Shown here: positions 1 through 64,000 of the stretch, piece by piece
Layout of the letters: each line of letters begins with the position of its first letter
Numbering within the stretch: position 1 is the first letter of the stretch
Assembly (NCBI RefSeq): GCF_028864635.1
Contig: NZ_CP104850.1
Location: forward strand, 1,060,001-1,124,000
DNA length: 64,000 bases
Source: Cloacibacterium sp. TD35
GTDB lineage: Bacteria; Bacteroidota; Bacteroidia; Flavobacteriales; Weeksellaceae
Direction of reading: 5' to 3'
The notes under the pieces: generated by a model
Told to the model about the DNA's origin: nothing
The model's input: the letters and a program-made list of their open reading frames with translations, nothing else
Databases searched by the model: none
Made by a program: the position numbers and the translations under genes

Positions 1-365
1 ATAATAAAGGTTAAGGGGTAGGTAATTGCTGCGGAATGATTTCCTAAAAAATAATCAATGGTTCCTGAGTTTATAGTAGTGAAAACGCCTATAATATTGC
101 CCATATTATTTTGTTTGCCCACAAATCTGGTGGAAAGTAAAGAAAAAACGGCTCCGATGGTCGAGAAAATTCCTAGAGGAAAAGCGCCTTGTTTTATGAG
201 TGCGATTTGCTCTGAAAAAGGAACGTCGAACTTTACATTTCCTTGAAAATAATAAGTGAGATGATATTGATTATAGATGCTTATAACGAGTACTAATGTT
301 GCTCCAAATAGGTCTAAATATTTAGATTGCACAAAGGAACGAACTGCTTTTTTTAGGTGAATCAT
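1..365 (-). CDS. pnuC: PnuC-like nicotinamide riboside transporter (3' end outside window)
   Basis: Reading the minus strand from an ATG at 365 gives an open frame of 121 residues that runs off the left edge. The start reads MIHLKKAVRSF, followed by a hydrophobic stretch at about residues 20-33 and others at about 58-75 and 100-120. The segment GNIIGVFTTINSGTIDYF and the following GNHSAAITYP resemble the conserved core of PnuC transporters, which move nicotinamide riboside or nicotinamide mononucleotide across the inner membrane for NAD salvage. It lies 64 bases downstream of hypC on the same strand and could be the last gene of the hypA-hypB-hypC transcript, although a link between NAD salvage and hydrogenase maturation is not established. 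The family call is made by eye and only half of the protein is visible. The opposite-strand frame at 58-246 is a shadow. Confidence 0.6.
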   Translation of the reverse strand, partial: MIHLKKAVRSFVQSKYLDLFGATLVLVISIYNQYHLTYYFQGNVKFDVPFSEQIALIKQGAFPLGIFSTIGAVFSLLSTRFVGKQNNMGNIIGVFTTINSGTIDYFLGNHSAAITYPLTFI

Positions 366-429
366 TTTTAAGTTTTATCACAAAGTTCTTACTAAGATTT
401 AACAAAAATAAGAAAATCGTGATGATTAC

Positions 430-684
430 CTAGTTTTCTGGCTCTAATTCTAAGTCTTCTCCCATTAATTTCAGGGCGTCCATCGTTTTTTTGGCTTCAT
501 CTTCGTCTATAATTCCTATAGCTGCTCCTACATGAACGAGAACATAATCACCTACTTTGGCTTCTGGAACCAAAGCAAGATTTACCTCTTTTCTGATGCC
601 TTCAAAATCTACACTTCCTATTCTAAAGACTTCGTCTAGTTGAGAAGTAATGTTTTCTAATTTTCCTGGAATGGCTAAACACAT
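430..684 (-). CDS. hypC: Hydrogenase maturation chaperone HypC
   Basis: This 84-residue protein starts MCLAIPGKL. Cys2 after the initiator Met is the conserved residue with which HypC/HybG proteins hold the iron of the Fe(CN)2CO group and contact the large-subunit precursor. The length is normal for the family. HypC works in the cytoplasm with HypD, where the iron-cyanide-carbonyl unit is built, and then delivers it to the large hydrogenase subunit. It is the third gene of a leftward hypA-hypB-hypC group, 70 bases after hypB. Its partner hypD lies on the other strand at 12345-13421. The acidic C-terminal tail is unremarkable. Confidence 0.95.
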   Translation of the reverse strand: MCLAIPGKLENITSQLDEVFRIGSVDFEGIRKEVNLALVPEAKVGDYVLVHVGAAIGIIDEDEAKKTMDALKLMGEDLELEPEN

Positions 685-754
685 AATTTTAATTGAAAAT
701 TAATAGTTGAAAATTGAAAATGAAATTCTTTTAACAACTTTTTTATTAAACGTT

Positions 755-1642
755 TTACGATTTTACAATTTTGCTTCTTAAAAACTCATACCAAGCTTCC
801 ATTCCTTCTCCTGAAGTAGCTGAAACTTCAAAAAATTGAATATTTGGATTTACTTTTTTGGTGTTTTCTTTCAGTTTTTCTACATCAAATTTTAAGTATG
901 GTAATAAATCAATTTTATTAATAATACAGATGTTAGAACTGAAAAACATATCTGGATATTTCAGAGGTTTATCTTCTCCTTCAGTGGTAGAAATAATGAC
1001 TACTCTTTGGTTTTCGCCTAAATCAAACATGGCAGGACAAACTAAGTTTCCTACGTTTTCTATCATTAGGATAGAATTTTGTTTTGGTTTCAGTTCTTTT
1101 AGAGATTTGGCAATCATTTCTGAATCTAGATGACAGCCTTTCCCTGTATTGATTTGAAGAACAGGAATATTTAACGCATGTATTCTGGCTGCGTCATTGG
1201 TGGTTTGTTGGTCGCCTTCAATTACAGAAAATTCTATTTCGCCTTTTAAGTCTGCGATTGTTTTTTCTAAAAGCGAAGTTTTCCCAGAACCAGGAGAGCT
1301 TACCAAGTTCATCGCAAAAATATTTAAAGCTTCAAAAAAACCACGGTTTCTTTCTGCTCCCAATTGATTTTGGTGAAGAATATCTTTTTCTAGTTCTACA
1401 ATATTTACATCATGATGATGGTGGTGACCATGATTGTGGTCGTGATGGCCGTGATGGTGGTGATCGTGATCGTGTTCATGTCCATGTTCGTGATGATGTT
1501 CATGACTGTGGGAGTGGTCTCCATGATGGTGATCGTGAGAATGGGTATGGCCATCGTGATGATGGTGTGTATGGTGGTTTTCTCCCATTTTTGTTAAAGT
1601 AATTCCGTTTTCGTTAGAACTACATCCGCAAGTTGAGCACAT
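755..1642 (-). CDS. hypB: Hydrogenase nickel incorporation GTPase HypB with a long histidine tract
   Basis: This 295-residue protein has three visible parts. The N-terminus MCSTCGC carries the CxxCGC high-affinity nickel motif. Residues 23-77 contain 35 histidines mixed with Asp, Gly and Glu, a nickel-storage tract. From about residue 85 follows the SIMIBI-class GTPase domain with the P-loop SSPGSGKTS and the metal-site segment GKGCHLD. HypB uses GTP hydrolysis to help HypA place nickel in the large-subunit active site. The gene sits between hypA (44 bases upstream) and hypC. The histidine codons make a CAT/CAC-rich stretch at about 1410-1575 that creates long false frames on the plus strand. 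The tract is longer than in E. coli HypB, which has none, and is like that of rhizobial HypB proteins. Confidence 0.96.
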   Translation of the reverse strand: MCSTCGCSSNENGITLTKMGENHHTHHHHDGHTHSHDHHHGDHSHSHEHHHEHGHEHDHDHHHHGHHDHNHGHHHHHDVNIVELEKDILHQNQLGAERNRGFFEALNIFAMNLVSSPGSGKTSLLEKTIADLKGEIEFSVIEGDQQTTNDAARIHALNIPVLQINTGKGCHLDSEMIAKSLKELKPKQNSILMIENVGNLVCPAMFDLGENQRVVIISTTEGEDKPLKYPDMFFSSNICIINKIDLLPYLKFDVEKLKENTKKVNPNIQFFEVSATSGEGMEAWYEFLRSKIVKS

Positions 1643-1686
1643 ATTATTTAGATTTTATGTTATTATATTTAAGGTTTTATATTCTA

Positions 1687-2028
1687 TTAACTAATGATCA
1701 GTTTCTTAATTTTCATTTCTTGTCCTGTAATAATTTCTTTAAAAGGACTTCCGCAGCGTTCGCAAGAGTCATAAATTTTAGAAATCTCAAATTCATGATT
1801 GCATTCTGCGCATCTGGCAAAACCAGTTGGTTCTGTAATATGAACCTTGGCGTTTTCTAAAACGCTACCCTTCATACATTGTTCCCATGCAAACTCTAAA
1901 GAGGTAATTTCGATACCAGAAATTTTGCCAATTTCTAGATAAATTTCTTCTACTTTTTTACCGTTAATTCTCTCTACTTCTTGCGTAGAAGTTTTTAAAA
2001 TTGAGGTTGCGATGGAAAGTTCGTGCAT
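1687..2028 (-). CDS. hypA: Hydrogenase nickel metallochaperone HypA
   Basis: This 113-residue protein has the family start MHELSIATSI, where the Met-His-Glu N-terminus is the nickel site. Near residues 73-92 two cysteine pairs (CAEC and CERCG) form the structural zinc site. The length is typical of HypA. It binds nickel and cooperates with HypB to load the [NiFe] centre. It is the first gene of the leftward hypA-hypB-hypC group and diverges from the hydrogenase structural genes that start at 2271. A TAnnTTTG promoter element for this direction lies at 2051-2058. Confidence 0.95.
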   Translation of the reverse strand: MHELSIATSILKTSTQEVERINGKKVEEIYLEIGKISGIEITSLEFAWEQCMKGSVLENAKVHITEPTGFARCAECNHEFEISKIYDSCERCGSPFKEIITGQEMKIKKLIIS

Positions 2029-2270
2029 TTTTTGGTTAATTGATGTGTAACAAATCTACAATTTTTCGATTAATTTTTTAAATGATTTTTATGTTTTTAA
2101 TAGGACTTTTTTATGATTTTAATCAGTAACAAAAATCACATATGCCTAACAAAGTCAATGTTTATGGGAAATTTTATTTAAAATAAATTTAAAATAATTA
2201 TAAATAACGCAATGCTTTTCGTTTATATTTCAAAATTTTTATAATTTTAGAAAGATTAATAAAAAATAAT
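2029..2270. promoter_or_regulatory. Divergent hyp/hya intergenic region
   Basis: These 242 AT-rich bases separate hypA (leftward) from the hydrogenase small subunit (rightward). Besides the leftward -7 box at 2051-2058, a rightward 7-of-8 match TAATTTTA lies at 2242-2249, 21 bases before the small-subunit ATG. The heptamer GTAACAA occurs at 2047-2053 and 2126-2132, with a related CTAACAA at 2146-2152. These resemble the GTAACAC elements near nikR at 9556-9583 and 10007-10034, so a NikR link is possible but unproven. Confidence 0.4.
2051..2058 (-). promoter_or_regulatory. Candidate -7 box for hypA-hypB-hypC
   Basis: The minus strand reads TAGATTTG, an exact match to the Bacteroidetes -7 consensus TAnnTTTG, 22 bases upstream of the hypA ATG. 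No clear TTG -33 box is seen at the usual distance, so the assignment rests on one element. Confidence 0.5.
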
Positions 2271-3407
2271 ATGGGGACTAAAACTTCAACCAATGAAACT
2301 TACCTTCAGAGTATTGAGAGACAAGGATATTCTAGAAGAGATTTCATGAAATTTGTTGCCTTTATCGGCGCATACATGGGTATCGAAAGTTCAGCTCTTG
2401 GTCAGGTAGCAAAAGCATTAGCTAATACACCAAGATTACCTGTAATATGGGAGCATTTCCAAGAATGTACCTGTTGCAGTGAGTCTTTTATCCGTTCAGA
2501 CCATCCTATCGTAGCGGATATAATTCTAGACAAGATTTCATTAGATTACACATTAACATTGATGGCGGCAAGTGGTCATCAGGCGGAAGCTGCGAAAAAA
2601 TCTACAATGGAGAAATACAAAGGAAAATATATTCTTTGTGTAGAGGGTTCTGTTCCGCTAGGAGATGATGGTAATTATTGTGTAATTGCAGGAAGAACAG
2701 CTATAGATATTCTAAAAGAGTCTGCTAAAGACGCTGCTGCTATCATAGCATGGGGAAGCTGCGCAACTACAGGTTGTGTACAAGCGGCTAAGCCTAATCC
2801 TACCAATGCGGTACCAATTAATAAAATCATTACAGATAAACCGATTATCAATGTTCCTGGTTGCCCACCAATTGGTGAGGTAATGGCAGGAGTGATCGTA
2901 CACTATGTAGCATTTGGTAAATTACCAGAATTAGATGCTGCAGGAAGACCAAAAGCCTTCTATTCTAAACGTGTACACGATAGCTGCTACAGAAGACCTT
3001 ATTTTGATGCTGGTCTATTCGTAGAAAGTTTCGATGACGAAAATGCTAAAAAAGGATATTGTCTATATAAAGTAGGCTGTAAAGGACCATCTACTTATAA
3101 TACCTGTGGTAATATGAAATGGAATGGTGGTATTTCTTACCCAATTCAGTCTGGTCACGGATGTCTAGGTTGTAGTGCAGATAAATTCTGGGATGCAGCA
3201 GATAGTTTCTATTCTAGAGATATATCTGCAATAGGCGGTTTCGCAGAAAGCAATGCTGATACTGTTGGTAAAGTTGCTCTAGGTGGCGTAGTTGCCGGAG
3301 CTGCAATACATGCCGTAGCTTCTAACATTTCTAAAAGAAAAGATTTAGAAAGAAGAATAAAAGAAGCAGAAGAAAGTGAAAAAAAATTAGCTAAAGACAA
3401 GATTTAA
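2271..3407 (+). CDS. hyaA: [NiFe] hydrogenase small subunit, oxygen-tolerant group 1d type
   Basis: This 378-residue iron-sulfur subunit carries electrons from the [NiFe] centre to cytochrome b. A twin-arginine signal (SRRDFMKF, residues 21-28) directs the folded heterodimer to the Tat system. Cysteines at 66, 68, 69, 164, 169 and 198 match the six-cysteine set around the proximal cluster; Cys68 and Cys169 are the two extra residues that distinguish oxygen-tolerant membrane-bound enzymes from standard ones, which have Gly there. Further Cys residues in the segments KVGCKGPSTYNTC and GHGCLGCSADKFW bind the medial and distal clusters. A hydrophobic helix near residues 335-355 followed by a charged tail is the usual membrane anchor. 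The large subunit follows after 11 bases. Confidence 0.96.
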   Translation: MGTKTSTNETYLQSIERQGYSRRDFMKFVAFIGAYMGIESSALGQVAKALANTPRLPVIWEHFQECTCCSESFIRSDHPIVADIILDKISLDYTLTLMAASGHQAEAAKKSTMEKYKGKYILCVEGSVPLGDDGNYCVIAGRTAIDILKESAKDAAAIIAWGSCATTGCVQAAKPNPTNAVPINKIITDKPIINVPGCPPIGEVMAGVIVHYVAFGKLPELDAAGRPKAFYSKRVHDSCYRRPYFDAGLFVESFDDENAKKGYCLYKVGCKGPSTYNTCGNMKWNGGISYPIQSGHGCLGCSADKFWDAADSFYSRDISAIGGFAESNADTVGKVALGGVVAGAAIHAVASNISKRKDLERRIKEAEESEKKLAKDKI

Positions 3408-3418
3408 AAATTTAAAAA

Positions 3419-5155
3419 ATGGCAAATAGAATAGTAGTAGATCCTATTACAAGGATTGAAGGTCATTTAAGAGCAGAGGTAGAAATCACAGACGGAACCA
3501 TCAGAGACGCATTCCTTTCATCAGGGATGGTACGTGGTTTAGAAAATATTGTAAAAGGCAGAAACCCAAAAGATGTTTGGGCTTTTGTACAAAGAACTTG
3601 TGGAGTATGTACTACTACCCACGCTATTGCTTCTATTAGAGCAGTAGAAAACGCATTAGGAATTAATGTACCGCCTAATGCAGAAATGGTAAGAAATATA
3701 ATGCTAGGTTCATTATATGTACATGACCATATTGTACACTTCTATCATCTTCATGCATTTGACTGGGTAGATGTAGTCAATGGTTTAAGTGCAGACCCTG
3801 TAAAAACATCACAATTAGCACAGTCTATCTCTAATTGGCCAAAATCTTCACCAGGATATTTTGCTGATTTACAAAAACGTTTGAAAAAATTTGTAGACAG
3901 CGGACAGTTAGGAATCTTTGCAAACGGATATTGGGGACACCCAGCTATGAAACTTCCACCAGAAGCTAACTTAATGGCTACGGCTCACTACCTTGAAGCA
4001 TTAGAGTGGCAAAAAGAAATCGTGAAAATTCACGCCATCTTCGGAGGTAAAAATCCACACCCTAATTTCTTAGTAGGAGGTATGGCTTGCGCGATTAACG
4101 TAGATGACGCAAGTGGTATTAATGCAGAGAGATTGGCACTAGTTCAAAAATTATTAATCCAAGGAAAAGAATTTGTAGAACAAGTTTATCTTCCAGATTT
4201 ATTAACGATTGCTAGTTTCTACAAAGATTGGGGCGCAATTGGTGGTTTCCATAACTTTATGGCATTCGGAGATTTCCCAATGGCAGGTTACGGAAACAAA
4301 GACATGAGTACCTACAAATTCCCAGCAGGTGTAATTCTCAATAAAGATTTATCTAAAGTACATGATGTAGATTTAGAAAATCTAAAAACAGTAGAAGAAC
4401 ATGTTAACAACTCTTGGTACGATTATACAGGTGATCCAAACGCCGGAAAACAACCTTGGAGTGGAGAAACTAATATCAATTATACTGGTCCGAAACCTCC
4501 TTATGAATTCTTAGATGTAGAAAATAAATACAGCTTCATCAAAACTCCTCGTTGGAAAGGTCAAGCTATGGAAGTAGGCCCATTAGCGAGAGTTTTAGTA
4601 GGCTACGCATCAGGAAGAGAAGATTTCAAAGAAGTAGTAGATTCTACTTTATCCAAATTACAAATTCCAGCCGAAGCATTATTCTCTACATTAGGTAGAA
4701 CTGCTGCTAGAGGTTTAGAGACACAATTAGTAGCTCAGTGGAATTTAGAATTCTATGATAAATTAATTGAAAATATTAAAGGAGGTGACGAAAGAATGGC
4801 GAACATGGAGAAATGGGATGTTTCTACATGGCCAGCAGAAGCTAAAGGTGTAGGTAGAGTAGAAGCTCCAAGAGGTGGGTTAAGCCACTGGATTGTAATA
4901 AAAGATGGTAAAACAGAAAATTACCAACAAATTGTTCCTTCTACTTGGAATGCATCACCACGTGATCCAAAAGGACAACGCTCTCCTTACGAAAGTACAT
5001 TAATTAATACTCCAGTTGCAGATCCAGAACTTCCATTAGAAATTATTAGAACGATACACTCTTTTGACCCTTGTATTGCTTGTGCAGTGCATTTGTATGA
5101 CGAAAAAGGGAATATCATCAAGGAAATCAATGACGTTTCTGTTTGTACCGTTTAA
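3419..5155 (+). CDS. hyaB: [NiFe] hydrogenase large subunit (precursor)
   Basis: This 578-residue catalytic subunit oxidises H2 at a NiFe(CN)2CO site. The L1 motif RTCGVC supplies Cys61 and Cys64, and the L2 motif DPCIACAVH supplies Cys552 and Cys555. His558 is the residue after which the maturation protease cuts, so the last 20 residues (559-578) should be removed once nickel is inserted. The length and the start MANRIVVDPITRIEGHLR are typical of group 1 uptake hydrogenases. There is no signal peptide, as expected, because the subunit travels with the Tat signal of the small subunit. The cytochrome b gene follows after 17 bases. Confidence 0.97.
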   Translation: MANRIVVDPITRIEGHLRAEVEITDGTIRDAFLSSGMVRGLENIVKGRNPKDVWAFVQRTCGVCTTTHAIASIRAVENALGINVPPNAEMVRNIMLGSLYVHDHIVHFYHLHAFDWVDVVNGLSADPVKTSQLAQSISNWPKSSPGYFADLQKRLKKFVDSGQLGIFANGYWGHPAMKLPPEANLMATAHYLEALEWQKEIVKIHAIFGGKNPHPNFLVGGMACAINVDDASGINAERLALVQKLLIQGKEFVEQVYLPDLLTIASFYKDWGAIGGFHNFMAFGDFPMAGYGNKDMSTYKFPAGVILNKDLSKVHDVDLENLKTVEEHVNNSWYDYTGDPNAGKQPWSGETNINYTGPKPPYEFLDVENKYSFIKTPRWKGQAMEVGPLARVLVGYASGREDFKEVVDSTLSKLQIPAEALFSTLGRTAARGLETQLVAQWNLEFYDKLIENIKGGDERMANMEKWDVSTWPAEAKGVGRVEAPRGGLSHWIVIKDGKTENYQQIVPSTWNASPRDPKGQRSPYESTLINTPVADPELPLEIIRTIHSFDPCIACAVHLYDEKGNIIKEINDVSVCTV

Positions 5156-5172
5156 TCTAAAAACATTTTAAA

Positions 5173-5925
5173 ATGGAAACCACAAAACATTTACAAGAAG
5201 AAGTTTCTTTTAAAACGGTTACCTTCAGACGAGCATACATATGGCAATTGCCAGTTCGTTTTTTCCATTGGATTAATGGTTTTGCAATTACTTTTCTCAT
5301 TATTACAGGGTTTTTAATCGCGAATCCTCCTGCAATTATGACTGCAAAAGAAGCGTCAGGACAATTCTGGATGGGACTAATCAGAATGGTACATTTCATA
5401 AGTGCTTATGCAATGGTAGCTGTAATGTTTATGAGAGTCTATTGGGCTTTTGTAGGAAACAGATTTGCCAATTGGAGACAATTTGTGCCTTTTGATAAAA
5501 AAGGAATAGAAAAAATGTGGCATGTGATAAAACATGATATCTTTTTATTTAATGAAAAAGAATATAAATTCACTAGTATTCCTATTGGTCATAATGCAGT
5601 AGCTGCAGCTTCATATATGGTAATGTTCATTCTAGCTGTAGTAATGATATTTACAGGATTTGCATTGTATGCACCTACTTCTACATGGTTCTTTCCTAAG
5701 TTTTTTGCTTGGGCTACCTCGTTGGTTACTACTGATGAATTTTTAATCAGAAGAATTCACCATATTGTAATGTGGGCATTTATACTTTTCATTGCAGTAC
5801 ATTTTTACCTAGTCTTATTCCACGATTGGTTAGAAGGCCGTGGTGAATCTTCAGCGATGGTAAGTGGTTACAAATTCGTAAGAAAAGAAAGATTCGAAGA
5901 TTATAAAGAAGAGGATAAACATTAA
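5173..5925 (+). CDS. hyaC: Hydrogenase cytochrome b subunit
   Basis: This 250-residue integral membrane protein anchors the hydrogenase and passes its electrons to the quinone pool. Four membrane helices are visible at about residues 33-51, 73-94, 142-166 and 196-218. Histidines inside or at the ends of the helices (His32, His74, His196/197 and His210) are the candidate ligands for two b haems, as in HyaC/HupC/HoxZ. It completes the structural gene set and is followed by an intrinsic terminator at 5940-5977, which separates it from the maturation genes. Confidence 0.93.
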   Translation: METTKHLQEEVSFKTVTFRRAYIWQLPVRFFHWINGFAITFLIITGFLIANPPAIMTAKEASGQFWMGLIRMVHFISAYAMVAVMFMRVYWAFVGNRFANWRQFVPFDKKGIEKMWHVIKHDIFLFNEKEYKFTSIPIGHNAVAAASYMVMFILAVVMIFTGFALYAPTSTWFFPKFFAWATSLVTTDEFLIRRIHHIVMWAFILFIAVHFYLVLFHDWLEGRGESSAMVSGYKFVRKERFEDYKEEDKH

Positions 5926-5939
5926 TATTAAACTAAACT

Positions 5940-5977
5940 AAATTCCCTGAAATAATTACCTTTTCGGGGAATTTTTT
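5940..5977 (+). terminator. Intrinsic terminator after the hydrogenase structural genes
   Basis: The inverted repeat AATTCCC (5941-5947) and GGGAATT (5967-5973) is followed by a run of T ending at 5977. It lies 15 bases after the cytochrome b stop codon and before the maturation protease gene, so it may lower expression of the downstream genes relative to the structural genes. Confidence 0.7.
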
Positions 5978-6106
5978 GCAAAAAAACGACATAGGGACTT
6001 CGAGATATTAGAAAATTACACCAAAATTTAAGCCGAGAAACCCATGTCCAGAATTTTTTGTTCTTTTGCTATCAAGACCAAAGAGCAATAAAAAAATAAA
6101 AATAAA

Positions 6107-6628
6107 ATGAAAGATTATAAGACAGATGTTTTTCAATATACGGTAGACGAATTTCATTCAGATGGAAATGACATTCTCATTTTGGGGATTGGGAATTATT
6201 TGATGGGAGACGAAGGAATTGGTGTTCAGTTTGTTAAAAATTTAGACACTTCTAGATTTCCAGAAGGTATCAGTTTTTTAGATGGAGGAACTGGCGGTTT
6301 CTCACTTGTTCCCTACATCGAAAGTCATGAGCATGTGATTATTGTAGATGCTACGATGGACGGAAAAGAAGAAGGAACGATTACACTTCTTACCCCTAAA
6401 TTTTCAGATGATTTCCCCGTTTCGTTGAGCGGTCATAATTTTGGATTAAAAGACATGGTAGATATCCTCACATTTATGGATAAAATGCCTAATATTTATC
6501 TTTTCACAGTTACCATTTCTAAAATGGAGCCTATGTATCTAGAGCTTTCACCAAAAGTAGCCGCTGCTATTCCAAAAGTAACCGAAATGGCTCTAGAATT
6601 AGTTCAAAAAATTAGAAAAGAAAATTAA
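6107..6628 (+). CDS. hyaD: Hydrogenase maturation protease (HyaD/HupD family)
   Basis: This 173-residue endopeptidase removes the C-terminal extension of the large subunit after nickel insertion. The segment LGIGNYLMGDEGIG is the family signature; Glu36, Asp81 and His110 correspond to the three nickel-sensing ligands known from HybD (Glu16, Asp62 and His93). An N-terminal extension of about 20 residues precedes the usual start of the fold. The gene follows a 181-base gap containing a terminator, so it may have its own promoter. Its TAA stop is in the same frame as hypF, which begins only a few bases later. Confidence 0.93.
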   Translation: MKDYKTDVFQYTVDEFHSDGNDILILGIGNYLMGDEGIGVQFVKNLDTSRFPEGISFLDGGTGGFSLVPYIESHEHVIIVDATMDGKEEGTITLLTPKFSDDFPVSLSGHNFGLKDMVDILTFMDKMPNIYLFTVTISKMEPMYLELSPKVAAAIPKVTEMALELVQKIRKEN

Positions 6629-6631
6629 ACT

Positions 6632-8887
6632 ATCAAAACCTACGAAATACATATATCAGGACGAGTTCAAGGAGTTGGTTTTCGTCCTTTTATTTTCAAT
6701 TTGGCTGAAGAATTCGGGCTAAAAGGCTACGTTTCGAATGATGAGTTGGGCGTAATTATTGTTTGTCAAGGTGAAAATTCTGAGGAATTTTTTAATGAAA
6801 TTCATCATCGTAAACCGAAATCTTCTGAAATAATTTTTTCGGAAATCAAAGAAATTGAAACAGCAGAAATTTTTGATAGATTTTTCATCAAACCTACCGA
6901 AAAAAACATAGTGGTAGATATTCCGTTAACGCCTGATTTTGCCACTTGCGAATCTTGTGAAACCGAACTTTTTGATGAACATAATCCACGTTATTTTTAT
7001 CCTTTTACCACTTGTACACAGTGCGGCCCGAGATATTCTGTGACCAAAAAATTCCCTTTCGAAAGGGAAAATACCGCTATTGAGGTCTTCAAAATGTGCC
7101 CCAATTGCTTGGAAGAATACAAAAATCCAGATGATGTTAGGTTTCATTCTCAAACCAATTCTTGTCCGAATTGTGGCATTCAAATTTGGTTAAAAGACAA
7201 TCAAGGAAACGAATTCAAGGGTTCAAATAAAGAAATTTTTGAAAAATTGGCAGAAGAATTATCTCACGGGAAAATTGTAGCGCTCAAAAATACAGCAGGT
7301 TATCTGTTAATGTGCGATGCTACCAATTCCGAAGCGGTTTCAGAGTTGAGAAAAAGAAAACGCAGACCTACGAAACCTTTTGCCGTTTTATTTTCTGGAG
7401 TTTCAATAATGCAGCAATATTTAGAGGTGTCAGAACTTCAAATTCAGTATTTTAAATCATCTGAAAGTCCTATAATTGTTACTAAAATTAAGGATTTAAA
7501 AGATTTGGCAATTGAAGAAATTTCACCGAATATGAATACGATTGGCGCGATGTTTCCCTATTCTGGTACATTAAAACTCATTGCGAAAACTTTCGGTAAA
7601 CCACTTATTGCAACCAGTGGAAATTTCCATGGTTCGCCAATTTGCTCTACTACAGAAGAAGCCGAGCAAATTTTAGGTAAAATTGCAGATTATTTTTTAC
7701 ACAACACATTAGAAATTCAGCATCCTCAAGACGATTCTGTGATTAAATTTTCTCCAAAGCATTACCAGAAAATTGTTTTTCGTCGTTCCAGAGGTTTTGC
7801 CCCGAATTATTTCTTTGCCGAAGAACTTTCGGAATTGAATAAAGAGAAAAATAAAATTTTGAGTTTAGGTGGAGACTTGAAAAACACCTTTGCTATTGTA
7901 CCAAATAATCACGTTTATATTTCAGAATACATAGGCGATTTAGCGAATTTTGAAACCTACGAAAGATTTGAAAACACTGTAAAATCTTACCAGAAAATCT
8001 TTAATTTTTCGCCAGAAATTATCCTTAAAGATTTACATCCAAAATACGAAAATCAAAATATTGTTTCAAAATTTTCAAATTATCAAACCCATGAAATTCA
8101 ACATCACCAAGCGCATTTTGCTTCTATTTTAGGAGAGAAAAAATTGTGGAAAAAAGATAAGGTTTTGGGTGTTATTTGGGATGGAATTGGTTTCGGAACA
8201 TCCACCGAAATCTGGGGTGGAGAGTTTTTCCTTTTGGAAAATCAAAAAATAGCAAGAGTGGCTCAGCTCGAAAATTTCGCATGGATTTTAGGAGATAAGA
8301 TGTCTAAAACGCCTAAAATTTCAGCACTTTCGGTTTCAGGAAATAATGAAGATTTAAAATTTGCTTTTGATGAAAATGAATGGAAAATCTACACCAATCT
8401 TGTAGAGAAGTCAGAGATTAAAACTTCATCCATGGGAAGGTTTTTTGATGCGATTGCTTTTGTTTTAGGTTATGAAAAGCCTTTGTTTTTTGAAGGAGAA
8501 CCTGCTATGTGGTTAGAAAAAATCTCGCAAGATGCTTTTGAAAAAGGCACAGAATTAATAGATTATTTAGCAGAAGATACTGTTGAAAATATTCCAACCA
8601 AGAAGTTGTTTTTAAAACTTCTGGAAGAAAAAAAATCAGGAAAAAGCGCTGGAGAAATAGGACTGAATTTTCATTATACTTTAATTAAAGCTATTGAGAA
8701 AATAGCACAGCGTTTTGCGGTGAAAGAACTCGCTTTTTCTGGTGGAGTTTGGCAAAATGCTTTGTTGGTAGATTTGGCAATAGAATTTTTGGGAGATAAA
8801 TTTGAACTTCATTTCCACGAAAAACTTTCTCCGAATGATGAGAACATCAGTTTCGGGCAATTGAATTATTATTTAAACAAAATTTAA
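6632..8887 (+). CDS. hypF: Carbamoyltransferase HypF with a non-standard start
   Basis: HypF uses carbamoyl phosphate and ATP to carbamoylate HypE, the first step in making the cyanide ligands. Domains in order are an acylphosphatase domain containing GRVQGVGFRPF, a double zinc finger of CxxC pairs at about residues 100-175, a YrdC-like domain at about 190-375 and a Kae1-like domain from about 390 with HHQAH. The first ordinary start codon is TTG at 6701, but that would cut off the acylphosphatase catalytic loop. The coding frame extends upstream to the hyaD stop at 6626-6628. Its best start by comparison with relatives (Met-Lys-Thr-Tyr-Glu) is ATC at 6632, giving 751 residues. The first base is therefore uncertain. 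Translation may be coupled to hyaD. Confidence 0.9.
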   Translation: MKTYEIHISGRVQGVGFRPFIFNLAEEFGLKGYVSNDELGVIIVCQGENSEEFFNEIHHRKPKSSEIIFSEIKEIETAEIFDRFFIKPTEKNIVVDIPLTPDFATCESCETELFDEHNPRYFYPFTTCTQCGPRYSVTKKFPFERENTAIEVFKMCPNCLEEYKNPDDVRFHSQTNSCPNCGIQIWLKDNQGNEFKGSNKEIFEKLAEELSHGKIVALKNTAGYLLMCDATNSEAVSELRKRKRRPTKPFAVLFSGVSIMQQYLEVSELQIQYFKSSESPIIVTKIKDLKDLAIEEISPNMNTIGAMFPYSGTLKLIAKTFGKPLIATSGNFHGSPICSTTEEAEQILGKIADYFLHNTLEIQHPQDDSVIKFSPKHYQKIVFRRSRGFAPNYFFAEELSELNKEKNKILSLGGDLKNTFAIVPNNHVYISEYIGDLANFETYERFENTVKSYQKIFNFSPEIILKDLHPKYENQNIVSKFSNYQTHEIQHHQAHFASILGEKKLWKKDKVLGVIWDGIGFGTSTEIWGGEFFLLENQKIARVAQLENFAWILGDKMSKTPKISALSVSGNNEDLKFAFDENEWKIYTNLVEKSEIKTSSMGRFFDAIAFVLGYEKPLFFEGEPAMWLEKISQDAFEKGTELIDYLAEDTVENIPTKKLFLKLLEEKKSGKSAGEIGLNFHYTLIKAIEKIAQRFAVKELAFSGGVWQNALLVDLAIEFLGDKFELHFHEKLSPNDENISFGQLNYYLNKI

Positions 8888-8892
8888 AATAA

Positions 8893-9519
8893 ATGGACAT
8901 TTACGATTTATTAGGAAAAATAGACCACACCGAAGACGAGGACAAAGTATCTTATTCTGCAGGTGTAATTTTGGCGATGAGCCTTCGAGATATGGGTTTT
9001 GAAGAAGTAAAATATGAGGATTTCATTGATGGAATGAAAACCATTTTTGATAAGACTACTCCCAAAATCTCTCCCAAAAAAGCAATAGATATTTTCAACA
9101 ATTATGTGCTTTTGCTTCGTGGGGAAATGTTGCAAAAAAATGCTGAAGAAGGACAAGAATTTCTTGAAAAAAACAGAGAAAATCCTAAAATTACAGAATT
9201 AGAAAATGGTTTGCAGTACGAAATTTTAGTAGAAGGAAACGGTGCAGTTCCAAAGCTTACTGATGAGGTAGAGGTAGAATATGAAGGATATTTGCTTGAT
9301 AAGCAGGTTTTTGATTCTACTAAAGATGTAGGTGCGCAAGTTTTCAGAATTTCAGAAATGATAGAAGGATGGAAAGAAGTGTTGACTAAAATGCAAGAAG
9401 GTTCTCGCTGGAAAGTTTACATTCCGCCACATTTAGCTTACGGCGAAAACGGAGCGCCACCAATGATTCAACCGAATGCTACTTTGGTTTTTGTGATAGA
9501 ACTGAATAAAATCATATAA
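8893..9519 (+). CDS. Cytoplasmic FKBP-type peptidyl-prolyl isomerase
   Basis: This 208-residue protein has an N-terminal helical region (about 1-100) like the dimerisation domain of Mip/FKBP22 proteins and a C-terminal FKBP domain (about 105-208). Typical FKBP residues are visible in VEVEYEGYLLDKQVFDST and in HLAYGENGAPPMIQPNATL. There is no signal peptide, so it should act in the cytoplasm, unlike most Mip proteins. It begins 5 bases after hypF and so is very likely in the same operon. E. coli SlyD, another FKBP, helps nickel insertion, but the His/Cys-rich metal-binding tail of SlyD is absent here. A role in folding hydrogenase precursors is an inference from position. Confidence 0.85.
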   Translation: MDIYDLLGKIDHTEDEDKVSYSAGVILAMSLRDMGFEEVKYEDFIDGMKTIFDKTTPKISPKKAIDIFNNYVLLLRGEMLQKNAEEGQEFLEKNRENPKITELENGLQYEILVEGNGAVPKLTDEVEVEYEGYLLDKQVFDSTKDVGAQVFRISEMIEGWKEVLTKMQEGSRWKVYIPPHLAYGENGAPPMIQPNATLVFVIELNKII

Positions 9520-9555
9520 AATAATTTATTCACGATCTGAAATTTAACTATTTTA

Positions 9556-9583
9556 GTAACAATAATTTTTAAGAAAGTAACAC
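9556..9583 (+). promoter_or_regulatory. Candidate NikR-associated direct repeat before nikR
   Basis: GTAACAA (9556-9562) and GTAACAC (9577-9583) lie 21 bases apart, and the second ends two bases before the nikR ATG. The same arrangement with the same 21-base spacing occurs before the TonB receptor gene. A weak -7 box TATTTTAG at 9549-9556 overlaps the first copy, so the first copy may simply be part of the transcription start region. Confidence 0.4.
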
Positions 9584-9584
9584 G

Positions 9585-9986
9585 ATGGCGCAAGTAAGAT
9601 TTGGCGTGAGTTTAGACGAAGAAATATTGAAAGAATTAGATCAATTCGTTCTAGACAATCATTTGCCAAACCGTTCACAAGCGATTCGACATTTGGTAGA
9701 AAACCGAATTGTAGAAAAGAAATGGAAAGAAAATGATGTGGTTTCTGGTGCTATTGTGTTGCTTTTTGATCATCATAAAGGTGATGTAGGCGTAAAGATG
9801 AATGATATTCAGCATGAATTTTACAAAGAAATTCTTTCAGCACAACATTTTCATCTAGACCATGATAATTGCTTAGAAATTATCGCAGTAAAAGGAAATG
9901 CGAATCGTTTAACTGATTTAGCTAATAAATTAATTGGCTTAAAAGGGATTATCCATGGTAAACTCGTAACGAGTAAGATGATATAA
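9585..9986 (+). CDS. nikR: Nickel-responsive regulator NikR
   Basis: This 133-residue protein has an N-terminal ribbon-helix-helix DNA-binding domain (about 1-50, start MAQVRFGVSLDEEIL) and a C-terminal ACT-like metal-binding domain. The nickel ligands of E. coli NikR (His76, His87, His89, Cys95) are all matched: a His in IQHEFY, then HFH eleven residues on, then Cys six residues after the last His in HLDHDNCLE. NikR usually represses nickel uptake genes when nickel is abundant. Here it sits between hydrogenase maturation genes and a TonB-dependent receptor, which makes the receptor and the hydrogenase cluster its likely targets. GTAACAC repeats flank it on both sides. Confidence 0.94.
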   Translation: MAQVRFGVSLDEEILKELDQFVLDNHLPNRSQAIRHLVENRIVEKKWKENDVVSGAIVLLFDHHKGDVGVKMNDIQHEFYKEILSAQHFHLDHDNCLEIIAVKGNANRLTDLANKLIGLKGIIHGKLVTSKMI

Positions 9987-10006
9987 GAAAAAAATTTACA
10001 AAAAAA

Positions 10007-10034
10007 GTAACACGAAAATATAAAAAAGTAACAC
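10007..10034 (+). promoter_or_regulatory. Candidate NikR operator before the TonB receptor
   Basis: Two exact GTAACAC copies (10007-10013 and 10028-10034), each preceded by an A-run, are 21 bases apart, two turns of DNA, and the second ends directly before the GTG start codon. From memory, GTAACAC is the half-site proposed for NikR in some other lineages, but there it is inverted with a similar 13-15 base spacer. Here the two copies are in direct orientation. Confidence 0.45.
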
Positions 10035-10035
10035 A

Positions 10036-12291
10036 GTGAAATTCAAAATCTTTATTCTTTCTGTTTTTTTGATACCCATTCATATGGTTTTTTCGCAAAA
10101 TTTAAAAGGAATATATTTTCTTGATGAAATTTCTAAAACACCTGTTTCTTCTGTATTGGTAGTAAATTCGGTCGAAAATTTTCAGAGAAATTCAGATGAA
10201 AACGGATGGATAAGTTTACAAGGTTTTAATTTCGAAGACCAGAAAATATATGTTTCAGGAATTGGTTATGAGAAGGAAGAATTTGATTTGAGTCTTATTA
10301 AAAAAGAAAAAGATTTTGGTTACATTTTTCTCAACCCAAAAATTGTGAGTATTGCAGAAGTTCAATTGAAAAATTCAGTAAGAAATAATATTTTTCAAAC
10401 CATTTCAGAATTAGATATTCATCTTCGCCCGATTAATAATTCACAAGAAATTTTGCGTTCTGTTCCTGGGCTTTTCATTGGGCAACATGCAGGTGGTGGC
10501 AAGGCAGAGCAACTTTTTATCAGAGGATTTGATGTAGATCACGGAACTGATGTAAGCCTTTCTGTGGACGGTATCCCTGTCAATATGGTTTCCCACGCTC
10601 ACGGACAAGGTTATGCAGATTTACATTTTGTAATTCCTGAGTTTATTGATAAGGTAAATTTTGATAAAGGTCCTTATTTTGCAGAAAAAGGCAACTTTAC
10701 CACTGCAGGTTTTGTAGATTTTAAAACCAAAGATTTTTTAGAAAACAATTTTGCTAAGTTAGAATTGGGGCAGTTCAAAACCTATCGTGGAGTTTTGGGT
10801 TTAAACCTTTTGAAAAATAAAAAAGATGTAAAAGAACAAAGCTTATTTTTAGCTACAGAAGCGTATTTTACAGACGGATATTTTGAGAGTCCTCAAGATT
10901 TTAACCGTTTTAATGGAATGCTGAAATATCATGGAAAGTTGAATGATAATAATTTCTTGACTGCATATTTTTCAGGGCTTTCCAGTAAATGGAACGCTTC
11001 AGGACAAATACCAGATAGAGCAGTTGAAGCAGGAACAATTGGCTGGTTTGGTGCAATTGATGATAATGAAGGTGGCAAAACTTCTCGATATAATTTTACA
11101 GTCAATTTGAAATCTTATCTCAATAATGGAGGAAAATTCACTAATCAGATTTTTTATTCTAAATATCAATTTGAACTCTATTCTAACTTCACTTTTTTCT
11201 TGAATGACCCAATAAATGGTGATCAAATTCGCCAAAAAGAAGATAGAAATCTGTATGGTTTTAATTCTACTTACGAAAAATCTATACAATTATTGGGCTT
11301 AAAATCTGAAACGGTTGCAGGAATTCAGCTTCGCTATGATGAAGTCAATGATTTGGAACTTTCCAGAACCAAAAACAGAACCATCACTACAGAAGCGTTA
11401 AAATTTGGTGATGTAAATGAAATGAATTTAGGCGCTTTCTGGAGTCAGAAAATTTCTTTGAATTCTAATTTTGATGTTACGCCTTCCGTAAGATTTGATT
11501 ATTTTGATAATCAATATAATGATAAACTTTTGAATCAAAAATTGAAATCAAATTCTAATATTTTTAGTCCGAAACTAAGGTTGAATTATCGTTTAAATGA
11601 TCAAGTGCAGTTGTATTCTTACTTTGGGAAAGGCTTCCATAGCAATGACACCAGAGTTGCAGTTTTAGAAAACGGTAAAAAAGTTTTGCCACCAGCTTTA
11701 GGAACTGATTTTGGTGGAATTTTTAAATTGGGTGAAAAATTGATTTTACAAAGCGCAATTTGGTATCTTTGGTTAGATCAAGAGTTTGTTTATGTCGGAG
11801 ATGAAGCGGTGGTAGAAGAAGGCGGAAAAACCGAAAGAATGGGAATTGACATCATTGCTCGTTACGAAATTTACAAAAATTGGTTTGCAGATTTTAATTT
11901 AAGTATGGCAAAACCAAGAAGTTTAAATGTTCCTGCTGATGAAAATTTCATTCCTCTAGCTCCGAAATTAGTGAGCACAGGCGGGGTTACCTACAGAAAA
12001 GAAACGGGTTTCAACGGAAGTTTGCGCTATAGATTAATGGGAGATAGACCCGCAAATGAAGATAATTCTGTGGTGGCAAAAGGATACTTTGTTTGGGATG
12101 GAACTATAAATTATACCACCAAAAAATGGGAATTGGGAGTTTCTGTTCAGAACATTTTTAATGTGAAATGGAAAGAAACCCAATTTGATACAGAAAGTAG
12201 ATTATATAATGAAAGTCAATCTATTTCAGAGATTCATTTTACGCCAGGAACTCCGTTTTTTGGTAAATTAAGTTACACTTATTTCTTCTAA
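10036..12291 (+). CDS. TonB-dependent outer membrane receptor, probable nickel importer
   Basis: This 751-residue outer membrane protein begins with GTG and a signal peptide (MKFKIFILSVFLIPIHMVFSQ). A carboxypeptidase-regulatory-like beta domain (about 25-95) is followed by a plug domain (about 110-235) and a beta barrel ending in the aromatic residues YTYFF, as expected for barrel insertion. The plug is rich in His (His169, His187, His189, His197) in the segments DVDHGTD and SHAHGQGYADLH. It lies between nikR and hypD, so nickel or a nickel chelate is the likely cargo; Helicobacter FrpB4 is a known NikR-controlled TonB-dependent nickel receptor. Energy would come from TonB/ExbB/ExbD, such as those at 28317-31290. 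The substrate is inferred from context. Confidence 0.85.
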   Translation: MKFKIFILSVFLIPIHMVFSQNLKGIYFLDEISKTPVSSVLVVNSVENFQRNSDENGWISLQGFNFEDQKIYVSGIGYEKEEFDLSLIKKEKDFGYIFLNPKIVSIAEVQLKNSVRNNIFQTISELDIHLRPINNSQEILRSVPGLFIGQHAGGGKAEQLFIRGFDVDHGTDVSLSVDGIPVNMVSHAHGQGYADLHFVIPEFIDKVNFDKGPYFAEKGNFTTAGFVDFKTKDFLENNFAKLELGQFKTYRGVLGLNLLKNKKDVKEQSLFLATEAYFTDGYFESPQDFNRFNGMLKYHGKLNDNNFLTAYFSGLSSKWNASGQIPDRAVEAGTIGWFGAIDDNEGGKTSRYNFTVNLKSYLNNGGKFTNQIFYSKYQFELYSNFTFFLNDPINGDQIRQKEDRNLYGFNSTYEKSIQLLGLKSETVAGIQLRYDEVNDLELSRTKNRTITTEALKFGDVNEMNLGAFWSQKISLNSNFDVTPSVRFDYFDNQYNDKLLNQKLKSNSNIFSPKLRLNYRLNDQVQLYSYFGKGFHSNDTRVAVLENGKKVLPPALGTDFGGIFKLGEKLILQSAIWYLWLDQEFVYVGDEAVVEEGGKTERMGIDIIARYEIYKNWFADFNLSMAKPRSLNVPADENFIPLAPKLVSTGGVTYRKETGFNGSLRYRLMGDRPANEDNSVVAKGYFVWDGTINYTTKKWELGVSVQNIFNVKWKETQFDTESRLYNESQSISEIHFTPGTPFFGKLSYTYFF

Positions 12292-12344
12292 AAATGATTA
12301 TCTTTGAAAGACATTGAATTTGAAGTATTTAAATAAAAAAAAGC

Positions 12345-13421
12345 ATGAAATTTCTTACCGAATACCGCAATCCAGAACTCGTAAAGTTTTATTTAAACGA
12401 AATCGAAAAAATTGTTACAAAACCTTGGAATATCATGGAGATTTGTGGCGGACAAACCCATTCTTTAGTGAAAAACGGTTTGTTAGAACTGCTTCCAGAC
12501 AAAGTGAGAATGATTCACGGTCCTGGTTGCCCAGTTTGCGTTACCCCGATTTCGTTGATTGATAAAGCGGTAGCTTTAATGGAAAAAGGAGCGGTTTTAT
12601 GTTCTTTTGGAGATATGGTAAGAGTTCCGGGTAGTAAAAAATCATTACTCCAGGCCAAAGCTGACGGCGGAGATTTAAGGATTCTATATTCTCCGTTAGA
12701 AGCAGTTCAAATTGCAGAGCAGAACCCTGATAAAGAAGTGGTATTCTTTGCAGTAGGTTTTGAAACTACAGCTCCTAGTAATGCTTTGAGTGTGGTTCAT
12801 GCCCAAAAATTAGGTATTAAAAACTTCTCTCTTTTGGTTTCTCATGTTTTGGTTCCGCCAGCTATGGAAGCCATTTTAGATGACGAATTTTGTAATATTG
12901 ATGCGTTTCTCGGAGCGGGTCACGTCTGTACCATTATGGGAACTTCAGAATATTTTCCTTTGGCCGAAAAATATAAAATTCCGATTGTTATTTCAGGATT
13001 TGAACCTGCAGATTTGCTTCAAGCCATTTATCACGCTGTGTTACAATTAGAAAAAGGCGAACATAGAGTAGAAAATTGCTACGAACGTTTGGTAAAAGAC
13101 GAAGGAAATGTTCCTGCTCAAAAAGTGGTCAACGAAATTTTTGAAATCGGTACTCAAGAATGGCGTGGAATAGGAAGTATTCCAGACAGTGGTTTGGTGA
13201 TGAAAGAAAAGTATAAAGATTTTGATGCTTCTAAGAAATTTGACATTGAAAATTTAGAAAAAAAAGAGGAAAATCTTTGTATTGCTGGAGAAATCCTGAA
13301 AGGCATAAAAAAACCAGTTGAGTGTCCGCATTTTGGTAAACTTTGCAATCCTGGGAATCCTTTAGGAGCACCTATGGTTTCTTCAGAGGGAGCTTGTGCA
13401 GCGTATTATCACTATAGTTAA
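12345..13421 (+). CDS. hypD: Hydrogenase maturation protein HypD
   Basis: This 358-residue iron-sulfur protein is the scaffold on which HypC and HypD assemble the Fe(CN)2CO group. Family motifs are visible: MEICGGQTHS near the start, GPGCPVCVTP at about residues 65-74, SFGDMVRVPGS, and a C-terminal cysteine-rich part with CPHFGKLC and GACAAYY that binds the 4Fe-4S cluster. The length is normal. It follows the TonB receptor by 53 bases and precedes the nickel permease gene. Its partner hypC is on the other strand at 430-684. Confidence 0.96.
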   Translation: MKFLTEYRNPELVKFYLNEIEKIVTKPWNIMEICGGQTHSLVKNGLLELLPDKVRMIHGPGCPVCVTPISLIDKAVALMEKGAVLCSFGDMVRVPGSKKSLLQAKADGGDLRILYSPLEAVQIAEQNPDKEVVFFAVGFETTAPSNALSVVHAQKLGIKNFSLLVSHVLVPPAMEAILDDEFCNIDAFLGAGHVCTIMGTSEYFPLAEKYKIPIVISGFEPADLLQAIYHAVLQLEKGEHRVENCYERLVKDEGNVPAQKVVNEIFEIGTQEWRGIGSIPDSGLVMKEKYKDFDASKKFDIENLEKKEENLCIAGEILKGIKKPVECPHFGKLCNPGNPLGAPMVSSEGACAAYYHYS

Positions 13422-13422
13422 T

Positions 13423-13448
13423 AGAAGAGAGATTCTAGAAGAGAGATT
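13423..13448 (+). repeat. Two tandem copies of a 14-base repeat
   Basis: AGAAGAGAGATT occurs at 13423-13434 and again at 13437-13448 just after the hypD stop, followed by AT-rich sequence. It looks like simple local duplication without a clear function. Confidence 0.5.
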
Positions 13449-13527
13449 TCAGATTTTTTTTAAAAAATTACATCTCAATTAATAATTATCTCATATCTAA
13501 AGTATCATATCTCAAATCTTAAAAAAA

Positions 13528-14133
13528 ATGTTTAAAATATTTCTTACCATATATTCTGGCTTAGAACATGCTTTTGAAGCCGACCATTTATTGGCGGTGA
13601 ACACACTCGTTTCTCACCGCGAAAATCTGAAACAGTCCATGAGAGATGGAATTTATTGGGGAATTGGTCATACCGCAACTATTTTTCTCATTGGGATTTT
13701 AATGATTGGGTTTAAGTTTCAAATTGGGGAAGAAGTTTTTAAAAATTTTGAAGCGGGAGTTGGCGTTATGTTAATTATTTTGGGACTTTACAGAGTTTTT
13801 AAACTCTATTTTCCGAAAGAACATACCCATACTCATAACACTTCTAGAGCAGCTTTCGGTGTGGGATTAATTCACGGTTTGGCTGGAAGTGGAGCTTTGG
13901 TCGTTTTGGTGATTTCTCAGATGAAAACACCTTTAGAAGGGTTGATGTACATTCTTATTTTCGGATTGGGCTCAATTTTCGGGATGTTTTTAGCGGCGTA
14001 CCTTTTCAGTATTCCTTATACCAAAAGTCTCTTGAAATCCAAAAAACTGCAAGCCAGTTTGGTGATTATTTCCTCTATACTTTGTATCGTTTACGGAGGA
14101 AAAGTGGTTGTTGAAAATTTAGGTTTACTTTAA
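13528..14133 (+). CDS. NicO/UreH-type nickel permease
   Basis: This 201-residue protein has about six membrane helices. The first contains LEHAFEADHLLAV, an HxxxxDH motif like the nickel-binding signature of NiCoT transporters, and a later helix has LIHGLAGSGALVVL. A short loop HTHTHN near residue 105 could bind metal. These features fit the UreH/NicO branch of nickel and cobalt permeases. It is the last gene of the rightward hydrogenase cluster and would carry nickel across the inner membrane after the TonB receptor has brought it into the periplasm. The substrate is inferred from motif and position; related proteins are sometimes annotated only as sulfite exporter family proteins. Confidence 0.8.
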   Translation: MFKIFLTIYSGLEHAFEADHLLAVNTLVSHRENLKQSMRDGIYWGIGHTATIFLIGILMIGFKFQIGEEVFKNFEAGVGVMLIILGLYRVFKLYFPKEHTHTHNTSRAAFGVGLIHGLAGSGALVVLVISQMKTPLEGLMYILIFGLGSIFGMFLAAYLFSIPYTKSLLKSKKLQASLVIISSILCIVYGGKVVVENLGLL

Positions 14134-14136
14134 TAT

Positions 14137-14919
14137 TTAGAGTAAAAAATGCTTCGGCAGATTATGTAGCAATTCTGTGTTGATAATTTCCGCGCAGATC
14201 GTTGGTTTTTCCCAATGTCCGTTGTGCCCGCAATCTAAAACATAGGTTTTAATATTGGTCTTTTCAGGAATGATTTTGAGAAGATTTTCGGTTTTTACAG
14301 CATTGTCATATTTCCCAGCAATGATGAGAATTTTTGCATCTAAATTTTCTAAAATTTCAGTTCGGTCTGGTCTTTCTGCCATTCCTAATTGAGCAGCTTT
14401 TACGCCTTCTTTATTGGTAGATTTTGCGACGTTTTTTGCCAATTCTATTTTGCCTTCTAAAATATCTTTTTCATTATTGCTAAAAAGATTGGGGATAGAA
14501 GTTTTGACGAAAGTTTCAAAATTTTCATCAATTACTGCAATACTTCTTTTACGGATTGCTTTTTTCTCTTCATCATCTGCAACTGTAGTCGAGAAAAATA
14601 AAGTCGTGCTCTCCAAAATTTCAGGAAATTTTTCTGCAAAAGCCAGAGAAACATAACCTCCCAAAGAATGTCCTAGCAAATTGATTTTCTCTAATTTTAG
14701 AGCATCTATTACTTCTTTTACTTTTTCTGCCATCAATTCTACGGTGTGTATTTCTTGATAAACTTTAGATTTTCCATGACCGGGTAAATCTATTTTAATT
14801 AACGTGAAATCTTTAGAAAGATGAGCTTCCATCTCGTCCCAGATGGTTGTGTTTTCCATAAAACCATGAAGTAAAACCAATGGTTTTTTGCCGTTTCCTG
14901 AAATTTCGTGATGTAGCAT
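14137..14919 (-). CDS. Alpha/beta hydrolase
   Basis: This 260-residue protein has the alpha/beta hydrolase fold: an oxyanion segment VLLHGFMENTTIW, the nucleophile elbow GHSLGG (Ser near residue 103) and a C-terminal DCGHNGHWEKP carrying the catalytic His. There is no signal peptide. It resembles small esterases and the MenH or BioH type, but the substrate cannot be told from the sequence. It converges on the nickel permease gene with only three bases between them and is therefore not in that operon. Confidence 0.8.
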   Translation of the reverse strand: MLHHEISGNGKKPLVLLHGFMENTTIWDEMEAHLSKDFTLIKIDLPGHGKSKVYQEIHTVELMAEKVKEVIDALKLEKINLLGHSLGGYVSLAFAEKFPEILESTTLFFSTTVADDEEKKAIRKRSIAVIDENFETFVKTSIPNLFSNNEKDILEGKIELAKNVAKSTNKEGVKAAQLGMAERPDRTEILENLDAKILIIAGKYDNAVKTENLLKIIPEKTNIKTYVLDCGHNGHWEKPTICAEIINTELLHNLPKHFLL

Positions 14920-14980
14920 AATTTTATATTTTTTAGATGCGAGAAACGAGATTCAATTTGCGTTAAATCTTTATTTCAAC

Positions 14981-15484
14981 TTATTTCCAAATATCGATGT
15001 AATCTACAAAACCTTGAGCGTTTATTTTCTGTTGAAGTCTAAAGAAATCTCCTTTTCCTTCATCTCTGAATGTATTGCTGTTGCTCTTAGATTCTGTTTT
15101 ACCATTGATGGTTTGTGTGATTTTTCCGTAGAAATTAATATGTTTTGGCGATACTCTGTCCGCTTTTCCATCTATAATGAGTATGTTTTTTCCAGATTTT
15201 GCATTTCCTTTTACTTCGTAACCATCACTCATAATTTTAGTGAAATTTACGGTTCCAGTTAGGGAAACGCCATCATCAGATACGAAAGTAAGTTTATGTT
15301 TTCCGCTTAAATCGCTGTAATTATTTTTGTTGTTCAATGCTCTTATGCTGTCATTGTATTTCATTCTCACCGCATTGATGGAGTCAATAATCTTAGTGCT
15401 GTCTACATCTTTAGCATTATTTTCTCCGGTTTTATTGCACGAGAAAGCGATTAGAATCAAAGGAATAAAAAATAGTTTTTTCAT
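14981..15484 (-). CDS. Hypothetical lipoprotein
   Basis: This 167-residue protein starts with a lipoprotein signal ending in IAFSC (Cys at residue 16), followed by a charged, helical linker (about 20-55) and a mainly beta C-terminal region. I do not recognise a family. It is probably attached to a membrane in the periplasm or at the outer membrane. It lies between yeiH and the hydrolase gene on the same strand with AT-rich gaps of about 60 bases on both sides, so it could be transcribed alone. Confidence 0.6.
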   Translation of the reverse strand: MKKLFFIPLILIAFSCNKTGENNAKDVDSTKIIDSINAVRMKYNDSIRALNNKNNYSDLSGKHKLTFVSDDGVSLTGTVNFTKIMSDGYEVKGNAKSGKNILIIDGKADRVSPKHINFYGKITQTINGKTESKSNSNTFRDEGKGDFFRLQQKINAQGFVDYIDIWK

Positions 15485-15549
15485 GGTTATCGAATTAATT
15501 TGTATTGTTTGAATACAAATTTAAACCAAACTTTTTATTCTTTCAATAC

Positions 15550-16476
15550 TTACTTTAAAAATTGTAAAACAGCGTAAAGTGAAATGCTAGAAATGAAAAT
15601 CCAAAGGATAATTCCTAAAAGAAGAGGCTTAATACCTATATTTTTGAGATTTTGTAAAGATAATCCTGCTCCAATTAAGAAAAGAGCAACCTTGAGTGTG
15701 TCTCTAGAAATTTCAGAAATGATAGAATTGAAATTTTGTAAAAATGGAAGGTAGGTTCCTGCTAAAATCGCTAAAACAAAGAAACCAATGAAATAAGGAA
15801 TCTTAATTTTCCCTTCACTTTTGGTAAAAATAGAAATAAGAAAAGCCAGCGGGATAATCCATAAAGCTCGGGCTAATTTTACGGTGGTGGCAATTTGTAA
15901 CGCTTCGTTGCCATATTTACTGGCAGCGCCAACTACAGAACTTGTATCATGAATAGCGATAGCGCTCCAAATTCCAAACTGATTTTGAGTTAAATTAAAA
16001 AAATGCCCAATTTCTGGGAAAATAAACAACGCAACAGCATTTAAAACAAAGACAATTCCTAAAGCTACAGAAGTTTGTTTGCTATTGGCTTTTAAAATGG
16101 GTGCAACTGCTGCGATTGCGCTTCCTCCACAGATTGCGGTTCCTGCGGAAATGAGTTGAGCAATGGTTTTGTCAATTTTTAAAATTCTAGCGAGTAATAA
16201 ACCGAAAATCATGACCAAAGCAATCGTAGAAACCGTAAAAAGAAAACCTTGGCTTCCTGCTTTTATTGCAGTGTTCAGATTAATTCCGAAACCTAATCCT
16301 ATAATAGAATACTGCAATAATTTTTTAACAAAAATATCTGTCTCTAGAACTTTCCCGAATATATTCACAAAAAGAATTCCGAATAATAAAGCAATTGGCG
16401 GAGAAACAAGTGGTGAAAAAGATAATACAACGAGTGCTAAAAATAGGAGTTGAAGAAGTAATTTTTTTTGAAGCAT
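15550..16476 (-). CDS. YeiH-family putative sulfate exporter
   Basis: This 308-residue protein is almost entirely membrane helices, about ten. Characteristic UPF0324/YeiH segments are the glycine-rich GTAICGGSAIAAVAP and the AIHDTSSVVGAASKYG stretch. Family members are annotated as putative sulfate or sulfite exporters, and their biochemical function is not firmly established. It diverges from a rhodanese lipoprotein gene, and the 111-base gap holds a perfect palindrome at 16528-16543 and a -7 box for each direction. The pairing with a rhodanese supports a sulfur-related role (inference). Confidence 0.85.
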   Translation of the reverse strand: MLQKKLLLQLLFLALVVLSFSPLVSPPIALLFGILFVNIFGKVLETDIFVKKLLQYSIIGLGFGINLNTAIKAGSQGFLFTVSTIALVMIFGLLLARILKIDKTIAQLISAGTAICGGSAIAAVAPILKANSKQTSVALGIVFVLNAVALFIFPEIGHFFNLTQNQFGIWSAIAIHDTSSVVGAASKYGNEALQIATTVKLARALWIIPLAFLISIFTKSEGKIKIPYFIGFFVLAILAGTYLPFLQNFNSIISEISRDTLKVALFLIGAGLSLQNLKNIGIKPLLLGIILWIFISSISLYAVLQFLK

Positions 16477-16498
16477 GTTCTTTCTGAAAAGTCGACTG

Positions 16499-16506
16499 CA
16501 AAATTA
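16499..16506 (-). promoter_or_regulatory. Candidate -7 box for the yeiH-like gene
   Basis: The minus strand reads TAATTTTG, an exact TAnnTTTG match 22 bases upstream of the start codon. The palindrome at 16528-16543 falls where the -33 box would be. Confidence 0.5.
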
Positions 16507-16527
16507 TTCAAAACCAAATATTGCTAT

Positions 16528-16543
16528 TGTAACTTTTGTTACA
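16528..16543. promoter_or_regulatory. Palindromic operator between yeiH and rhodanese genes
   Basis: TGTAAC-TTTT-GTTACA is a perfect 6-4-6 inverted repeat placed about midway between the two divergent start codons, roughly 50 bases from each. The symmetry and size suit a dimeric regulator of the CRP/FNR or similar class. Which protein binds it cannot be told from the window. Confidence 0.55.
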
Positions 16544-16564
16544 TAAGAACTCTCGCTAATGAAA

Positions 16565-16572
16565 TAGTTTTG
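16565..16572 (+). promoter_or_regulatory. Candidate -7 box for the rhodanese gene
   Basis: TAGTTTTG matches TAnnTTTG 15 bases before the ATG at 16588. No TTTG box is seen at the usual distance. Confidence 0.45.
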
Positions 16573-16587
16573 TAAAAAATAGAAAAA

Positions 16588-16974
16588 ATGAAAAAGTTAA
16601 TATCAATATTGAGCTTAGGAGCTTTAGTTATCATGGGAACACAGTGTTCTTCTCCTAAACCAGCAGAAAATAATACTCAAGCTGAAGTCCAAAAAAAAGT
16701 TTCAATTAAAGAACAAGTTGCAAACGGGGCATTTTTGGTAGATGTAAGAACGCCACAAGAATTTGCAGAAGGAAGTGTAAAAGGAGCCGTGAATATTCCG
16801 CTTGATGAAGTAGAAAGTAGATTGAATGAATTCAAAGGAAAACCATCTGTAATTGTTTTTTGCAGAACAGGAAACAGAAGCGGACAAGCGAAAGCGATTC
16901 TAGAATATAACGGAATAAAAAATGTAACCAACGGAATTAATGCCAAAACGGTAAACGAAGAATTGGCTAAATAA
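16588..16974 (+). CDS. Rhodanese-like lipoprotein
   Basis: This 128-residue protein has a lipoprotein signal (MKKLISILSLGALVIMGTQC, Cys at residue 20) and one rhodanese domain with the active-site loop FCRTGNRSGQA, whose Cys is the sulfur carrier. Such single-domain periplasmic rhodaneses are found in many Flavobacteria; the physiological sulfur donor and acceptor are unknown. It diverges from the YeiH-like exporter gene and is followed by a strong bidirectional terminator shared with dsbD. Confidence 0.85.
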   Translation: MKKLISILSLGALVIMGTQCSSPKPAENNTQAEVQKKVSIKEQVANGAFLVDVRTPQEFAEGSVKGAVNIPLDEVESRLNEFKGKPSVIVFCRTGNRSGQAKAILEYNGIKNVTNGINAKTVNEELAK

Positions 16975-17000
16975 AATGTTCTAAACAATTTACTTATAAA

Positions 17001-17033
17001 AAAAGCTTTCAAAATTTTGAAAGCTTTTTTTTT
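17001..17033. terminator. Bidirectional terminator between rhodanese and dsbD
   Basis: AAGCTTTC and GAAAGCTT flank a short AAAATTTT centre, with A-runs on the left and T-runs on the right, so the hairpin can end both the rhodanese transcript and the converging dsbD transcript. Confidence 0.8.
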
Positions 17034-17051
17034 ATCAATAAAATGATGATT

Positions 17052-19097
17052 CTATTTATGTTTTTTATAAAAATCTATTCCACATTCTAAGAATTTTTTG
17101 AAATCTTCTTTCGGCATATAACCAGAAACAGGCGTGTTAATCACTTTTCCTTCTGGAGTTACCAAAACGTAATGCGGTTGAGAATTATTATTAAAATTCA
17201 CTTGTTGGAACATACTCCATTTATCACCGATGGTTTTAATGCGTTTCATTTGTCCGTTTCCTAAATCTACTTTGGTTTGTTCTGCTTCTGGCAATTCTTC
17301 TTTGTCGTCTACATAAAGAGAAGCAAGAATTACCTCGTTTTGTAAAGTAGGTAAAATATCAGGTTCACTCCACACAAATTCTTCCATTTTTCTGCAGTTT
17401 TCGCAACCATAACCTGTGAAATCTATCAAGACAGGTTTGTTTTCTTTCTTTGCCAGTGCTATAGCCTTGAAATAATCATGTTCGGGATGCATTCCTAGAA
17501 TTCCGTCTTTTTCATCATGAAGATAACTCACATTAATTGGAGGCAAAATTCCTGAAAGCATCTGTAGTTTTGGTCTTTCTGCAGGAACTAATCCTTGAAC
17601 TAAATATACTAAAAATCCAATTCCTAAAACTCCAAAAATTTTTCGGGTAACAGAAATTTTTTGGTTTTTATCATCATGTGGAAATCTTATTTTTCCAAAT
17701 AAATAAAGCACTAAACCGATGGTAATGATAATCCAAATCGCGATGAAAAGTTCGCGTTTTAGTAAGAATGTTTTGGATACCAAATCTGCTTTTGATAAAA
17801 ATTTTAATGCTAATGCTAATTCTACGAAACCTAGAACTACTTTTACAGTATTCATCCAGCCACCAGATTTTGGTAAACTTTGTAACGCTTGTGGAAATAA
17901 TGCCAATAGTCCGAAAACGATTGCCCAGCTTAAACCAAATCCTGCTAAAGCAAAGGTTAATAGCATCGGAACGTTTGCAGAACCCGTAACGGCGCTTCCT
18001 AATAAACTTCCTAAAATTGGTCCGGTACAAGAAAATGAAACAATGACCAAGGTTAAAGCCATAAAGAAAATCCCGATGATTCCTCCAGCTTCTTCTGCTT
18101 TTGAAGATTTATTGGCAATAGAACTTGGCAATGTAATATCATAATATCCGAAGAAACTTCCTGCGAAGAATAAGAATATCAAGAAAAATGCAATATTTAA
18201 GCTAACTGATGTAGAAATTTGATTGAAAATGTTTCCCGCAATTCCATCAATAATGTGAAACGGAACGCTCAATAAAACGAAGATTAAAAGAATGAAAAAT
18301 CCGTAAATAAATGCGTCTCTTTTTCCTTTTGCTTTGTCTTTTTGCCCTTTGGTAAAGAACGAAACCGTTAATGGAATCATTGGGAAAACGCAAGGTGTTA
18401 ACAAGGCGATTAATCCTCCTAAAAATCCTAAAAATAAATAAGTGAGGTAGTTTTCAGATTTTTTCTCTTTCGCTACACCACAGTCTGTTAAAGGATTTTC
18501 GAAATCCAATGAAGAAACCTTTAAACCTTCTTGTTGCGGAGCAATTTCTATATTTTTAGTTGTTACAGGAGTAGCAGCTACAGATTTAGTAGAGTCTGTA
18601 TTTTGTAGCACTTCTTTGTTTTCCTCAGTTTTTACAACTGCTGAACCTGCTATCGTTTTTTCAAATTCTAAAGATTCAGGAGCAAGACAGACTCTGTCAT
18701 CACAAGTTTGATAGGTAAACTCTCCAATTACATTGGCTGGTTTTTCTGGGTTTTTGAGTTTAAATTTTTGCTTAATGGTTACATTTCCAGATAAGAAAAT
18801 CAAATCTGTACCGAAAGCTTCAGAAAATTCGGTTTTTCTACTGCCTGTTTCTACAGGTTTTCCAATCAGTTGAATGTCTTTAGAATTCAGTTTTAATTCT
18901 GTGGGAATGGCTCCAGATTCTGGGTCGATGTCTTTAGAGTAAATATGCCATCCTTTGTCAATATTAGCGGTAATTACTGCTTCGTATTCGTTATTTGGGA
19001 GTGATTTTACATCGTATTTTATCGTGACGTGTTTCTGAATTTGCGCAGAGAACAATGAGGTAATAGCGATAAAAAGTAAAAGCAAAAACTTCTTCAT
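17052..19097 (-). CDS. dsbD: Thiol:disulfide interchange protein DsbD
   Basis: This 681-residue inner-membrane protein moves reducing power from cytoplasmic thioredoxin to the periplasm. A signal peptide (1-18) is followed by an alpha domain (about 20-150) with the cysteine pair in QTCDDRVC, a linker, a membrane core of about eight helices containing LLTPCVFPMIPL and SFSCTGPILGS (the two membrane cysteines), and a C-terminal thioredoxin-like domain with GCENC. All three redox cysteine pairs are present, so it should be active. The gene converges with the rhodanese gene across the shared terminator. Confidence 0.93.
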   Translation of the reverse strand: MKKFLLLLFIAITSLFSAQIQKHVTIKYDVKSLPNNEYEAVITANIDKGWHIYSKDIDPESGAIPTELKLNSKDIQLIGKPVETGSRKTEFSEAFGTDLIFLSGNVTIKQKFKLKNPEKPANVIGEFTYQTCDDRVCLAPESLEFEKTIAGSAVVKTEENKEVLQNTDSTKSVAATPVTTKNIEIAPQQEGLKVSSLDFENPLTDCGVAKEKKSENYLTYLFLGFLGGLIALLTPCVFPMIPLTVSFFTKGQKDKAKGKRDAFIYGFFILLIFVLLSVPFHIIDGIAGNIFNQISTSVSLNIAFFLIFLFFAGSFFGYYDITLPSSIANKSSKAEEAGGIIGIFFMALTLVIVSFSCTGPILGSLLGSAVTGSANVPMLLTFALAGFGLSWAIVFGLLALFPQALQSLPKSGGWMNTVKVVLGFVELALALKFLSKADLVSKTFLLKRELFIAIWIIITIGLVLYLFGKIRFPHDDKNQKISVTRKIFGVLGIGFLVYLVQGLVPAERPKLQMLSGILPPINVSYLHDEKDGILGMHPEHDYFKAIALAKKENKPVLIDFTGYGCENCRKMEEFVWSEPDILPTLQNEVILASLYVDDKEELPEAEQTKVDLGNGQMKRIKTIGDKWSMFQQVNFNNNSQPHYVLVTPEGKVINTPVSGYMPKEDFKKFLECGIDFYKKHK

Positions 19098-19208
19098 TAT
19101 TTAATTTTTAGAGGTACAAAAATATAAAATTGTAGGTCTTAAAAGATATAAACAGTCTGATTTAACTTATTTTAAGACTTATTTAAAAACAAAATTTATT
19201 TCAAAATA

Positions 19209-20138
19209 TTATTTTGTCTTTTTTTTACAGATAATTTCCTTCTTCTTTATGGAAATCTCATAGGTGCTGCTTCGGAAAAATTTACCGTTTTCAGCATTCA
19301 TGATTTTTTCGATTTCAATGCCTGTGAAACCGAGTTTTCTAATGATTTCAATGATGAGGACTTTCGGTTTTTGGAATAAAATGTCTTTCTTCAAAGTAAA
19401 TCCTTCTTCATTTTCTTTTGTTAAAATTTCTTGAAAGGTCTTTTCGATTACGTATTGATAAAAATCGTTAACCGAACTTAAATAAGACAGACTTTCACCG
19501 AATTGTTCTAGAAACTGTGGAAAAATCTCTAGAATTTTTGGGGTGAGTTGATTACGGATTTTATTTCTAAGATAATCATTTTTTTCATTGGATTTATCTT
19601 CTCTGAAATCGATGTGGTTTTCTTCTGCGAAAGCATAAATTTCTGCTTTGGTAAACTTCAGAATTGGACGAAGAATGCTGTTCTCATTTTTCGGAATTCC
19701 GCTTAATCCTTTAATTCCAGAGCCGCGAGAAAGATTGATGAAAAAGGTTTCTAACTCATCATTGAGATGGTGTGCCGTAACAATATAATCAAGATTTTCT
19801 TGCTCTAAAATTTTAAAAAAGAAATCATACCTCAATTCTCTTGCCCAATTTTGAAGGGATTTCATTTGAGTTTTTTCTTCTTCGGAAACATCTTTTAGAT
19901 GAAATTTTATTTGATTTTTTCTACAAAAATCTTCAACAATTTTTTGATCAAGATTAGAATCTTCTCCTCGGAAATGATAGTTTACATGAGCTACTTGAAA
20001 CTCCAAATTTGAAAATTGAAATAAGTGAGAAAGCACCATAGAATCTGCACCACCCGAAACAGCCAAAAGAAATTTTTTAGAAAAAATATCTTCTCCTAAA
20101 ACTTCTAAATTTTCCTTAAAATTGTTAAAATCTAACAA
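19209..20138 (-). CDS. tilS: tRNA(Ile)-lysidine synthetase, short form
   Basis: This 309-residue ATPase attaches lysine to C34 of the CAU-anticodon tRNA-Ile. The PP-loop motif AVSGGADSM (about residues 28-36) and the AHHLNDELETFF and RPILKF segments define the catalytic domain. The protein is about 120 residues shorter than E. coli TilS and ends soon after the middle domain, in a lysine-rich tail. Short forms are known, for example in Aquifex, so this need not be a truncation. The start is 32 bases from the upstream genes' divergent region. Confidence 0.9.
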   Translation of the reverse strand: MLDFNNFKENLEVLGEDIFSKKFLLAVSGGADSMVLSHLFQFSNLEFQVAHVNYHFRGEDSNLDQKIVEDFCRKNQIKFHLKDVSEEEKTQMKSLQNWARELRYDFFFKILEQENLDYIVTAHHLNDELETFFINLSRGSGIKGLSGIPKNENSILRPILKFTKAEIYAFAEENHIDFREDKSNEKNDYLRNKIRNQLTPKILEIFPQFLEQFGESLSYLSSVNDFYQYVIEKTFQEILTKENEEGFTLKKDILFQKPKVLIIEIIRKLGFTGIEIEKIMNAENGKFFRSSTYEISIKKKEIICKKKTK

Positions 20139-20187
20139 AACTGCCTATTTTTAGGCAAATATAATTCTTATTGTGGAATGATTTTTG

Positions 20188-20195
20188 TAATTTTG
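20188..20195 (+). promoter_or_regulatory. Candidate -7 box for the OmpA-like gene
   Basis: TAATTTTG exactly matches TAnnTTTG, 32 bases before the ATG at 20228. It is followed by GTAACAATAATTTT, the same string found after the weak -7 box of nikR. Confidence 0.5.
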
Positions 20196-20227
20196 GTAAC
20201 AATAATTTTAAAAAAGATAAAAGCTTT

Positions 20228-21064
20228 ATGAAAATTTTAAAAATTTTTGCTGTTGGAGCAATCGCACTTACGCTTACTTCATGTGTGAGCAAAAAGCAAT
20301 ATGATGCATTAAATCTTAATTACAAACAATGTATTGAGAATGCAGGAGAGAGACAAAGACAAATTCAAGATTTACAAGCAGCAAATGCAGGTTTGACCAG
20401 TGAAAATAATTTATTAAGAGACCAAAACGGTGCCCTTAAATCTTCACTAGACGCTTGTTTGTCAAACGCAGGAAAAGGTTCTGCTAATATTGATAAATTA
20501 ATCGGAGAGATTAATGCTTCTAACTCTTACATTAAGCGTTTGATTTCTACCAATTCTAAAAATGACAGTTTAAATTTAGCTTTATCTAATAAATTGAAAA
20601 GAAGTTTAGATAATGTAGCAGATGCAGATGTAGACGTAAAAGTTCTAAAAGGAGTAGTGATGATTTCACTTTCTGACAAAATGCTATACAAAACAGGAGA
20701 TTACAATATTTTACCAGCAGCTCAAGAAGTGCTAGGAAAAGTGGCTAAAGTGATTAATGATTATGATACATATAGCGTTCTTATCGAAGGAAATACAGAT
20801 AACGTTCCTTTAGCAAGTGCTAATTTACCAAGAGACAACTGGGATTTATCTGCATTGAGAGGAACAGCCGTTGCGAAAATTTTACAAACACAATTTGGGG
20901 TAAATCCTAACAGAATTACAGCAGGAGGTAGAAGCGAGTACAATCCTAAAACCACCAATGCTTCAGTTTCTGGACGTGCAGAAAACCGTAGAACGGAAAT
21001 CATTATCATGCCTAAGTTAGATGAATTCATGAAATTAATGGACATCGCTCCAGTGAAAAAATAG
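20228..21064 (+). CDS. OmpA-family lipoprotein
   Basis: This 278-residue protein starts at the ATG at 20228, because the lipoprotein signal MKILKIFAVGAIALTLTSC begins there; a longer frame from 20171 would put 19 polar residues before it and would overlap the promoter. After Cys19 comes a helical coiled-coil region (about 30-120), then an OmpA/MotB peptidoglycan-binding domain (about 140-270) with EGNTDNVPLAS and RAENRRTEI. It probably ties the outer membrane to the cell wall. It stands alone, with a promoter box upstream and a strong terminator downstream. Confidence 0.88.
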   Translation: MKILKIFAVGAIALTLTSCVSKKQYDALNLNYKQCIENAGERQRQIQDLQAANAGLTSENNLLRDQNGALKSSLDACLSNAGKGSANIDKLIGEINASNSYIKRLISTNSKNDSLNLALSNKLKRSLDNVADADVDVKVLKGVVMISLSDKMLYKTGDYNILPAAQEVLGKVAKVINDYDTYSVLIEGNTDNVPLASANLPRDNWDLSALRGTAVAKILQTQFGVNPNRITAGGRSEYNPKTTNASVSGRAENRRTEIIIMPKLDEFMKLMDIAPVKK

Positions 21065-21084
21065 AATCTTAGATTCATTATTTA

Positions 21085-21113
21085 AAAACCTCGAATTTTT
21101 TCGAGGTTTTTTT
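21085..21113 (+). terminator. Terminator after the OmpA-like gene
   Basis: AACCTCGA and TCGAGGTT form a stem with a T-rich loop and are followed by seven T. Confidence 0.8.
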
Positions 21114-21171
21114 ATTTTGGTGAATTTGGATTTAAAATCTTTAAATTTGTAAAAAATCATTACATTAACCA

Positions 21172-21816
21172 ATGAGTTATTTCGAAGAGTTGCATCCAGA
21201 AATGGATAGATATTTAGAAGATACCGCTTCTGCAGAACCAGAAATTTTGAAAAGATTACGAAAAGAAACTTTTCAGAAAACTACACAACCGCACATGATT
21301 TCTGGTTATCTTCAAGGAAGATTGCTTTCTTTTATTTCAAAAATGGTTTCGCCGAAAAATATTCTAGAAATAGGCACTTTCACAGGTTATGCAGCGCTTT
21401 GTTTAGCTGAAGGTTTGCAGAGAGACGGGAAATTGACCACGCTAGATGTAAATGAAGATTTGGCTTATTTGCCTCAAAAATATTTTGCCCAAAGTGAATG
21501 GGCTTCTCAAATAGACTTTAAACTACAAGATGCTAAAGAATTTTTGAAAAATTCTAATGAAACCTTTGATTTGATTTTCATTGATGCAGACAAAGAAAAC
21601 TATCCTAAATATTTAGAATTGGTGAAACCAAGAATGAAATCAGGAAGTGTCTTGATGATTGATAATGTACTTTGGTACGGAAAAGTGCTCGATGAAAAGG
21701 GAAATAAGCAAACCGAACAGATAAAACTCGTGAATAAATTAGTTGCCGAAGATGCAGAGTTTGAAAATGTAATTTTACCTTTGCGAGACGGAATTCATTT
21801 AGTTCGTAAAATTTAA
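21172..21816 (+). CDS. SAM-dependent O-methyltransferase
   Basis: This 214-residue protein belongs to the class I catechol O-methyltransferase-like family (methyltransferase 3). Visible motifs are the SAM-binding EIGTFTGYAALCLAEGL (about residues 66-82), the metal-binding FIDADKENY (about 140-148) and MIDNVLWYGKV. Members methylate small phenolic or catechol-like compounds with a divalent metal; the natural substrate here is unknown. The NlpC/P60-like gene follows after 46 bases. Confidence 0.85.
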   Translation: MSYFEELHPEMDRYLEDTASAEPEILKRLRKETFQKTTQPHMISGYLQGRLLSFISKMVSPKNILEIGTFTGYAALCLAEGLQRDGKLTTLDVNEDLAYLPQKYFAQSEWASQIDFKLQDAKEFLKNSNETFDLIFIDADKENYPKYLELVKPRMKSGSVLMIDNVLWYGKVLDEKGNKQTEQIKLVNKLVAEDAEFENVILPLRDGIHLVRKI

Positions 21817-21862
21817 AGACGAAAATAATTTTGAGTCTTTAAATTATATCAATACAATCATT

Positions 21863-22567
21863 ATGGAAAAATACTACTGCAGCGTATCTGTTTCACCGAT
21901 GAGAGCCGAAGTTTCAGAAAAATCTGAAATGATTTCTCAGATTTTATATGGTGAAACCTGTGTAATTTTAGAAACGGAAGGAGTTTTCAGTAAAATCAAA
22001 ATGGATTTTGATGGTTATGAAGGCTGGATAAATACTTCAGTTTTGAAAAAACAAAATGCTGAAATTTCTAAAAATGTGATTACGCAGTCTTTTGGTGAAT
22101 TTAATTTGCCAGAAGGTAAAAGTTTTCTTTCCATAGGAAGTGAAGTCGGTTTTGTAACAGAGAATGCTGTTGATACAGATAACCTTCGTGAAAGTTTAGT
22201 AGAAACGGCCAAAAAATTCTTGAATGTTCCCTTTTTATGGGGAGGAAGAAGCTTTTTTGGAATAGATGATAGCGGATTTGTGCAGTTATTATACAAAGTA
22301 CACGGAATTACTTTACCGAGAGATCCAGAACAACAAGCTTTACAGGGAATAGCTCGTGATTTTGTAGAAGAAAGCGAAGCAGGAGATTTAGCATTTTTTG
22401 AAGATGCAGAAGGAAATATAGTGCATGTTGGTTTAGTGTTGTCACCTTTTGAAATCATTCATGCAAGCGGAAAGGTGAGAATAGATTCTCTAGATTTTTC
22501 TGGAATTTATAATGCAGAACATAATAAGCACACGCATAAATTGAGGTTTGTGAAAACTTTTCTTTAA
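21863..22567 (+). CDS. SH3 and NlpC/P60-like protein, catalytic cysteine replaced
   Basis: This 234-residue protein has an N-terminal SH3-like region (about 5-70) and a C-terminal NlpC/P60 domain (about 105-230), the layout of dipeptidyl-peptidase VI and related cell-wall enzymes. Around the expected active site it reads VPFLWGGRSFFGIDDSGF. Active enzymes have Cys where this protein has Asp136 (codon 22268-22270, GAT). The His in GNIVHVGLVL is present. No signal peptide is visible, as in some cytoplasmic family members. It may be a non-catalytic binding protein; a sequencing change is less likely because two bases of a Cys codon would have to differ. Confidence 0.8.
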   Translation: MEKYYCSVSVSPMRAEVSEKSEMISQILYGETCVILETEGVFSKIKMDFDGYEGWINTSVLKKQNAEISKNVITQSFGEFNLPEGKSFLSIGSEVGFVTENAVDTDNLRESLVETAKKFLNVPFLWGGRSFFGIDDSGFVQLLYKVHGITLPRDPEQQALQGIARDFVEESEAGDLAFFEDAEGNIVHVGLVLSPFEIIHASGKVRIDSLDFSGIYNAEHNKHTHKLRFVKTFL

Positions 22568-22577
22568 TTTAAAATTA

Positions 22578-22916
22578 ATGATAAAAACTAAAGAAAATTC
22601 TGAACATTATTTTTGGGGAGAACAATGTGATTCTTGGATTTTTCACAATTCTGAAAATTTGGCGGTGAAACAAGAAATGATGCCGCCGAAAACTTTAGAA
22701 AAATTGCATTTTCATGAGTTGGCTCAACAGGTTTTTTATATTTTAAAAGGAGAAGCTACATTTTATATAGAAGGAGAAAAATTTATAGTAAAATCTGGAG
22801 AAGGAATTGCCATAGAACCCAAAAAGAAACATTACATTGCTAATGAAACTATAGAAAATTTAGAATTTTTGGTAATTTCTAATCCTTCGACTGATGAAGA
22901 TAGGATTTTAGTTTAA
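22578..22916 (+). CDS. Cupin-domain protein
   Basis: This 112-residue protein is a single cupin barrel. The metal-binding residues appear as HFHELAQQVFYILKGEATFY (His, His, Glu) and a later KKHY His. Its function is unknown; small cupins include isomerases, dioxygenases and sensors. It starts 10 bases after the preceding stop and ends 11 bases before kdtA, so the three genes are probably co-transcribed. Confidence 0.8.
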   Translation: MIKTKENSEHYFWGEQCDSWIFHNSENLAVKQEMMPPKTLEKLHFHELAQQVFYILKGEATFYIEGEKFIVKSGEGIAIEPKKKHYIANETIENLEFLVISNPSTDEDRILV

Positions 22917-22927
22917 ACATACAGCAT

Positions 22928-24169
22928 TTGAAAACACTCTACAGCATATCCATCTTTCACCTTGAATTAGCGTTCAAGGTTTTATCGTGGTTTAATGACA
23001 AAATTAAGCGCGGTTTAGAAGGCAGAAAACAATCTTTGGAAATTGTAAAGTCTAACATTTCTAAAGACGACAAAGTCCTCTGGATGCACGCTGCAAGTTT
23101 AGGGGAATATGAACAAGGTTTGCCCGTTTTAGAAAAGCTGAAAGAAAAATATCCGACTCATAAAGTCTTAATTACTTTTTTCTCGCCTTCTGGTTATGAA
23201 AATGTGGTGAAAAAGAATAAAGAAGATATTTTATGTTATCTTCCTTTTGATAAAAAATCTACGATTTCAGAATTTGTAAAAGCGGTAAATCCTGAAATTT
23301 TCTTTACCGTAAAATATGATTTTTGGTATCATCTTTTAGAAGAATTAAAAAAGCAAAATGCCAAAATTTTTGTGATTTCTGCATTGTTTTATGAGAATCA
23401 AGTCTTTTTTAAATCTTATGGAAAATGGTTTGTAAACGAACTGAAAAAAAATGTAGATTGGATTTTTCATCAAACCGAAAAGTCTCTTTCTTTAGCTCAA
23501 AAATTTGATTTAACCAAAGGTTCGGTTTCTGGCGATACTCGTTTTGACCGAGTGAAACAAATCAAAAACCGAGATAATTTTGTTGAATTTATTGACGAAT
23601 TTAAAACAGATAAGAAATTATTAGTTTTCGGAAGTTCTTGGGAAGCCGAAGAAAAAATGGCTCAAATTCTTTCTCAAAAATTAGAAAATTTTAAAATTCT
23701 CATTGCTCCACACGATTTGAAAAGAGTGCAAAATCTAAAACAAATCTTTCCAAACGCAATTCTTTATAGTGAATTGGAGACTTCCAGTTTCCAACTCCCA
23801 GCGTCCAGCATTTTAATCATTGATTGTATTGGATTACTCTCCAAATTGTATTCTTACGCAGATATCGCAATTGTAGGTGGTGGTTTTCATGATAAAGGAT
23901 TGCACAATATATTAGAAGCAGCAACTTTCGGGGTTCCCGTAATTTTTGGAAATAAATACAAGAAAAATCCTGAAGCTGATGCCTTAATTGCCCAAAATGG
24001 AGGGAAATCTTTTGATAACGAAGAATTGGCAGCTGATTTTGTACTTGAATTGTCAAAAAATTCAAATCTGTTACAAGAAATGAGTGAAAATGAAGGAAAT
24101 TTTGTTCATTCTCAACCGTATTCTTCGGAAATTATTTTGATGAAAATTTTAGAAACTGTAAAATCGTAA
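22928..24169 (+). CDS. kdtA: 3-deoxy-D-manno-octulosonic acid (Kdo) transferase
   Basis: This 413-residue inner-membrane glycosyltransferase adds Kdo to lipid A precursor in lipopolysaccharide synthesis. The likely start is TTG at 22928, followed by a hydrophobic N-terminal segment. GASLGEYEQGLP-like sequence (here HAASLGEYEQG, near residue 58) carries the conserved catalytic Glu, and the C-terminal half has GSSWEAEE and VGGGFHDKGLHNILEAATFGVPV, both typical of WaaA/KdtA. The length matches the family. Confidence 0.93.
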   Translation: MKTLYSISIFHLELAFKVLSWFNDKIKRGLEGRKQSLEIVKSNISKDDKVLWMHAASLGEYEQGLPVLEKLKEKYPTHKVLITFFSPSGYENVVKKNKEDILCYLPFDKKSTISEFVKAVNPEIFFTVKYDFWYHLLEELKKQNAKIFVISALFYENQVFFKSYGKWFVNELKKNVDWIFHQTEKSLSLAQKFDLTKGSVSGDTRFDRVKQIKNRDNFVEFIDEFKTDKKLLVFGSSWEAEEKMAQILSQKLENFKILIAPHDLKRVQNLKQIFPNAILYSELETSSFQLPASSILIIDCIGLLSKLYSYADIAIVGGGFHDKGLHNILEAATFGVPVIFGNKYKKNPEADALIAQNGGKSFDNEELAADFVLELSKNSNLLQEMSENEGNFVHSQPYSSEIILMKILETVKS

Positions 24170-24236
24170 AGTTATGAAGATGTGAAGTCGTTTTAGCGGT
24201 TTTACAACTTTACGAATCATCAACTTTGCAAAAAAT

Positions 24237-24998
24237 CTAATTAAAAAATTTAGAATATTTCTTAAATCCATTGAAAGCCCAATTTGCAGTGTAGAACAAG
24301 GACTTAAAGGTAGAAAATTTCATATGTTCTTTATAAACCAGATACTGGTCTTTCATGATATTGGTTTTCTTTCTAGAGACACTACTCGCGTGCATTCTGT
24401 ATTTTGCCAAAGTCTTTTTAAGCGGTTTTCCATATGGAATTTTTTTGAGTAAATTCAGCCACATAATATGGTCTTCACGCTTGCTCCCTTCAGGGAAAAA
24501 TTCTTTACTCACTCTAGCGGAATCGTACATAGAAGCAAGTAGAGAAAGTCTACAGGTTTTGAGTAAATTATTAAAAGTTACATTGATATCTGCCTCGAAA
24601 TCTGCAATTTTAGGTTGAAGATTTTCATCACATCTAGAATAAGTACAATACGCTAGTTCTGCATTTTCAGTTTTCATAAAAGACAACATTTCAGACAAGA
24701 AATTGGGCTCCCAATAATCATCAGCGTCCAGAAAAGTGATATATCTGCCTGTTGCTTTTTCTAGAGCAAGGTTTCTTGCATGGCCTGCGCCTCCATTTTT
24801 TTCTGCTTCAACTAAAATAATTCTTGAATCATGGTGACTTTTGATGATTTCTACAGAATTGTCTGTGGATTTATCATCAGTAATAATCCATTCCCAGTCT
24901 GTAAAATTTTGGTTAAGTACAGATTGTATAGTTTCTTCTAAAAATTGAGAAGAATTATAACACGGCGTTATGATGGAAACTTGTGGCATCTTTTGCAA
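24237..24998 (-). CDS. Family 2 glycosyltransferase
   Basis: This 253-residue protein has a GT-A fold domain: SIITPCYNSSQFLEETIQS at the N-terminus binds the nucleotide sugar, TDDKSTDNS and the FLDADDYW motif supply the metal-binding Asp residues. A basic C-terminal tail follows. Such enzymes add sugars to lipopolysaccharide or capsule; the acceptor cannot be told. Its position next to kdtA fits an envelope role. It converges with kdtA over about 67 bases. Confidence 0.87.
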   Translation of the reverse strand: MQKMPQVSIITPCYNSSQFLEETIQSVLNQNFTDWEWIITDDKSTDNSVEIIKSHHDSRIILVEAEKNGGAGHARNLALEKATGRYITFLDADDYWEPNFLSEMLSFMKTENAELAYCTYSRCDENLQPKIADFEADINVTFNNLLKTCRLSLLASMYDSARVSKEFFPEGSKREDHIMWLNLLKKIPYGKPLKKTLAKYRMHASSVSRKKTNIMKDQYLVYKEHMKFSTFKSLFYTANWAFNGFKKYSKFFN

Positions 24999-25139
24999 AT
25001 ATACTTATTGTAATCAATAAAAATCTACCTTTACATAAACTATAATCATGGGTTGTTATTGGCGTTTATTTTGGGGTTTTTATTATAGGAACAATTTCTT
25101 CCTCTTTTGTCAAAAAATGGCATTTAAAAATAAATTTAA

Positions 25140-25175
25140 AGCCCTCATCTTTTAAGGTGGGGATTTTTCTTTTAA
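25140..25175 (+). terminator. Intrinsic terminator with no assigned upstream gene
   Basis: CCC-(T)-CATCTT pairs with AAGGTGGGG with one bulged T and is followed by ATTTTTCTTTT. It is oriented for a rightward transcript, but the nearest gene on the left runs leftward. A 35-codon frame at 25048-25155 ends inside the stem. Confidence 0.55.
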
Positions 25176-25181
25176 AAATCA

Positions 25182-25189
25182 TAAATTTG
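25182..25189 (+). promoter_or_regulatory. Candidate -7 box for leuS
   Basis: TAAATTTG matches TAnnTTTG 46 bases before the leuS start and directly after the terminator at 25140-25175. Confidence 0.5.
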
Positions 25190-25235
25190 TAAATTCTTAG
25201 AAATCAAGTTTAACAATACTTTAAAATATTACAGC

Positions 25236-28049
25236 GTGTTTTACGATCACAAGCAGATAGAGCAAAAATGGCAAAAGTTTTGGGAAGAAAACCAAACTTA
25301 TAAAACTGAAAATAATTCTACAAAACCTAAATTCTACGTTCTGGATATGTTTCCTTATCCTTCTGGAGCAGGTTTACACGTAGGTCACCCTCTTGGTTAT
25401 ATCGCCTCGGATATTTATGCAAGGTTCAAGAGACATCAAGGTTTTAACGTTTTGCATCCTATTGGTTATGATTCTTTTGGTTTGCCAGCAGAACAATACG
25501 CGATACAAACTGGGCAACATCCTGCAATTACTACAGAGCAAAATATTACCAGATACGAAGAGCAGTTGCGTAAAATTGGCTTCTCTTTCGATTGGAGTAG
25601 AGAAGTGAGAACTTCTGATGCTTCTTATTACAAGTGGACACAATGGATTTTTATCGAATTGTTTCATTCTTGGTACAATAAAATTTCGGATAAAGCAGAA
25701 TCTATCGATACTTTGGTAGAACATTTTTCAAAATTCGGAACTGAAAATTTAAATGCAGTTCAGAATGATGAATTAAACTTCACAGCAGAAGAATGGAACG
25801 CTGCTGATGAAAACAAAAAACAAGACATTTTACTCAATTACAGATTAGCTTACAGAGCCGAAACTACCGTAAACTGGTGTCCAGCTTTAGGAACGGTTTT
25901 GGCGAATGATGAGGTAAAAGACGGGAAATCTGAACGTGGTGGTTATCCTGTTTTTCAGAAAAAAATGATGCAGTGGAGTATGAGAATCACAGCGTATTCT
26001 GAAAGGTTGTTGAAAGGTTTACAAAAACTAGATTGGCCACAACCATTGAAGGATTCTCAAGAATATTGGATCGGAAAATCTCAAGGAGCAGCGGTAAAAT
26101 TCAATGTTTCTGGAATAGATGAGCAGATTGAAGTTTTCACCACTCGTCCTGATACTATTTTTGGGGCAACTTTTATGGTTTTAGCACCAGAAAATCCTTT
26201 GGTTTCAACATTAACAACGGCAGAGCAAAAATCTGAAGTTGAAAACTATATTGAAGAAACTTCTAAAAAAACGGAACGTGATAGAATGGCAGACGTGAAA
26301 AACGTTTCCGGAGCGTTCACAGGAAGTTACGCTGTAAATCCTTTTACAGGGAAAAATATCCCAATTTATATTTCAGATTACGTTTTGATGGGTTACGGAA
26401 CGGGTGCTGTAATGGCTGTTCCTGCGCATGATGAACGTGATCACCGTTTTGCTAAAAAATTCGGTTTAGAAATCATCAATGTGATTGAAAACGATTTTGA
26501 TATTCAAGAAGAATCTTATGATTCTAAAGATTCAGTTTGTGTAAATTCTGAATTTTTGAACGGACTGAATTATAATGATGCGAAAGCAAAAATTATTTCA
26601 GAAATCGAAAAAATGGGAATTGGTCACGGAACTACGAATTACAGACAACGAGATGCTATTTTCTCTCGACAAAGATATTGGGGAGAACCCGTTCCTGTGT
26701 ATTATAAAGAAGGAATGCCTTATACTTTGCCAGTTTCTGCATTGCCTTTAGAATTACCAGAAGTTGAAAAATATTTGCCAACAGAAGACGGCGATCCACC
26801 ATTAGGAAACGCGAAAAATTTCGCTTGGGACGAAGCGAACCAAAAAGTGGTTTCTATAGATTTAATTGATGAAAAAACCGTTTTCCCGATTGAACTTTCT
26901 ACAATGCCAGGTTGGGCAGGAAGTTCTTGGTATTTCTTGAGATATATGGATCCGAAAAATAACGGTGAATTCTGTGCAAAAGATCTATCAGATTATTGGG
27001 GACAAGTAGATTTATACATTGGCGGAAGCGAACACGCAACTGGTCACTTGTTGTATTCTAGATTTTGGAATATGTTCTTAAAAGACAGGGGTTACATCAA
27101 CCAAGATGAACCTTTCCAAAAATTGATAAATCAGGGAATGATTTTGGGGATGAGTGCGTTTGTCTTCAGAGTTGATGGAACAAATCAATTTGTTTCAAAA
27201 AACTTAGCTAAAGAATACGAAACTCAAAAAATTCACGTAGATGTTTCTTTATTGAAAGGAACTTCAGACGAATTAGATATTGAAGCTTTTAAAAATTGGA
27301 GAGCAGAATTTAATGATGCAGAATTTATTTTAGAAGACGGGAAATATATCACGGAACGTGAAGTAGAAAAAATGTCAAAATCGAAATACAATGTTGTAAA
27401 TCCAGATGATATTGCAGAAGAATACGGTGCAGATTGTCTGCGTTTGTATGAAATGTTCTTAGGGCCTTTAGAACAATCAAAACCTTGGAATACGCAAGGC
27501 TTAAGCGGTGTTTACGGATTTTTGAAAAAATTCTATAACCTTTATTTTGATGGAGATACGTTCTCAGTTTCAGATGAAGAACCAACGAAAGCAGAGTTGA
27601 AAGTGCTGCATACTTTGATTAAGAAATTTACGTTTGATATTCAGAATTTCTCATTCAATACATCGGTTTCTCAGTTTATGATTGCCGTAAACGAGTTGCA
27701 AAAAATGAAGTGCAATAAGAGAGCGATTTTAGAACCTTTAGCGGTAATTATTTCTCCTTATGCACCACATATTTGTGAGGAACTTTGGGAAAAATTAGGT
27801 AAAAATACATCAATAGAATTCGAAAAATTGCCAGAATTAAATGAAGCGTATTTGGTAGAAGATGAGATTAATTATCCGGTAAGTTTTAATGGGAAAATGA
27901 AGTTCACTTTAGCTTTAGCGGCAGATTTAGATGCCAAGCAAATTGAAGAAATTGCTATGAGTAATGATAAAGTTCAAGAGGTTTTAGCAGGAGCAACTCC
28001 TAAAAAAATTATCATCGTACCAAAGAAGATTATCAATATCGTGTTTTAA
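25236..28049 (+). CDS. leuS: Leucyl-tRNA synthetase
   Basis: This 937-residue class I aminoacyl-tRNA synthetase charges tRNA-Leu. The start is GTG at 25236. The HIGH-type motif appears as PYPSGAGLHVGHPLGY (about residues 42-57), the editing domain has TTRPDTIFGATF, and the KMSKS motif is MSKSKYNVVNP (about 713). The C-terminal anticodon-binding and C-terminal domains follow. The protein is somewhat longer than E. coli LeuRS (860), as is usual in Bacteroidetes. Confidence 0.97.
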   Translation: MFYDHKQIEQKWQKFWEENQTYKTENNSTKPKFYVLDMFPYPSGAGLHVGHPLGYIASDIYARFKRHQGFNVLHPIGYDSFGLPAEQYAIQTGQHPAITTEQNITRYEEQLRKIGFSFDWSREVRTSDASYYKWTQWIFIELFHSWYNKISDKAESIDTLVEHFSKFGTENLNAVQNDELNFTAEEWNAADENKKQDILLNYRLAYRAETTVNWCPALGTVLANDEVKDGKSERGGYPVFQKKMMQWSMRITAYSERLLKGLQKLDWPQPLKDSQEYWIGKSQGAAVKFNVSGIDEQIEVFTTRPDTIFGATFMVLAPENPLVSTLTTAEQKSEVENYIEETSKKTERDRMADVKNVSGAFTGSYAVNPFTGKNIPIYISDYVLMGYGTGAVMAVPAHDERDHRFAKKFGLEIINVIENDFDIQEESYDSKDSVCVNSEFLNGLNYNDAKAKIISEIEKMGIGHGTTNYRQRDAIFSRQRYWGEPVPVYYKEGMPYTLPVSALPLELPEVEKYLPTEDGDPPLGNAKNFAWDEANQKVVSIDLIDEKTVFPIELSTMPGWAGSSWYFLRYMDPKNNGEFCAKDLSDYWGQVDLYIGGSEHATGHLLYSRFWNMFLKDRGYINQDEPFQKLINQGMILGMSAFVFRVDGTNQFVSKNLAKEYETQKIHVDVSLLKGTSDELDIEAFKNWRAEFNDAEFILEDGKYITEREVEKMSKSKYNVVNPDDIAEEYGADCLRLYEMFLGPLEQSKPWNTQGLSGVYGFLKKFYNLYFDGDTFSVSDEEPTKAELKVLHTLIKKFTFDIQNFSFNTSVSQFMIAVNELQKMKCNKRAILEPLAVIISPYAPHICEELWEKLGKNTSIEFEKLPELNEAYLVEDEINYPVSFNGKMKFTLALAADLDAKQIEEIAMSNDKVQEVLAGATPKKIIIVPKKIINIVF

Positions 28050-28316
28050 CGAATTGTTAAATATTTTTTAAAAATTTATAAAAATTTATTTGAATATTTG
28101 AAAAAAAATAAGGCTAAAAATTTTGTAATTTTTATAATTTTAACGTGTTGAGAAAATATCTCACAAAAATTGCAAAAAATATTGTTAAATCTATAATGCA
28201 CAATGGTTTTCTATTCATAAGAAATTTATCATTGAATGATTTTTAACTTGCATTTTACAATAAAATAGCTTTATTTTACAGCCTCAAAAAAATTAACAAT
28301 TATAATTTAGTTTAAT

Positions 28317-29177
28317 ATGGAAATGAATGTTTCAACACAAGAGGAGCAAGTAGTTGCTAAAAAAGTAGGAGGTCTTAATCCTGCAGTTGTTTTACCTATT
28401 CTATATGTTATAGCGTTAGGTATTTATATTTTTATTTTAGGTAATCCTGGTAACTTTAAGAACGAAGGGGTTACTGGTCTTTCAGTTGCTTTTTCTGATG
28501 TAGAGAATAAGGATTTGCATCCAGATTCTTTCATGGGGATTATTTACATGGGTGGGCCAATCGTTCACATCTTAATTTTATTCATGATTACTGTAATCGT
28601 TTTCGCTATTGAGCGTTTCTTCGTTCTTAGAAAAGCAGCAGGTACAGGTAACTTAGAAAACTTTGTAGTAAAAGTTAGAAATTTACTTGACAAAAATAAA
28701 ATTGATGAAGCTATTGAAGAGTGTGATGCTCAGAGAGGTTCTGTAGGTAACGTAGTAAAAGAAGGTCTTACTACTTACAAAGCTCTAGCAAACGATACAA
28801 CGCTTAACAAAGAACAAAAAATGGTAGCACTTACTAAATCTGTTGAAGAAGCTACTACATTAGAAATGCCAATGTTAGAAAAGAACATGATGATTCTTTC
28901 TACTCTAGGTACAGTTGCTACGTTAGTTGCACTATTAGGAACGGTAATCGGTATGATTAAGTCTTTCCAAGCTTTAGGTGCTGCTGGAGGTACTCCTGAT
29001 GCTGCTGCATTATCAATCGGTATTTCTGAAGCACTTATCAACACTGCATTAGGTATTGGTACTTCGGCTATCGCTATTATTCTTTATAACTTCTTTACTT
29101 CTAAAATTGACGGACTTACATACAAAATCGACGAGATTGGTATGTCTATCCAACAATCTTTTGCAGAATTTAACTAA
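28317..29177 (+). CDS. exbB: ExbB-like proton channel protein (MotA/TolQ/ExbB)
   Basis: This 286-residue inner-membrane protein has three membrane segments: near residues 24-44, 80-100 and a pair in the C-terminal half with TLGTVATLVALLGTVIGMI and ALINTALGIGTSAIAIILY. The last two are the conserved proton-channel helices. With ExbD it uses the proton gradient to drive TonB. It is the first gene of exbB-exbD-exbD-tonB, a layout typical of Bacteroidetes. The 267 bases upstream are AT-rich and show no clear promoter match. Confidence 0.92.
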   Translation: MEMNVSTQEEQVVAKKVGGLNPAVVLPILYVIALGIYIFILGNPGNFKNEGVTGLSVAFSDVENKDLHPDSFMGIIYMGGPIVHILILFMITVIVFAIERFFVLRKAAGTGNLENFVVKVRNLLDKNKIDEAIEECDAQRGSVGNVVKEGLTTYKALANDTTLNKEQKMVALTKSVEEATTLEMPMLEKNMMILSTLGTVATLVALLGTVIGMIKSFQALGAAGGTPDAAALSIGISEALINTALGIGTSAIAIILYNFFTSKIDGLTYKIDEIGMSIQQSFAEFN

Positions 29178-29263
29178 TCAGTTAATTTTTGGCAAAAAAA
29201 TTGCACTCTTTAATATATAAAGAATGCAAAAACTAGAAGTTTAATTTAATAAAAAATAATAAA

Positions 29264-29863
29264 ATGGCGAGAGTCAAACCAAAAAGACACGGTGTTGTAA
29301 CAGACATGACAGCAATGTGTGATGTTACTTTCTTGCTTCTTACATTCTTTATTATGACTACTCAGTTTAAAAAGCCTGATGTAGAGCAAATTAAACCGCC
29401 AACTTCTATTTCTGAAAAATTACTTCCAGATGGAAACTTAATGACAGTTAATGTTACTCCAGACGGTAAGTTTTATTTCGCAGCTGTTGAAAACTTTAAA
29501 GAAAGATCAGAGTTGCTAGACAAAATGGGAGCTAAATATGGTGTAAAATTTTCAGACGCAGACAAAGTAGCTTTTTTCAAAACTCCTGCAATCGGAGTTC
29601 CAATGAATCAGCTAAAGAGTTTTCTTAATATGCCTGAAGATCAAAGAAAGTTTGTAAAAACTGCAGGAGTTCCATTAGACAGTACAAATAAGCAATTAAT
29701 AGATTGGATTAGTAGCAGTCTTGAAATTAATCCAGAATATAAATTGGCTATTAAAGGAGATGCAAACACTAATTACCCTAAAGTAAAAAATTTATTTGAA
29801 GGGCTTAGAGATATAGAGTATTATAAGTTTTGGTTAATTACTAGCCAGGAAACTAATAAATAG
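29264..29863 (+). CDS. exbD: ExbD-like biopolymer transport protein (first copy)
   Basis: This 199-residue protein has a short cytoplasmic N-terminus (KPKRHGVVTDMTAMCDVTF), one membrane helix at about residues 20-36 carrying the functional Asp, and a periplasmic domain. It pairs with ExbB and the second ExbD to energise TonB. It is longer than E. coli ExbD (141 residues), with an insertion in the periplasmic domain. Confidence 0.88.
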   Translation: MARVKPKRHGVVTDMTAMCDVTFLLLTFFIMTTQFKKPDVEQIKPPTSISEKLLPDGNLMTVNVTPDGKFYFAAVENFKERSELLDKMGAKYGVKFSDADKVAFFKTPAIGVPMNQLKSFLNMPEDQRKFVKTAGVPLDSTNKQLIDWISSSLEINPEYKLAIKGDANTNYPKVKNLFEGLRDIEYYKFWLITSQETNK

Positions 29864-29870
29864 TAAAGAA

Positions 29871-30434
29871 ATGGCAGAAGTACAAGTACAAGACAAGAGC
29901 GAAAAGGGAGGCAAAGTCCGTTCCAAAAAGCAGAGTACTAAGGTTGACATGACACCAATGGTGGATCTTAACTTTTTGATGCTTATGTTTTTTATGTTTA
30001 CTACTACATTTAGTAAACCTAATGTAATGGACCTTGGGTTACCAGCTAAACCAAAAGTAGATGCTCCAAAACCACCACCAACTGAAATTGATTTATCTAA
30101 CTCAATTTCTTTGATTATTGGTAAAGATAATAGAATTTTCTATCACCAGTTAGATCAAGCAGGTCTTAATGAACAGACTTTACAAGAAACTACCTATGAT
30201 AGAGAAGGGATTACAAAAGTAATCGAGCAAGCAAAACGTAATGCTAAAGATGTTACTAAGTTTACAGTAATTATCAAGCCTACAGATGATGCAGTATATA
30301 AAAATTTCGTAGATATTTTAGATGAAATGGCGATTACTAAGTCAGAACAATATGGTGTTACAGACATTAAGCCATGGGAAAAAGCTATCTACGAGAAAAA
30401 AGTTGGAGGTTCTACACCGGCACCAGCTCAATAA
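29871..30434 (+). CDS. exbD: ExbD-like biopolymer transport protein (second copy)
   Basis: This 187-residue ExbD paralogue starts 7 bases after the first. Its N-terminus has a lysine/serine-rich stretch, then STKVDMTPMVDLNFLML with the membrane-helix Asp, and a periplasmic domain that ends in an alanine/proline-rich tail. Two different ExbD proteins per operon are usual in Bacteroidetes and may form a heterodimer in the ExbB channel. Confidence 0.9.
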   Translation: MAEVQVQDKSEKGGKVRSKKQSTKVDMTPMVDLNFLMLMFFMFTTTFSKPNVMDLGLPAKPKVDAPKPPPTEIDLSNSISLIIGKDNRIFYHQLDQAGLNEQTLQETTYDREGITKVIEQAKRNAKDVTKFTVIIKPTDDAVYKNFVDILDEMAITKSEQYGVTDIKPWEKAIYEKKVGGSTPAPAQ

Positions 30435-30459
30435 TTAATTCAAAACTTATTTGAATATT

Positions 30460-31290
30460 ATGGAAAATGAAAATTTAAATTACAATCCATCTTTAGATGA
30501 AATTGTATTTGAGCATAGAAATAAAGAATACGGTGCATATGATTTAAGATCAAGTTATAGAAGAATCTTAACAAGATCTATGATCATTGGAACTCTTATT
30601 TTCTGTATAGCAGCAATTACTCCATTTGTAGTAATGAAAATTAAGCAATTAACTGCTAAAGAAAAAACAGAAGTAGATGCTAACCTTATCGAAATTCTTC
30701 CTGAAGAACAAGTGAAAGAAGAGATTGTGGAAAAAGAAGAAACTCCACCACCTCCACCACCTAAAGTAGAAGAGAAAATAGAAATTCTACAAAACGTAGT
30801 ACCTGAGCCAGTAAAGGCGCCTAAAGTGGAAACTCCACCTCCGCCGATTTCTGAGCAGTTAAAAACTACTACAGGTCTTGTAAATCAAGAAGGGGTAAAA
30901 CAAACGAATTATGCACCACCTCCTGTTGCTGCTCCACCAAAAGCTGCTGCAGTAGAGTCTAAAGCTCCAAGTACTACAGAGGTTTATGAATCTGTAGACC
31001 AAGAAGCGGAATTCCCAGGAAGTTTAAATTCTTTCAGAAATAAAATTGCTGAAAATTTTGACAACTCTGCAATGGAAGGAGGCGAAGGGACGCTTAAAAC
31101 TACAGTAACTTTTATTGTAGAAAGAGATGGTTCAATTTCTGATGTTAAAGCATCTGGATCTAACTCAGATTTTAATAGTGAAGCTGTAAGAACAGTGAAA
31201 AGTATTAGAACAAAATGGGTTCCTGCAAAAATTAATGGTCAGCCAGTAAGACAAAGATTTAGGTTACCATTAACTATGAATTTTGAATAA
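30460..31290 (+). CDS. tonB: TonB energy transducer
   Basis: This 276-residue protein starts at the ATG at 30460 (an upstream TTG at 30451 would add three residues). The N-terminal EYGAYDLRSSYRRIL segment is typical of Bacteroidetes TonB, followed by a single membrane helix (about 45-65), a proline-rich periplasm-spanning region (about 85-180) and a C-terminal TonB domain (about 190-276) with VTFIVERDGSISDVKA and LPLTMNFE. It transmits energy to outer membrane receptors such as those at 10036 and 55071. A strong terminator follows. Confidence 0.93.
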   Translation: MENENLNYNPSLDEIVFEHRNKEYGAYDLRSSYRRILTRSMIIGTLIFCIAAITPFVVMKIKQLTAKEKTEVDANLIEILPEEQVKEEIVEKEETPPPPPPKVEEKIEILQNVVPEPVKAPKVETPPPPISEQLKTTTGLVNQEGVKQTNYAPPPVAAPPKAAAVESKAPSTTEVYESVDQEAEFPGSLNSFRNKIAENFDNSAMEGGEGTLKTTVTFIVERDGSISDVKASGSNSDFNSEAVRTVKSIRTKWVPAKINGQPVRQRFRLPLTMNFE

Positions 31291-31310
31291 ACTTACCAAT
31301 TTTCATATAA

Positions 31311-31337
31311 AAAGAGAAGCGTAAGCTTCTCTTTTTT
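31311..31337 (+). terminator. Terminator after tonB
   Basis: AAAGAGAAGC and GCTTCTCTTT form a 10-base stem with the loop GTAA, followed by a T-run that ends just at 31337. Confidence 0.85.
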
Positions 31338-31370
31338 ATGTCATTTATTAATAAACTTAATTGCTTGTAT

Positions 31371-31565
31371 ATGTTTAATTACTTATCTATTTTAATCGGA
31401 TTATTTTATATTGCATTAGGTGTTTTTGTAATTGTATATAGGTTTTTTTTAGTACAATTAGATGAAATGCCATCTTACTTACTAGGTGGTTTACTCATTA
31501 TATATGGTATTTTTAGAATAGTAAGAGCGATTTATTACATAAGAAGAAAAGATGAAGAAATTTAA
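31371..31565 (+). CDS. Small two-helix membrane protein of unknown function
   Basis: This 64-residue protein consists of two hydrophobic helices (about 4-24 and 37-52) and a basic/acidic tail RRKDEEI. An ATG at 31338 would give 75 residues, but it touches the T-run of the tonB terminator, so 31371 is preferred. I recognise no family. It overlaps the next gene by 14 bases, so the two are translated from one transcript. Confidence 0.6.
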   Translation: MFNYLSILIGLFYIALGVFVIVYRFFLVQLDEMPSYLLGGLLIIYGIFRIVRAIYYIRRKDEEI

Positions 31566-32418
31566 GAGTTTTATTTTTTTTATTTTGGCGTTCTCAATCA
31601 TTTCTTGTTCTCAAAATGAATCAAGCAGACCTAATAAAGGCGAGATAGTAATAGCCGCAGATGAATCCTTTAGAAACGTAACAGAAGCTCTAGCAGAAAG
31701 GTATGTTGCGCATTATCCAGAAACTAAACTTCATCTGAAATTTCAGAAAGAAGACTATGCCTTAATGGATTTATTAAAGCAAAATGTAAGAGTTATTGTG
31801 ATGTCTAGAGAACTCACTGATAAAGAAAAAGAACTCTACAAACAAATGGTAGATTTACCATTAAAACCAGCGAAATTTGCTGGAGATGCAGCGGTATTCA
31901 TCGTAGCTAAAAATTCCCCTAGAAACTCGATTAGTATAGAAGACATAAAAAAAGAGCTACAATCTGATGAAAAAAATATAATTTTTGATGGAGTAAATGC
32001 TAGTAATTTCAATTTTGTAGCACAGAAATTAAATTTACCTCCTCAAAAAATAAAATATTCACTAATCAAAGGCAATAAAGGAATAGTTGAACAAATCAAT
32101 AAATTTCCTAATAGTATTGGGGTAATAAGTTTAAACACTATTTCTAATCCTTATTCTCTGGAAGCTAAAAATCTAAGAGAGCAAATTAAGATTCTACCTA
32201 TTACAGTAAATAATACCTCTTATCTTCCTGATTTAGAAAATATTAGAAACATGAAATATCCTTTTACAAGGATTCTTTATTTTTTAACCAATGAAGGACA
32301 CTTCGGATTAGGCAATGGCTTCATAAGATTTTCTTGTACACAAAAAGGACAGATAGTTGTAAGTAAAGAAGGACTTCAACCTTATAATATTTTTAAGAGA
32401 GAAGTAATGATGAGATAA
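31552..32418 (+). CDS. PstS-like substrate-binding lipoprotein
   Basis: This 288-residue protein has a lipoprotein signal ending in SIISC (Cys at residue 19). The rest resembles the phosphate-binding PstS/SphX type of periplasmic binding protein: IVIAADESFRNVTEALAERY near the start and paired domains with NSPRNSISIEDI. No pstC, pstA or pstB genes are nearby. Its place after the TonB operon and before a TPR lipid- or envelope-associated protein is a common flavobacterial arrangement, and it may sense or bind phosphate without a transporter. Ligand unknown. Confidence 0.7.
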   Translation: MKKFKSFIFFILAFSIISCSQNESSRPNKGEIVIAADESFRNVTEALAERYVAHYPETKLHLKFQKEDYALMDLLKQNVRVIVMSRELTDKEKELYKQMVDLPLKPAKFAGDAAVFIVAKNSPRNSISIEDIKKELQSDEKNIIFDGVNASNFNFVAQKLNLPPQKIKYSLIKGNKGIVEQINKFPNSIGVISLNTISNPYSLEAKNLREQIKILPITVNNTSYLPDLENIRNMKYPFTRILYFLTNEGHFGLGNGFIRFSCTQKGQIVVSKEGLQPYNIFKREVMMR

Positions 32419-32511
32419 AAAATTTTTAATTTTAATAGATTTAATTTAATTTTGGAACGAAAATTGTGTATTACTACTCAGGATAATACAGTAACAATAA
32501 AAAATAGAAAA

Positions 32512-34173
32512 ATGAAATATATATTCGGACTTCCTAAAAAAATAGTTTTTGGTGCAGCGGCAACTTTTCTATTAAGTTTTGCAAGTGCACAAACAGTGTC
32601 AGAAGGGATTAATAATTTAGATAGCCATAAATATGCTAAGGCTAAAGAAATTTTTAATCAAATGATTGCCAAGTCACCTTCTGCAGAAAACTATTATTAT
32701 TTAGGATACTCATATTTAAGTCAGTTTGAACCCAATTTTGAACTAGCTAAAGAAAATTTCGATAAAGGTTTAGCAATTGATTCTAAAAGCTATCTTAATA
32801 AAATTGGTCTTGCTACCATTAAATTAGGTAAAGGTCAAAAAGCTTCGGCACTTACTGAGCTTACTCAGGTTGCAAAAGAGTCTAAAGAAAAAGACGCAGA
32901 AGTTCTTTACAGAATCGGAGAAGCTCTTACCATGTTCGAAAATAATAATGATCCAGCTTTAGCCATTACTTATATTAATAAAGCAATTGAAAAAGCTCAG
33001 AAATATGGTGTTCCTGCTTATTATTACTACACTTTAGGAGATGCATATAGATTAACTAGAGATCCAGGAAATGCAATGACTGCTTACGATAGAGCATCTG
33101 AAGTAGCTAAAAATAAAGCATCTGTTTTTTACAGAATGGCTACATTATGGATGGCTGCTAAACAATATAAAAAAGCAGAAGAAAATATTGCAAAAGCAAT
33201 CAATACAGATGCAACCTATGCTCCTGCTTACAAAGCTCAAGCTCAATATAACAAAATTTTCCAAAGACACGAGGAAACTACACAGAGTTTGATTAATTAT
33301 ACGAAGTATGCAGACGAAGATCCAAGTACAGCATTAGAAATTGCTAAATTATACTTTATTAATAGTGACTTTGCAGAATCTAAAGCGACTTTGGATAAAG
33401 TTTTTGACAAAGTAAATGATCCTATTAAATATAAATTAAGAGCTTATTTACAGTATAATGAAAATGATTTTGCAAACGCTAAAGCTAATCTAGAAACTTA
33501 TTATGCAAAAGTTGAGCAATCTAGAATCATTCCGAGTGATGCTGGTTTAGAAGCGGTAATTTATGCAGGATTAGCATCTAAAGAAGCTGATGCTACTGTA
33601 AAAGCTTCTTTAATGCAGAAAGCAAACGAAAAATTAGCCGTAGTAAAAGCTGCTAAAGATGATACTTTAGATTGGAATTCAGAATTCGCGAAAGCATCAA
33701 GTGGTGCTGCAGAGCTTCAAGCAAAAGCAGACGCAGGTCCTTCTAATGATAACATCGTGGCACTAAAAAAACAAGTAGCTGCTAATAAAGAAGATACTAC
33801 TGCATTGTTTAATTTAGCAATGGCTTATCAAGAAGTAAGCAATTGGAATGGAGCTGCTCTAGCTTGGCAGAAAATGAATGATCTTCTCCCAACATGGGAA
33901 CCCGCTTATTACAGCAAAGGTTATGCATTACAACAAGCTGGGTATAAAGAACTAGCTGCTGTAGCTTTCCAGAAATATATAGATATAGCTTTGACTAAAA
34001 CTCCTGCGGAGCAACAGGCTTTACACGAAACATTGTTCGGTGCTTACTATTCTGTAGCTTACTTGTTACATACTACTGATAAGGTAAAAGCAAATGAAGC
34101 TTTACAAAAGGCACTTGCGATGAAACCAAACGATCATAATTCACTTCTTTTACAAAAAGAATTAATGAAATAA
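32512..34173 (+). CDS. Exported tetratricopeptide repeat protein
   Basis: This 553-residue protein starts at the ATG at 32512, where a signal peptide (MKYIFGLPKKIVFGAAATFLL and onward to AQTVSEG) begins; a TTG at 32452 would add 20 polar residues. The rest is a chain of helical repeats with TPR spacing, for example around residues 30-100, 150-260 and 440-540. Such proteins act as periplasmic scaffolds. It follows the PstS-like gene by 93 bases and ends in a strong terminator. Partners are unknown. Confidence 0.8.
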   Translation: MKYIFGLPKKIVFGAAATFLLSFASAQTVSEGINNLDSHKYAKAKEIFNQMIAKSPSAENYYYLGYSYLSQFEPNFELAKENFDKGLAIDSKSYLNKIGLATIKLGKGQKASALTELTQVAKESKEKDAEVLYRIGEALTMFENNNDPALAITYINKAIEKAQKYGVPAYYYYTLGDAYRLTRDPGNAMTAYDRASEVAKNKASVFYRMATLWMAAKQYKKAEENIAKAINTDATYAPAYKAQAQYNKIFQRHEETTQSLINYTKYADEDPSTALEIAKLYFINSDFAESKATLDKVFDKVNDPIKYKLRAYLQYNENDFANAKANLETYYAKVEQSRIIPSDAGLEAVIYAGLASKEADATVKASLMQKANEKLAVVKAAKDDTLDWNSEFAKASSGAAELQAKADAGPSNDNIVALKKQVAANKEDTTALFNLAMAYQEVSNWNGAALAWQKMNDLLPTWEPAYYSKGYALQQAGYKELAAVAFQKYIDIALTKTPAEQQALHETLFGAYYSVAYLLHTTDKVKANEALQKALAMKPNDHNSLLLQKELMK

Positions 34174-34176
34174 AAC

Positions 34177-34206
34177 AAAAAGCTTCTCAATCGAGAAGCT
34201 TTTTTA
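34177..34206 (+). terminator. Terminator after the TPR gene
   Basis: AAAAAGCTTCTC and GAGAAGCTTTTT form a 12-base stem with the loop AATC, followed by further T. Confidence 0.85.
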
Positions 34207-34251
34207 ATTTTAAATTTTTAATTTTAATTTTAATTTCTGTATTTTTGGCCC

Positions 34252-34971
34252 ATGAAAGTAGATATTTTAGCAATAGGAGCACATCCAGATGATGTAGAGT
34301 TAGGCTGCGGAGGGACTATAGCAAAATTAATTTCCGAAGGGAAAAAAGTAGCCATCATAGACCTTACCGAAGGCGAATTGGGAACTAGAGGAACGAATGA
34401 AACCAGAGCACAAGAAGCTGCTGCAGCATCCGAAATTTTGGGAATTTCTGCTAGAGAAAATCTTAAAATGAAAGATGGTTTTATCATCAATTCACAAGAA
34501 TATCAGTTTAGAATTATAGAAATGATTAGGAAATACCAACCTGAAATCGTGCTTTGTAATGCGATTGACGACAGGCATCCTGATCATGCAAAAGCCGCAA
34601 AATTAGTTTCAGATGCTTGTTTTTTATCTGGATTGATTAAAATAGAGACCGAATTAAATGGTGAATCCCAAAAATTTTGGAGGCCAAAACAGGTTTTTCA
34701 TTACATTCAGTGGAAAAATATTGAACCAGATTTTGTGATGGATATTTCTGGATTTTTAGACAAAAAAATAGAGGCTTGTTTGGCTTATAAAACTCAGTTT
34801 TATGACCCAACTTCCACAGAACCAATGACTCCCATCGCAACCAAAGATTTTTTAGAAAGTCTTACTTACAGAGCGCAAGATTTAGGGAGATTAAGTGGAG
34901 TAGATTATGCAGAAGGTTTCACAACTGAAAAGTTATTAGCATTTAAAAATTTTGAAGGAATTATTTGTTAA
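34252..34971 (+). CDS. bshB1: Bacillithiol biosynthesis deacetylase BshB1
   Basis: This 239-residue zinc enzyme removes the acetyl group from N-acetylglucosaminyl-malate in bacillithiol synthesis. The metal-binding motif AHPDDVELGCGG (about residues 9-20) and the DDRHPDHAKAA segment (about 106-116) are typical of the LmbE/PIG-L family and of BshB1 in Flavobacteria. The other bacillithiol genes are not in the window. It stands alone after the TPR terminator. Confidence 0.9.
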   Translation: MKVDILAIGAHPDDVELGCGGTIAKLISEGKKVAIIDLTEGELGTRGTNETRAQEAAAASEILGISARENLKMKDGFIINSQEYQFRIIEMIRKYQPEIVLCNAIDDRHPDHAKAAKLVSDACFLSGLIKIETELNGESQKFWRPKQVFHYIQWKNIEPDFVMDISGFLDKKIEACLAYKTQFYDPTSTEPMTPIATKDFLESLTYRAQDLGRLSGVDYAEGFTTEKLLAFKNFEGIIC

Positions 34972-34988
34972 TTGTTTTAAAAATTTTA

Positions 34989-34996
34989 TATATTTG
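34989..34996 (+). promoter_or_regulatory. -7 box for the tRNA-His gene
   Basis: TATATTTG exactly matches TAnnTTTG 13 bases before the tRNA. A TTTG lies at 34964-34967, 21 bases upstream, near the usual -33 distance. Confidence 0.6.
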
Positions 34997-35009
34997 CACA
35001 CGCAAAAAC

Positions 35010-35084
<75 letters not shown>

Positions 35085-35092
35085 CAAAAAAT

Positions 35093-35118
35093 AGCATCCA
35101 AATTTTGGATGCTTTTTT
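35093..35118 (+). terminator. Terminator after tRNA-His
   Basis: AGCATCCAAA and TTTGGATGCT form a stem followed by T; it also lies at the end of the converging dtd gene. Confidence 0.8.
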
Positions 35119-35140
35119 ATTTTATAAGTTTCTTGGGATT

Positions 35141-35590
35141 TTATACTTTGGTGATGCTGTCTAGAACCAGAGTTACAGGGCCATCATTCAGTAAAGATAC
35201 TTTCATATCTGCCCCGAATATTCCGCTTTCTATTTTTAATCCAGATTTAGCAATTTCAGATTTAAAATATTCAAATAGAGGAATGGCTTTTTCTGGTTTA
35301 GCTGCTTTTATATATGAAGGTCTATTGCCTTTTTTGTAATCAGAGATTAAAGTAAACTGGCTGATACATAAAATCTCTCCAGCTACATCTTTTACAGAAA
35401 GGTTCATTTTTCCTTCAGTATCTGAAAAAATTCTTAAGTCTACCACTTTTTTAATTAACCAATTGGCATCTTCTTGAGTGTCATTTTCATCTACACCGAT
35501 GAGAAGGAGCAATCCTTGAGAAATTTCTCCTACAATTTTTCCTTCTAATGCTACAGATGCCTCTTTTACACGTTGAACTACTATTTTCAT
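35141..35590 (-). CDS. dtd: D-aminoacyl-tRNA deacylase
   Basis: This 149-residue enzyme removes D-amino acids and glycine wrongly attached to tRNA. The start MKIVVQRVKEASV, the segment SQFTLISDYKKGNRPSY (about residues 79-95) and the C-terminal NDGPVTLVLDS (the Gly-cisPro-type catalytic loop region) are family hallmarks. Length is normal. It converges on the tRNA-His gene. Confidence 0.95.
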   Translation of the reverse strand: MKIVVQRVKEASVALEGKIVGEISQGLLLLIGVDENDTQEDANWLIKKVVDLRIFSDTEGKMNLSVKDVAGEILCISQFTLISDYKKGNRPSYIKAAKPEKAIPLFEYFKSEIAKSGLKIESGIFGADMKVSLLNDGPVTLVLDSITKV

Positions 35591-35599
35591 GCCTCTAAA

Positions 35600-36052
35600 T
35601 TAATTATAAATATTTAAAATATTGGAAGTAGAATTATAATTATAATAATATTGTTTCAGGGGATATGGACTTATAGAAGCTGGTGCTCCAGAATTGAGAA
35701 ACCATTTCGCATTATCTTTTTTACAAATGACCAAGCTGCCATTTTCCACTTCTAATGTAGTGTCTGTGGATGGACAAATGTGGGGTGCGTTTCTATCGTA
35801 AATTTTGAAACCATCATTGGTTCTATAAACTATTAAGCCCCTGGTTCCAGATTGCTGTTCTGAGACGTAGATCCAGCCTCCAATATTGTTAAGAGGATAA
35901 TAAGAAGGTAGGCTTAAATTGAGTTGAACAGAAATAAATTGGTTAGGAAAACAACTGGTAGTTTCTTCTCTGTTGGAACAAGAGTTGAGTGTTTTTAATG
36001 CGCTGAAAGCCAGTGAAATTGGGATAATTATTTTTAAAAGGGTTGGTTTCAT
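35600..36052 (-). CDS. Rieske-fold-like lipoprotein without cluster ligands
   Basis: This 150-residue protein starts at the ATG at 36052 (an ATG at 36067 would add five residues and overlap the greA promoter box). The lipoprotein signal ends in LKTLNSC. The C-terminal part, with IYDRNAPHICPSTDTTLEVENG and a later CKKDNAKWFL, resembles flavobacterial proteins of the Rieske fold, but the CxH and CxxH pairs needed for a 2Fe-2S cluster are not seen. It is 9 bases downstream of... the dtd start side, and probably forms a leftward pair with dtd. Function unknown. Confidence 0.6.
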   Translation of the reverse strand: MKPTLLKIIIPISLAFSALKTLNSCSNREETTSCFPNQFISVQLNLSLPSYYPLNNIGGWIYVSEQQSGTRGLIVYRTNDGFKIYDRNAPHICPSTDTTLEVENGSLVICKKDNAKWFLNSGAPASISPYPLKQYYYNYNSTSNILNIYN

Positions 36053-36066
36053 ATTAAAATTAATCA

Positions 36067-36074
36067 TATCTTTG
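36067..36074 (+). promoter_or_regulatory. Candidate -7 box for greA
   Basis: TATCTTTG exactly matches TAnnTTTG, 80 bases before the greA ATG, predicting a leader of about 75 bases that contains the hairpin at 36100-36115. Confidence 0.45.
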
Positions 36075-36099
36075 TAACTCGAATTTTTAATGAATATTG

Positions 36100-36125
36100 T
36101 CCGGCAAAGGTCGGATTATTTTTTT
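36100..36125 (+). terminator. Terminator-like hairpin in the greA leader
   Basis: TCCGGC and GTCGGA pair (one G:U) around the loop AAAG and are followed by TTATTTTTTT. It lies between the candidate promoter and greA, so it would end transcription early unless it is bypassed. Confidence 0.5.
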
Positions 36126-36154
36126 ATATTAACATTAACGCAAAATAACCAGAT

Positions 36155-36634
36155 ATGAGTAAATTAATGAATTATGTAACCAAAGAAGGTTTGGAAAAAA
36201 TGAAGGCAGAGTTAGAACAACTCGAAAGCATAGAAAGGCCTAAAATTACTCAACAAATTGCAGAAGCAAGAGATAAAGGAGACTTATCTGAAAATGCAGA
36301 ATATGACGCAGCAAAAGAAGCGCAAGGCTTGCTAGAAATGAAAATCTCTAAAATTAAAGATATTATTGCAAATTCTAAAGTGATTGACGAAAGCCAACTG
36401 GACACTTCTAAAGTTTCTATACTTTGTACCGTTCGTCTTAAAAATAATGCAACCAAACAAGAACAAAAATTTACGCTTGTTCCAGATAATGAATCTGATA
36501 TTAAAGCAGGAAAAATTTCTGTAAATACTCCTATTGCAAAAGGATTGCTAGGTAAAGCTGTAGGCGAAACAGCGGAGATTGTATTACCAAACGGTAATAA
36601 ACTTTCTTTTGAAGTTTTAGAAATTTCATTGTAA
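36155..36634 (+). CDS. greA: Transcription elongation factor GreA
   Basis: This 159-residue protein rescues stalled RNA polymerase by stimulating transcript cleavage. The N-terminal coiled coil (about 5-80) includes ARDKGDLSENAEYDAAKE, whose acidic tip (Asp and Glu) reaches the polymerase active centre, and the C-terminal FKBP-like domain (about 85-159) includes PIAKGLLGKAVGE. Length is normal. A terminator-like hairpin in its leader suggests attenuation. The HIT gene follows after 26 bases. Confidence 0.96.
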   Translation: MSKLMNYVTKEGLEKMKAELEQLESIERPKITQQIAEARDKGDLSENAEYDAAKEAQGLLEMKISKIKDIIANSKVIDESQLDTSKVSILCTVRLKNNATKQEQKFTLVPDNESDIKAGKISVNTPIAKGLLGKAVGETAEIVLPNGNKLSFEVLEISL

Positions 36635-36660
36635 TTTTAATCTTTAAAAAATTACAAATT

Positions 36661-37050
36661 ATGAGTTCTATATTCACCAAAATTGTAAACGGAGAAATCC
36701 CGTGCTACAAAATCGCTGAAGACGAAAATTATTTAGCTTTCTTAGATGCAATGCCATTAGCAAAAGGTCATACTTTAGTGATTCCAAAGAAACAAGTAGA
36801 CTTAATTTTTGATTTAGAATCAGAAGAATTTAAAAATCTTTGGGGATTCGCTCAACAAGTAGCTAAAAAAGTTGGAGCATCGATGCCATGTGTAAGAGTC
36901 GGGGTGGCAGTGATAGGATTAGAAGTTCCTCACGCACACATCCATTTGGTTCCCATGAATACCATGCAAGACCTTAATTTTGGAAACAAAAGACTGAAAC
37001 TTTCACCAGAAGAATATCAAGAAATTCAAAATAAAATAATTAACTCTTAA
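36661..37050 (+). CDS. HIT family nucleotide hydrolase
   Basis: This 129-residue protein has the histidine triad HAHIHLVPM (about residues 100-108) and the family start IFTKIVNGEIPCYKIAED. HIT proteins of this branch hydrolyse adenosine phosphoramidates or dinucleotides. It probably shares a transcript with greA and is followed by a terminator. Confidence 0.92.
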   Translation: MSSIFTKIVNGEIPCYKIAEDENYLAFLDAMPLAKGHTLVIPKKQVDLIFDLESEEFKNLWGFAQQVAKKVGASMPCVRVGVAVIGLEVPHAHIHLVPMNTMQDLNFGNKRLKLSPEEYQEIQNKIINS

Positions 37051-37058
37051 AATATATT

Positions 37059-37090
37059 AACTCAAATTTCATAGCGAAGTTTGAGTTTTT
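37059..37090 (+). terminator. Terminator between the HIT gene and clpX
   Basis: AACTCAAATTTC pairs with GAAGTTTGAGTT (one G:U) around the loop ATAGC and is followed by six T. clpX starts only about 16 bases later, so its promoter should lie inside or before this element, or the terminator is leaky. Confidence 0.8.
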
Positions 37091-37105
37091 TCAAAAATAA
37101 AAAGA

Positions 37106-38290
37106 ATGAATCCTAATCAATGCTCATTTTGCGGAAGAAAAAAATCTGAAGTGGAAATTTTAATCTCAGGACAAAATGGATTTATCTGTGAAAACTGCGT
37201 AGAACAAGCGCATGCTATCGTAAAAGAAAGTGTACATGAAGATGAGTTTTCGCCAGCTACCTCGATTGAAGAGCTTAAAAAACCTAGGGAAATTAAAGAA
37301 TTTCTAGACGAATATGTTATTGGTCAAGATCAAGCCAAAAAACAATTATCAATAGCGGTTTATAATCATTATAAAAGACTTCTTCATAATAAAGACGAAA
37401 ATAAATCTGTAGAGATTGAGAAGTCTAATATTATTATGGTGGGCGAAACAGGAACAGGTAAAACACTTTTAGCGAAAACCATTGCTAAGCAATTAAACGT
37501 TCCGTTTTGTATTGTAGATGCTACCATTTTAACAGAAGCTGGTTACGTAGGAGAAGATGTAGAAAGTATTTTGTCTAGACTTCTCATGGTGGCAGATTAT
37601 GATGTGGAAAAGGCGGAAAAAGGAATTGTTTTTATTGATGAAATTGATAAAATTGCTAGAAAATCAGACAATCCGAGTATTACCAGAGATGTTTCTGGTG
37701 AGGGGGTTCAGCAAGGTTTATTGAAACTTCTAGAAGGTAGTATTGTAAATGTTCCGCCACAAGGAGGAAGGAAACATCCTGACCAAAAATACATTCAAGT
37801 CAATACTCAGAATATTTTATTTATTGCAGGTGGAGCTTTTGATGGGATTAAAGAAATCATTGAGAGAAGACTCAATAAGCAAGCGATAGGTTTCAGTACA
37901 GATAAACATTCTAAAGTAGAAGAAGAAAGCTATATTTTAGAAAAATTAAATGCTACAGATTTAAGAAGTTTCGGGCTTATTCCAGAACTGTTAGGTAGAT
38001 TTCCTATTGTTACCCATTTGGATAAACTCACCAAAGAAACCATGCTTAGAATTCTTACAGAGCCCAAAAATTCTATTATCAATCAGTTTGTAGAATTATT
38101 TAGATTAGATGGAATAAAACTTTCATTTACTGAAGAAGCACTAGAAAAAATTGTAGATTATACTATTGATAAAGGCTTGGGTGCAAGAGGTCTTAGGGGG
38201 ACTACAGAGAAGGTTTTAGAGGATTATATGTATAAAATAGATGAAATAGATAAAAATTTACAAATAGATAATGAGGATATTATGATATAA
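37106..38290 (+). CDS. clpX: ATP-dependent Clp protease ATPase subunit ClpX
   Basis: This 394-residue AAA+ unfoldase feeds proteins to ClpP. The N-terminal zinc-binding domain has CSFCGRKK and CENC, the Walker A motif is GETGTGKT (about residues 113-120), Walker B is VFIDEIDK, and the IGF loop that docks on ClpP is at NKQAIGFST. clpP is not in the window. The length is a little below that of E. coli (424). Confidence 0.96.
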   Translation: MNPNQCSFCGRKKSEVEILISGQNGFICENCVEQAHAIVKESVHEDEFSPATSIEELKKPREIKEFLDEYVIGQDQAKKQLSIAVYNHYKRLLHNKDENKSVEIEKSNIIMVGETGTGKTLLAKTIAKQLNVPFCIVDATILTEAGYVGEDVESILSRLLMVADYDVEKAEKGIVFIDEIDKIARKSDNPSITRDVSGEGVQQGLLKLLEGSIVNVPPQGGRKHPDQKYIQVNTQNILFIAGGAFDGIKEIIERRLNKQAIGFSTDKHSKVEEESYILEKLNATDLRSFGLIPELLGRFPIVTHLDKLTKETMLRILTEPKNSIINQFVELFRLDGIKLSFTEEALEKIVDYTIDKGLGARGLRGTTEKVLEDYMYKIDEIDKNLQIDNEDIMI

Positions 38291-38314
38291 ATGCTTTTTT
38301 TTATATAAAATTAC

Positions 38315-38322
38315 TATATTTG
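38315..38322 (+). promoter_or_regulatory. Candidate -7 box for the surface protein gene
   Basis: TATATTTG exactly matches TAnnTTTG 41 bases before the ATG at 38364. A T-rich stretch lies where the -33 box would be. Confidence 0.5.
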
Positions 38323-38363
38323 TATATTCAAAGAGTTGTATAAATTCTTAAAAAAACACAAAA

Positions 38364-40406
38364 ATGAAAAAACAATTATTAACTGTTGGCTTTCTAGTCC
38401 TATTTATTGGCATAGGAAGTGCACAAGTACTAACTCATGTTGGTGCAGATGCTAAGTTGTATGTTGGAAGTGGCGCACTAGTTTATTCTGGTGGAGATTT
38501 CCAACTTAATTCTACTGTTGAAAAATCAGTTGAAAATAAAGGTAGTATAACGATAGTTGGGAATTACCTTAAAGGAGCTTCTGCTGGTGCTTCTGCAGAT
38601 GGAAAAGAATTTGTAAGCGTTTATACAGATGTTAATGACTATGGTCAAGTTCAAATTCTGGGTGGAGGAGCTCTTACAGATGCTAGAATGACTGTTCAAA
38701 GACCTGCCGCGTCATCATCTTATTTCAATGCTACTTTTCCTGTTGCTTTTCCCTATAAAGATAACGTAAAGTATTTTATGACGAGTTTTGGTAAAGCCGA
38801 AACCGACTTTAAGGGAGATTGTGCAATTGGAGCTAATTGTGGTCCTTCAATTTACAACATGACCCTTAGAAAATGGAATAATAACAAACTTGTAAACGAT
38901 GCCGTGCCATCAGGAGCTGCATTTGTTGCTGGGGATTATTATCTTGTAAACCTTAGAGATACTGGAATGCAGAATGCTATGACGGGTATTATCGGTTACA
39001 AGGGTTTGCCTTCTCCAGGCGAATATAATGCTACAGCTAAAGGTCTTATTAATGGTTACGAGGCTACATTTTCGGATTTAGATTATAATACCTGGAAAGA
39101 GTATGTAAATCAGTATAACGAAAAGTATAAAACCTACCTAGGAGACATCAGTTCAACTAGTAAAACTTATGCTAAAAATACCTACAGATTTGGAAATCCT
39201 TACACATCTAATCTAGATTTAAGTGCATTTGATGGCGCTAATGCTTGGCTTTTCATAAAAAATAATAGTGGTAATAGAACCATAAAGCAAGCTACTACTG
39301 ATTTAATGATAAAGGATTTTTATGTAAGCAAGAGAACTTCAAGCTATGGAATTACATGGAACCCAGTAAAAGGTTCAGAAGATAATAATACTTCAGGATC
39401 TTCTACTTACCACAAAGCAATGTTTGATGGAACACAATGGACAGGTGACGCTCAAGCGTTATTAATTAGACCATTTGAAACTTTCAATTTGAATTTTCCT
39501 TTAATTGATCCTAGTGCTACCAAACTAGGAAGTAGAATTATAGATATTGAAGTGAAATTTGGAGATAATCATAAAACTTATAGTTATAGCCCAAGTGGAA
39601 CAATAGGTTCAACACCAGTGCCTTATGGAAGAGTCTCTTCTGGAGCATTAAAAACAGAATCAACAGCTCAAAAATTAGCTTCAAATACTTATAATTTTTA
39701 TCAAGCAGGGATATTCCTAGTTAATAATGATAAAATTTTAGGTTCTCCTGCTTTCTTAGTTGGATCTAATTATAATACAGAGTCTGGAAGTGCTAGTACA
39801 AATACAAACGATGTATATGCTTTTGGAATAAATCCTGATACATCAGTAGCTTACAACAGTAAAAAAGATTTTAATACTTTTAATACTGATACTTATATTG
39901 GAAAACCTATGGGTATTGGATTTAATAATCTTGTTTTGGGTAATCAATATGAGCTTAGATTCAATCTTTATGAAGGGTCAATATTCAATGAGGTAAAAGA
40001 CTTATCAGCTGATAAATTTTATTTATTAGATAAAGAAAATCAAAAAGTTACTGAAATATCTGCAGCAAATTCTTATAAATTTGTGGTATCAAACAGTGAT
40101 TATAATTCTAGATTTGAGATTTATTGGAAATCTTATTCTCCTACGGGAACACTTGGTACAGATGTCGTTAAAAATGATAACAAATCTACATTTATTTACA
40201 GCGAAAATGCTCACAATAAAGTTAGATTTGAGAAATCTGGAAAAGCAGAATTGAGTATTTATGAAATGGGAGGAAAACTTATTACGAGTATTCCAAATGT
40301 TTCAACTACTAATGATTATATTTTACCGATAGATAATAATAGAGTATACGTAGTTATTGTTAAGTATAATGATGGAACCGTTAGAACGATAAAAACTATT
40401 AAATAA
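38364..40406 (+). CDS. Type IX-secreted surface protein with C-terminal sorting domain
   Basis: This 680-residue protein has a signal peptide (about 1-20, MKKQLLTVGFLVLFIGIGSAQ) and a C-terminal type A sorting domain (about 605-680) with VRFEKSGKAELSIYEMGGK and the closing DGTVRTIKTIK, which directs it through the type IX secretion system. The middle is beta-rich with many Asn, Ser and Gly and no domain I recognise. It is followed after 9 bases by a small proline-rich protein and then by a thioredoxin-like protein, probably as one unit with the small protein. A surface or extracellular role is likely. Confidence 0.8.
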   Translation: MKKQLLTVGFLVLFIGIGSAQVLTHVGADAKLYVGSGALVYSGGDFQLNSTVEKSVENKGSITIVGNYLKGASAGASADGKEFVSVYTDVNDYGQVQILGGGALTDARMTVQRPAASSSYFNATFPVAFPYKDNVKYFMTSFGKAETDFKGDCAIGANCGPSIYNMTLRKWNNNKLVNDAVPSGAAFVAGDYYLVNLRDTGMQNAMTGIIGYKGLPSPGEYNATAKGLINGYEATFSDLDYNTWKEYVNQYNEKYKTYLGDISSTSKTYAKNTYRFGNPYTSNLDLSAFDGANAWLFIKNNSGNRTIKQATTDLMIKDFYVSKRTSSYGITWNPVKGSEDNNTSGSSTYHKAMFDGTQWTGDAQALLIRPFETFNLNFPLIDPSATKLGSRIIDIEVKFGDNHKTYSYSPSGTIGSTPVPYGRVSSGALKTESTAQKLASNTYNFYQAGIFLVNNDKILGSPAFLVGSNYNTESGSASTNTNDVYAFGINPDTSVAYNSKKDFNTFNTDTYIGKPMGIGFNNLVLGNQYELRFNLYEGSIFNEVKDLSADKFYLLDKENQKVTEISAANSYKFVVSNSDYNSRFEIYWKSYSPTGTLGTDVVKNDNKSTFIYSENAHNKVRFEKSGKAELSIYEMGGKLITSIPNVSTTNDYILPIDNNRVYVVIVKYNDGTVRTIKTIK

Positions 40407-40415
40407 AAACATAAA

Positions 40416-40637
40416 ATGATGAAATTAATAAATAAATTTAAATATAAGTTTATGTTATTGTTGGCTTTGGCTTATAATGGTTTAAGTTACGGCCAATTGG
40501 AAGGTGGAGATCCACCACCACCAGAAGGAGATGGTGCGCCAGCAACACCTATCGATAATTACATTTTTGTATTATTTATAGTAGCATTATTTGTAATAAC
40601 ATATACATACCGAAGATTAAAAATTAAGAATATATAA
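40416..40637 (+). CDS. Small exported protein with a PID-helix-basic C-terminal signal
   Basis: This 73-residue protein has a signal peptide (about 1-26), a short proline/glycine-rich middle (GGDPPPPEGDG), then PIDNYI, a membrane helix and the basic tail YRRLKIKN. This motif-helix-basic plan resembles the sorting signals of exosortase or rhombosortase substrates; flavobacterial proteins with such a PID motif are, as I recall, called PID-CTERM in databases. It sits directly behind the type IX-secreted protein and before a terminator. Function unknown. Confidence 0.75.
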   Translation: MMKLINKFKYKFMLLLALAYNGLSYGQLEGGDPPPPEGDGAPATPIDNYIFVLFIVALFVITYTYRRLKIKNI

Positions 40638-40646
40638 AACTAAAAA

Positions 40647-40672
40647 AACTCACTAATAGTGAGTTTTTTTTT
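40647..40672 (+). terminator. Terminator after the small exported protein
   Basis: AACTCAC and GTGAGTT form a stem with the loop TAATA, followed by a T-run. Confidence 0.8.
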
Positions 40673-40683
40673 ATCTTTATTGC

Positions 40684-41973
40684 ATGAAAAGAAAAATATC
40701 ACAATTCGTATTTTTATTGTTGAGCTATTTGGTTTCAGCTCAATTTACCATCAAGATAGAAGCTCCCAAAGATTTTTCATTTAATGAAGCTTATCTCTAT
40801 ACTTTAAATGGGTCTAAGGATATTTTAGTAGATAAGGCAGAAAAAAAGAATGATACTTGGGTATTTAGTGTGAAAAATAATTATCAAGGATTATTAAAAA
40901 TTTATTTTCCTCAGGCAAATACATCTGTGAATTTTATCTCAGAAAATAAAAATGTAGAACTTAGATTTACTACTAAAAATAACAAAGTGCACCAGATAGA
41001 TTATATTGATGAGGCAAATAATATTTTTTACAGTATCCAGGATCAGCAGAAAAAAAAGGAGCAAATTTTACCTGCCCTCTACCAAATTCAAAATTTCTAC
41101 AAAGAAAACTCTGATTTTGGCATAGCGCTTAAAAATGAAATTGCTCATCTAAGTTCAGACGTTACTTATGATTATGAAAAGCATCCTTTTTTAAATTATT
41201 ATTTTAAAACCTATCAGATTTATTTACAAGAGTCTGTAGGGAAGAAAAATCCTACTAATGATGAAATTATCTCTTTTCTTAATAATACGCAGAATTTTTT
41301 AGAGACATCTTCTCTTCTTAAGCCTATTTTAATGGTCTTTTTAAGTAATACTAGCAGAACGAGCTTAGGGGATGAAATAGATAAACTGCTAACTACCGTA
41401 AACATAGAAACCCCACGTGGACAAACAATTTTGTCTGAATTAATAGAAATTTTTAATGTATACAGCATTAAAGATCTAAAGGAAAAATATCTTAAAGAAG
41501 CGAAGAATTTAAAATGTACAATTAATGATAGATTAGCCAATACTATAAAAGCCAATACAAATACAGAAATAGGTAAAATTATACCGAATAATATTTTCCA
41601 TAATCCAGTAAATACTAAAGTGAAGTCTTTACACGAAGTAAAAGCAGATAAAAAGATTATTATATTATGGTCTTCTACTTGTTCTCACTGCGAAAAAGAA
41701 ATTGGAGAGATGGTTCTTCAGTATAATAAATTAAAAGAAAAAAATATTGAAGTAGTGGGGCTTTCTTTGGATTCTGATGCTAAATCATATTCTGATAAAG
41801 TTAAAATGTTACCTTGGATTAATGATACTGAATTAAAAGGTTGGTACAGCAGTTATGTAGATACCTATAATGTACATGCTACACCAACTTTCTATATAGT
41901 AGATGCTAAGAATAAGATTATAGCTAACCCAGATAACTTTTCTGAAATTTTAGAATTATTACAGCTAAAATAA
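40684..41973 (+). CDS. Exported thioredoxin-like (TlpA/ResA family) protein
   Basis: This 429-residue protein has a signal peptide (about 1-19), an N-terminal beta-rich domain of about 250 residues as seen in Bacteroidetes TlpA-like proteins, and a C-terminal thioredoxin fold with the redox motif WSSTCSHCEKE (about residues 331-341) and the cis-Pro segment HATPTFY. It probably reduces or oxidises disulfides in the periplasm. It follows the small PID-motif protein across a terminator, so it may have its own promoter. Confidence 0.85.
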   Translation: MKRKISQFVFLLLSYLVSAQFTIKIEAPKDFSFNEAYLYTLNGSKDILVDKAEKKNDTWVFSVKNNYQGLLKIYFPQANTSVNFISENKNVELRFTTKNNKVHQIDYIDEANNIFYSIQDQQKKKEQILPALYQIQNFYKENSDFGIALKNEIAHLSSDVTYDYEKHPFLNYYFKTYQIYLQESVGKKNPTNDEIISFLNNTQNFLETSSLLKPILMVFLSNTSRTSLGDEIDKLLTTVNIETPRGQTILSELIEIFNVYSIKDLKEKYLKEAKNLKCTINDRLANTIKANTNTEIGKIIPNNIFHNPVNTKVKSLHEVKADKKIIILWSSTCSHCEKEIGEMVLQYNKLKEKNIEVVGLSLDSDAKSYSDKVKMLPWINDTELKGWYSSYVDTYNVHATPTFYIVDAKNKIIANPDNFSEILELLQLK

Positions 41974-42004
41974 TTTGTAGACTTTAAAATTATTTATATA
42001 TTTG
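41974..42004 (+). promoter_or_regulatory. Promoter of tRNA-Met (TTTG-N19-TATATTTG)
   Basis: TTTG at 41974-41977 and TATATTTG at 41997-42004 are separated by 19 bases, the standard Bacteroidetes arrangement, 13 bases before the tRNA. Confidence 0.75.
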
Positions 42005-42017
42005 CACCACGAAAATC

Positions 42018-42091
42018 GGCGAGGTAGCTCAGGTGGTTAGAGCGTTGGATTCATAACCCAAAGGTCACGGGTTCAAATCCCGTCTTCGCTA
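42018..42091 (+). tRNA. tRNA with CAT anticodon (probably elongator tRNA-Met)
   Basis: The sequence folds into a cloverleaf with acceptor stem GGCGAGG/CTTCGCT, D stem GCTC/GAGC, anticodon loop TTCATAA with CAT at 42052-42054, T loop TTCAAAT and discriminator A. It lacks the unpaired 1:72 position and the three G:C pairs of initiator tRNA. A lysidine-modified tRNA-Ile cannot be fully excluded from the sequence alone. CCA is not encoded. A terminator follows. Confidence 0.93.
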
Positions 42092-42098
42092 CAATAAA

Positions 42099-42134
42099 AG
42101 CAATGAATATTTTAATATTCATTGCTTTTTTTTT
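42099..42134 (+). terminator. Terminator after tRNA-Met
   Basis: AGCAATGAATATT and AATATTCATTGCT form a long perfect stem followed by a T-run, so tRNA transcription should end before the candidate small RNA. Confidence 0.85.
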
Positions 42135-42283
42135 AATTTCATTATTATAATCAAAAATCATATTTTTTAACGTCAAATTATCAATTTGGATTGGTAGAGC
42201 CTTATTTTTAATAAATTATAATCTCTAGGAGGTATCAGGATAAGGGTGATAAAACAAATTAATTAAAAAAATATGTGAAAAAT
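42135..42283. other. AT-rich spacer without a recognised feature
   Basis: Nothing coding is seen here. A less AT-rich patch with AGGAGGTATCAGG and a weak TATCA/TGATA inverted repeat lies at about 42228-42251; I cannot assign it. Confidence 0.4.
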
Positions 42284-42314
42284 TTTGTTAGTTTAGAAGA
42301 AATATGTATTTTTA
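42284..42314 (+). promoter_or_regulatory. Promoter of the candidate small RNA
   Basis: TTTG at 42284-42287 and TATTTTTA (7 of 8 matches to TAnnTTTG) at 42307-42314 are exactly 19 bases apart. They point rightward into sequence without a reading frame. Confidence 0.55.
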
Positions 42315-42318
42315 CACC

Positions 42319-42407
42319 GCTTTCAATGGGCCATCGCTCGAAAGCAATAAATTTTTTTTCATCATTTGTGTTTTTAGAATCACATCCTAGGATGTGATTC
42401 TTTTTTT
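42319..42407 (+). ncRNA. Candidate small RNA of about 88 bases
   Basis: Downstream of a well-spaced promoter and upstream of the leftward DUF3810 gene lies a stretch with no reading frame. It starts with the hairpin GCTTTC (42319-42324)/GAAAGC (42340-42345) around the G/C-rich loop AATGGGCCATCGCTC, continues with a U-rich linker (42350-42375) and ends with a perfect terminator stem (42376-42401) and seven T. The terminator has its T-run only for rightward transcription, so it does not serve the neighbouring leftward gene. The family is not identified; the Flavo-1 RNA motif is one possibility to compare. Confidence 0.55.
42376..42407 (+). terminator. Terminator of the candidate small RNA
   Basis: AGAATCACATCCT and AGGATGTGATTCT form a perfect 13-base inverted repeat followed by seven T on the plus strand. 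Confidence 0.8.
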
Positions 42408-43443
42408 ATGAATTTTTTCTTTCGTACAGAACTAATAAATCAATAAAATAAGAGTAAGTTACACTACCTTCCTGTTGATTAGACTTCAAGAAGATATCAT
42501 TAGTAAAATAAAAAAAATCGGTTAGTAAAGAATCGTTTTTTTCTTTGAACATCCTTTCGTTTTTTAAGTCTTTTTTTACCTCTTTAGAGAGGAATAAGCT
42601 TGCTTGAGATGCAAACTCAGGACTAGAGCTGCGCAAAGCATTTACCAAACTTTTAGTGACAAATAAATAGGCACAGTATTTGAGTTCAGAATTGTCAGAA
42701 TTTTTACAAATCAAAAAGCCTATAAAATTAGCTTCTTGTTCCCTTGCAAAACCTAATTGATGTGCATTTTCATGTGATATTGTAAATGGAAGGTAAGTAT
42801 CAGGTAATTCTGAATTATATTGTGCTTCTGTGGTAAATGGATTGTAATAGCCAAGAATTCCTGTATAGCTTATTAATGGATTAAATAAGCTGGCTTTAAA
42901 GTTGTCAATGTTTGACGTTTCAAACGGATAATACTCTTTGGGTAAGCGCTTTTGAGAATGAAGTATGCTTGACTTTAATACTTCAATGTTTTCAATTTTG
43001 AATACATTCTTTGTTGCAATTTTTTTTCTTTCTTGATTGGTTAATGCAATGTATTTTAAAGTAAGTTTTTCTAATTCTTTGCTGGATATTTCTACTTTAT
43101 TTTTGTCATAAAAAGGTTTTTGGAAATAGAGCATTCCCCACGAAATTTGATAAATAAAATAAGAAATATTTAGTATGATCAATAGAACTCTAAAGTTTCT
43201 ACTCTTAATGCTTTTGAAAAGAAAAAATAAAAGGAAAAAGATGAAAATGATATAAAGAATATCCCCAAAAGAATATTTTAAATGAGAGAACGTCTCATTT
43301 TGAAACTGTTTTTTGAAATGAAAAAAAGCAATGAGTTGCTGAACAATTATTTCGCTTTTTGAAAAGATATAGAATAAAAGAAATTGGGCAAACAATAAGC
43401 CTGCCCAAAATAATGATTGTTTATTTTTTAAAATTTTTACCAT
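42406..43443 (-). CDS. DUF3810 membrane protein with a metallopeptidase-like motif
   Basis: This 345-residue protein has membrane helices at about residues 12-35, 52-70 and 78-100, and then a soluble domain with ISHENAHQLGFAREQEANFIGF (HExxH and a downstream Glu), the pattern of a zinc metallopeptidase. This fits the flavobacterial DUF3810 family, whose function is not known. Its start overlaps the end of the ROK kinase gene by 7 bases, so it belongs to the same leftward unit. Confidence 0.8.
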   Translation of the reverse strand: MVKILKNKQSLFWAGLLFAQFLLFYIFSKSEIIVQQLIAFFHFKKQFQNETFSHLKYSFGDILYIIFIFFLLFFLFKSIKSRNFRVLLIILNISYFIYQISWGMLYFQKPFYDKNKVEISSKELEKLTLKYIALTNQERKKIATKNVFKIENIEVLKSSILHSQKRLPKEYYPFETSNIDNFKASLFNPLISYTGILGYYNPFTTEAQYNSELPDTYLPFTISHENAHQLGFAREQEANFIGFLICKNSDNSELKYCAYLFVTKSLVNALRSSSPEFASQASLFLSKEVKKDLKNERMFKEKNDSLLTDFFYFTNDIFLKSNQQEGSVTYSYFIDLLVLYERKNS

Positions 43444-44390
43444 ACTAAAGCGCTTGCCCCAAGAATTGCAGCATCTGCTTCTTGTAAGTCACTGTACAAA
43501 ATTTTAACTTTATTTTTGAAAACTTGTAATAAGTTGTCTTCCATAGCTTGTCTGGTTGGCTTCATGATAAGGTCACCAGCTTTCGTTAATCCACCGAATA
43601 GTACAATTGCTTCAGGTGCAGAAAAATGTACGAAAGTAGCTAAAGCTTCTCCTAAAATTTGACCTGTAAATTCGAAAACTTCATTCGCTAAAGAATCTCC
43701 TTGTTCTGCGCATTTAAATACGGTTTCACTGGTCAACTCATTGATAGGATAATTTTCTAATAAACTAGGAGAGTGCTGTGTTTCTTGTAATAATTCAATA
43801 GCGGTATCTCTTACACCTGTTGCAGATGCATAAGCTTCTAAAGAACCTTTCAGTCCAGTTCCTTTGTGCTCTCTACCACCGTTTCTTACAATTACGTGAC
43901 CTAGTTCTCCTGCAAAACCGTTGTGTCCTAAAACGATTTTTCCATCAATGATGATTCCGCTACCTACACCAGTTCCTAAAGTAATGGTGATAAAGTTTTT
44001 CATTCCTTTAGCAGCTCCATATTGCATTTCGCCTACTGCAGCAGCATTAGCATCATTAGTTAATTTAGCAGGAATGTGGAATTTCTGTTCTAGAAGTTCA
44101 GCCATAGGAATAATGCCTTTCCATTTTAAGTTGGCAGCATATTCTATAGTTCCTTGATAATAATTAGCATTAGGAGCACCCATTCCTATTCCTACGAATG
44201 CTTGTGGGCCGCCATATTGCTCAATCATAGGATTTAGTTTTTCTGCTAAATCATCTATAAAAGCTTCTACGTTGTCATGTTCATTGGTTTTAATTCTGTC
44301 TTGAATTAGAATTTCACCTTTTTTATTTACGACACCGAATTTGGTATTGGTACCACCTACATCAATACCAATTGCATATTTTTCTTTCAT
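43437..44390 (-). CDS. ROK-family sugar kinase (glucokinase-like)
   Basis: This 317-residue protein starts at the ATG at 44390; a TTG at 44399 would overlap the stop of the transporter gene. It has the ATP-binding start YAIGIDVGGTNTKFGVV, the catalytic TNDANAAAVGEM (Asp in the middle) and GTGVGSGIIIDG, all typical of ROK glucokinases. The usual ROK zinc motif CxCGxxGC is not visible, as in several Bacteroidetes glucokinases. It is 2 bases downstream of a sugar transporter gene, so the pair imports and phosphorylates a hexose, probably glucose. Confidence 0.9.
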   Translation of the reverse strand: MKEKYAIGIDVGGTNTKFGVVNKKGEILIQDRIKTNEHDNVEAFIDDLAEKLNPMIEQYGGPQAFVGIGMGAPNANYYQGTIEYAANLKWKGIIPMAELLEQKFHIPAKLTNDANAAAVGEMQYGAAKGMKNFITITLGTGVGSGIIIDGKIVLGHNGFAGELGHVIVRNGGREHKGTGLKGSLEAYASATGVRDTAIELLQETQHSPSLLENYPINELTSETVFKCAEQGDSLANEVFEFTGQILGEALATFVHFSAPEAIVLFGGLTKAGDLIMKPTRQAMEDNLLQVFKNKVKILYSDLQEADAAILGASALVW

Positions 44391-44391
44391 A

Positions 44392-45663
44392 TTAGTCAAC
44401 TTTAATGTCTTTATTTACGTTTTTGCTTCCTACTAATGCATAGAATAGCATATAAGAAATACCTATTACCACTACCCAATAACTCTGTACATATCCGAAA
44501 ATATCAGCAGCATAACCTTGAACTGCCGGGATAATACCACCACCACAAACCATCACCATGAAAATACCAGATGCAGCTGCAGTATATTTTCCTAATCCTT
44601 CTGTAGCTAAGTTAAAGATTCCTCCCCACATTACAGAAGTACACAGACCACATAATACCAATAGCATAATACTTACTGGAACTTGAGCTAAACCGAAAGA
44701 AATATCAGATTGGAAAACAGGCATACTTACCATTTGGTCTTTTGGTAAGAAGATTGCTAAAAGTACAAATACTAATCCTAGAACAGCTGCGAAACTTAAC
44801 ATTGATTTACTAGAAAATTTAGAACCTAAAACACCTCCAGTTAATCTTCCTATTAACATGAGGAACCAATATGTTCCTACTACAGTTCCTGCAGTGGTAG
44901 CATTGATTTGTAAATCGCCAGTCATATAAAGGTTAGCAATATTCGGGATTCCTACTTCTACACCTACATATACGAAAATTGCAATCGCTCCTAATACGAA
45001 ATGTCTGAATGAAAGTGGACTGTGGGTATTTTTCTCAGTGCTTTTCTCTGCTACAATGTGTGGCTCTGGAATGCTCATAGAATATAATACGATAAATGCC
45101 AAAACAAAAATTCCTATTGCTAAGAATAATGCTGGATTAGCATCTGAAATAGTAGCCTTAGCTACATCTCCCATTAAATAACCTACTAATACTGGAACGA
45201 TGGTAGCTCCCATAGAGTTTAAAGTACCACCGAATTGTAATAATTGGTTACCTCTTTTTCCTTCTCCTCCTAATGTATTCAGCATAGGGTTTACTACAGT
45301 ATTCAGCATACACATAGAAAAACCTCCTACAAATGCTCCAATTAAATAAACGGCAAAACTTTCGATTTTACCAGAGAAGAAAGTAATTGCTACACCAGCA
45401 ATACCTACCAAAATTGCAGTAAGAGCAGTTTTTTTATAACCAATTTTTTGCAGCATTAAACCTGCAGGAATTCCCATGAAAGCATAGGCGATAAAATTGG
45501 CAAAATTACCTAATTGTGAAAGTAAATTACTTGCCTGAAATTGGTTTTTAACAATTACTCCCATCGGATTTTGTAAACCTGTAACGAAGGCAATCATAAA
45601 AAAGAGTGCAAACATCATTGCAATCGGTAAAGCATAGCTTTGTTTGTTTTGGTTAGTGTCCAT
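44392..45663 (-). CDS. MFS sugar transporter (FucP/GluP family)
   Basis: This 423-residue protein has about twelve membrane helices. The N-terminal FMIAFVTGLQNPMGVIVKNQF and the central VNPMLNTLGGEGKRGNQLLQFGGTLNS stretches are characteristic of the glucose/galactose/fucose:H+ symporter branch. It is directly followed by the ROK kinase, with 1 base between the stop and the next start. It probably supplies that kinase with its sugar, and could serve glucose released by the locus at 50753-63767. Confidence 0.9.
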   Translation of the reverse strand: MDTNQNKQSYALPIAMMFALFFMIAFVTGLQNPMGVIVKNQFQASNLLSQLGNFANFIAYAFMGIPAGLMLQKIGYKKTALTAILVGIAGVAITFFSGKIESFAVYLIGAFVGGFSMCMLNTVVNPMLNTLGGEGKRGNQLLQFGGTLNSMGATIVPVLVGYLMGDVAKATISDANPALFLAIGIFVLAFIVLYSMSIPEPHIVAEKSTEKNTHSPLSFRHFVLGAIAIFVYVGVEVGIPNIANLYMTGDLQINATTAGTVVGTYWFLMLIGRLTGGVLGSKFSSKSMLSFAAVLGLVFVLLAIFLPKDQMVSMPVFQSDISFGLAQVPVSIMLLVLCGLCTSVMWGGIFNLATEGLGKYTAAASGIFMVMVCGGGIIPAVQGYAADIFGYVQSYWVVVIGISYMLFYALVGSKNVNKDIKVD

Positions 45664-45754
45664 ATTTTTGTTTTTAATTTATTTTTATAAATTGTGTTTA
45701 GAAAAAATTCTAACAAATATATCATTATTTTCTCGAAATGATATAATAGGAATT

Positions 45755-46489
45755 TTAATTATTTTGAAGGGTAAATTTAATAAGATTATGTGAAACTTCT
45801 TTCAATTCCTGTATGTTTTTTGTTGGCTCTAAAATCTCGTTAAAATAAATTTTAATTTTTCCTGGATAGCCTTTCCCATGGTCAAAAGGAAACATTTCCT
45901 TCAATCCTACAATGGTAAAAACAGCAAGAGGAGACTGGTGTTTGTTAGATAAAATAAAAGCTCCATCTTTAAATTTGTCTAAAATGACAGACGTGTCATC
46001 TGGAACGCCACCTTCTGGAAAAATCACAATGCTGTCTCCTTCTTCCATGCGTTCTGCACATCTTTCATAGACTTCTGCTCTGCTTTTGGGAGAACTTCTA
46101 TCTACCATTACACAAATTCTTTTATAGATAGTACCGAAAATAGGAATTTTTACCAATTCTTTTTTGCCAACAAAACAAATAGGATGATGAGGAAATAATA
46201 AAACTGGAATAAAAATATCTACAATCGATGTGTGATTGGCAATAATAACGTATTGTTGGTTTCTGTCAATTTTTTTGTTGGTCTGATTAATGAGTTCATA
46301 CCTGAATCCCATGCCGTAAAAAACGAATTTACACCATAATCTCACAAAAAAATAAGCGTATTTATAATGTTCTTTTTTTATAGAAAGGATGTAAACAGGA
46401 ATGAAAAATAAAATAAGTAAAATTCCGGCAAGTAAAACCATCCAGCCTCGCCAAAGATAATTAAGTATTCTTGTCATACCATTAACCAT
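45755..46489 (-). CDS. 1-acyl-glycerol-3-phosphate acyltransferase (PlsC family)
   Basis: This 244-residue membrane enzyme has an N-terminal helix (about 14-32), the catalytic NHTSIVDIF motif (His and Asp, about residues 82-90) and the substrate-binding FPEGG (about 155-159). Such enzymes acylate lysophosphatidic acid in phospholipid synthesis. Its ATG overlaps the stop of the GtrA gene, so the two are translationally linked. Confidence 0.87.
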   Translation of the reverse strand: MVNGMTRILNYLWRGWMVLLAGILLILFFIPVYILSIKKEHYKYAYFFVRLWCKFVFYGMGFRYELINQTNKKIDRNQQYVIIANHTSIVDIFIPVLLFPHHPICFVGKKELVKIPIFGTIYKRICVMVDRSSPKSRAEVYERCAERMEEGDSIVIFPEGGVPDDTSVILDKFKDGAFILSNKHQSPLAVFTIVGLKEMFPFDHGKGYPGKIKIYFNEILEPTKNIQELKEVSHNLIKFTLQNN

Positions 46490-46940
46490 TAAAAATCACA
46501 TTTTTTTTGACTGAGTAATTAAGGATAGAAACCAATCCAATTGCAGCCATTTTACTTAAAATTTGCGGACTGAAGGTATAAATAATCATGTCTAGATTAT
46601 CTCTGAAGATTGTATTGTAGAATAATTGGAAAAACAGCAAACTAAGTATGGTAGAAAAAAAAGAAATTACCATAAAGTAAGCAAATTCTTTTTTCTTAGA
46701 GTGTTTCCCGCGTTCGAAAACAAACCAAATGCTTAAAAAATAATTGAAAATAATACCACAAGTAGTAGACAAAATATTGCTCAACGGAAAATGAATTCCG
46801 TGAAAATTAGTTTCACTTGAATAAAAACGAGGGATATTAACACTGAATAATTTAAAACTCCCAATTTCTATAATCGCACTTAAACCTCCCGCAATAATAA
46901 AAAATAGAACTTGCTTTTGTTTTAATAAAAGTTGTTTCAT
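46482..46940 (-). CDS. GtrA family membrane protein
   Basis: This 152-residue protein has four membrane helices (about 10-30, 48-70, 80-103 and 120-145). The FFIIAGGLSAIIEIGSF start and NYFLSIWFVF in the second helix are typical of GtrA proteins, which help move undecaprenyl-linked sugars across the membrane. It overlaps the downstream acyltransferase gene by 8 bases. Confidence 0.82.
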   Translation of the reverse strand: MKQLLLKQKQVLFFIIAGGLSAIIEIGSFKLFSVNIPRFYSSETNFHGIHFPLSNILSTTCGIIFNYFLSIWFVFERGKHSKKKEFAYFMVISFFSTILSLLFFQLFYNTIFRDNLDMIIYTFSPQILSKMAAIGLVSILNYSVKKNVIFNG

Positions 46941-47157
46941 AAAATTTTCTTACTACAAATTTAAACTTAAATGTTAAAGTTTAATAAATTATGATTAATT
47001 ATTTTTTTATAACAAAAAATTATATAATTTAGTATTACAAAATACGCCATCAAAACCTGATAAAAAATTCATTTTCAATTATATATGAAAGTGATTTTTT
47101 TGTCTTGACACCAGATTGTTCATTGATATTTACCACACCAAATCAAAAAGTAAAAGT

Positions 47158-47412
47158 ATGAAAACCCCGAGACCATACAGAAAATTTCAGTATAAGCAAG
47201 ATAAGATTAAGGATTTAGAAGAACATAATCCTCGCTTCAAAAGAATCTATACAGAATTCGAAAATCTCTCAGACGAAATATGGGATATAGAAACTGGCGA
47301 TAGAGCCTCTGTGCCAGATGATTTTATGTTTGCACTTAAATTACAAACGCATTATCTAGAAGATGAAATAGATCATTGGCTAGACCTAAAAGATGAGGAA
47401 AGCATAGAATAA
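47158..47412 (+). CDS. Small hypothetical acidic protein
   Basis: This 84-residue protein starts at the ATG at 47158 (a TTG at 47116 would add 14 residues). The N-terminus is basic (KTPRPYRKFQYKQDK) and the rest is acidic and helical. I recognise no named family, but short proteins of this type occur in Flavobacteria. It lies 39 bases before the N-acetylglucosamine kinase-like gene. Confidence 0.65.
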   Translation: MKTPRPYRKFQYKQDKIKDLEEHNPRFKRIYTEFENLSDEIWDIETGDRASVPDDFMFALKLQTHYLEDEIDHWLDLKDEESIE

Positions 47413-47451
47413 AAAAGATTTTCCTAATTTAGCAATTTAAACGGTTTGTGT

Positions 47452-48315
47452 ATGATTGCAATTGTTGACGGTGGTTCTACAAAATGTGACTGGGTAATAC
47501 TAGATCATTCTGGTAAGATTTCTCAAAAAGCCAAAACACTCGGTTTTAATCCAAATATTATTAATGCAGATTTGATTCCTCAAGAAATAGAGAAGAATCC
47601 GCATTTGTATTTTCTTAAAGAACACTTAAAAGAAATTTATTTTTACGGCTCTGGTTGCGGTACTCCAGAAAATGCAGCTTTGGTTGAAACCAATTTGCAA
47701 AAAGCATTTCCACATGCCAAAGTAACTGTAAAAGAAGACATGACGGCTGCAGCCTATGCAGCATATAATGGTAAACCTGCAATTGTTTGTATTCTGGGAA
47801 CGGGTTCTAATTCATGTTTTTTTGATGGAGAAGTCGTAAGAAGAGATTTGCCCTCGCTTGGATTTTTAATTGGGGATGAAGGAAGTGGTTCTGCACTAGG
47901 TAAACAATTGTTGCGCAGGTTTTTCATGAAAAAATTACCCAAAGATTTACACGAAGATTTTATGGCGACCTATCATCTTACGATAGAAGATGCTATTAAA
48001 AACATGTATCATAATCCTAGAGCTAATGCATATCTCGCAGAATTTAATAAATTTGTAGTCCTCAAAAAATCTCATCCATATTTTCAAAATATGATATTTG
48101 ATGAGATGAAAAACTTCTTTGAATACCAAGTGCTTCCTTATGAAGAAGCCAGAGAAGCAGAGATTAACTTTATTGGTTCTATCGCTTTTGTGTACGAAGA
48201 TATTTTGAGATCTGCTGCCGCAGAACTTAATCTTACCGTAGGAAAAATTGTACAAAGACCTATAGAAAGTCTAGTAGAGTATCATAAAAAATACATTTTT
48301 AATCAAGAGGAATAA
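47452..48315 (+). CDS. N-acetylglucosamine kinase-like (BadF/BadG family)
   Basis: This 287-residue ATPase starts at the ATG at 47452 (a TTG lies two codons upstream). The phosphate-binding motifs IAIVDGGSTKCDWVI and CILGTGSNSCFF, and FLIGDEGSGSALGK, place it in the BadF/BadG/BcrA/BcrD family close to N-acetylglucosamine kinases. It may recycle cell-wall or chitin-derived GlcNAc. Substrate is not certain. Confidence 0.85.
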   Translation: MIAIVDGGSTKCDWVILDHSGKISQKAKTLGFNPNIINADLIPQEIEKNPHLYFLKEHLKEIYFYGSGCGTPENAALVETNLQKAFPHAKVTVKEDMTAAAYAAYNGKPAIVCILGTGSNSCFFDGEVVRRDLPSLGFLIGDEGSGSALGKQLLRRFFMKKLPKDLHEDFMATYHLTIEDAIKNMYHNPRANAYLAEFNKFVVLKKSHPYFQNMIFDEMKNFFEYQVLPYEEAREAEINFIGSIAFVYEDILRSAAAELNLTVGKIVQRPIESLVEYHKKYIFNQEE

Positions 48316-48375
48316 AAATATTTCCTCTTATTTTTTTAATATAGAATTTACTTTTAATTAAATTTTTTAAAATTT

Positions 48376-50661
48376 ATGTCAGATAAAACGAATAGAGATC
48401 AGGAACAATTTAGAAACGCAGCTCTTGATTATCACAGAAATGAACCTAAAGGGAAAATAGAAGTTATTCCTTCTAAACCTCACTCTTCACAGAGAGATTT
48501 ATCGTTAGCATATTCACCAGGTGTAGCAGAACCTTGTTTAGAAATAGAAAAAAATCCGTCTACTATATATGAATATACCAGCAAAGGAAACTTAGTTGCT
48601 GTAATTTCAAACGGAACTGCTGTTTTAGGATTGGGAGACATCGGTGCAGAAGCTTCTAAACCAGTAATGGAAGGAAAAGGATTGCTATTTAAAATTTTTG
48701 CAGATATCAATGTTTTCGATATTGAGATTAATGAAAAAGATCCAGACAAATTTATAGAAATCGTTAAAGGAATTTCGCCCACTTTTGGTGGAATCAATTT
48801 AGAAGATATTAAAGCGCCAGAAGCTTTCTACATAGAACAAAGACTGAAAGAAGAGCTTAATATTCCTTTGATGCATGATGACCAACACGGAACTGCCATC
48901 ATTTCTGCAGCAGCCTTACTCAATGCGTTAGAACTTGCAGATAAAAAGATAGATGAAGTAAAAATGGTAGTAAATGGAGCGGGAGCAGCAGCAATCGCTT
49001 GTACCAAATTATATATTGCACTAGGTCTTAAAAAAGAAAACGTATTGATGTGTGATTCTAAAGGAGTAATCAATCATAAGAGAGAAAACCTTACTCCAGA
49101 AAAATTAGATTTTATTGCACAAACAGATATTTCTACATTAGAACAAGCTTTGGAAGGAGCAGATGTTTTTGTTGGTCTGTCTAAAGGAGATGTAATGACC
49201 GCAAAAATGCTTAGTTCAATGGCAGAAAACCCTGTGGTTTTTGCTTTGGCAAATCCTACTCCAGAGATTGATTATAATCTTGCTATCGCAACCAGACCAG
49301 ACGTCATTATGGCAACGGGAAGAAGTGATTTTCCTAATCAGGTAAATAACGTTCTTGGTTTTCCATATATTTTCAGAGGAGCATTAGATGTACAAGCCAA
49401 TGGAATTAATGAAGAAATGAAACTGGCTGCTGTAAAAGCAATTGCAGAGTTAGCAAAAGAGCCAGTTCCTGAAATGGTAAAACTGGCTTACAATGTTAAA
49501 AACATGGGATTCGGCAGAGAATATTTTATTCCGAAACCTTTTGACAATAGACTATTAACCAAAGTTTCAATCGCAGTAGCAAAAGCTGCTATGGAAAGCG
49601 GAATTTCTAGAAAACCGATTGCCGATTTTGAAGAATACGAAAATCAGTTGCTAGACAGAATGGGTAGAGATGAAAAACTCATCAGAATGATGCAAAACAG
49701 AGCGCGCTCTAACCCAAAACGCGTTACTCTAGGAAATGCCGAAGAATATAATGTACTGAAAGCCGCACAGATTCTTTATGAAGAAGGAATTGCTCAACCT
49801 ATTTTATTGGGAGAAAAAAAATTCATCAAAGAACAAATGGAGAAATTCGGAATTCATCTAGACGTTCCGATTGTAGATCCAATGGATGATGACCAAGACG
49901 ATAATCGTAAAAAATACAGAGAAACCCTTTGGAAACTTCGCAACAGAAAGGGTGTAAATGAATATATTGCCAAAAGGCTAGTGAGAAACAGAGATTATTA
50001 CGGCCCACTAATGTTGCAACATGGTGATACCGATGCTTTAATTGTTGGGTATTCTAAGAATTATAGAACTGTTCTGAAACCTGTTTTAGAAATTATAGAA
50101 AAAGCAAAAGGAGTAGATAAAATTGCTTCTATGATGATGATTTTATCAGACAAGAAACCTTATTTCTTTGCAGATACTTCAATCAATGTAAATCCTACAC
50201 CAGAAGAAATGGCTAACATCGCGAAGATGGCAGAATACGCGGTTAAATCTTTTGCGATTCAACCAAGAATTGCCATGCTTTCTTACGAAAATTTCTCCGC
50301 CAATTCTGAGACGTCTAAAAAAGTAGCAAAAGCAGTAAATATTCTACATCAAAAATATCCAGATATGATTGTAGATGGAGAGTTTCAACCTGATTTTGCT
50401 ATGAGTGCAGACCATCTTCAGGATTATCCTTTCTCAAAATTAGGAAAAACGCCTGCTAATACTTTTATATTTCCAAATTTAGAAAGTGCTAATCTTTCTT
50501 ATAAAATTATCAGAGGGATGAAAGTAGCACAAGTAGTTGGTCCTATTTTATTAGGACTGAAACAACCGGTACACGTTTTACAAATGAGAGCAAGTGTAGA
50601 TGAGATTGTAAACTTGGCTACTATAGCCGTTTTAGATGCTCAAATGCGCGAAAATCAATAA
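48376..50661 (+). CDS. maeB: NADP-dependent malic enzyme with phosphotransacetylase domain
   Basis: This 761-residue protein oxidatively decarboxylates malate to pyruvate, making NADPH. The malic enzyme part (about 1-420) has LAYSPGVAEPC, the NAD(P)-binding VVNGAGAAAIACTKL and TGRSDFPNQVNNVLGFPYIFRGALD. The C-terminal part (about 430-761) is a phosphotransacetylase-like domain that is thought to be regulatory and probably not catalytic. The length matches MaeB. A terminator follows. Confidence 0.95.
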   Translation: MSDKTNRDQEQFRNAALDYHRNEPKGKIEVIPSKPHSSQRDLSLAYSPGVAEPCLEIEKNPSTIYEYTSKGNLVAVISNGTAVLGLGDIGAEASKPVMEGKGLLFKIFADINVFDIEINEKDPDKFIEIVKGISPTFGGINLEDIKAPEAFYIEQRLKEELNIPLMHDDQHGTAIISAAALLNALELADKKIDEVKMVVNGAGAAAIACTKLYIALGLKKENVLMCDSKGVINHKRENLTPEKLDFIAQTDISTLEQALEGADVFVGLSKGDVMTAKMLSSMAENPVVFALANPTPEIDYNLAIATRPDVIMATGRSDFPNQVNNVLGFPYIFRGALDVQANGINEEMKLAAVKAIAELAKEPVPEMVKLAYNVKNMGFGREYFIPKPFDNRLLTKVSIAVAKAAMESGISRKPIADFEEYENQLLDRMGRDEKLIRMMQNRARSNPKRVTLGNAEEYNVLKAAQILYEEGIAQPILLGEKKFIKEQMEKFGIHLDVPIVDPMDDDQDDNRKKYRETLWKLRNRKGVNEYIAKRLVRNRDYYGPLMLQHGDTDALIVGYSKNYRTVLKPVLEIIEKAKGVDKIASMMMILSDKKPYFFADTSINVNPTPEEMANIAKMAEYAVKSFAIQPRIAMLSYENFSANSETSKKVAKAVNILHQKYPDMIVDGEFQPDFAMSADHLQDYPFSKLGKTPANTFIFPNLESANLSYKIIRGMKVAQVVGPILLGLKQPVHVLQMRASVDEIVNLATIAVLDAQMRENQ

Positions 50662-50666
50662 TATTT

Positions 50667-50692
50667 AAACCGAGAATTTTCTCGGTTTTTTT
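50667..50692 (+). terminator. Terminator after maeB
   Basis: AAACCGAGAA and TTCTCGGTTT form a stem followed by T; the polysaccharide locus begins 60 bases later. Confidence 0.85.
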
Positions 50693-50752
50693 AGTGTTAA
50701 AATTTTTTTCCCTCAAAAATAATTATCTAACTTTAGCCGTAAAATTAAAATT

Positions 50753-53089
50753 ATGTTTAGCATAAAGTCAAAATTCTTATTAGCAGTAGTATTAATTTCT
50801 GGTTACGCTCATTCTCAAGAAGTTGTAAATAAACCGTACTACAATTACCAAACTAAAGAGGATCAATCTAAAAAGTCTGTTTTCGTAAATTCTTTGTTGA
50901 AAAAGATGACATTAGACGAAAAGCTAGGTCAACTTAATCTTCCTGGAGCTGGTGATATTACCACGGGACAAGCTCAAAGTTCTGATATCGCAAAGAAAAT
51001 TCAAGAAGGAAAAGTAGGAGGTCTCTTTAATATTAAAGGAGTAGAAAAAATTAGAGAAGTTCAAAAAATTGCTGTTGAAAAAAGCAGACTGAAAATTCCT
51101 TTGCTTTTCGGGATGGATGTAATCCATGGTTATGAAACTAATTTTCCTATTCCTCTTGGTTTAGCTTCTTCTTTTGATACTCAATTAGTGCAGCAATCTG
51201 CAAGAGTAGCAGCAAATGAAGCAAGTGCTAGTGGTATTAACTGGACTTTCTCGCCAATGGTAGATATTTCTAGAGATCCAAGATGGGGAAGAGTAGCAGA
51301 AGGAGCTGGAGAAGATCCTTATTTAGGTTCTGAGATGGCAAAAGCAATGGTTTTTGGGTATCAAGGAAAAGATTTATCTCTTAATAATACGATAATGGCT
51401 TGTGTGAAACATTTCGCATTGTACGGAGCTCCAGAAGCTGGTAGAGATTATAATACAGTAGACATGAGCCATGTAAGAATGTATAATGAATACTTTCCTC
51501 CATATAAAGCTGCTGTAGACGCAGGTGTAGGCTCTGTGATGGCTTCTTTTAATGAAGTAGACGGAATTCCTGCAACAGGAAATAAATGGCTTATGACTGA
51601 AGTTCTTAGAAATCAATGGAAATTCAAAGGTTTCGTGGTTACAGATTATACCGGTATAAATGAAATGATAGATCACGGAATGGGAGATTTACAGCAAGTT
51701 TCGGCTTTGGCAATGAATGCTGGTGTAGATATGGATATGGTAGGCGAAGGTTTTCTTACTACCCTTAAAAAATCTGTACAAGAAGGAAAAGTAAATATCA
51801 AACAAATTGATTTAGCGGTAAAAAGAATTCTTGAAGCAAAATACGATTTAGGACTTTTCGATGATCCATATAAATATTGTGATGTAAACAGAACAAAAAA
51901 TGAAGTTTTCAGTCAGGCTAACAGAGATATTGCCAGAAATATTGCAGCACAGTCAATGGTTTTAATGAAAAATACCAATGAAATTCTTCCTTTAAAATCT
52001 CAAAAAAATATCGCTGTAATTGGGCCATTAGCAGACAATGCTGAAAATATGCCAGGAACATGGAGCGTTGCCGCAAAACATAAAGAAGCGATTTCACTTT
52101 TAGCAGGTCTTAAAAAGACTTTCGGTAATTCTGTGAATTTTACTTATGCTAAAGGTTCTAATATAGATTATGACGCAACTTTCGAACAAAACGCTGCTCT
52201 GTTTGGCAAAAACACTTATAGAGATAGCAGAAGCAAAGAAGAAATGCTTAAAGAGGCTGTAGATATAGCCAATAAAGCAGATGTAATTCTTCTTGCCATT
52301 GGTGAAACTGCAGAAATGAGTGGTGAATCTAGTTCTAGAACTAATATTTCTATTCCACAAGCTCAAAAAGATTTATTAAAAGAATTGAAAAAAACAGGCA
52401 AGCCAATTGTTTTGGTATTATTTGCAGGTAGAGCAATGGAAATCAATGAGGAAAGCGAATTGGCAGATGCTATTCTTAATGTATGGTTCCCAGGTTCAGA
52501 AGCTGGCTTAGCAATTTCTGATGTACTTTTTGGTAAAGTAAATCCTTCAGCTAAATTACCGATGACTTTCCCAAGAAGTGTAGGTCAAGTTCCTATTTTC
52601 TACAATCACAAAAACACAGGAAGACCACTTTCTCAATCATCTACTGAAAAATGCCAATTTGATAAATTCCGTTCTAATTATTTAGATGAATGTAACACTC
52701 CGCTTTATCCTTTCGGTTACGGTTTAAGTTACACTCAGTTTGCATACAATAATCTAAATGTAAGTTCTAAAAATTTAAAAGGAAACCAAACTTTAAAAGT
52801 TTCTGTAGAATTGAAAAATTCTGGAAAATATGATGGTGCAGAAATCGCACAATTATACATCAGAGACATGGTAGGTAGCAATACAAGGCCAGTAAAAGAA
52901 TTAAAAGGTTTCCAAAAAATATTCTTAAAAGCAGGAGAAGCCAAAACCGTTACCTTTAATGTAACTCCAGAAGATTTAAAATTCTATGATAATAACCTAA
53001 AATACGATTGGGAATCTGGTGAATTTGAAATTTTTGTAGGAGGCGATTCTCAAAAGACCGTTTCTCAAAAAATCACTTGGAATAAATAA
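50753..53089 (+). CDS. bglX: GH3 family beta-glucosidase (BglX type)
   Basis: This 778-residue exported enzyme has a signal peptide (about 1-21), a GH3 N-terminal barrel (about 40-350) with the nucleophile Asp298 in FVVTDYTG, a GH3 C-terminal domain (about 400-640) with GETAEMSGESSSR (acid/base region), and a fibronectin-like C-terminal domain (about 690-775). It removes glucose from the ends of beta-glucooligosaccharides in the periplasm. As the first gene of a locus with GH144-like enzymes it resembles the GH3 enzymes known to act on sophorooligosaccharides. A weak -7 box TAACTTTA lies at 50728-50735. Confidence 0.9.
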   Translation: MFSIKSKFLLAVVLISGYAHSQEVVNKPYYNYQTKEDQSKKSVFVNSLLKKMTLDEKLGQLNLPGAGDITTGQAQSSDIAKKIQEGKVGGLFNIKGVEKIREVQKIAVEKSRLKIPLLFGMDVIHGYETNFPIPLGLASSFDTQLVQQSARVAANEASASGINWTFSPMVDISRDPRWGRVAEGAGEDPYLGSEMAKAMVFGYQGKDLSLNNTIMACVKHFALYGAPEAGRDYNTVDMSHVRMYNEYFPPYKAAVDAGVGSVMASFNEVDGIPATGNKWLMTEVLRNQWKFKGFVVTDYTGINEMIDHGMGDLQQVSALAMNAGVDMDMVGEGFLTTLKKSVQEGKVNIKQIDLAVKRILEAKYDLGLFDDPYKYCDVNRTKNEVFSQANRDIARNIAAQSMVLMKNTNEILPLKSQKNIAVIGPLADNAENMPGTWSVAAKHKEAISLLAGLKKTFGNSVNFTYAKGSNIDYDATFEQNAALFGKNTYRDSRSKEEMLKEAVDIANKADVILLAIGETAEMSGESSSRTNISIPQAQKDLLKELKKTGKPIVLVLFAGRAMEINEESELADAILNVWFPGSEAGLAISDVLFGKVNPSAKLPMTFPRSVGQVPIFYNHKNTGRPLSQSSTEKCQFDKFRSNYLDECNTPLYPFGYGLSYTQFAYNNLNVSSKNLKGNQTLKVSVELKNSGKYDGAEIAQLYIRDMVGSNTRPVKELKGFQKIFLKAGEAKTVTFNVTPEDLKFYDNNLKYDWESGEFEIFVGGDSQKTVSQKITWNK

Positions 53090-53099
53090 ATCTCAAAAT

Positions 53100-54899
53100 A
53101 TGAGAGCTTTTATCATCGCATTGTTTTCTGTTGTGTTCTTTTCGGCACAGCAGAAAACTTATTGTAATCCTATTAATATAGATTACGGATATACTCCCAT
53201 TCCTAATTTTGCAACTCAAGGAAAACATAGAGCAACTGCAGACCCAGTAATTGTTAATTTTAAAGGAAAATACTTCCTTTTTAGTACCAATCAATGGGGA
53301 TATTGGTGGAGTGAAGACATGTTAAATTGGAATTTTATTTCTAGAAAATTCTTAAAACCCGAAAACGAATTTCCAAACAAGGAAGCTGGTAAAGTAGATC
53401 ATAAATTAGATGTTAATCATCAAGTTTATGATGAATTATGTGCTCCTGCAGTTTTCGAAATGAATGATGAATTGTACGTAATAGGTTCTACACACGGACC
53501 GAATTTTGCTATTTGGAAATCTAAAAATCCTACAAAAGATGAATGGGAAATTGCTGTAGATAATTTTAAAGTGGGAGCATGGGATCCTGCCTTTTTGTAT
53601 GATAAAGATTTGAAAAAACTCTTCCTTTATTGGGGGTCTAGCAATGAATTTCCACTTCTAGGAACTGAGATTAATACACAAACATTGCAGTCCGAAGGTT
53701 ACGTAAAACCATTGATGTCTTTGCATCCAGATGATCACGGTTGGGAAAGATTTGGAGAATATAATGACAATACCTTTCTCAAACCATTTATGGAAGGAGC
53801 ATGGGTAACTAAGCATAATAATAAGTATTATCTGCAATATGGCGCTCCTGGAACTGAGTTTAGCGGTTATGCAGATGGAGTTTATGTCAGCAATAATCCG
53901 TTGGAAGGATTTTCTTATCAAAAACACAATCCTTTCTCATATAAACCGGGTGGTTTTGCAAGAGGAGCCGGACATGGTGCTACTTATCAAGATAATTTCG
54001 GGCAATATTGGCATGTTTCTACCATGGTCATTAGCCAAAAAAATAATTTTGAAAGAAGAATAGGAATTTGGCCAGCTGGTTTTGATCAAGATGATGTGAT
54101 GTACAGTAACACAGCTTACGGAGATTATCCTACTTATCTCCCAAATAAAAATGCAGACCATATCAAAGGTTTGTTTACAGGTTGGATGCTACTGAACTAC
54201 AATAAGCCCGTTAAAGTTTCTTCTACTTTAGGAAGTTTCCAACCCAATTTTGCAGTTGATGAAGATATTAAAACGTATTGGAGTGCTAAAACTGGCGGAG
54301 CTAATGAATATATACAAACCGATTTAGGTGAAAAATCTTTAGTGAAGGCTATTCAAATTAATTTTGCTGACCAAGATGCTGAGTTTTTAGGCAAAACTTT
54401 AGGAAAATCGCATCAATATAAAATCTACGCTTCTGATGACGAAAAAAATTGGAAATTAGTGGTAGACAAGTCAAATAACACCAAAGATGTACCTCACGAT
54501 TATATAGAAATAGAAAAACCATTTACCACAAGATATCTTAAAATTCAAAATATTAAAATGCCGACTGGCAAATTTGCCATCAGTGGATTGAGAGTTTTCG
54601 GAAACGGAAGTGGTGAAAAGCCTCAAAAAGTAGAAAATTTTGTGGTTCTGAGAAATCCAAAAGAAAAAGCAGGGGAGAGAAGAAGTTCATGGCTAAAATG
54701 GAAGCAAAATAACTTAGCAGATGGTTATGTAATTTATTTTGGGAAGTCTCCAGACAAGTTGTACGGAAGCATCATGGTTTATGGTAAAAATGACTACTAT
54801 TTTACAGGGATGGATGCTGCAGATACTTATTATTTTCAGATTGAAGCCTTCAATAATAATGGAGTTTCTGCAAAAACAGAAATTTCAAAAGTTGACTAA
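53100..54899 (+). CDS. GH43-like five-bladed propeller protein with F5/8C and Fn3 domains
   Basis: This 599-residue exported protein has a signal peptide (about 1-17), a beta-propeller domain (about 22-355) with Asp48 in ATADPVIV as the likely catalytic base and EGAWVTKHNNKYYLQYG, an F5/8-type discoidin domain (about 365-498) that often binds carbohydrate, and a fibronectin type III domain (about 508-599). It fits the GH43 family or its near relatives, whose members remove arabinose, xylose or galactose. It follows the GH3 gene by 10 bases. The sugar it removes in this locus is unknown. Confidence 0.78.
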   Translation: MRAFIIALFSVVFFSAQQKTYCNPINIDYGYTPIPNFATQGKHRATADPVIVNFKGKYFLFSTNQWGYWWSEDMLNWNFISRKFLKPENEFPNKEAGKVDHKLDVNHQVYDELCAPAVFEMNDELYVIGSTHGPNFAIWKSKNPTKDEWEIAVDNFKVGAWDPAFLYDKDLKKLFLYWGSSNEFPLLGTEINTQTLQSEGYVKPLMSLHPDDHGWERFGEYNDNTFLKPFMEGAWVTKHNNKYYLQYGAPGTEFSGYADGVYVSNNPLEGFSYQKHNPFSYKPGGFARGAGHGATYQDNFGQYWHVSTMVISQKNNFERRIGIWPAGFDQDDVMYSNTAYGDYPTYLPNKNADHIKGLFTGWMLLNYNKPVKVSSTLGSFQPNFAVDEDIKTYWSAKTGGANEYIQTDLGEKSLVKAIQINFADQDAEFLGKTLGKSHQYKIYASDDEKNWKLVVDKSNNTKDVPHDYIEIEKPFTTRYLKIQNIKMPTGKFAISGLRVFGNGSGEKPQKVENFVVLRNPKEKAGERRSSWLKWKQNNLADGYVIYFGKSPDKLYGSIMVYGKNDYYFTGMDAADTYYFQIEAFNNNGVSAKTEISKVD

Positions 54900-55005
54900 T
54901 TCGTAAAAAAGAGCCTGTTTAAAAGCTTTGGTTTTGCTTTTTTAATGATTTTTAACATTTTTTTAAAATTTTAATAAAACAAATGTTATGCGTAGAATAA
55001 AATTG

Positions 55006-55013
55006 TACATTTG
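55006..55013 (+). promoter_or_regulatory. Candidate -7 box for susC
   Basis: TACATTTG exactly matches TAnnTTTG, 57 bases before the susC ATG, in the 171-base gap that follows the GH43-like gene. No clear -33 box. Confidence 0.5.
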
Positions 55014-55070
55014 ATTCTGCATTTTGTCACAAAATAAGATAATAAAAATAAATTTTAATTCATTATTGTT

Positions 55071-57896
55071 ATGGTGAAAAACACTGTGAAATTAACAAGT
55101 ATGATAGCTGCAATTTATTTATTTGCAGGATATCAGGAATTAAGCGCTCAAACAAAAGATTCGCTTAAAGAAAAACAAATAGAAGAGGTAGTGATGATTG
55201 GGTATGGAACGGCTAAGAAAAGAGATCTTACCGGTTCTATAGCTAAAGTTGGAGGAGATGTAGTTGCAGATAAACCAAATGCTAACCCAATAAACGCTTT
55301 ACAAGGTCAAGTTGCGGGTTTATCTGTAGTAAATTCTGGTCAGCCTGGTTCCCAAGCTGATGTTAGAATTAGAGGGACCGTTACAATTAACCAGACTCAG
55401 CCTGTGTATATTGTAGATGGAGTTTTTGCCAATAATATTGACTTTTTGAACCCATCAGATATAGAATCTATGGAAGTTCTAAAAGATCCATCATCTCTAG
55501 CAATTTTTGGTAATAGAGGTGCTAATGGTGCAATTATTGTGACTACTAAGAGAGCAAAATCAGGAAAAACAACTATTAACCTTAGTTCTTCAATTGGGGT
55601 TAAATCTCTAGATAATAGACCTGATTTGGTAGGTGCAGAAGGCTTTAAAACACTTTATAATGAAGATTTAGCTAATCAAGGTCTTCCTGCATATAATTTA
55701 TTTAATTTATTTAATGCAGATACCAATTGGATTGATACCATTAAAAAAGAGGGTGGAATTATTAACCAAAATAATTTAACTATTTCTAATGGTACTGATA
55801 AAAATAAAGTAAGTTTCTCTTTTGGTTATCAAACAGAAGATGGTTCTATTAAATATGAAAAATTTGATAGATTAACCATGAAATTTAATGATGACGTAAA
55901 AATTTCAGACAAAGTAAGAGCAGGTTTTGGAATTACAGGATCTTATTCTAAATTACCACAATTGAGAAGTTTTAGCTCAGCGCTTAATGCTACTCCTGTA
56001 GTTGCTCCTATAAACTTAACACCTGGAGATTATTTCGGTTTATATAATTCACTTCCTCAGCAAATAGGTGCAGCACAAATAGGAAACCCTTTAGCTGTAG
56101 TAGAAGGAATGAGAAATACTCAGTATAATAAAGATTTTCAATTTAACCCGAATGCATATTTTGAATTTGATTTCTTGAAAAACTTTACTTTCCGTTCTAA
56201 CTATTTTGTAACATATCGTAATGGAACCGGAAGAGGTTATACACCAGTTTTTGATGTTTATGTAGCAGAATCTAATTCTTCTACTCCTTATTCTGGTAAT
56301 TTACTTACTGGTATTAATCAATTTGAAAATAGAGACGTTACGTTCCAACAAAACCAGTTATTAACTTATAAAAATAAATTTGGGGCACATGATTTAACTT
56401 TGATGGCAGGTTTCGAGACTATTAATAGAGAATACTCTAGTATGTCTGGTAGCGCTAAAGGAAGTTTATCTAATCCTCTAGGTCAAATTCCTAATAACCC
56501 AAGATTTTGGTATCTGCATTCAGATTTTGTAGATTCTACAACTAAAGTAGTTAATACCAGTGCATACAAACAGAGACAAGCATCTTATTTTGGTAGAATG
56601 CTTTATAGCTTTAATAATAAATATATGCTTAATGCTTCTGTGCGTAATGATGGTTCATCTCAGTTAGCTCCAGGAAATAGATTTGACTGGTTCTGGTCTG
56701 TAGGTGGTGCTTGGGAAATTTCTAAGGAAAACTTCATGAGTGAGGTACAATTTATCAATTATTTAAAAATTAAAGGTTCTTATGGTGATTTAGGAAACCA
56801 ATACACTCCATATAGCTATTTTGGATATCCAATATATGTAGAAGGTGGAACAGGTGTATTTAACGGGAATCTATATCCAGCATTCGTAAAAGCATACGAA
56901 GAAGCTACTGATTTAAAATGGGAACATTTAAAATCTTATGAATTTGGTTTTGAATCAATGATGATTGGCAGAAAACTATCTTTTGATGCTACTTATTATA
57001 ATAAAAAAACAGAAGGCTTACTAAACTATGTGATTGGAAACCCTAATTACTTTATGAATGCCGGTTCTATTGAGGCAAAAGGTTTTGAATTTGTTTTAGG
57101 ATGGAAAGATAGAATTTCACAAGATTTCACGTATTCCATTAATGGTAACTTAACCACTACTGAAACCAAAGTTCTTAATACATTAGAAGATGGTTATAAA
57201 GTATTTTATGGTCCAGCTATTTATAAAGAAGGCTTACCAGTAGGTGCTTTCTATGGTTATATTGTAGACGGATTATATCAATCTTATGCAGATATTCTTG
57301 GCTCACCAGCTTCTACAATTGGAGATGTTGCGCCTGGAGATTTTAAATACAGAGATGTAAATGGTGATGGTAAAATCACACCAGATGATAGAACTATTAT
57401 TGGTGATCCAACTCCAGATTTCACTTACGGATTTAGTGTAGGTGCAGATTACAAAGGATTCTTCCTTAATGCAGATTTCTACGGAGTATACGGAAACGAA
57501 ATTTTTAGAAATTGGGGTAATGGTAATTCATTTGCGCCATTTAACTATCGTGAAGAAAGATTAGACAGATGGACTGGTGCAGGAACCTCTAATTGGGAGC
57601 CAAGAAGTTACACCGCATCTGCTTATAACAGAGAAAACTCTACTTATATGATTGAGGATGGTAGCTTCTTCAGAATCAGAAATGTACAGTTAGGTTATAA
57701 TTTCAATAAAGGTTTAATCGAAGGTTTAGGAATTCAAGCATTAAAAGTTTATTTCAATGTTCAGAATCTTAAAACTTGGGATAATGTGAATGGCTTTACT
57801 CCAGAATTTGGTGGTTCAGCTACAGAATTTGGTGTAAATAACAGTGGATATCCAAATCCTAGAATTACAAGTTTCGGTATTAATGTTACATTCTAA
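55071..57896 (+). CDS. susC: SusC/RagA-type TonB-linked outer membrane transporter
   Basis: This 941-residue receptor imports oligosaccharides with SusD. After a signal peptide (about 1-27) comes the TonB-box region IEEVVMIGYGTAKKRDLTGSIA, then a plug with VYIVDGVFANNIDFLNPSDIESMEVLKD, and a barrel ending INVTF. Most SusC proteins have a carboxypeptidase-regulatory-like domain between signal and TonB box; it is missing here, so the protein is about 80 residues shorter at the front. There is no STN domain, so it is not a direct anti-sigma-linked sensor. susD follows after 12 bases. Confidence 0.94.
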   Translation: MVKNTVKLTSMIAAIYLFAGYQELSAQTKDSLKEKQIEEVVMIGYGTAKKRDLTGSIAKVGGDVVADKPNANPINALQGQVAGLSVVNSGQPGSQADVRIRGTVTINQTQPVYIVDGVFANNIDFLNPSDIESMEVLKDPSSLAIFGNRGANGAIIVTTKRAKSGKTTINLSSSIGVKSLDNRPDLVGAEGFKTLYNEDLANQGLPAYNLFNLFNADTNWIDTIKKEGGIINQNNLTISNGTDKNKVSFSFGYQTEDGSIKYEKFDRLTMKFNDDVKISDKVRAGFGITGSYSKLPQLRSFSSALNATPVVAPINLTPGDYFGLYNSLPQQIGAAQIGNPLAVVEGMRNTQYNKDFQFNPNAYFEFDFLKNFTFRSNYFVTYRNGTGRGYTPVFDVYVAESNSSTPYSGNLLTGINQFENRDVTFQQNQLLTYKNKFGAHDLTLMAGFETINREYSSMSGSAKGSLSNPLGQIPNNPRFWYLHSDFVDSTTKVVNTSAYKQRQASYFGRMLYSFNNKYMLNASVRNDGSSQLAPGNRFDWFWSVGGAWEISKENFMSEVQFINYLKIKGSYGDLGNQYTPYSYFGYPIYVEGGTGVFNGNLYPAFVKAYEEATDLKWEHLKSYEFGFESMMIGRKLSFDATYYNKKTEGLLNYVIGNPNYFMNAGSIEAKGFEFVLGWKDRISQDFTYSINGNLTTTETKVLNTLEDGYKVFYGPAIYKEGLPVGAFYGYIVDGLYQSYADILGSPASTIGDVAPGDFKYRDVNGDGKITPDDRTIIGDPTPDFTYGFSVGADYKGFFLNADFYGVYGNEIFRNWGNGNSFAPFNYREERLDRWTGAGTSNWEPRSYTASAYNRENSTYMIEDGSFFRIRNVQLGYNFNKGLIEGLGIQALKVYFNVQNLKTWDNVNGFTPEFGGSATEFGVNNSGYPNPRITSFGINVTF

Positions 57897-57908
57897 AAAA
57901 TTAAAGTA

Positions 57909-59387
57909 ATGAAAATAAATATAATTAAGAATCTACTTTTAGGTGGAGTTTTATTGATAAGTGCTAGCTCACTTCAAAGTTGTAATGATGATTGGTTAGA
58001 TTTAAAACCAGAAGGAAGACCAGTAGGAGACGAAGTTCCTTTAGGTGGTTTTGAAGCAAGTGCTTTCGGTTTATATGCGAGTCTAAGAACAGAAGGTGGT
58101 GTAAGTGATTTTACTTACGTTTGGACACACTGTATCAGAGCAGATGACAATGAAAAAGGAAGTACAGCATCAGATGCTGCTACAGATGGTAATGTTTTTA
58201 ATAATTTCGGTTATGTAGCAACTAATGGACACATTAAAAATAATTGGAATGGTCATTATAAAATTATTTATGATGCTAATGAATTAATCAATACAGCAGT
58301 AGCTTCTGGAGATACATCAAACGGAACGATGGTAAATATTGCAGAAGCAAAAGCAATTAGAGCATTTTGTTACTTTGAGTTAAGAAGAGATTATGGAGAA
58401 GTTCCAATCAATCTTAAAACGATAGACGTTCCTGCAGATGAGGTAGCGCCTAAAAGCACAGTGGCACAAGTAGACGCTCAAATCATAAAAGATTTAACAG
58501 AAGCTGCAGAAGTTTTACCAACTCAATGGCCAAGTTCTTACCTAGGTAGAGCAACTAAAGGAATGGCAAATGCACTATTAGCAAAACTTTACCTTTACCA
58601 AGGAAATTGGGCTAAAGCGCTTGAATTATCAGAAACAGTAATCAACTCTGGAGTATATCAATTAAATGCTTCTTATGATAATGAGTTTACAAAAGCAGGG
58701 AATAACTCTAAAGAATCTGTTTTTGAAATCCAAAAAACTTATGATTATCCAACTAAGTACACCAATAATTTCTACGAATGTCAAGGAGTTAGAGGTTCTG
58801 GAACTTGGGATTTAGGTTGGGGCTTTAATGTACCATCTGTAGAATTGGTAGCAGCTTATGAAAATGGAGATTTACGTAAGAAAACTACAATTTTAACTTC
58901 AGGAGGTCCAGATATTTATAGCAGTGCAGGATATACATTACCTAGTGTACCTACTGTAGCTCAACAGTATTGGAATGGAAAAGCTTATACTTATCCAGCA
59001 GAAAGAATTCAATATGCACAAAACAAAAACCACTGGGAAAATATCAAAATTATACGTTATGCAGATGTAGTTTTAATGGCTGCTGAAGCTGCTAATGAAT
59101 TAGGACAGTCTGGTAAAGCGGCTAATTATGTAAATATGATCAGAAACAGAGCAGGACTTACAAATACTACTGCAGCAGATCAAGTTACACTAAGAACGGC
59201 TATTAAACAAGAACGTAGAATAGAATTCGCAATGGAATTCGAAAGATTCTACGACTTAGTAAGATGGGGAGATGCACCTGCAGTTTTAGGAGCAAAAGGA
59301 TATACAGATAAAAACAAGTATTTCCCAATTCCTCAAGAAGCTATTGACAAATCTCAAGGAGTTTTAGTTCAAAATCCTAATTATTAA
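57909..59387 (+). CDS. susD: SusD/RagB-type outer membrane lipoprotein
   Basis: This 492-residue lipoprotein (signal ending SSLQSC) forms the lid of the SusC transporter and binds the substrate. The N-terminal DDWLDLKPEGRP and C-terminal ERRIEFAMEFERFYDLVRWGD segments are typical. Helical TPR-like parts alternate with loops. It directly follows susC as always in such loci. Confidence 0.94.
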   Translation: MKINIIKNLLLGGVLLISASSLQSCNDDWLDLKPEGRPVGDEVPLGGFEASAFGLYASLRTEGGVSDFTYVWTHCIRADDNEKGSTASDAATDGNVFNNFGYVATNGHIKNNWNGHYKIIYDANELINTAVASGDTSNGTMVNIAEAKAIRAFCYFELRRDYGEVPINLKTIDVPADEVAPKSTVAQVDAQIIKDLTEAAEVLPTQWPSSYLGRATKGMANALLAKLYLYQGNWAKALELSETVINSGVYQLNASYDNEFTKAGNNSKESVFEIQKTYDYPTKYTNNFYECQGVRGSGTWDLGWGFNVPSVELVAAYENGDLRKKTTILTSGGPDIYSSAGYTLPSVPTVAQQYWNGKAYTYPAERIQYAQNKNHWENIKIIRYADVVLMAAEAANELGQSGKAANYVNMIRNRAGLTNTTAADQVTLRTAIKQERRIEFAMEFERFYDLVRWGDAPAVLGAKGYTDKNKYFPIPQEAIDKSQGVLVQNPNY

Positions 59388-59406
59388 TCTTTAAGACTTA
59401 CAAAAA

Positions 59407-60249
59407 ATGAAAAATAAAATATTCAAAATTTTTGGTGCTCTTTCTATTTCATTTTTGATGTTTTCTTGTCAAAATTTAGATAGACCAGAATTAGGAGATT
59501 ATCCTAAAGATGCCAATCAACCAGGTGGACCGTTAAAATTTTATGTTGCTTTTGATGGTACTACTAGTAATCCATTAATGAATGCAGTAGACAGTATTAG
59601 AGCAAAATTCCCATCTGATAATCCATTAGCTTCAATTGATGGAGCAAAAGGAAAAGCAGCACAAGGTGCAAATTATAAGTATATCAAATATAGCAGTGCA
59701 AATGATTTTGCTAAAGAAGCAAAAAGTTTTTCACTATCTGTTTGGGTAAAAAAAGGAGATTTAAAAACAGATCATATTTTCAGTATGCCTGCTGCTTCTT
59801 CTTATCACTGGTCTGCAGCATCTATGTTTTTACTTACAGAAGGTTCAGTTGCACAGCCTGTAGTAAAGTTCTTTGTAAAAGATAAAACCAGTGAAAAATG
59901 GTTTGAATGGACAGGAGCTAATGCAGTTACAGGTCTGTATGATAATAACTGGCACCACTTAGCATTTGTTTATGATGCAGGTACTTCTAAAATGACGCTT
60001 TACAAAGATGGAGTAGCACATGCAAATGCACCAGAGTGGACAGGTCATGGAAATGTAGTTTTAGAGCCTACTAAAATTACAGGATTAAAAATTGGAGCAG
60101 GACCACAAGAATTTACTGCACAACAAGTAAGTCAAGGAGCAGATGATTGGTTGAAAAATTCATGGAATGGAGGTATTGACCAATTTAGACTGTATGCTAC
60201 TGCACTTACTGCTGCCGAAGTAAATACTTTATACACTAAGAAAAAATAA
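59407..60249 (+). CDS. LamG-domain lipoprotein, probable surface glycan-binding protein
   Basis: This 280-residue protein has a lipoprotein signal ending FLMFSC and one concanavalin/LamG-like fold (about 45-275), seen from FSLSVWVKKGD, the WHHLAFVYDAGTSKMTLYKDG core and the C-terminal GGIDQFRLYATALTAAEVN. It follows susD, where loci of this type encode surface glycan-binding proteins. Binding of the target glucan is an inference. Confidence 0.85.
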   Translation: MKNKIFKIFGALSISFLMFSCQNLDRPELGDYPKDANQPGGPLKFYVAFDGTTSNPLMNAVDSIRAKFPSDNPLASIDGAKGKAAQGANYKYIKYSSANDFAKEAKSFSLSVWVKKGDLKTDHIFSMPAASSYHWSAASMFLLTEGSVAQPVVKFFVKDKTSEKWFEWTGANAVTGLYDNNWHHLAFVYDAGTSKMTLYKDGVAHANAPEWTGHGNVVLEPTKITGLKIGAGPQEFTAQQVSQGADDWLKNSWNGGIDQFRLYATALTAAEVNTLYTKKK

Positions 60250-60252
60250 TAG

Positions 60253-61644
60253 ATGAAATATAATAATTTCATGAAAATTTTAGCAACTGCCATACTTTTG
60301 TGTGGCAGTTGTTCTTCTGAGACTACCTCTGGAACAGAGCCAAATCCACCTACACCTACAGACACTCCCCAAACCTACACAGACCCAGAAATTATAGAAA
60401 TGGTTCAGAAAGATGCACTTAAATATTTTTGGGATTATGCACAATCTAATTCTAAATTAGCCAGAGAAAGATATCATACCGATAATCCTGGTCAAGATGC
60501 TCATGTAGTTTCTACTGGTGGTTCTGGTTTCGGGTTGATGACGATTTTAGTAGGGATTAAAAATGGTTATGTAACGAGAACCGATGCCGTTTCTAGATTA
60601 TCGACCGCTCTTAATTTCTTACAAAACGCCAATCGTTTTCATGGTGCTTGGGCACATTGGATGGATGAAAATACAGGAAATGTTATTCCTTTCAGCACAA
60701 AAGATAATGGAGGAGATTTAGTAGAAACTGCTTTTCTAGCTCAAGGTTTAATCTGTGTAAGAGAATATTTTAAAAATTCGTCAGATGCTACAGAGTTAGC
60801 CATTTCAAAAAAAGCAGACGATTTATGGAAAGGAATCGAGTGGAATTGGTATACTCAAGGTCAAAACGTTTTGTATTGGCATTGGTCACCTAATTATAAT
60901 TTTGAGATGAATCACCAATTGCGAGGTTTTGATGAAACTTTAATCACATATGTTTTAGCGGCAGCTTCACCTAATTATGCTATTGAAAAAACGGTTTACA
61001 CCGAAGGTTGGGCAAGAAGTGGTGCTATAAAAACATCTGCCTCACAATACGGAATTCCTTTAATAGTAAATCATAACGGAGCAAACGGAACAGTTGGCCC
61101 TATGTTTTGGTCAAATTATTCTTTCTTAGGATTAGATCCTAGAGGTTTAAGAGATGACTATGTAAATTATGGAGATGCAGTGGTAAATCATTCCAAAATT
61201 ATGTATCAGTACTGTGTTACCAATCCTAAAAGTTGGCAAGGATACAATTCTAAAAGTTGGGGTTTAACGGCAAGTTATTCTAGAAATCCCCAAACTGGAG
61301 GAGATGATTATGCAGCTCATCAACCGAATAACGACTTAGGAATAATTTCTCCTACAGCAGCTATTTCGGATATGCCTTATACGCCTACAGAAAGTATGAA
61401 TTTTTTAAGATTTTTATACAATGAAAATTATAAAAAATACATCGGTGTTGCAGGGCCTTATGATGCATATTCTGTACATTACAATTGGGTAACTCCAAGA
61501 TATTTAGCAATAGACCAAGGAACAATCGCGCCGATGGTAGAAAACCATCGTTCGGCATTTTTATGGCAGTTGTTTATGAATGCTCCAGATGTAAAACAAG
61601 GTTTACTGAAATTAGGTTTCCATTCTACTCAATATGGATTCTAA
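60253..61644 (+). CDS. Glycoamylase-like (GH144-type) lipoprotein, first copy
   Basis: This 463-residue protein has a lipoprotein signal ending LCGSC and a proline/threonine-rich linker (about 28-42), then an all-helical (alpha/alpha)6 barrel with DALKYFWDYAQ, TGGSGFGLMTILVG, GGDLVETAFLAQG and APRYLAIDQGT-type (here TPRYLAIDQGTIAPM) segments. These are the hallmarks of the glycoamylase Pfam family, which includes GH144 endo-beta-1,2-glucanases. It starts 3 bases after the LamG gene. It closely resembles the next gene. Confidence 0.88.
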   Translation: MKYNNFMKILATAILLCGSCSSETTSGTEPNPPTPTDTPQTYTDPEIIEMVQKDALKYFWDYAQSNSKLARERYHTDNPGQDAHVVSTGGSGFGLMTILVGIKNGYVTRTDAVSRLSTALNFLQNANRFHGAWAHWMDENTGNVIPFSTKDNGGDLVETAFLAQGLICVREYFKNSSDATELAISKKADDLWKGIEWNWYTQGQNVLYWHWSPNYNFEMNHQLRGFDETLITYVLAAASPNYAIEKTVYTEGWARSGAIKTSASQYGIPLIVNHNGANGTVGPMFWSNYSFLGLDPRGLRDDYVNYGDAVVNHSKIMYQYCVTNPKSWQGYNSKSWGLTASYSRNPQTGGDDYAAHQPNNDLGIISPTAAISDMPYTPTESMNFLRFLYNENYKKYIGVAGPYDAYSVHYNWVTPRYLAIDQGTIAPMVENHRSAFLWQLFMNAPDVKQGLLKLGFHSTQYGF

Positions 61645-61677
61645 AATTTATTCGAATAGGTTTAATTATTAATAAAA

Positions 61678-63054
61678 ATGAAAAAAATAATCATATTTCT
61701 TTTTGCAAGTTTCACTTTGAGTTCTTGTCAGTCTCAAAAAACCGTGACTGAGACCAAGAATACAGAAACTTCAAAATTAACAGACCAACAATTAATGGAT
61801 AAGGTTCAAAAAGATGCACTCAAATATTTTTGGAACTATGCAGAACCTAATTCATTGCTGGGAAGAGAACGTTATCACGAAGACAATATCTACCCTCAAA
61901 ATGATAAACATGTAGTTACTACAGGTGGTTCAGGTTTTGGTTTAGCCACCGTTTTGGTAGGAGTAGAAAGAGGCTTTATTCCAAGAGACGAAGCCGTGAA
62001 AAGACTCAATACCATGATGGATTTCTTAGCCAAAGCAGATCGTTTTCACGGAGCATGGAGTCATTGGATTAATGGAGAAACCGGAAAAGTAGTTCCTTTT
62101 GGCAGAAAAGACAATGGTGGAGATTTAGTAGAAACCGCTTTTCTCACTTCAGGGATTTTAATGGTTCGCGAATATTTTAAAGATGGTAATGCAGAAGAAA
62201 AAGCATTGGCTCAAAAATGTGACGAACTTTGGAAAGGAATTGAATGGAATTGGTACACCAAAGGTGGCGAAAAAGTGTTGTATTGGCATTGGTCACCAGA
62301 ATATCAGTGGGAGATGAATTTCCCATTGCAAGGTTATAATGAATGTCTGATTACCTATATTTTAGCAGCTTCATCGCCTACTCATGCTATAGATGCAGAA
62401 ACTTATTATCAAGGCTGGACTAGAAACGGAACCTACCTTACAGATAAGTCTAAGTACGGACTTCCGCTTTATGTGAAACACAATTATTCTGAGGAATATG
62501 GAGGTCCTTTATTTTGGGCACATTATTCGTACATTGGTTTAGACCCAACTGGTTTAAGTGATAGACTTATCAAAAATTATTTTGATTTGAATAAAAACCA
62601 AGTGCTCATTGATTATCAATATTGTGTAGAAAATCCTAAAGATTGGAAAGGATATGGCGAAAATTATTGGGGACTTACCGCAAGTTACACCAGAAATAAT
62701 GATGGTGGAGTAGGTTATACCGCGCATCAGCCCACTGAAGATAGAGGTGTAATTACGCCAACTGCTGCTTTGAGTAGTTTTCCGTATTCGCCTAAAGAAT
62801 CGATGAAATTTTTAAGATTTATGTATACGCAGAAACCAGAATTTATTGGTAGTGCAGGTCCTTTTGATGCGACTTCTATTCATTATGATAATTGGTTTAC
62901 GCCACGTTATTTGGCTATTGACCAAGGAACAATTGCTCCCATGATTGAAAATTATAGAACAGGTTTCCTTTGGAAGTTGTTTATGAACGCACCAGAAATC
63001 AAACAAGGGCTTAAAAAATTAGAATTCAAATCAGAGAAGTATAACATTAAATAA
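61678..63054 (+). CDS. Glycoamylase-like (GH144-type) lipoprotein, second copy
   Basis: This 458-residue protein has a lipoprotein signal ending TLSSC and an (alpha/alpha)6 barrel with DALKYFWNYAE, TGGSGFGLATVLVG, GGDLVETAFLTSG and TPRYLAIDQGTIAPM. By eye about half of the residues match the preceding protein over the whole length, so the two genes come from a tandem duplication. Two such enzymes may differ in preferred chain length or in endo/exo action. It starts 33 bases after the first copy. Confidence 0.88.
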   Translation: MKKIIIFLFASFTLSSCQSQKTVTETKNTETSKLTDQQLMDKVQKDALKYFWNYAEPNSLLGRERYHEDNIYPQNDKHVVTTGGSGFGLATVLVGVERGFIPRDEAVKRLNTMMDFLAKADRFHGAWSHWINGETGKVVPFGRKDNGGDLVETAFLTSGILMVREYFKDGNAEEKALAQKCDELWKGIEWNWYTKGGEKVLYWHWSPEYQWEMNFPLQGYNECLITYILAASSPTHAIDAETYYQGWTRNGTYLTDKSKYGLPLYVKHNYSEEYGGPLFWAHYSYIGLDPTGLSDRLIKNYFDLNKNQVLIDYQYCVENPKDWKGYGENYWGLTASYTRNNDGGVGYTAHQPTEDRGVITPTAALSSFPYSPKESMKFLRFMYTQKPEFIGSAGPFDATSIHYDNWFTPRYLAIDQGTIAPMIENYRTGFLWKLFMNAPEIKQGLKKLEFKSEKYNIK

Positions 63055-63056
63055 AT

Positions 63057-63767
63057 ATGAAGATGAAATTCATTTTAAAAATCACGGCGTTACTTGCATT
63101 TGGCTTTATCAGTCAAGCAAATGCTCAAGAAATAAAAGCAGAATTCAAGAAAGAAGTGAAAGTAGAAAAAAATATTTCTTACGTTTTTGATTATCCTCAA
63201 AACGCTAAAGGAAATGTTCCGCTTATTGTTTTTTTACACGGTTCTGGTGAAAGAGGAACCAATTTAGAAATGGTAAAAGCGCACAGTCCGTTTACCTATA
63301 AAAATTTAATGCAGGAACCTGTGGCAATTCTTGCACCGCAATGTCCCGAAAATATGTGGTGGGATACACAAGCCGTGTATTTTTTGATTCAAGAAATCGT
63401 GCAGAAATATAAAATAGATGCGTCAAGAATTTATATCACAGGTTTATCTATGGGAGGTTGGGGAACGCTGAAATTGGCAGGAGAACATCCTGAAATGTTT
63501 GCAGCAGTAGCTTCTGTTTGTGCGCCTACAGACAGAGTGATGCTAGCCAATATCCACAATTATAAAGACATGAACCTGAAAATTTATCATGGCGGAATGG
63601 ATGATGTGGTGTTGCCAGAAAACGCGACTAATTTTTGGATGAAAGTTCACCCGATTAATCCAAAAGCAGAACTCATTATCTTCCCGAATGATAATCACAA
63701 TTCTTGGGATTCTACTTATTCTAACCCAGAATTTTACAAGTGGCTTCTCTCACAGAAAAAGAAATAA
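63057..63767 (+). CDS. Exported alpha/beta hydrolase (esterase-like)
   Basis: This 236-residue protein has a signal peptide (about 1-23) and an alpha/beta hydrolase domain with VFLHGSGERGTNLE, the nucleophile elbow GLSMGGWG, the Asp in GGMDDVVLPE and the His near DNHNSWD. It resembles exported peptidase/phospholipase-type esterases found in polysaccharide loci, where they remove acyl groups. It starts 2 bases after the second glycoamylase-like gene and ends the locus. Substrate unknown. Confidence 0.82.
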   Translation: MKMKFILKITALLAFGFISQANAQEIKAEFKKEVKVEKNISYVFDYPQNAKGNVPLIVFLHGSGERGTNLEMVKAHSPFTYKNLMQEPVAILAPQCPENMWWDTQAVYFLIQEIVQKYKIDASRIYITGLSMGGWGTLKLAGEHPEMFAAVASVCAPTDRVMLANIHNYKDMNLKIYHGGMDDVVLPENATNFWMKVHPINPKAELIIFPNDNHNSWDSTYSNPEFYKWLLSQKKK

Positions 63768-63780
63768 CAGTTTACAAATA

Positions 63781-63818
63781 AAAACCCCTCCAAATTTTTG
63801 GAGGGGTTTTGTTTTTTT
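63781..63818 (+). terminator. Terminator at the end of the polysaccharide locus
   Basis: AAAACCCCTCCAAA and TTTGGAGGGGTTTT form a strong stem followed by GTTTTTTT. It also separates the locus from the converging acyl-CoA synthetase gene. Confidence 0.9.
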
Positions 63819-63873
63819 AGACTTGTTAATATTTCTATTCAACTTTTCATATATGGTGAATTATAATCATCTT

Positions 63874-64000
63874 CTACGCATACATTCCCTCAATCAAAGC
63901 ATTGAATTTTTCTAGAATAATTTTACGTTTTATTTTTAGTGTTGGGGTAATTTCGCCACGTTCTATGGTAAATTCTTCTGGTAAAAGTTTGAACTTTTTA
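63874..64000 (-). CDS. Long-chain acyl-CoA synthetase (C-terminal end only)
   Basis: The minus-strand frame runs in from the right edge and ends at a TAG at 63874-63876, giving 42 residues. They include [20 protein letters not shown] and [10 protein letters not shown], the usual C-terminus of AMP-forming long-chain fatty acid-CoA ligases, with the conserved lysine region that reacts with the adenylate. The rest of the gene lies outside the window. Confidence 0.8.

Follow-up and report, generated by a model that had tools for sequence, protein, structure and literature searches.

An uncatalogued small RNA conserved across Weeksellaceae, with a candidate antisense seed shared by paralogous loci

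Results

A predicted free-standing small-RNA gene in Cloacibacterium

The window analysed here is a stretch of 64,000 nucleotides that spans positions 1,060,001-1,124,000 of the 2.6-Mb chromosome of a Cloacibacterium strain (family Weeksellaceae). A tRNA-Met gene and a convergently transcribed DUF3810 gene, the nearest named relative of which is from Cloacibacterium normanense, flank a short unit with a promoter, a 5' hairpin, a U-rich linker and a terminator (Table 1). The promoter is of the Bacteroidota type (TTTTG, 19 nt, TATTTTTA), and transcription would start a few nucleotides downstream of the -7 element. The spacing between TTTTG and the -7 box is exactly 19 nt, as originally predicted, with the small correction that the box ends in TTTAC instead of the consensus TTTG, as it also does in the relatives. 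Most of the 55 syntenic copies have TAnnTTTAC, as compared to the consensus TAnnTTTG, and the window has the same at 42307-42315.

Table 1. Location of the small RNA, its surroundings and related features in the window and in other genomes
Feature	Location	Strand	Remarks
tRNA-Met neighbor	42018..42092	+	context only; own terminator 42097-42134
-33 promoter element TTTTG	42283..42287	+	TTTTG/TTTG in most syntenic copies
-7 promoter element TATTTTTA(C)	42307..42314	+	nearly all of the 55 syntenic copies read TAnnTTTAC or TAnnTTTGC
Small RNA, whole	42314..42407	+	94 nt, 5' end approximate; match to R1 model
5' hairpin GCTTTC...GAAAGC	42319..42345	+	sequence variable, pairing kept; two-sided changes in 4/6 pairs
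Core AAUUUUUUUUCAUCAUUUGUGUUU, unpaired and invariant; proposed as antisense seed	42350..42373	+	identical in 84/84 syntenic copies
Intrinsic terminator	42376..42407	+	11-bp stem, loop CUAG, then U7; two-sided changes in 9/11 pairs
DUF3810 gene, convergent	42406..43443	-	syntenic anchor; stop codon touches the U-tract of the sRNA
Weak candidate target AAAAAAACACAAAAATGAAAAAAC	38332..38390	+	start (ATG 38364) of 680-aa T9SS-type secreted protein; duplex -19.0 kcal/mol
Small secreted-type peptide genes with 3' modules	L337 3023-3818; L248		L337 in own genome, about 2035-2037 kb; L248 in G012
Tandem-site RNA regions, G080	L410 2324-2569; L394 421-674		near-palindrome TAGATAAATATCTACAA upstream
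Tandem-site RNA regions, others	L409 2430-2575; L408 2688-2749; L411 2475-2531		2-7 sites over all five regions, those of G080 included; near-palindrome TAGATAAATATCTACAA upstream

The 94-nt unit has a predicted folding energy of -25.6 kcal/mol, as compared to -12.9 +/- 2.9 kcal/mol for shuffled sequences (z = -4.4, 0/200). The arms of the opening hairpin, GCTTTC at 42319-42324 and GAAAGC at 42340-42345, pair in the fold as had been proposed, and the U-rich linker, which is the core, is single-stranded in the MFE fold. The terminator stem is formed by a 26-nt palindrome at 42376-42401, and a tract of seven U is located at 42401-42407. Since the U-tract is present on the right side only, the terminator works rightward, in agreement with the claim of a perfect terminator in that orientation. 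The suggested separation from the tRNA also holds, with the terminator of tRNA-Met starting at 42097.

Conservation in syntenic loci

We compared 87 loci, 80 of which were found via the DUF3810 anchor and six of which were congeners identified by DNA, in addition to the own locus; one of the six congeners is the same genome as L007 and is therefore counted twice. In this alignment of the same gap in relatives, the sRNA unit is present at the syntenic position in 84 loci, own included, and is missing from those of Riemerella anatipestifer (L023), a Kaistella MAG (L017) and Chryseobacterium legu1 (L033). The stretch AATTTTTTTTCATCATTTGTGTTT is identical across all 84 copies, and the mean pairwise identity is 100% for the core, 73% for the terminator and 48% for the 5' part. 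The original prediction stressed the G/C-rich loop of the first hairpin, but the loop sequence varies among the relatives. What never changes is the U-rich linker, to which the original prediction gave only the part of a spacer.

The original prediction also hinged on conservation of the hairpin and loop in close relatives, and both hairpins are kept as structures, with compensatory changes. Among the 46 distinct sequences, 92% of the cells are paired and two-sided changes occur in 13 of the 17 pairs; slid structures are 37-55% paired, and none of 500 shuffles was as good. The signal comes mostly from the terminator, and the 5' helix is 83% paired, a result that leans on our choice of pairs, which were set and counted by hand. 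The 5' hairpin was not recovered by automated consensus folding, since its loops differ in length and align poorly. One relative contains the sRNA twice, in tandem (L014, 6162 and 6391).

The sRNA is located downstream of tRNA-Met in most relatives, as would be expected if it were a mere conserved terminator or 3' readthrough region of the tRNA, with no function of its own. However, ARAGORN identified no tRNA in 13 of the 33 sRNA-carrying loci scanned, which makes the neighboring tRNA incidental, and a dependence on tRNA-Met was rejected on these grounds. The terminator of the tRNA itself, the conserved promoter of the sRNA and the invariant 24-nt linker, which a bare terminator would not need, also argue against readthrough, and we consider it extremely unlikely. 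We give as little credence to the idea that the unit encodes a small peptide, in the frame ...INFFSSFVFLES.... The claim that there is no reading frame was right in substance, although a 23-codon ATG frame (MGHRSKAINFFSSFVFLESHPRM) exists. The ATG is kept in frame in just 22 of 47 syntenic copies and is missing from the other 25 and from 18 of 23 paralogs; moreover, both termini of the putative peptide are free to vary, and not even the synonymous sites of the core change. The peptide reading was rejected. The best reading of the unit is a free-standing small-RNA gene, as was proposed, with a family-wide conservation that is far above chance.

Taxonomic range and searches of catalogs

The R1 covariance model scores the small RNA of the window, a sequence that is itself inside the model, at 103.4 bits (E = 8e-16). 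It matched 197 of the 246 Weeksellaceae genomes and 23 of the 33 genera, and in a sample of 396 genomes from the order Flavobacteriales the matches were confined to Weeksellaceae. A search of 395 genomes from the class Bacteroidia for the 21-mer core with at most one mismatch gave only four matches outside Weeksellaceae, all with a single mismatch. Flavo-1 had been named as a family to be searched, and in an Rfam covariance search of the locus, with Flavo-1 and 6S RNA included, neither Flavo-1 nor another sRNA family matched, and only tRNAs reached the gathering threshold. No Bacteroidota sRNA family matched in a permissive Rfam search (E up to 10) either, and a search of the literature, with few subscription journals covered, returned nothing relevant on Weeksellaceae sRNAs or the core sequence. 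As far as sampled, the sRNA family appears to be limited to Weeksellaceae and, judging from its sequence, the sRNA is a real, uncatalogued small-RNA gene that has been kept across the family. A viral contig (L413, around 11919-11939) contains a copy of the core immediately upstream of a terminator.

Paralogous loci that share the core and a terminator

Many genomes have extra loci in which the core abuts different terminators, either under independent promoters or behind genes. The exact 21-mer core is present in 20 copies in six genomes (0 for a reversed-pattern control), and a terminator hairpin of varied sequence follows immediately after all 20. The upstream parts vary, such that in some paralogs a separate -7 box precedes the core by 20-70 nt and others are placed after a gene. 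Core modules also form tandem arrays, three in L183 and six behind small peptide genes in L248, and the own genome contains looser copies at 2035919, 2036390 and 2140989. An exact 16-mer (AAAACACAAATGATGA) gave about 100 matches in 16 genomes and none for the reversed control. The 77 distinct loci were sorted by a heuristic classifier into 46 core-plus-terminator modules, 13 start codons (a raw count), one site before a terminator and 17 others. By these sequence features, the core-bearing loci are a paralogous RNA family whose members share only the core plus a terminator.

Small secreted-type peptide genes of 73-108 amino acids, with no Pfam match, have 3' regions in which the core-plus-terminator module is repeated. 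A repeated element (CTTAGGGGAAAGCAAAACACAAATGATGAAGAAAAG...CTTCCCCGCTAAAG) with inverted-repeat flanks, found in one genus (L349, L364 and L403), has the same 16-mer inside.

The core always abuts a terminator and is found both in gene 3' ends and in free RNAs, which would also suit a module that mainly serves protein binding or 3'-end stability, with the sRNA as one of several carriers. In other bacteria, Hfq grips the U-rich tail and the terminator. The genome has a single gene for an RRM protein, which carries an RGG-type tail and perhaps binds the module; the RRM protein RbpB binds paralogous sRNAs in Bacteroides (PMC11697453), and no obvious Hfq or ProQ is reported from the Bacteroides relatives (PMC7366714). 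Binding of the one RRM protein encoded here is the main rival to base pairing, and the two are compatible. However, an invariant sequence of 24 nt is long for an RRM site, and the conserved complements elsewhere, tandem arrays included, would be left unexplained, and we regard a module of mainly this kind as rather unlikely.

Complementary sites in other transcripts

The complement of the core, AAAACACAAAUGAUGA, recurs in conserved leaders and one small RNA in Cloacibacterium, at the start codons of some secreted proteins and in an RNA behind a two-component system. The sites in the own genome were chosen by complementarity alone and then checked for conservation in congeners; therefore, the duplex energies by themselves prove nothing, and only the conservation is independent. 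A promoter-terminator unit (L117) has an overall identity of 80% to three congeners, all of which keep its AAAACACAAATGATGATAAAT intact; for a leader (L113), in which AAAAACACAAATGATG is likewise intact, the figures are two congeners and 78%. The sites in a 3' region before a terminator (L118) and in the leader of a secreted-protein operon (L121) are kept in congeners with small changes. In these four families the flanks diverge around the sites, and the predicted duplexes range from -21 to -29 kcal/mol. Near position 5183 of L335, which corresponds to 8.0-8.3 kb of the own genome, two promoter-like stretches that resemble each other are placed in tandem between a patatin-like gene and the gene after it, and the leader of the first contains a conserved complementary site.

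The proteins downstream of the start-codon loci often have signal peptides, and the window contains a weak candidate target of this type (Table 1). Against 386 start regions of the own genome, the core paired no better than shuffled cores, and the count of ACACAA-ATG at gene starts revealed no enrichment; a general anti-start-codon role of the core is unsupported by either measure. In the Chryseobacterium-type genome G047, no complementary site was found within two mismatches of the 21-mer core, modules excepted, and targets there must therefore pair via shorter stretches, if the model holds.

In G080, a leader located directly after a pair of genes for a histidine kinase and a LuxR-type response regulator (Pfam, representatives) contains seven units of 38 nt, all of which are a complete or near complement of the core plus UUUUUAGA. 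In G131, G160 and G091, an RNA-like region downstream of the same pair has two or three sites; taken together, four genomes from two genera have tandem sites at the same position after this two-component system. In G131, G160 and G091, the region is preceded by a TTTG-type promoter and by TAGATAAATATCTACAA, a near-palindrome that they share. The predicted duplexes with the core range from -25 to -39 kcal/mol, and the tandem-site RNAs may act as sponges. The roles could also be reversed, with regulation by the complementary transcripts and the core-bearing RNAs as decoys for them, and the several sites in the two-component-linked RNA and its plausible induction by a signal would be in line with this. 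Yet it is the core-bearing RNA that has by far the wider distribution and the greater invariance, whereas the complementary RNAs are patchy and variable outside the sites, which makes such a reversal very unlikely.

Discussion

We consider it probable that the unit is a trans-acting small RNA that acts as a base-pairing regulator, and that, within a paralogous family in Weeksellaceae, it is the core member with conserved synteny. Gene control by RNA-RNA pairing is suggested by the presence of one core in the sister RNAs and of its exact complement in other transcripts. The role of the core as a seed is supported by its invariance and by the conserved complements. With respect to the features of sibling sRNAs, the unit has its own promoter and an intrinsic terminator and is non-coding by sequence, the seed is common to several loci per genome, and complementarity to other transcripts is conserved.

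The core would pair with mRNA leaders and start regions that hold a (U)CUAAAAACACAAAUGAUGA-like sequence, and the pairing would mostly block translation. Several sister RNAs would bring different promoters to one seed, and it would be titrated by RNAs that have between one and seven complementary sites and include a type located behind the LuxR-type two-component system. Possible, but doubtful as a whole, is a Weeksellaceae-wide circuit in which the seed sRNAs silence mRNAs for surface and secreted proteins and the tandem-site counter-RNAs, one type being LuxR-type-controlled, release them on signal.

Opportunistic pathogens (Elizabethkingia, Chryseobacterium) are found among the Weeksellaceae, and Riemerella, a pathogen of ducks, also belongs to the family. 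An sRNA that is kept family-wide with an unchanging seed would offer a handle on post-transcriptional control in this lineage. The tandem-site RNA would be a test case for multi-site bacterial sponges under two-component control.

Sponges of sRNAs are transcripts with sites complementary to the seed of an sRNA. The RNAs described here resemble them in having complementary sites but differ in that up to seven tandem 38-nt units are placed behind a two-component system (L394/L410). Rfp18 of Flavobacterium psychrophilum is likewise an sRNA from a flavobacterium, and secreted proteins are among its predicted base-pairing targets, but it pairs via its third stem-loop, whereas the Weeksellaceae sRNA consists of two hairpins and an unpaired core, and the two are set apart by description (PMC9723704). 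In the LhrC and Qrr sibling sRNAs of other phyla, several loci feed one seed, as here (PMC11697453); the sequences are unrelated and no homology is claimed. FopS and GibS of Bacteroides thetaiotaomicron belong to another taxon, the Bacteroidaceae, and FopS is reported to have been deposited in Rfam (PMC11697453). The Weeksellaceae sRNA matched no Bacteroidota sRNA family among the Rfam models searched; the comparison is one of descriptions rather than of seed letters. Their seed is in the 5' portion, while the core of the Weeksellaceae sRNA abuts the terminator and, in the syntenic copy, is behind the 5' hairpin. Common to both are multicopy paralogs with intergenic and 3'-derived members, a conserved single-stranded seed plus a terminator, and an RRM protein in the genome; the pairing of FopS and GibS around start codons would also be shared (PMC11697453, PMC7366714). 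Although membership in the same family is not claimed, this likeness suggests that the Weeksellaceae sRNA works most like FopS and GibS.
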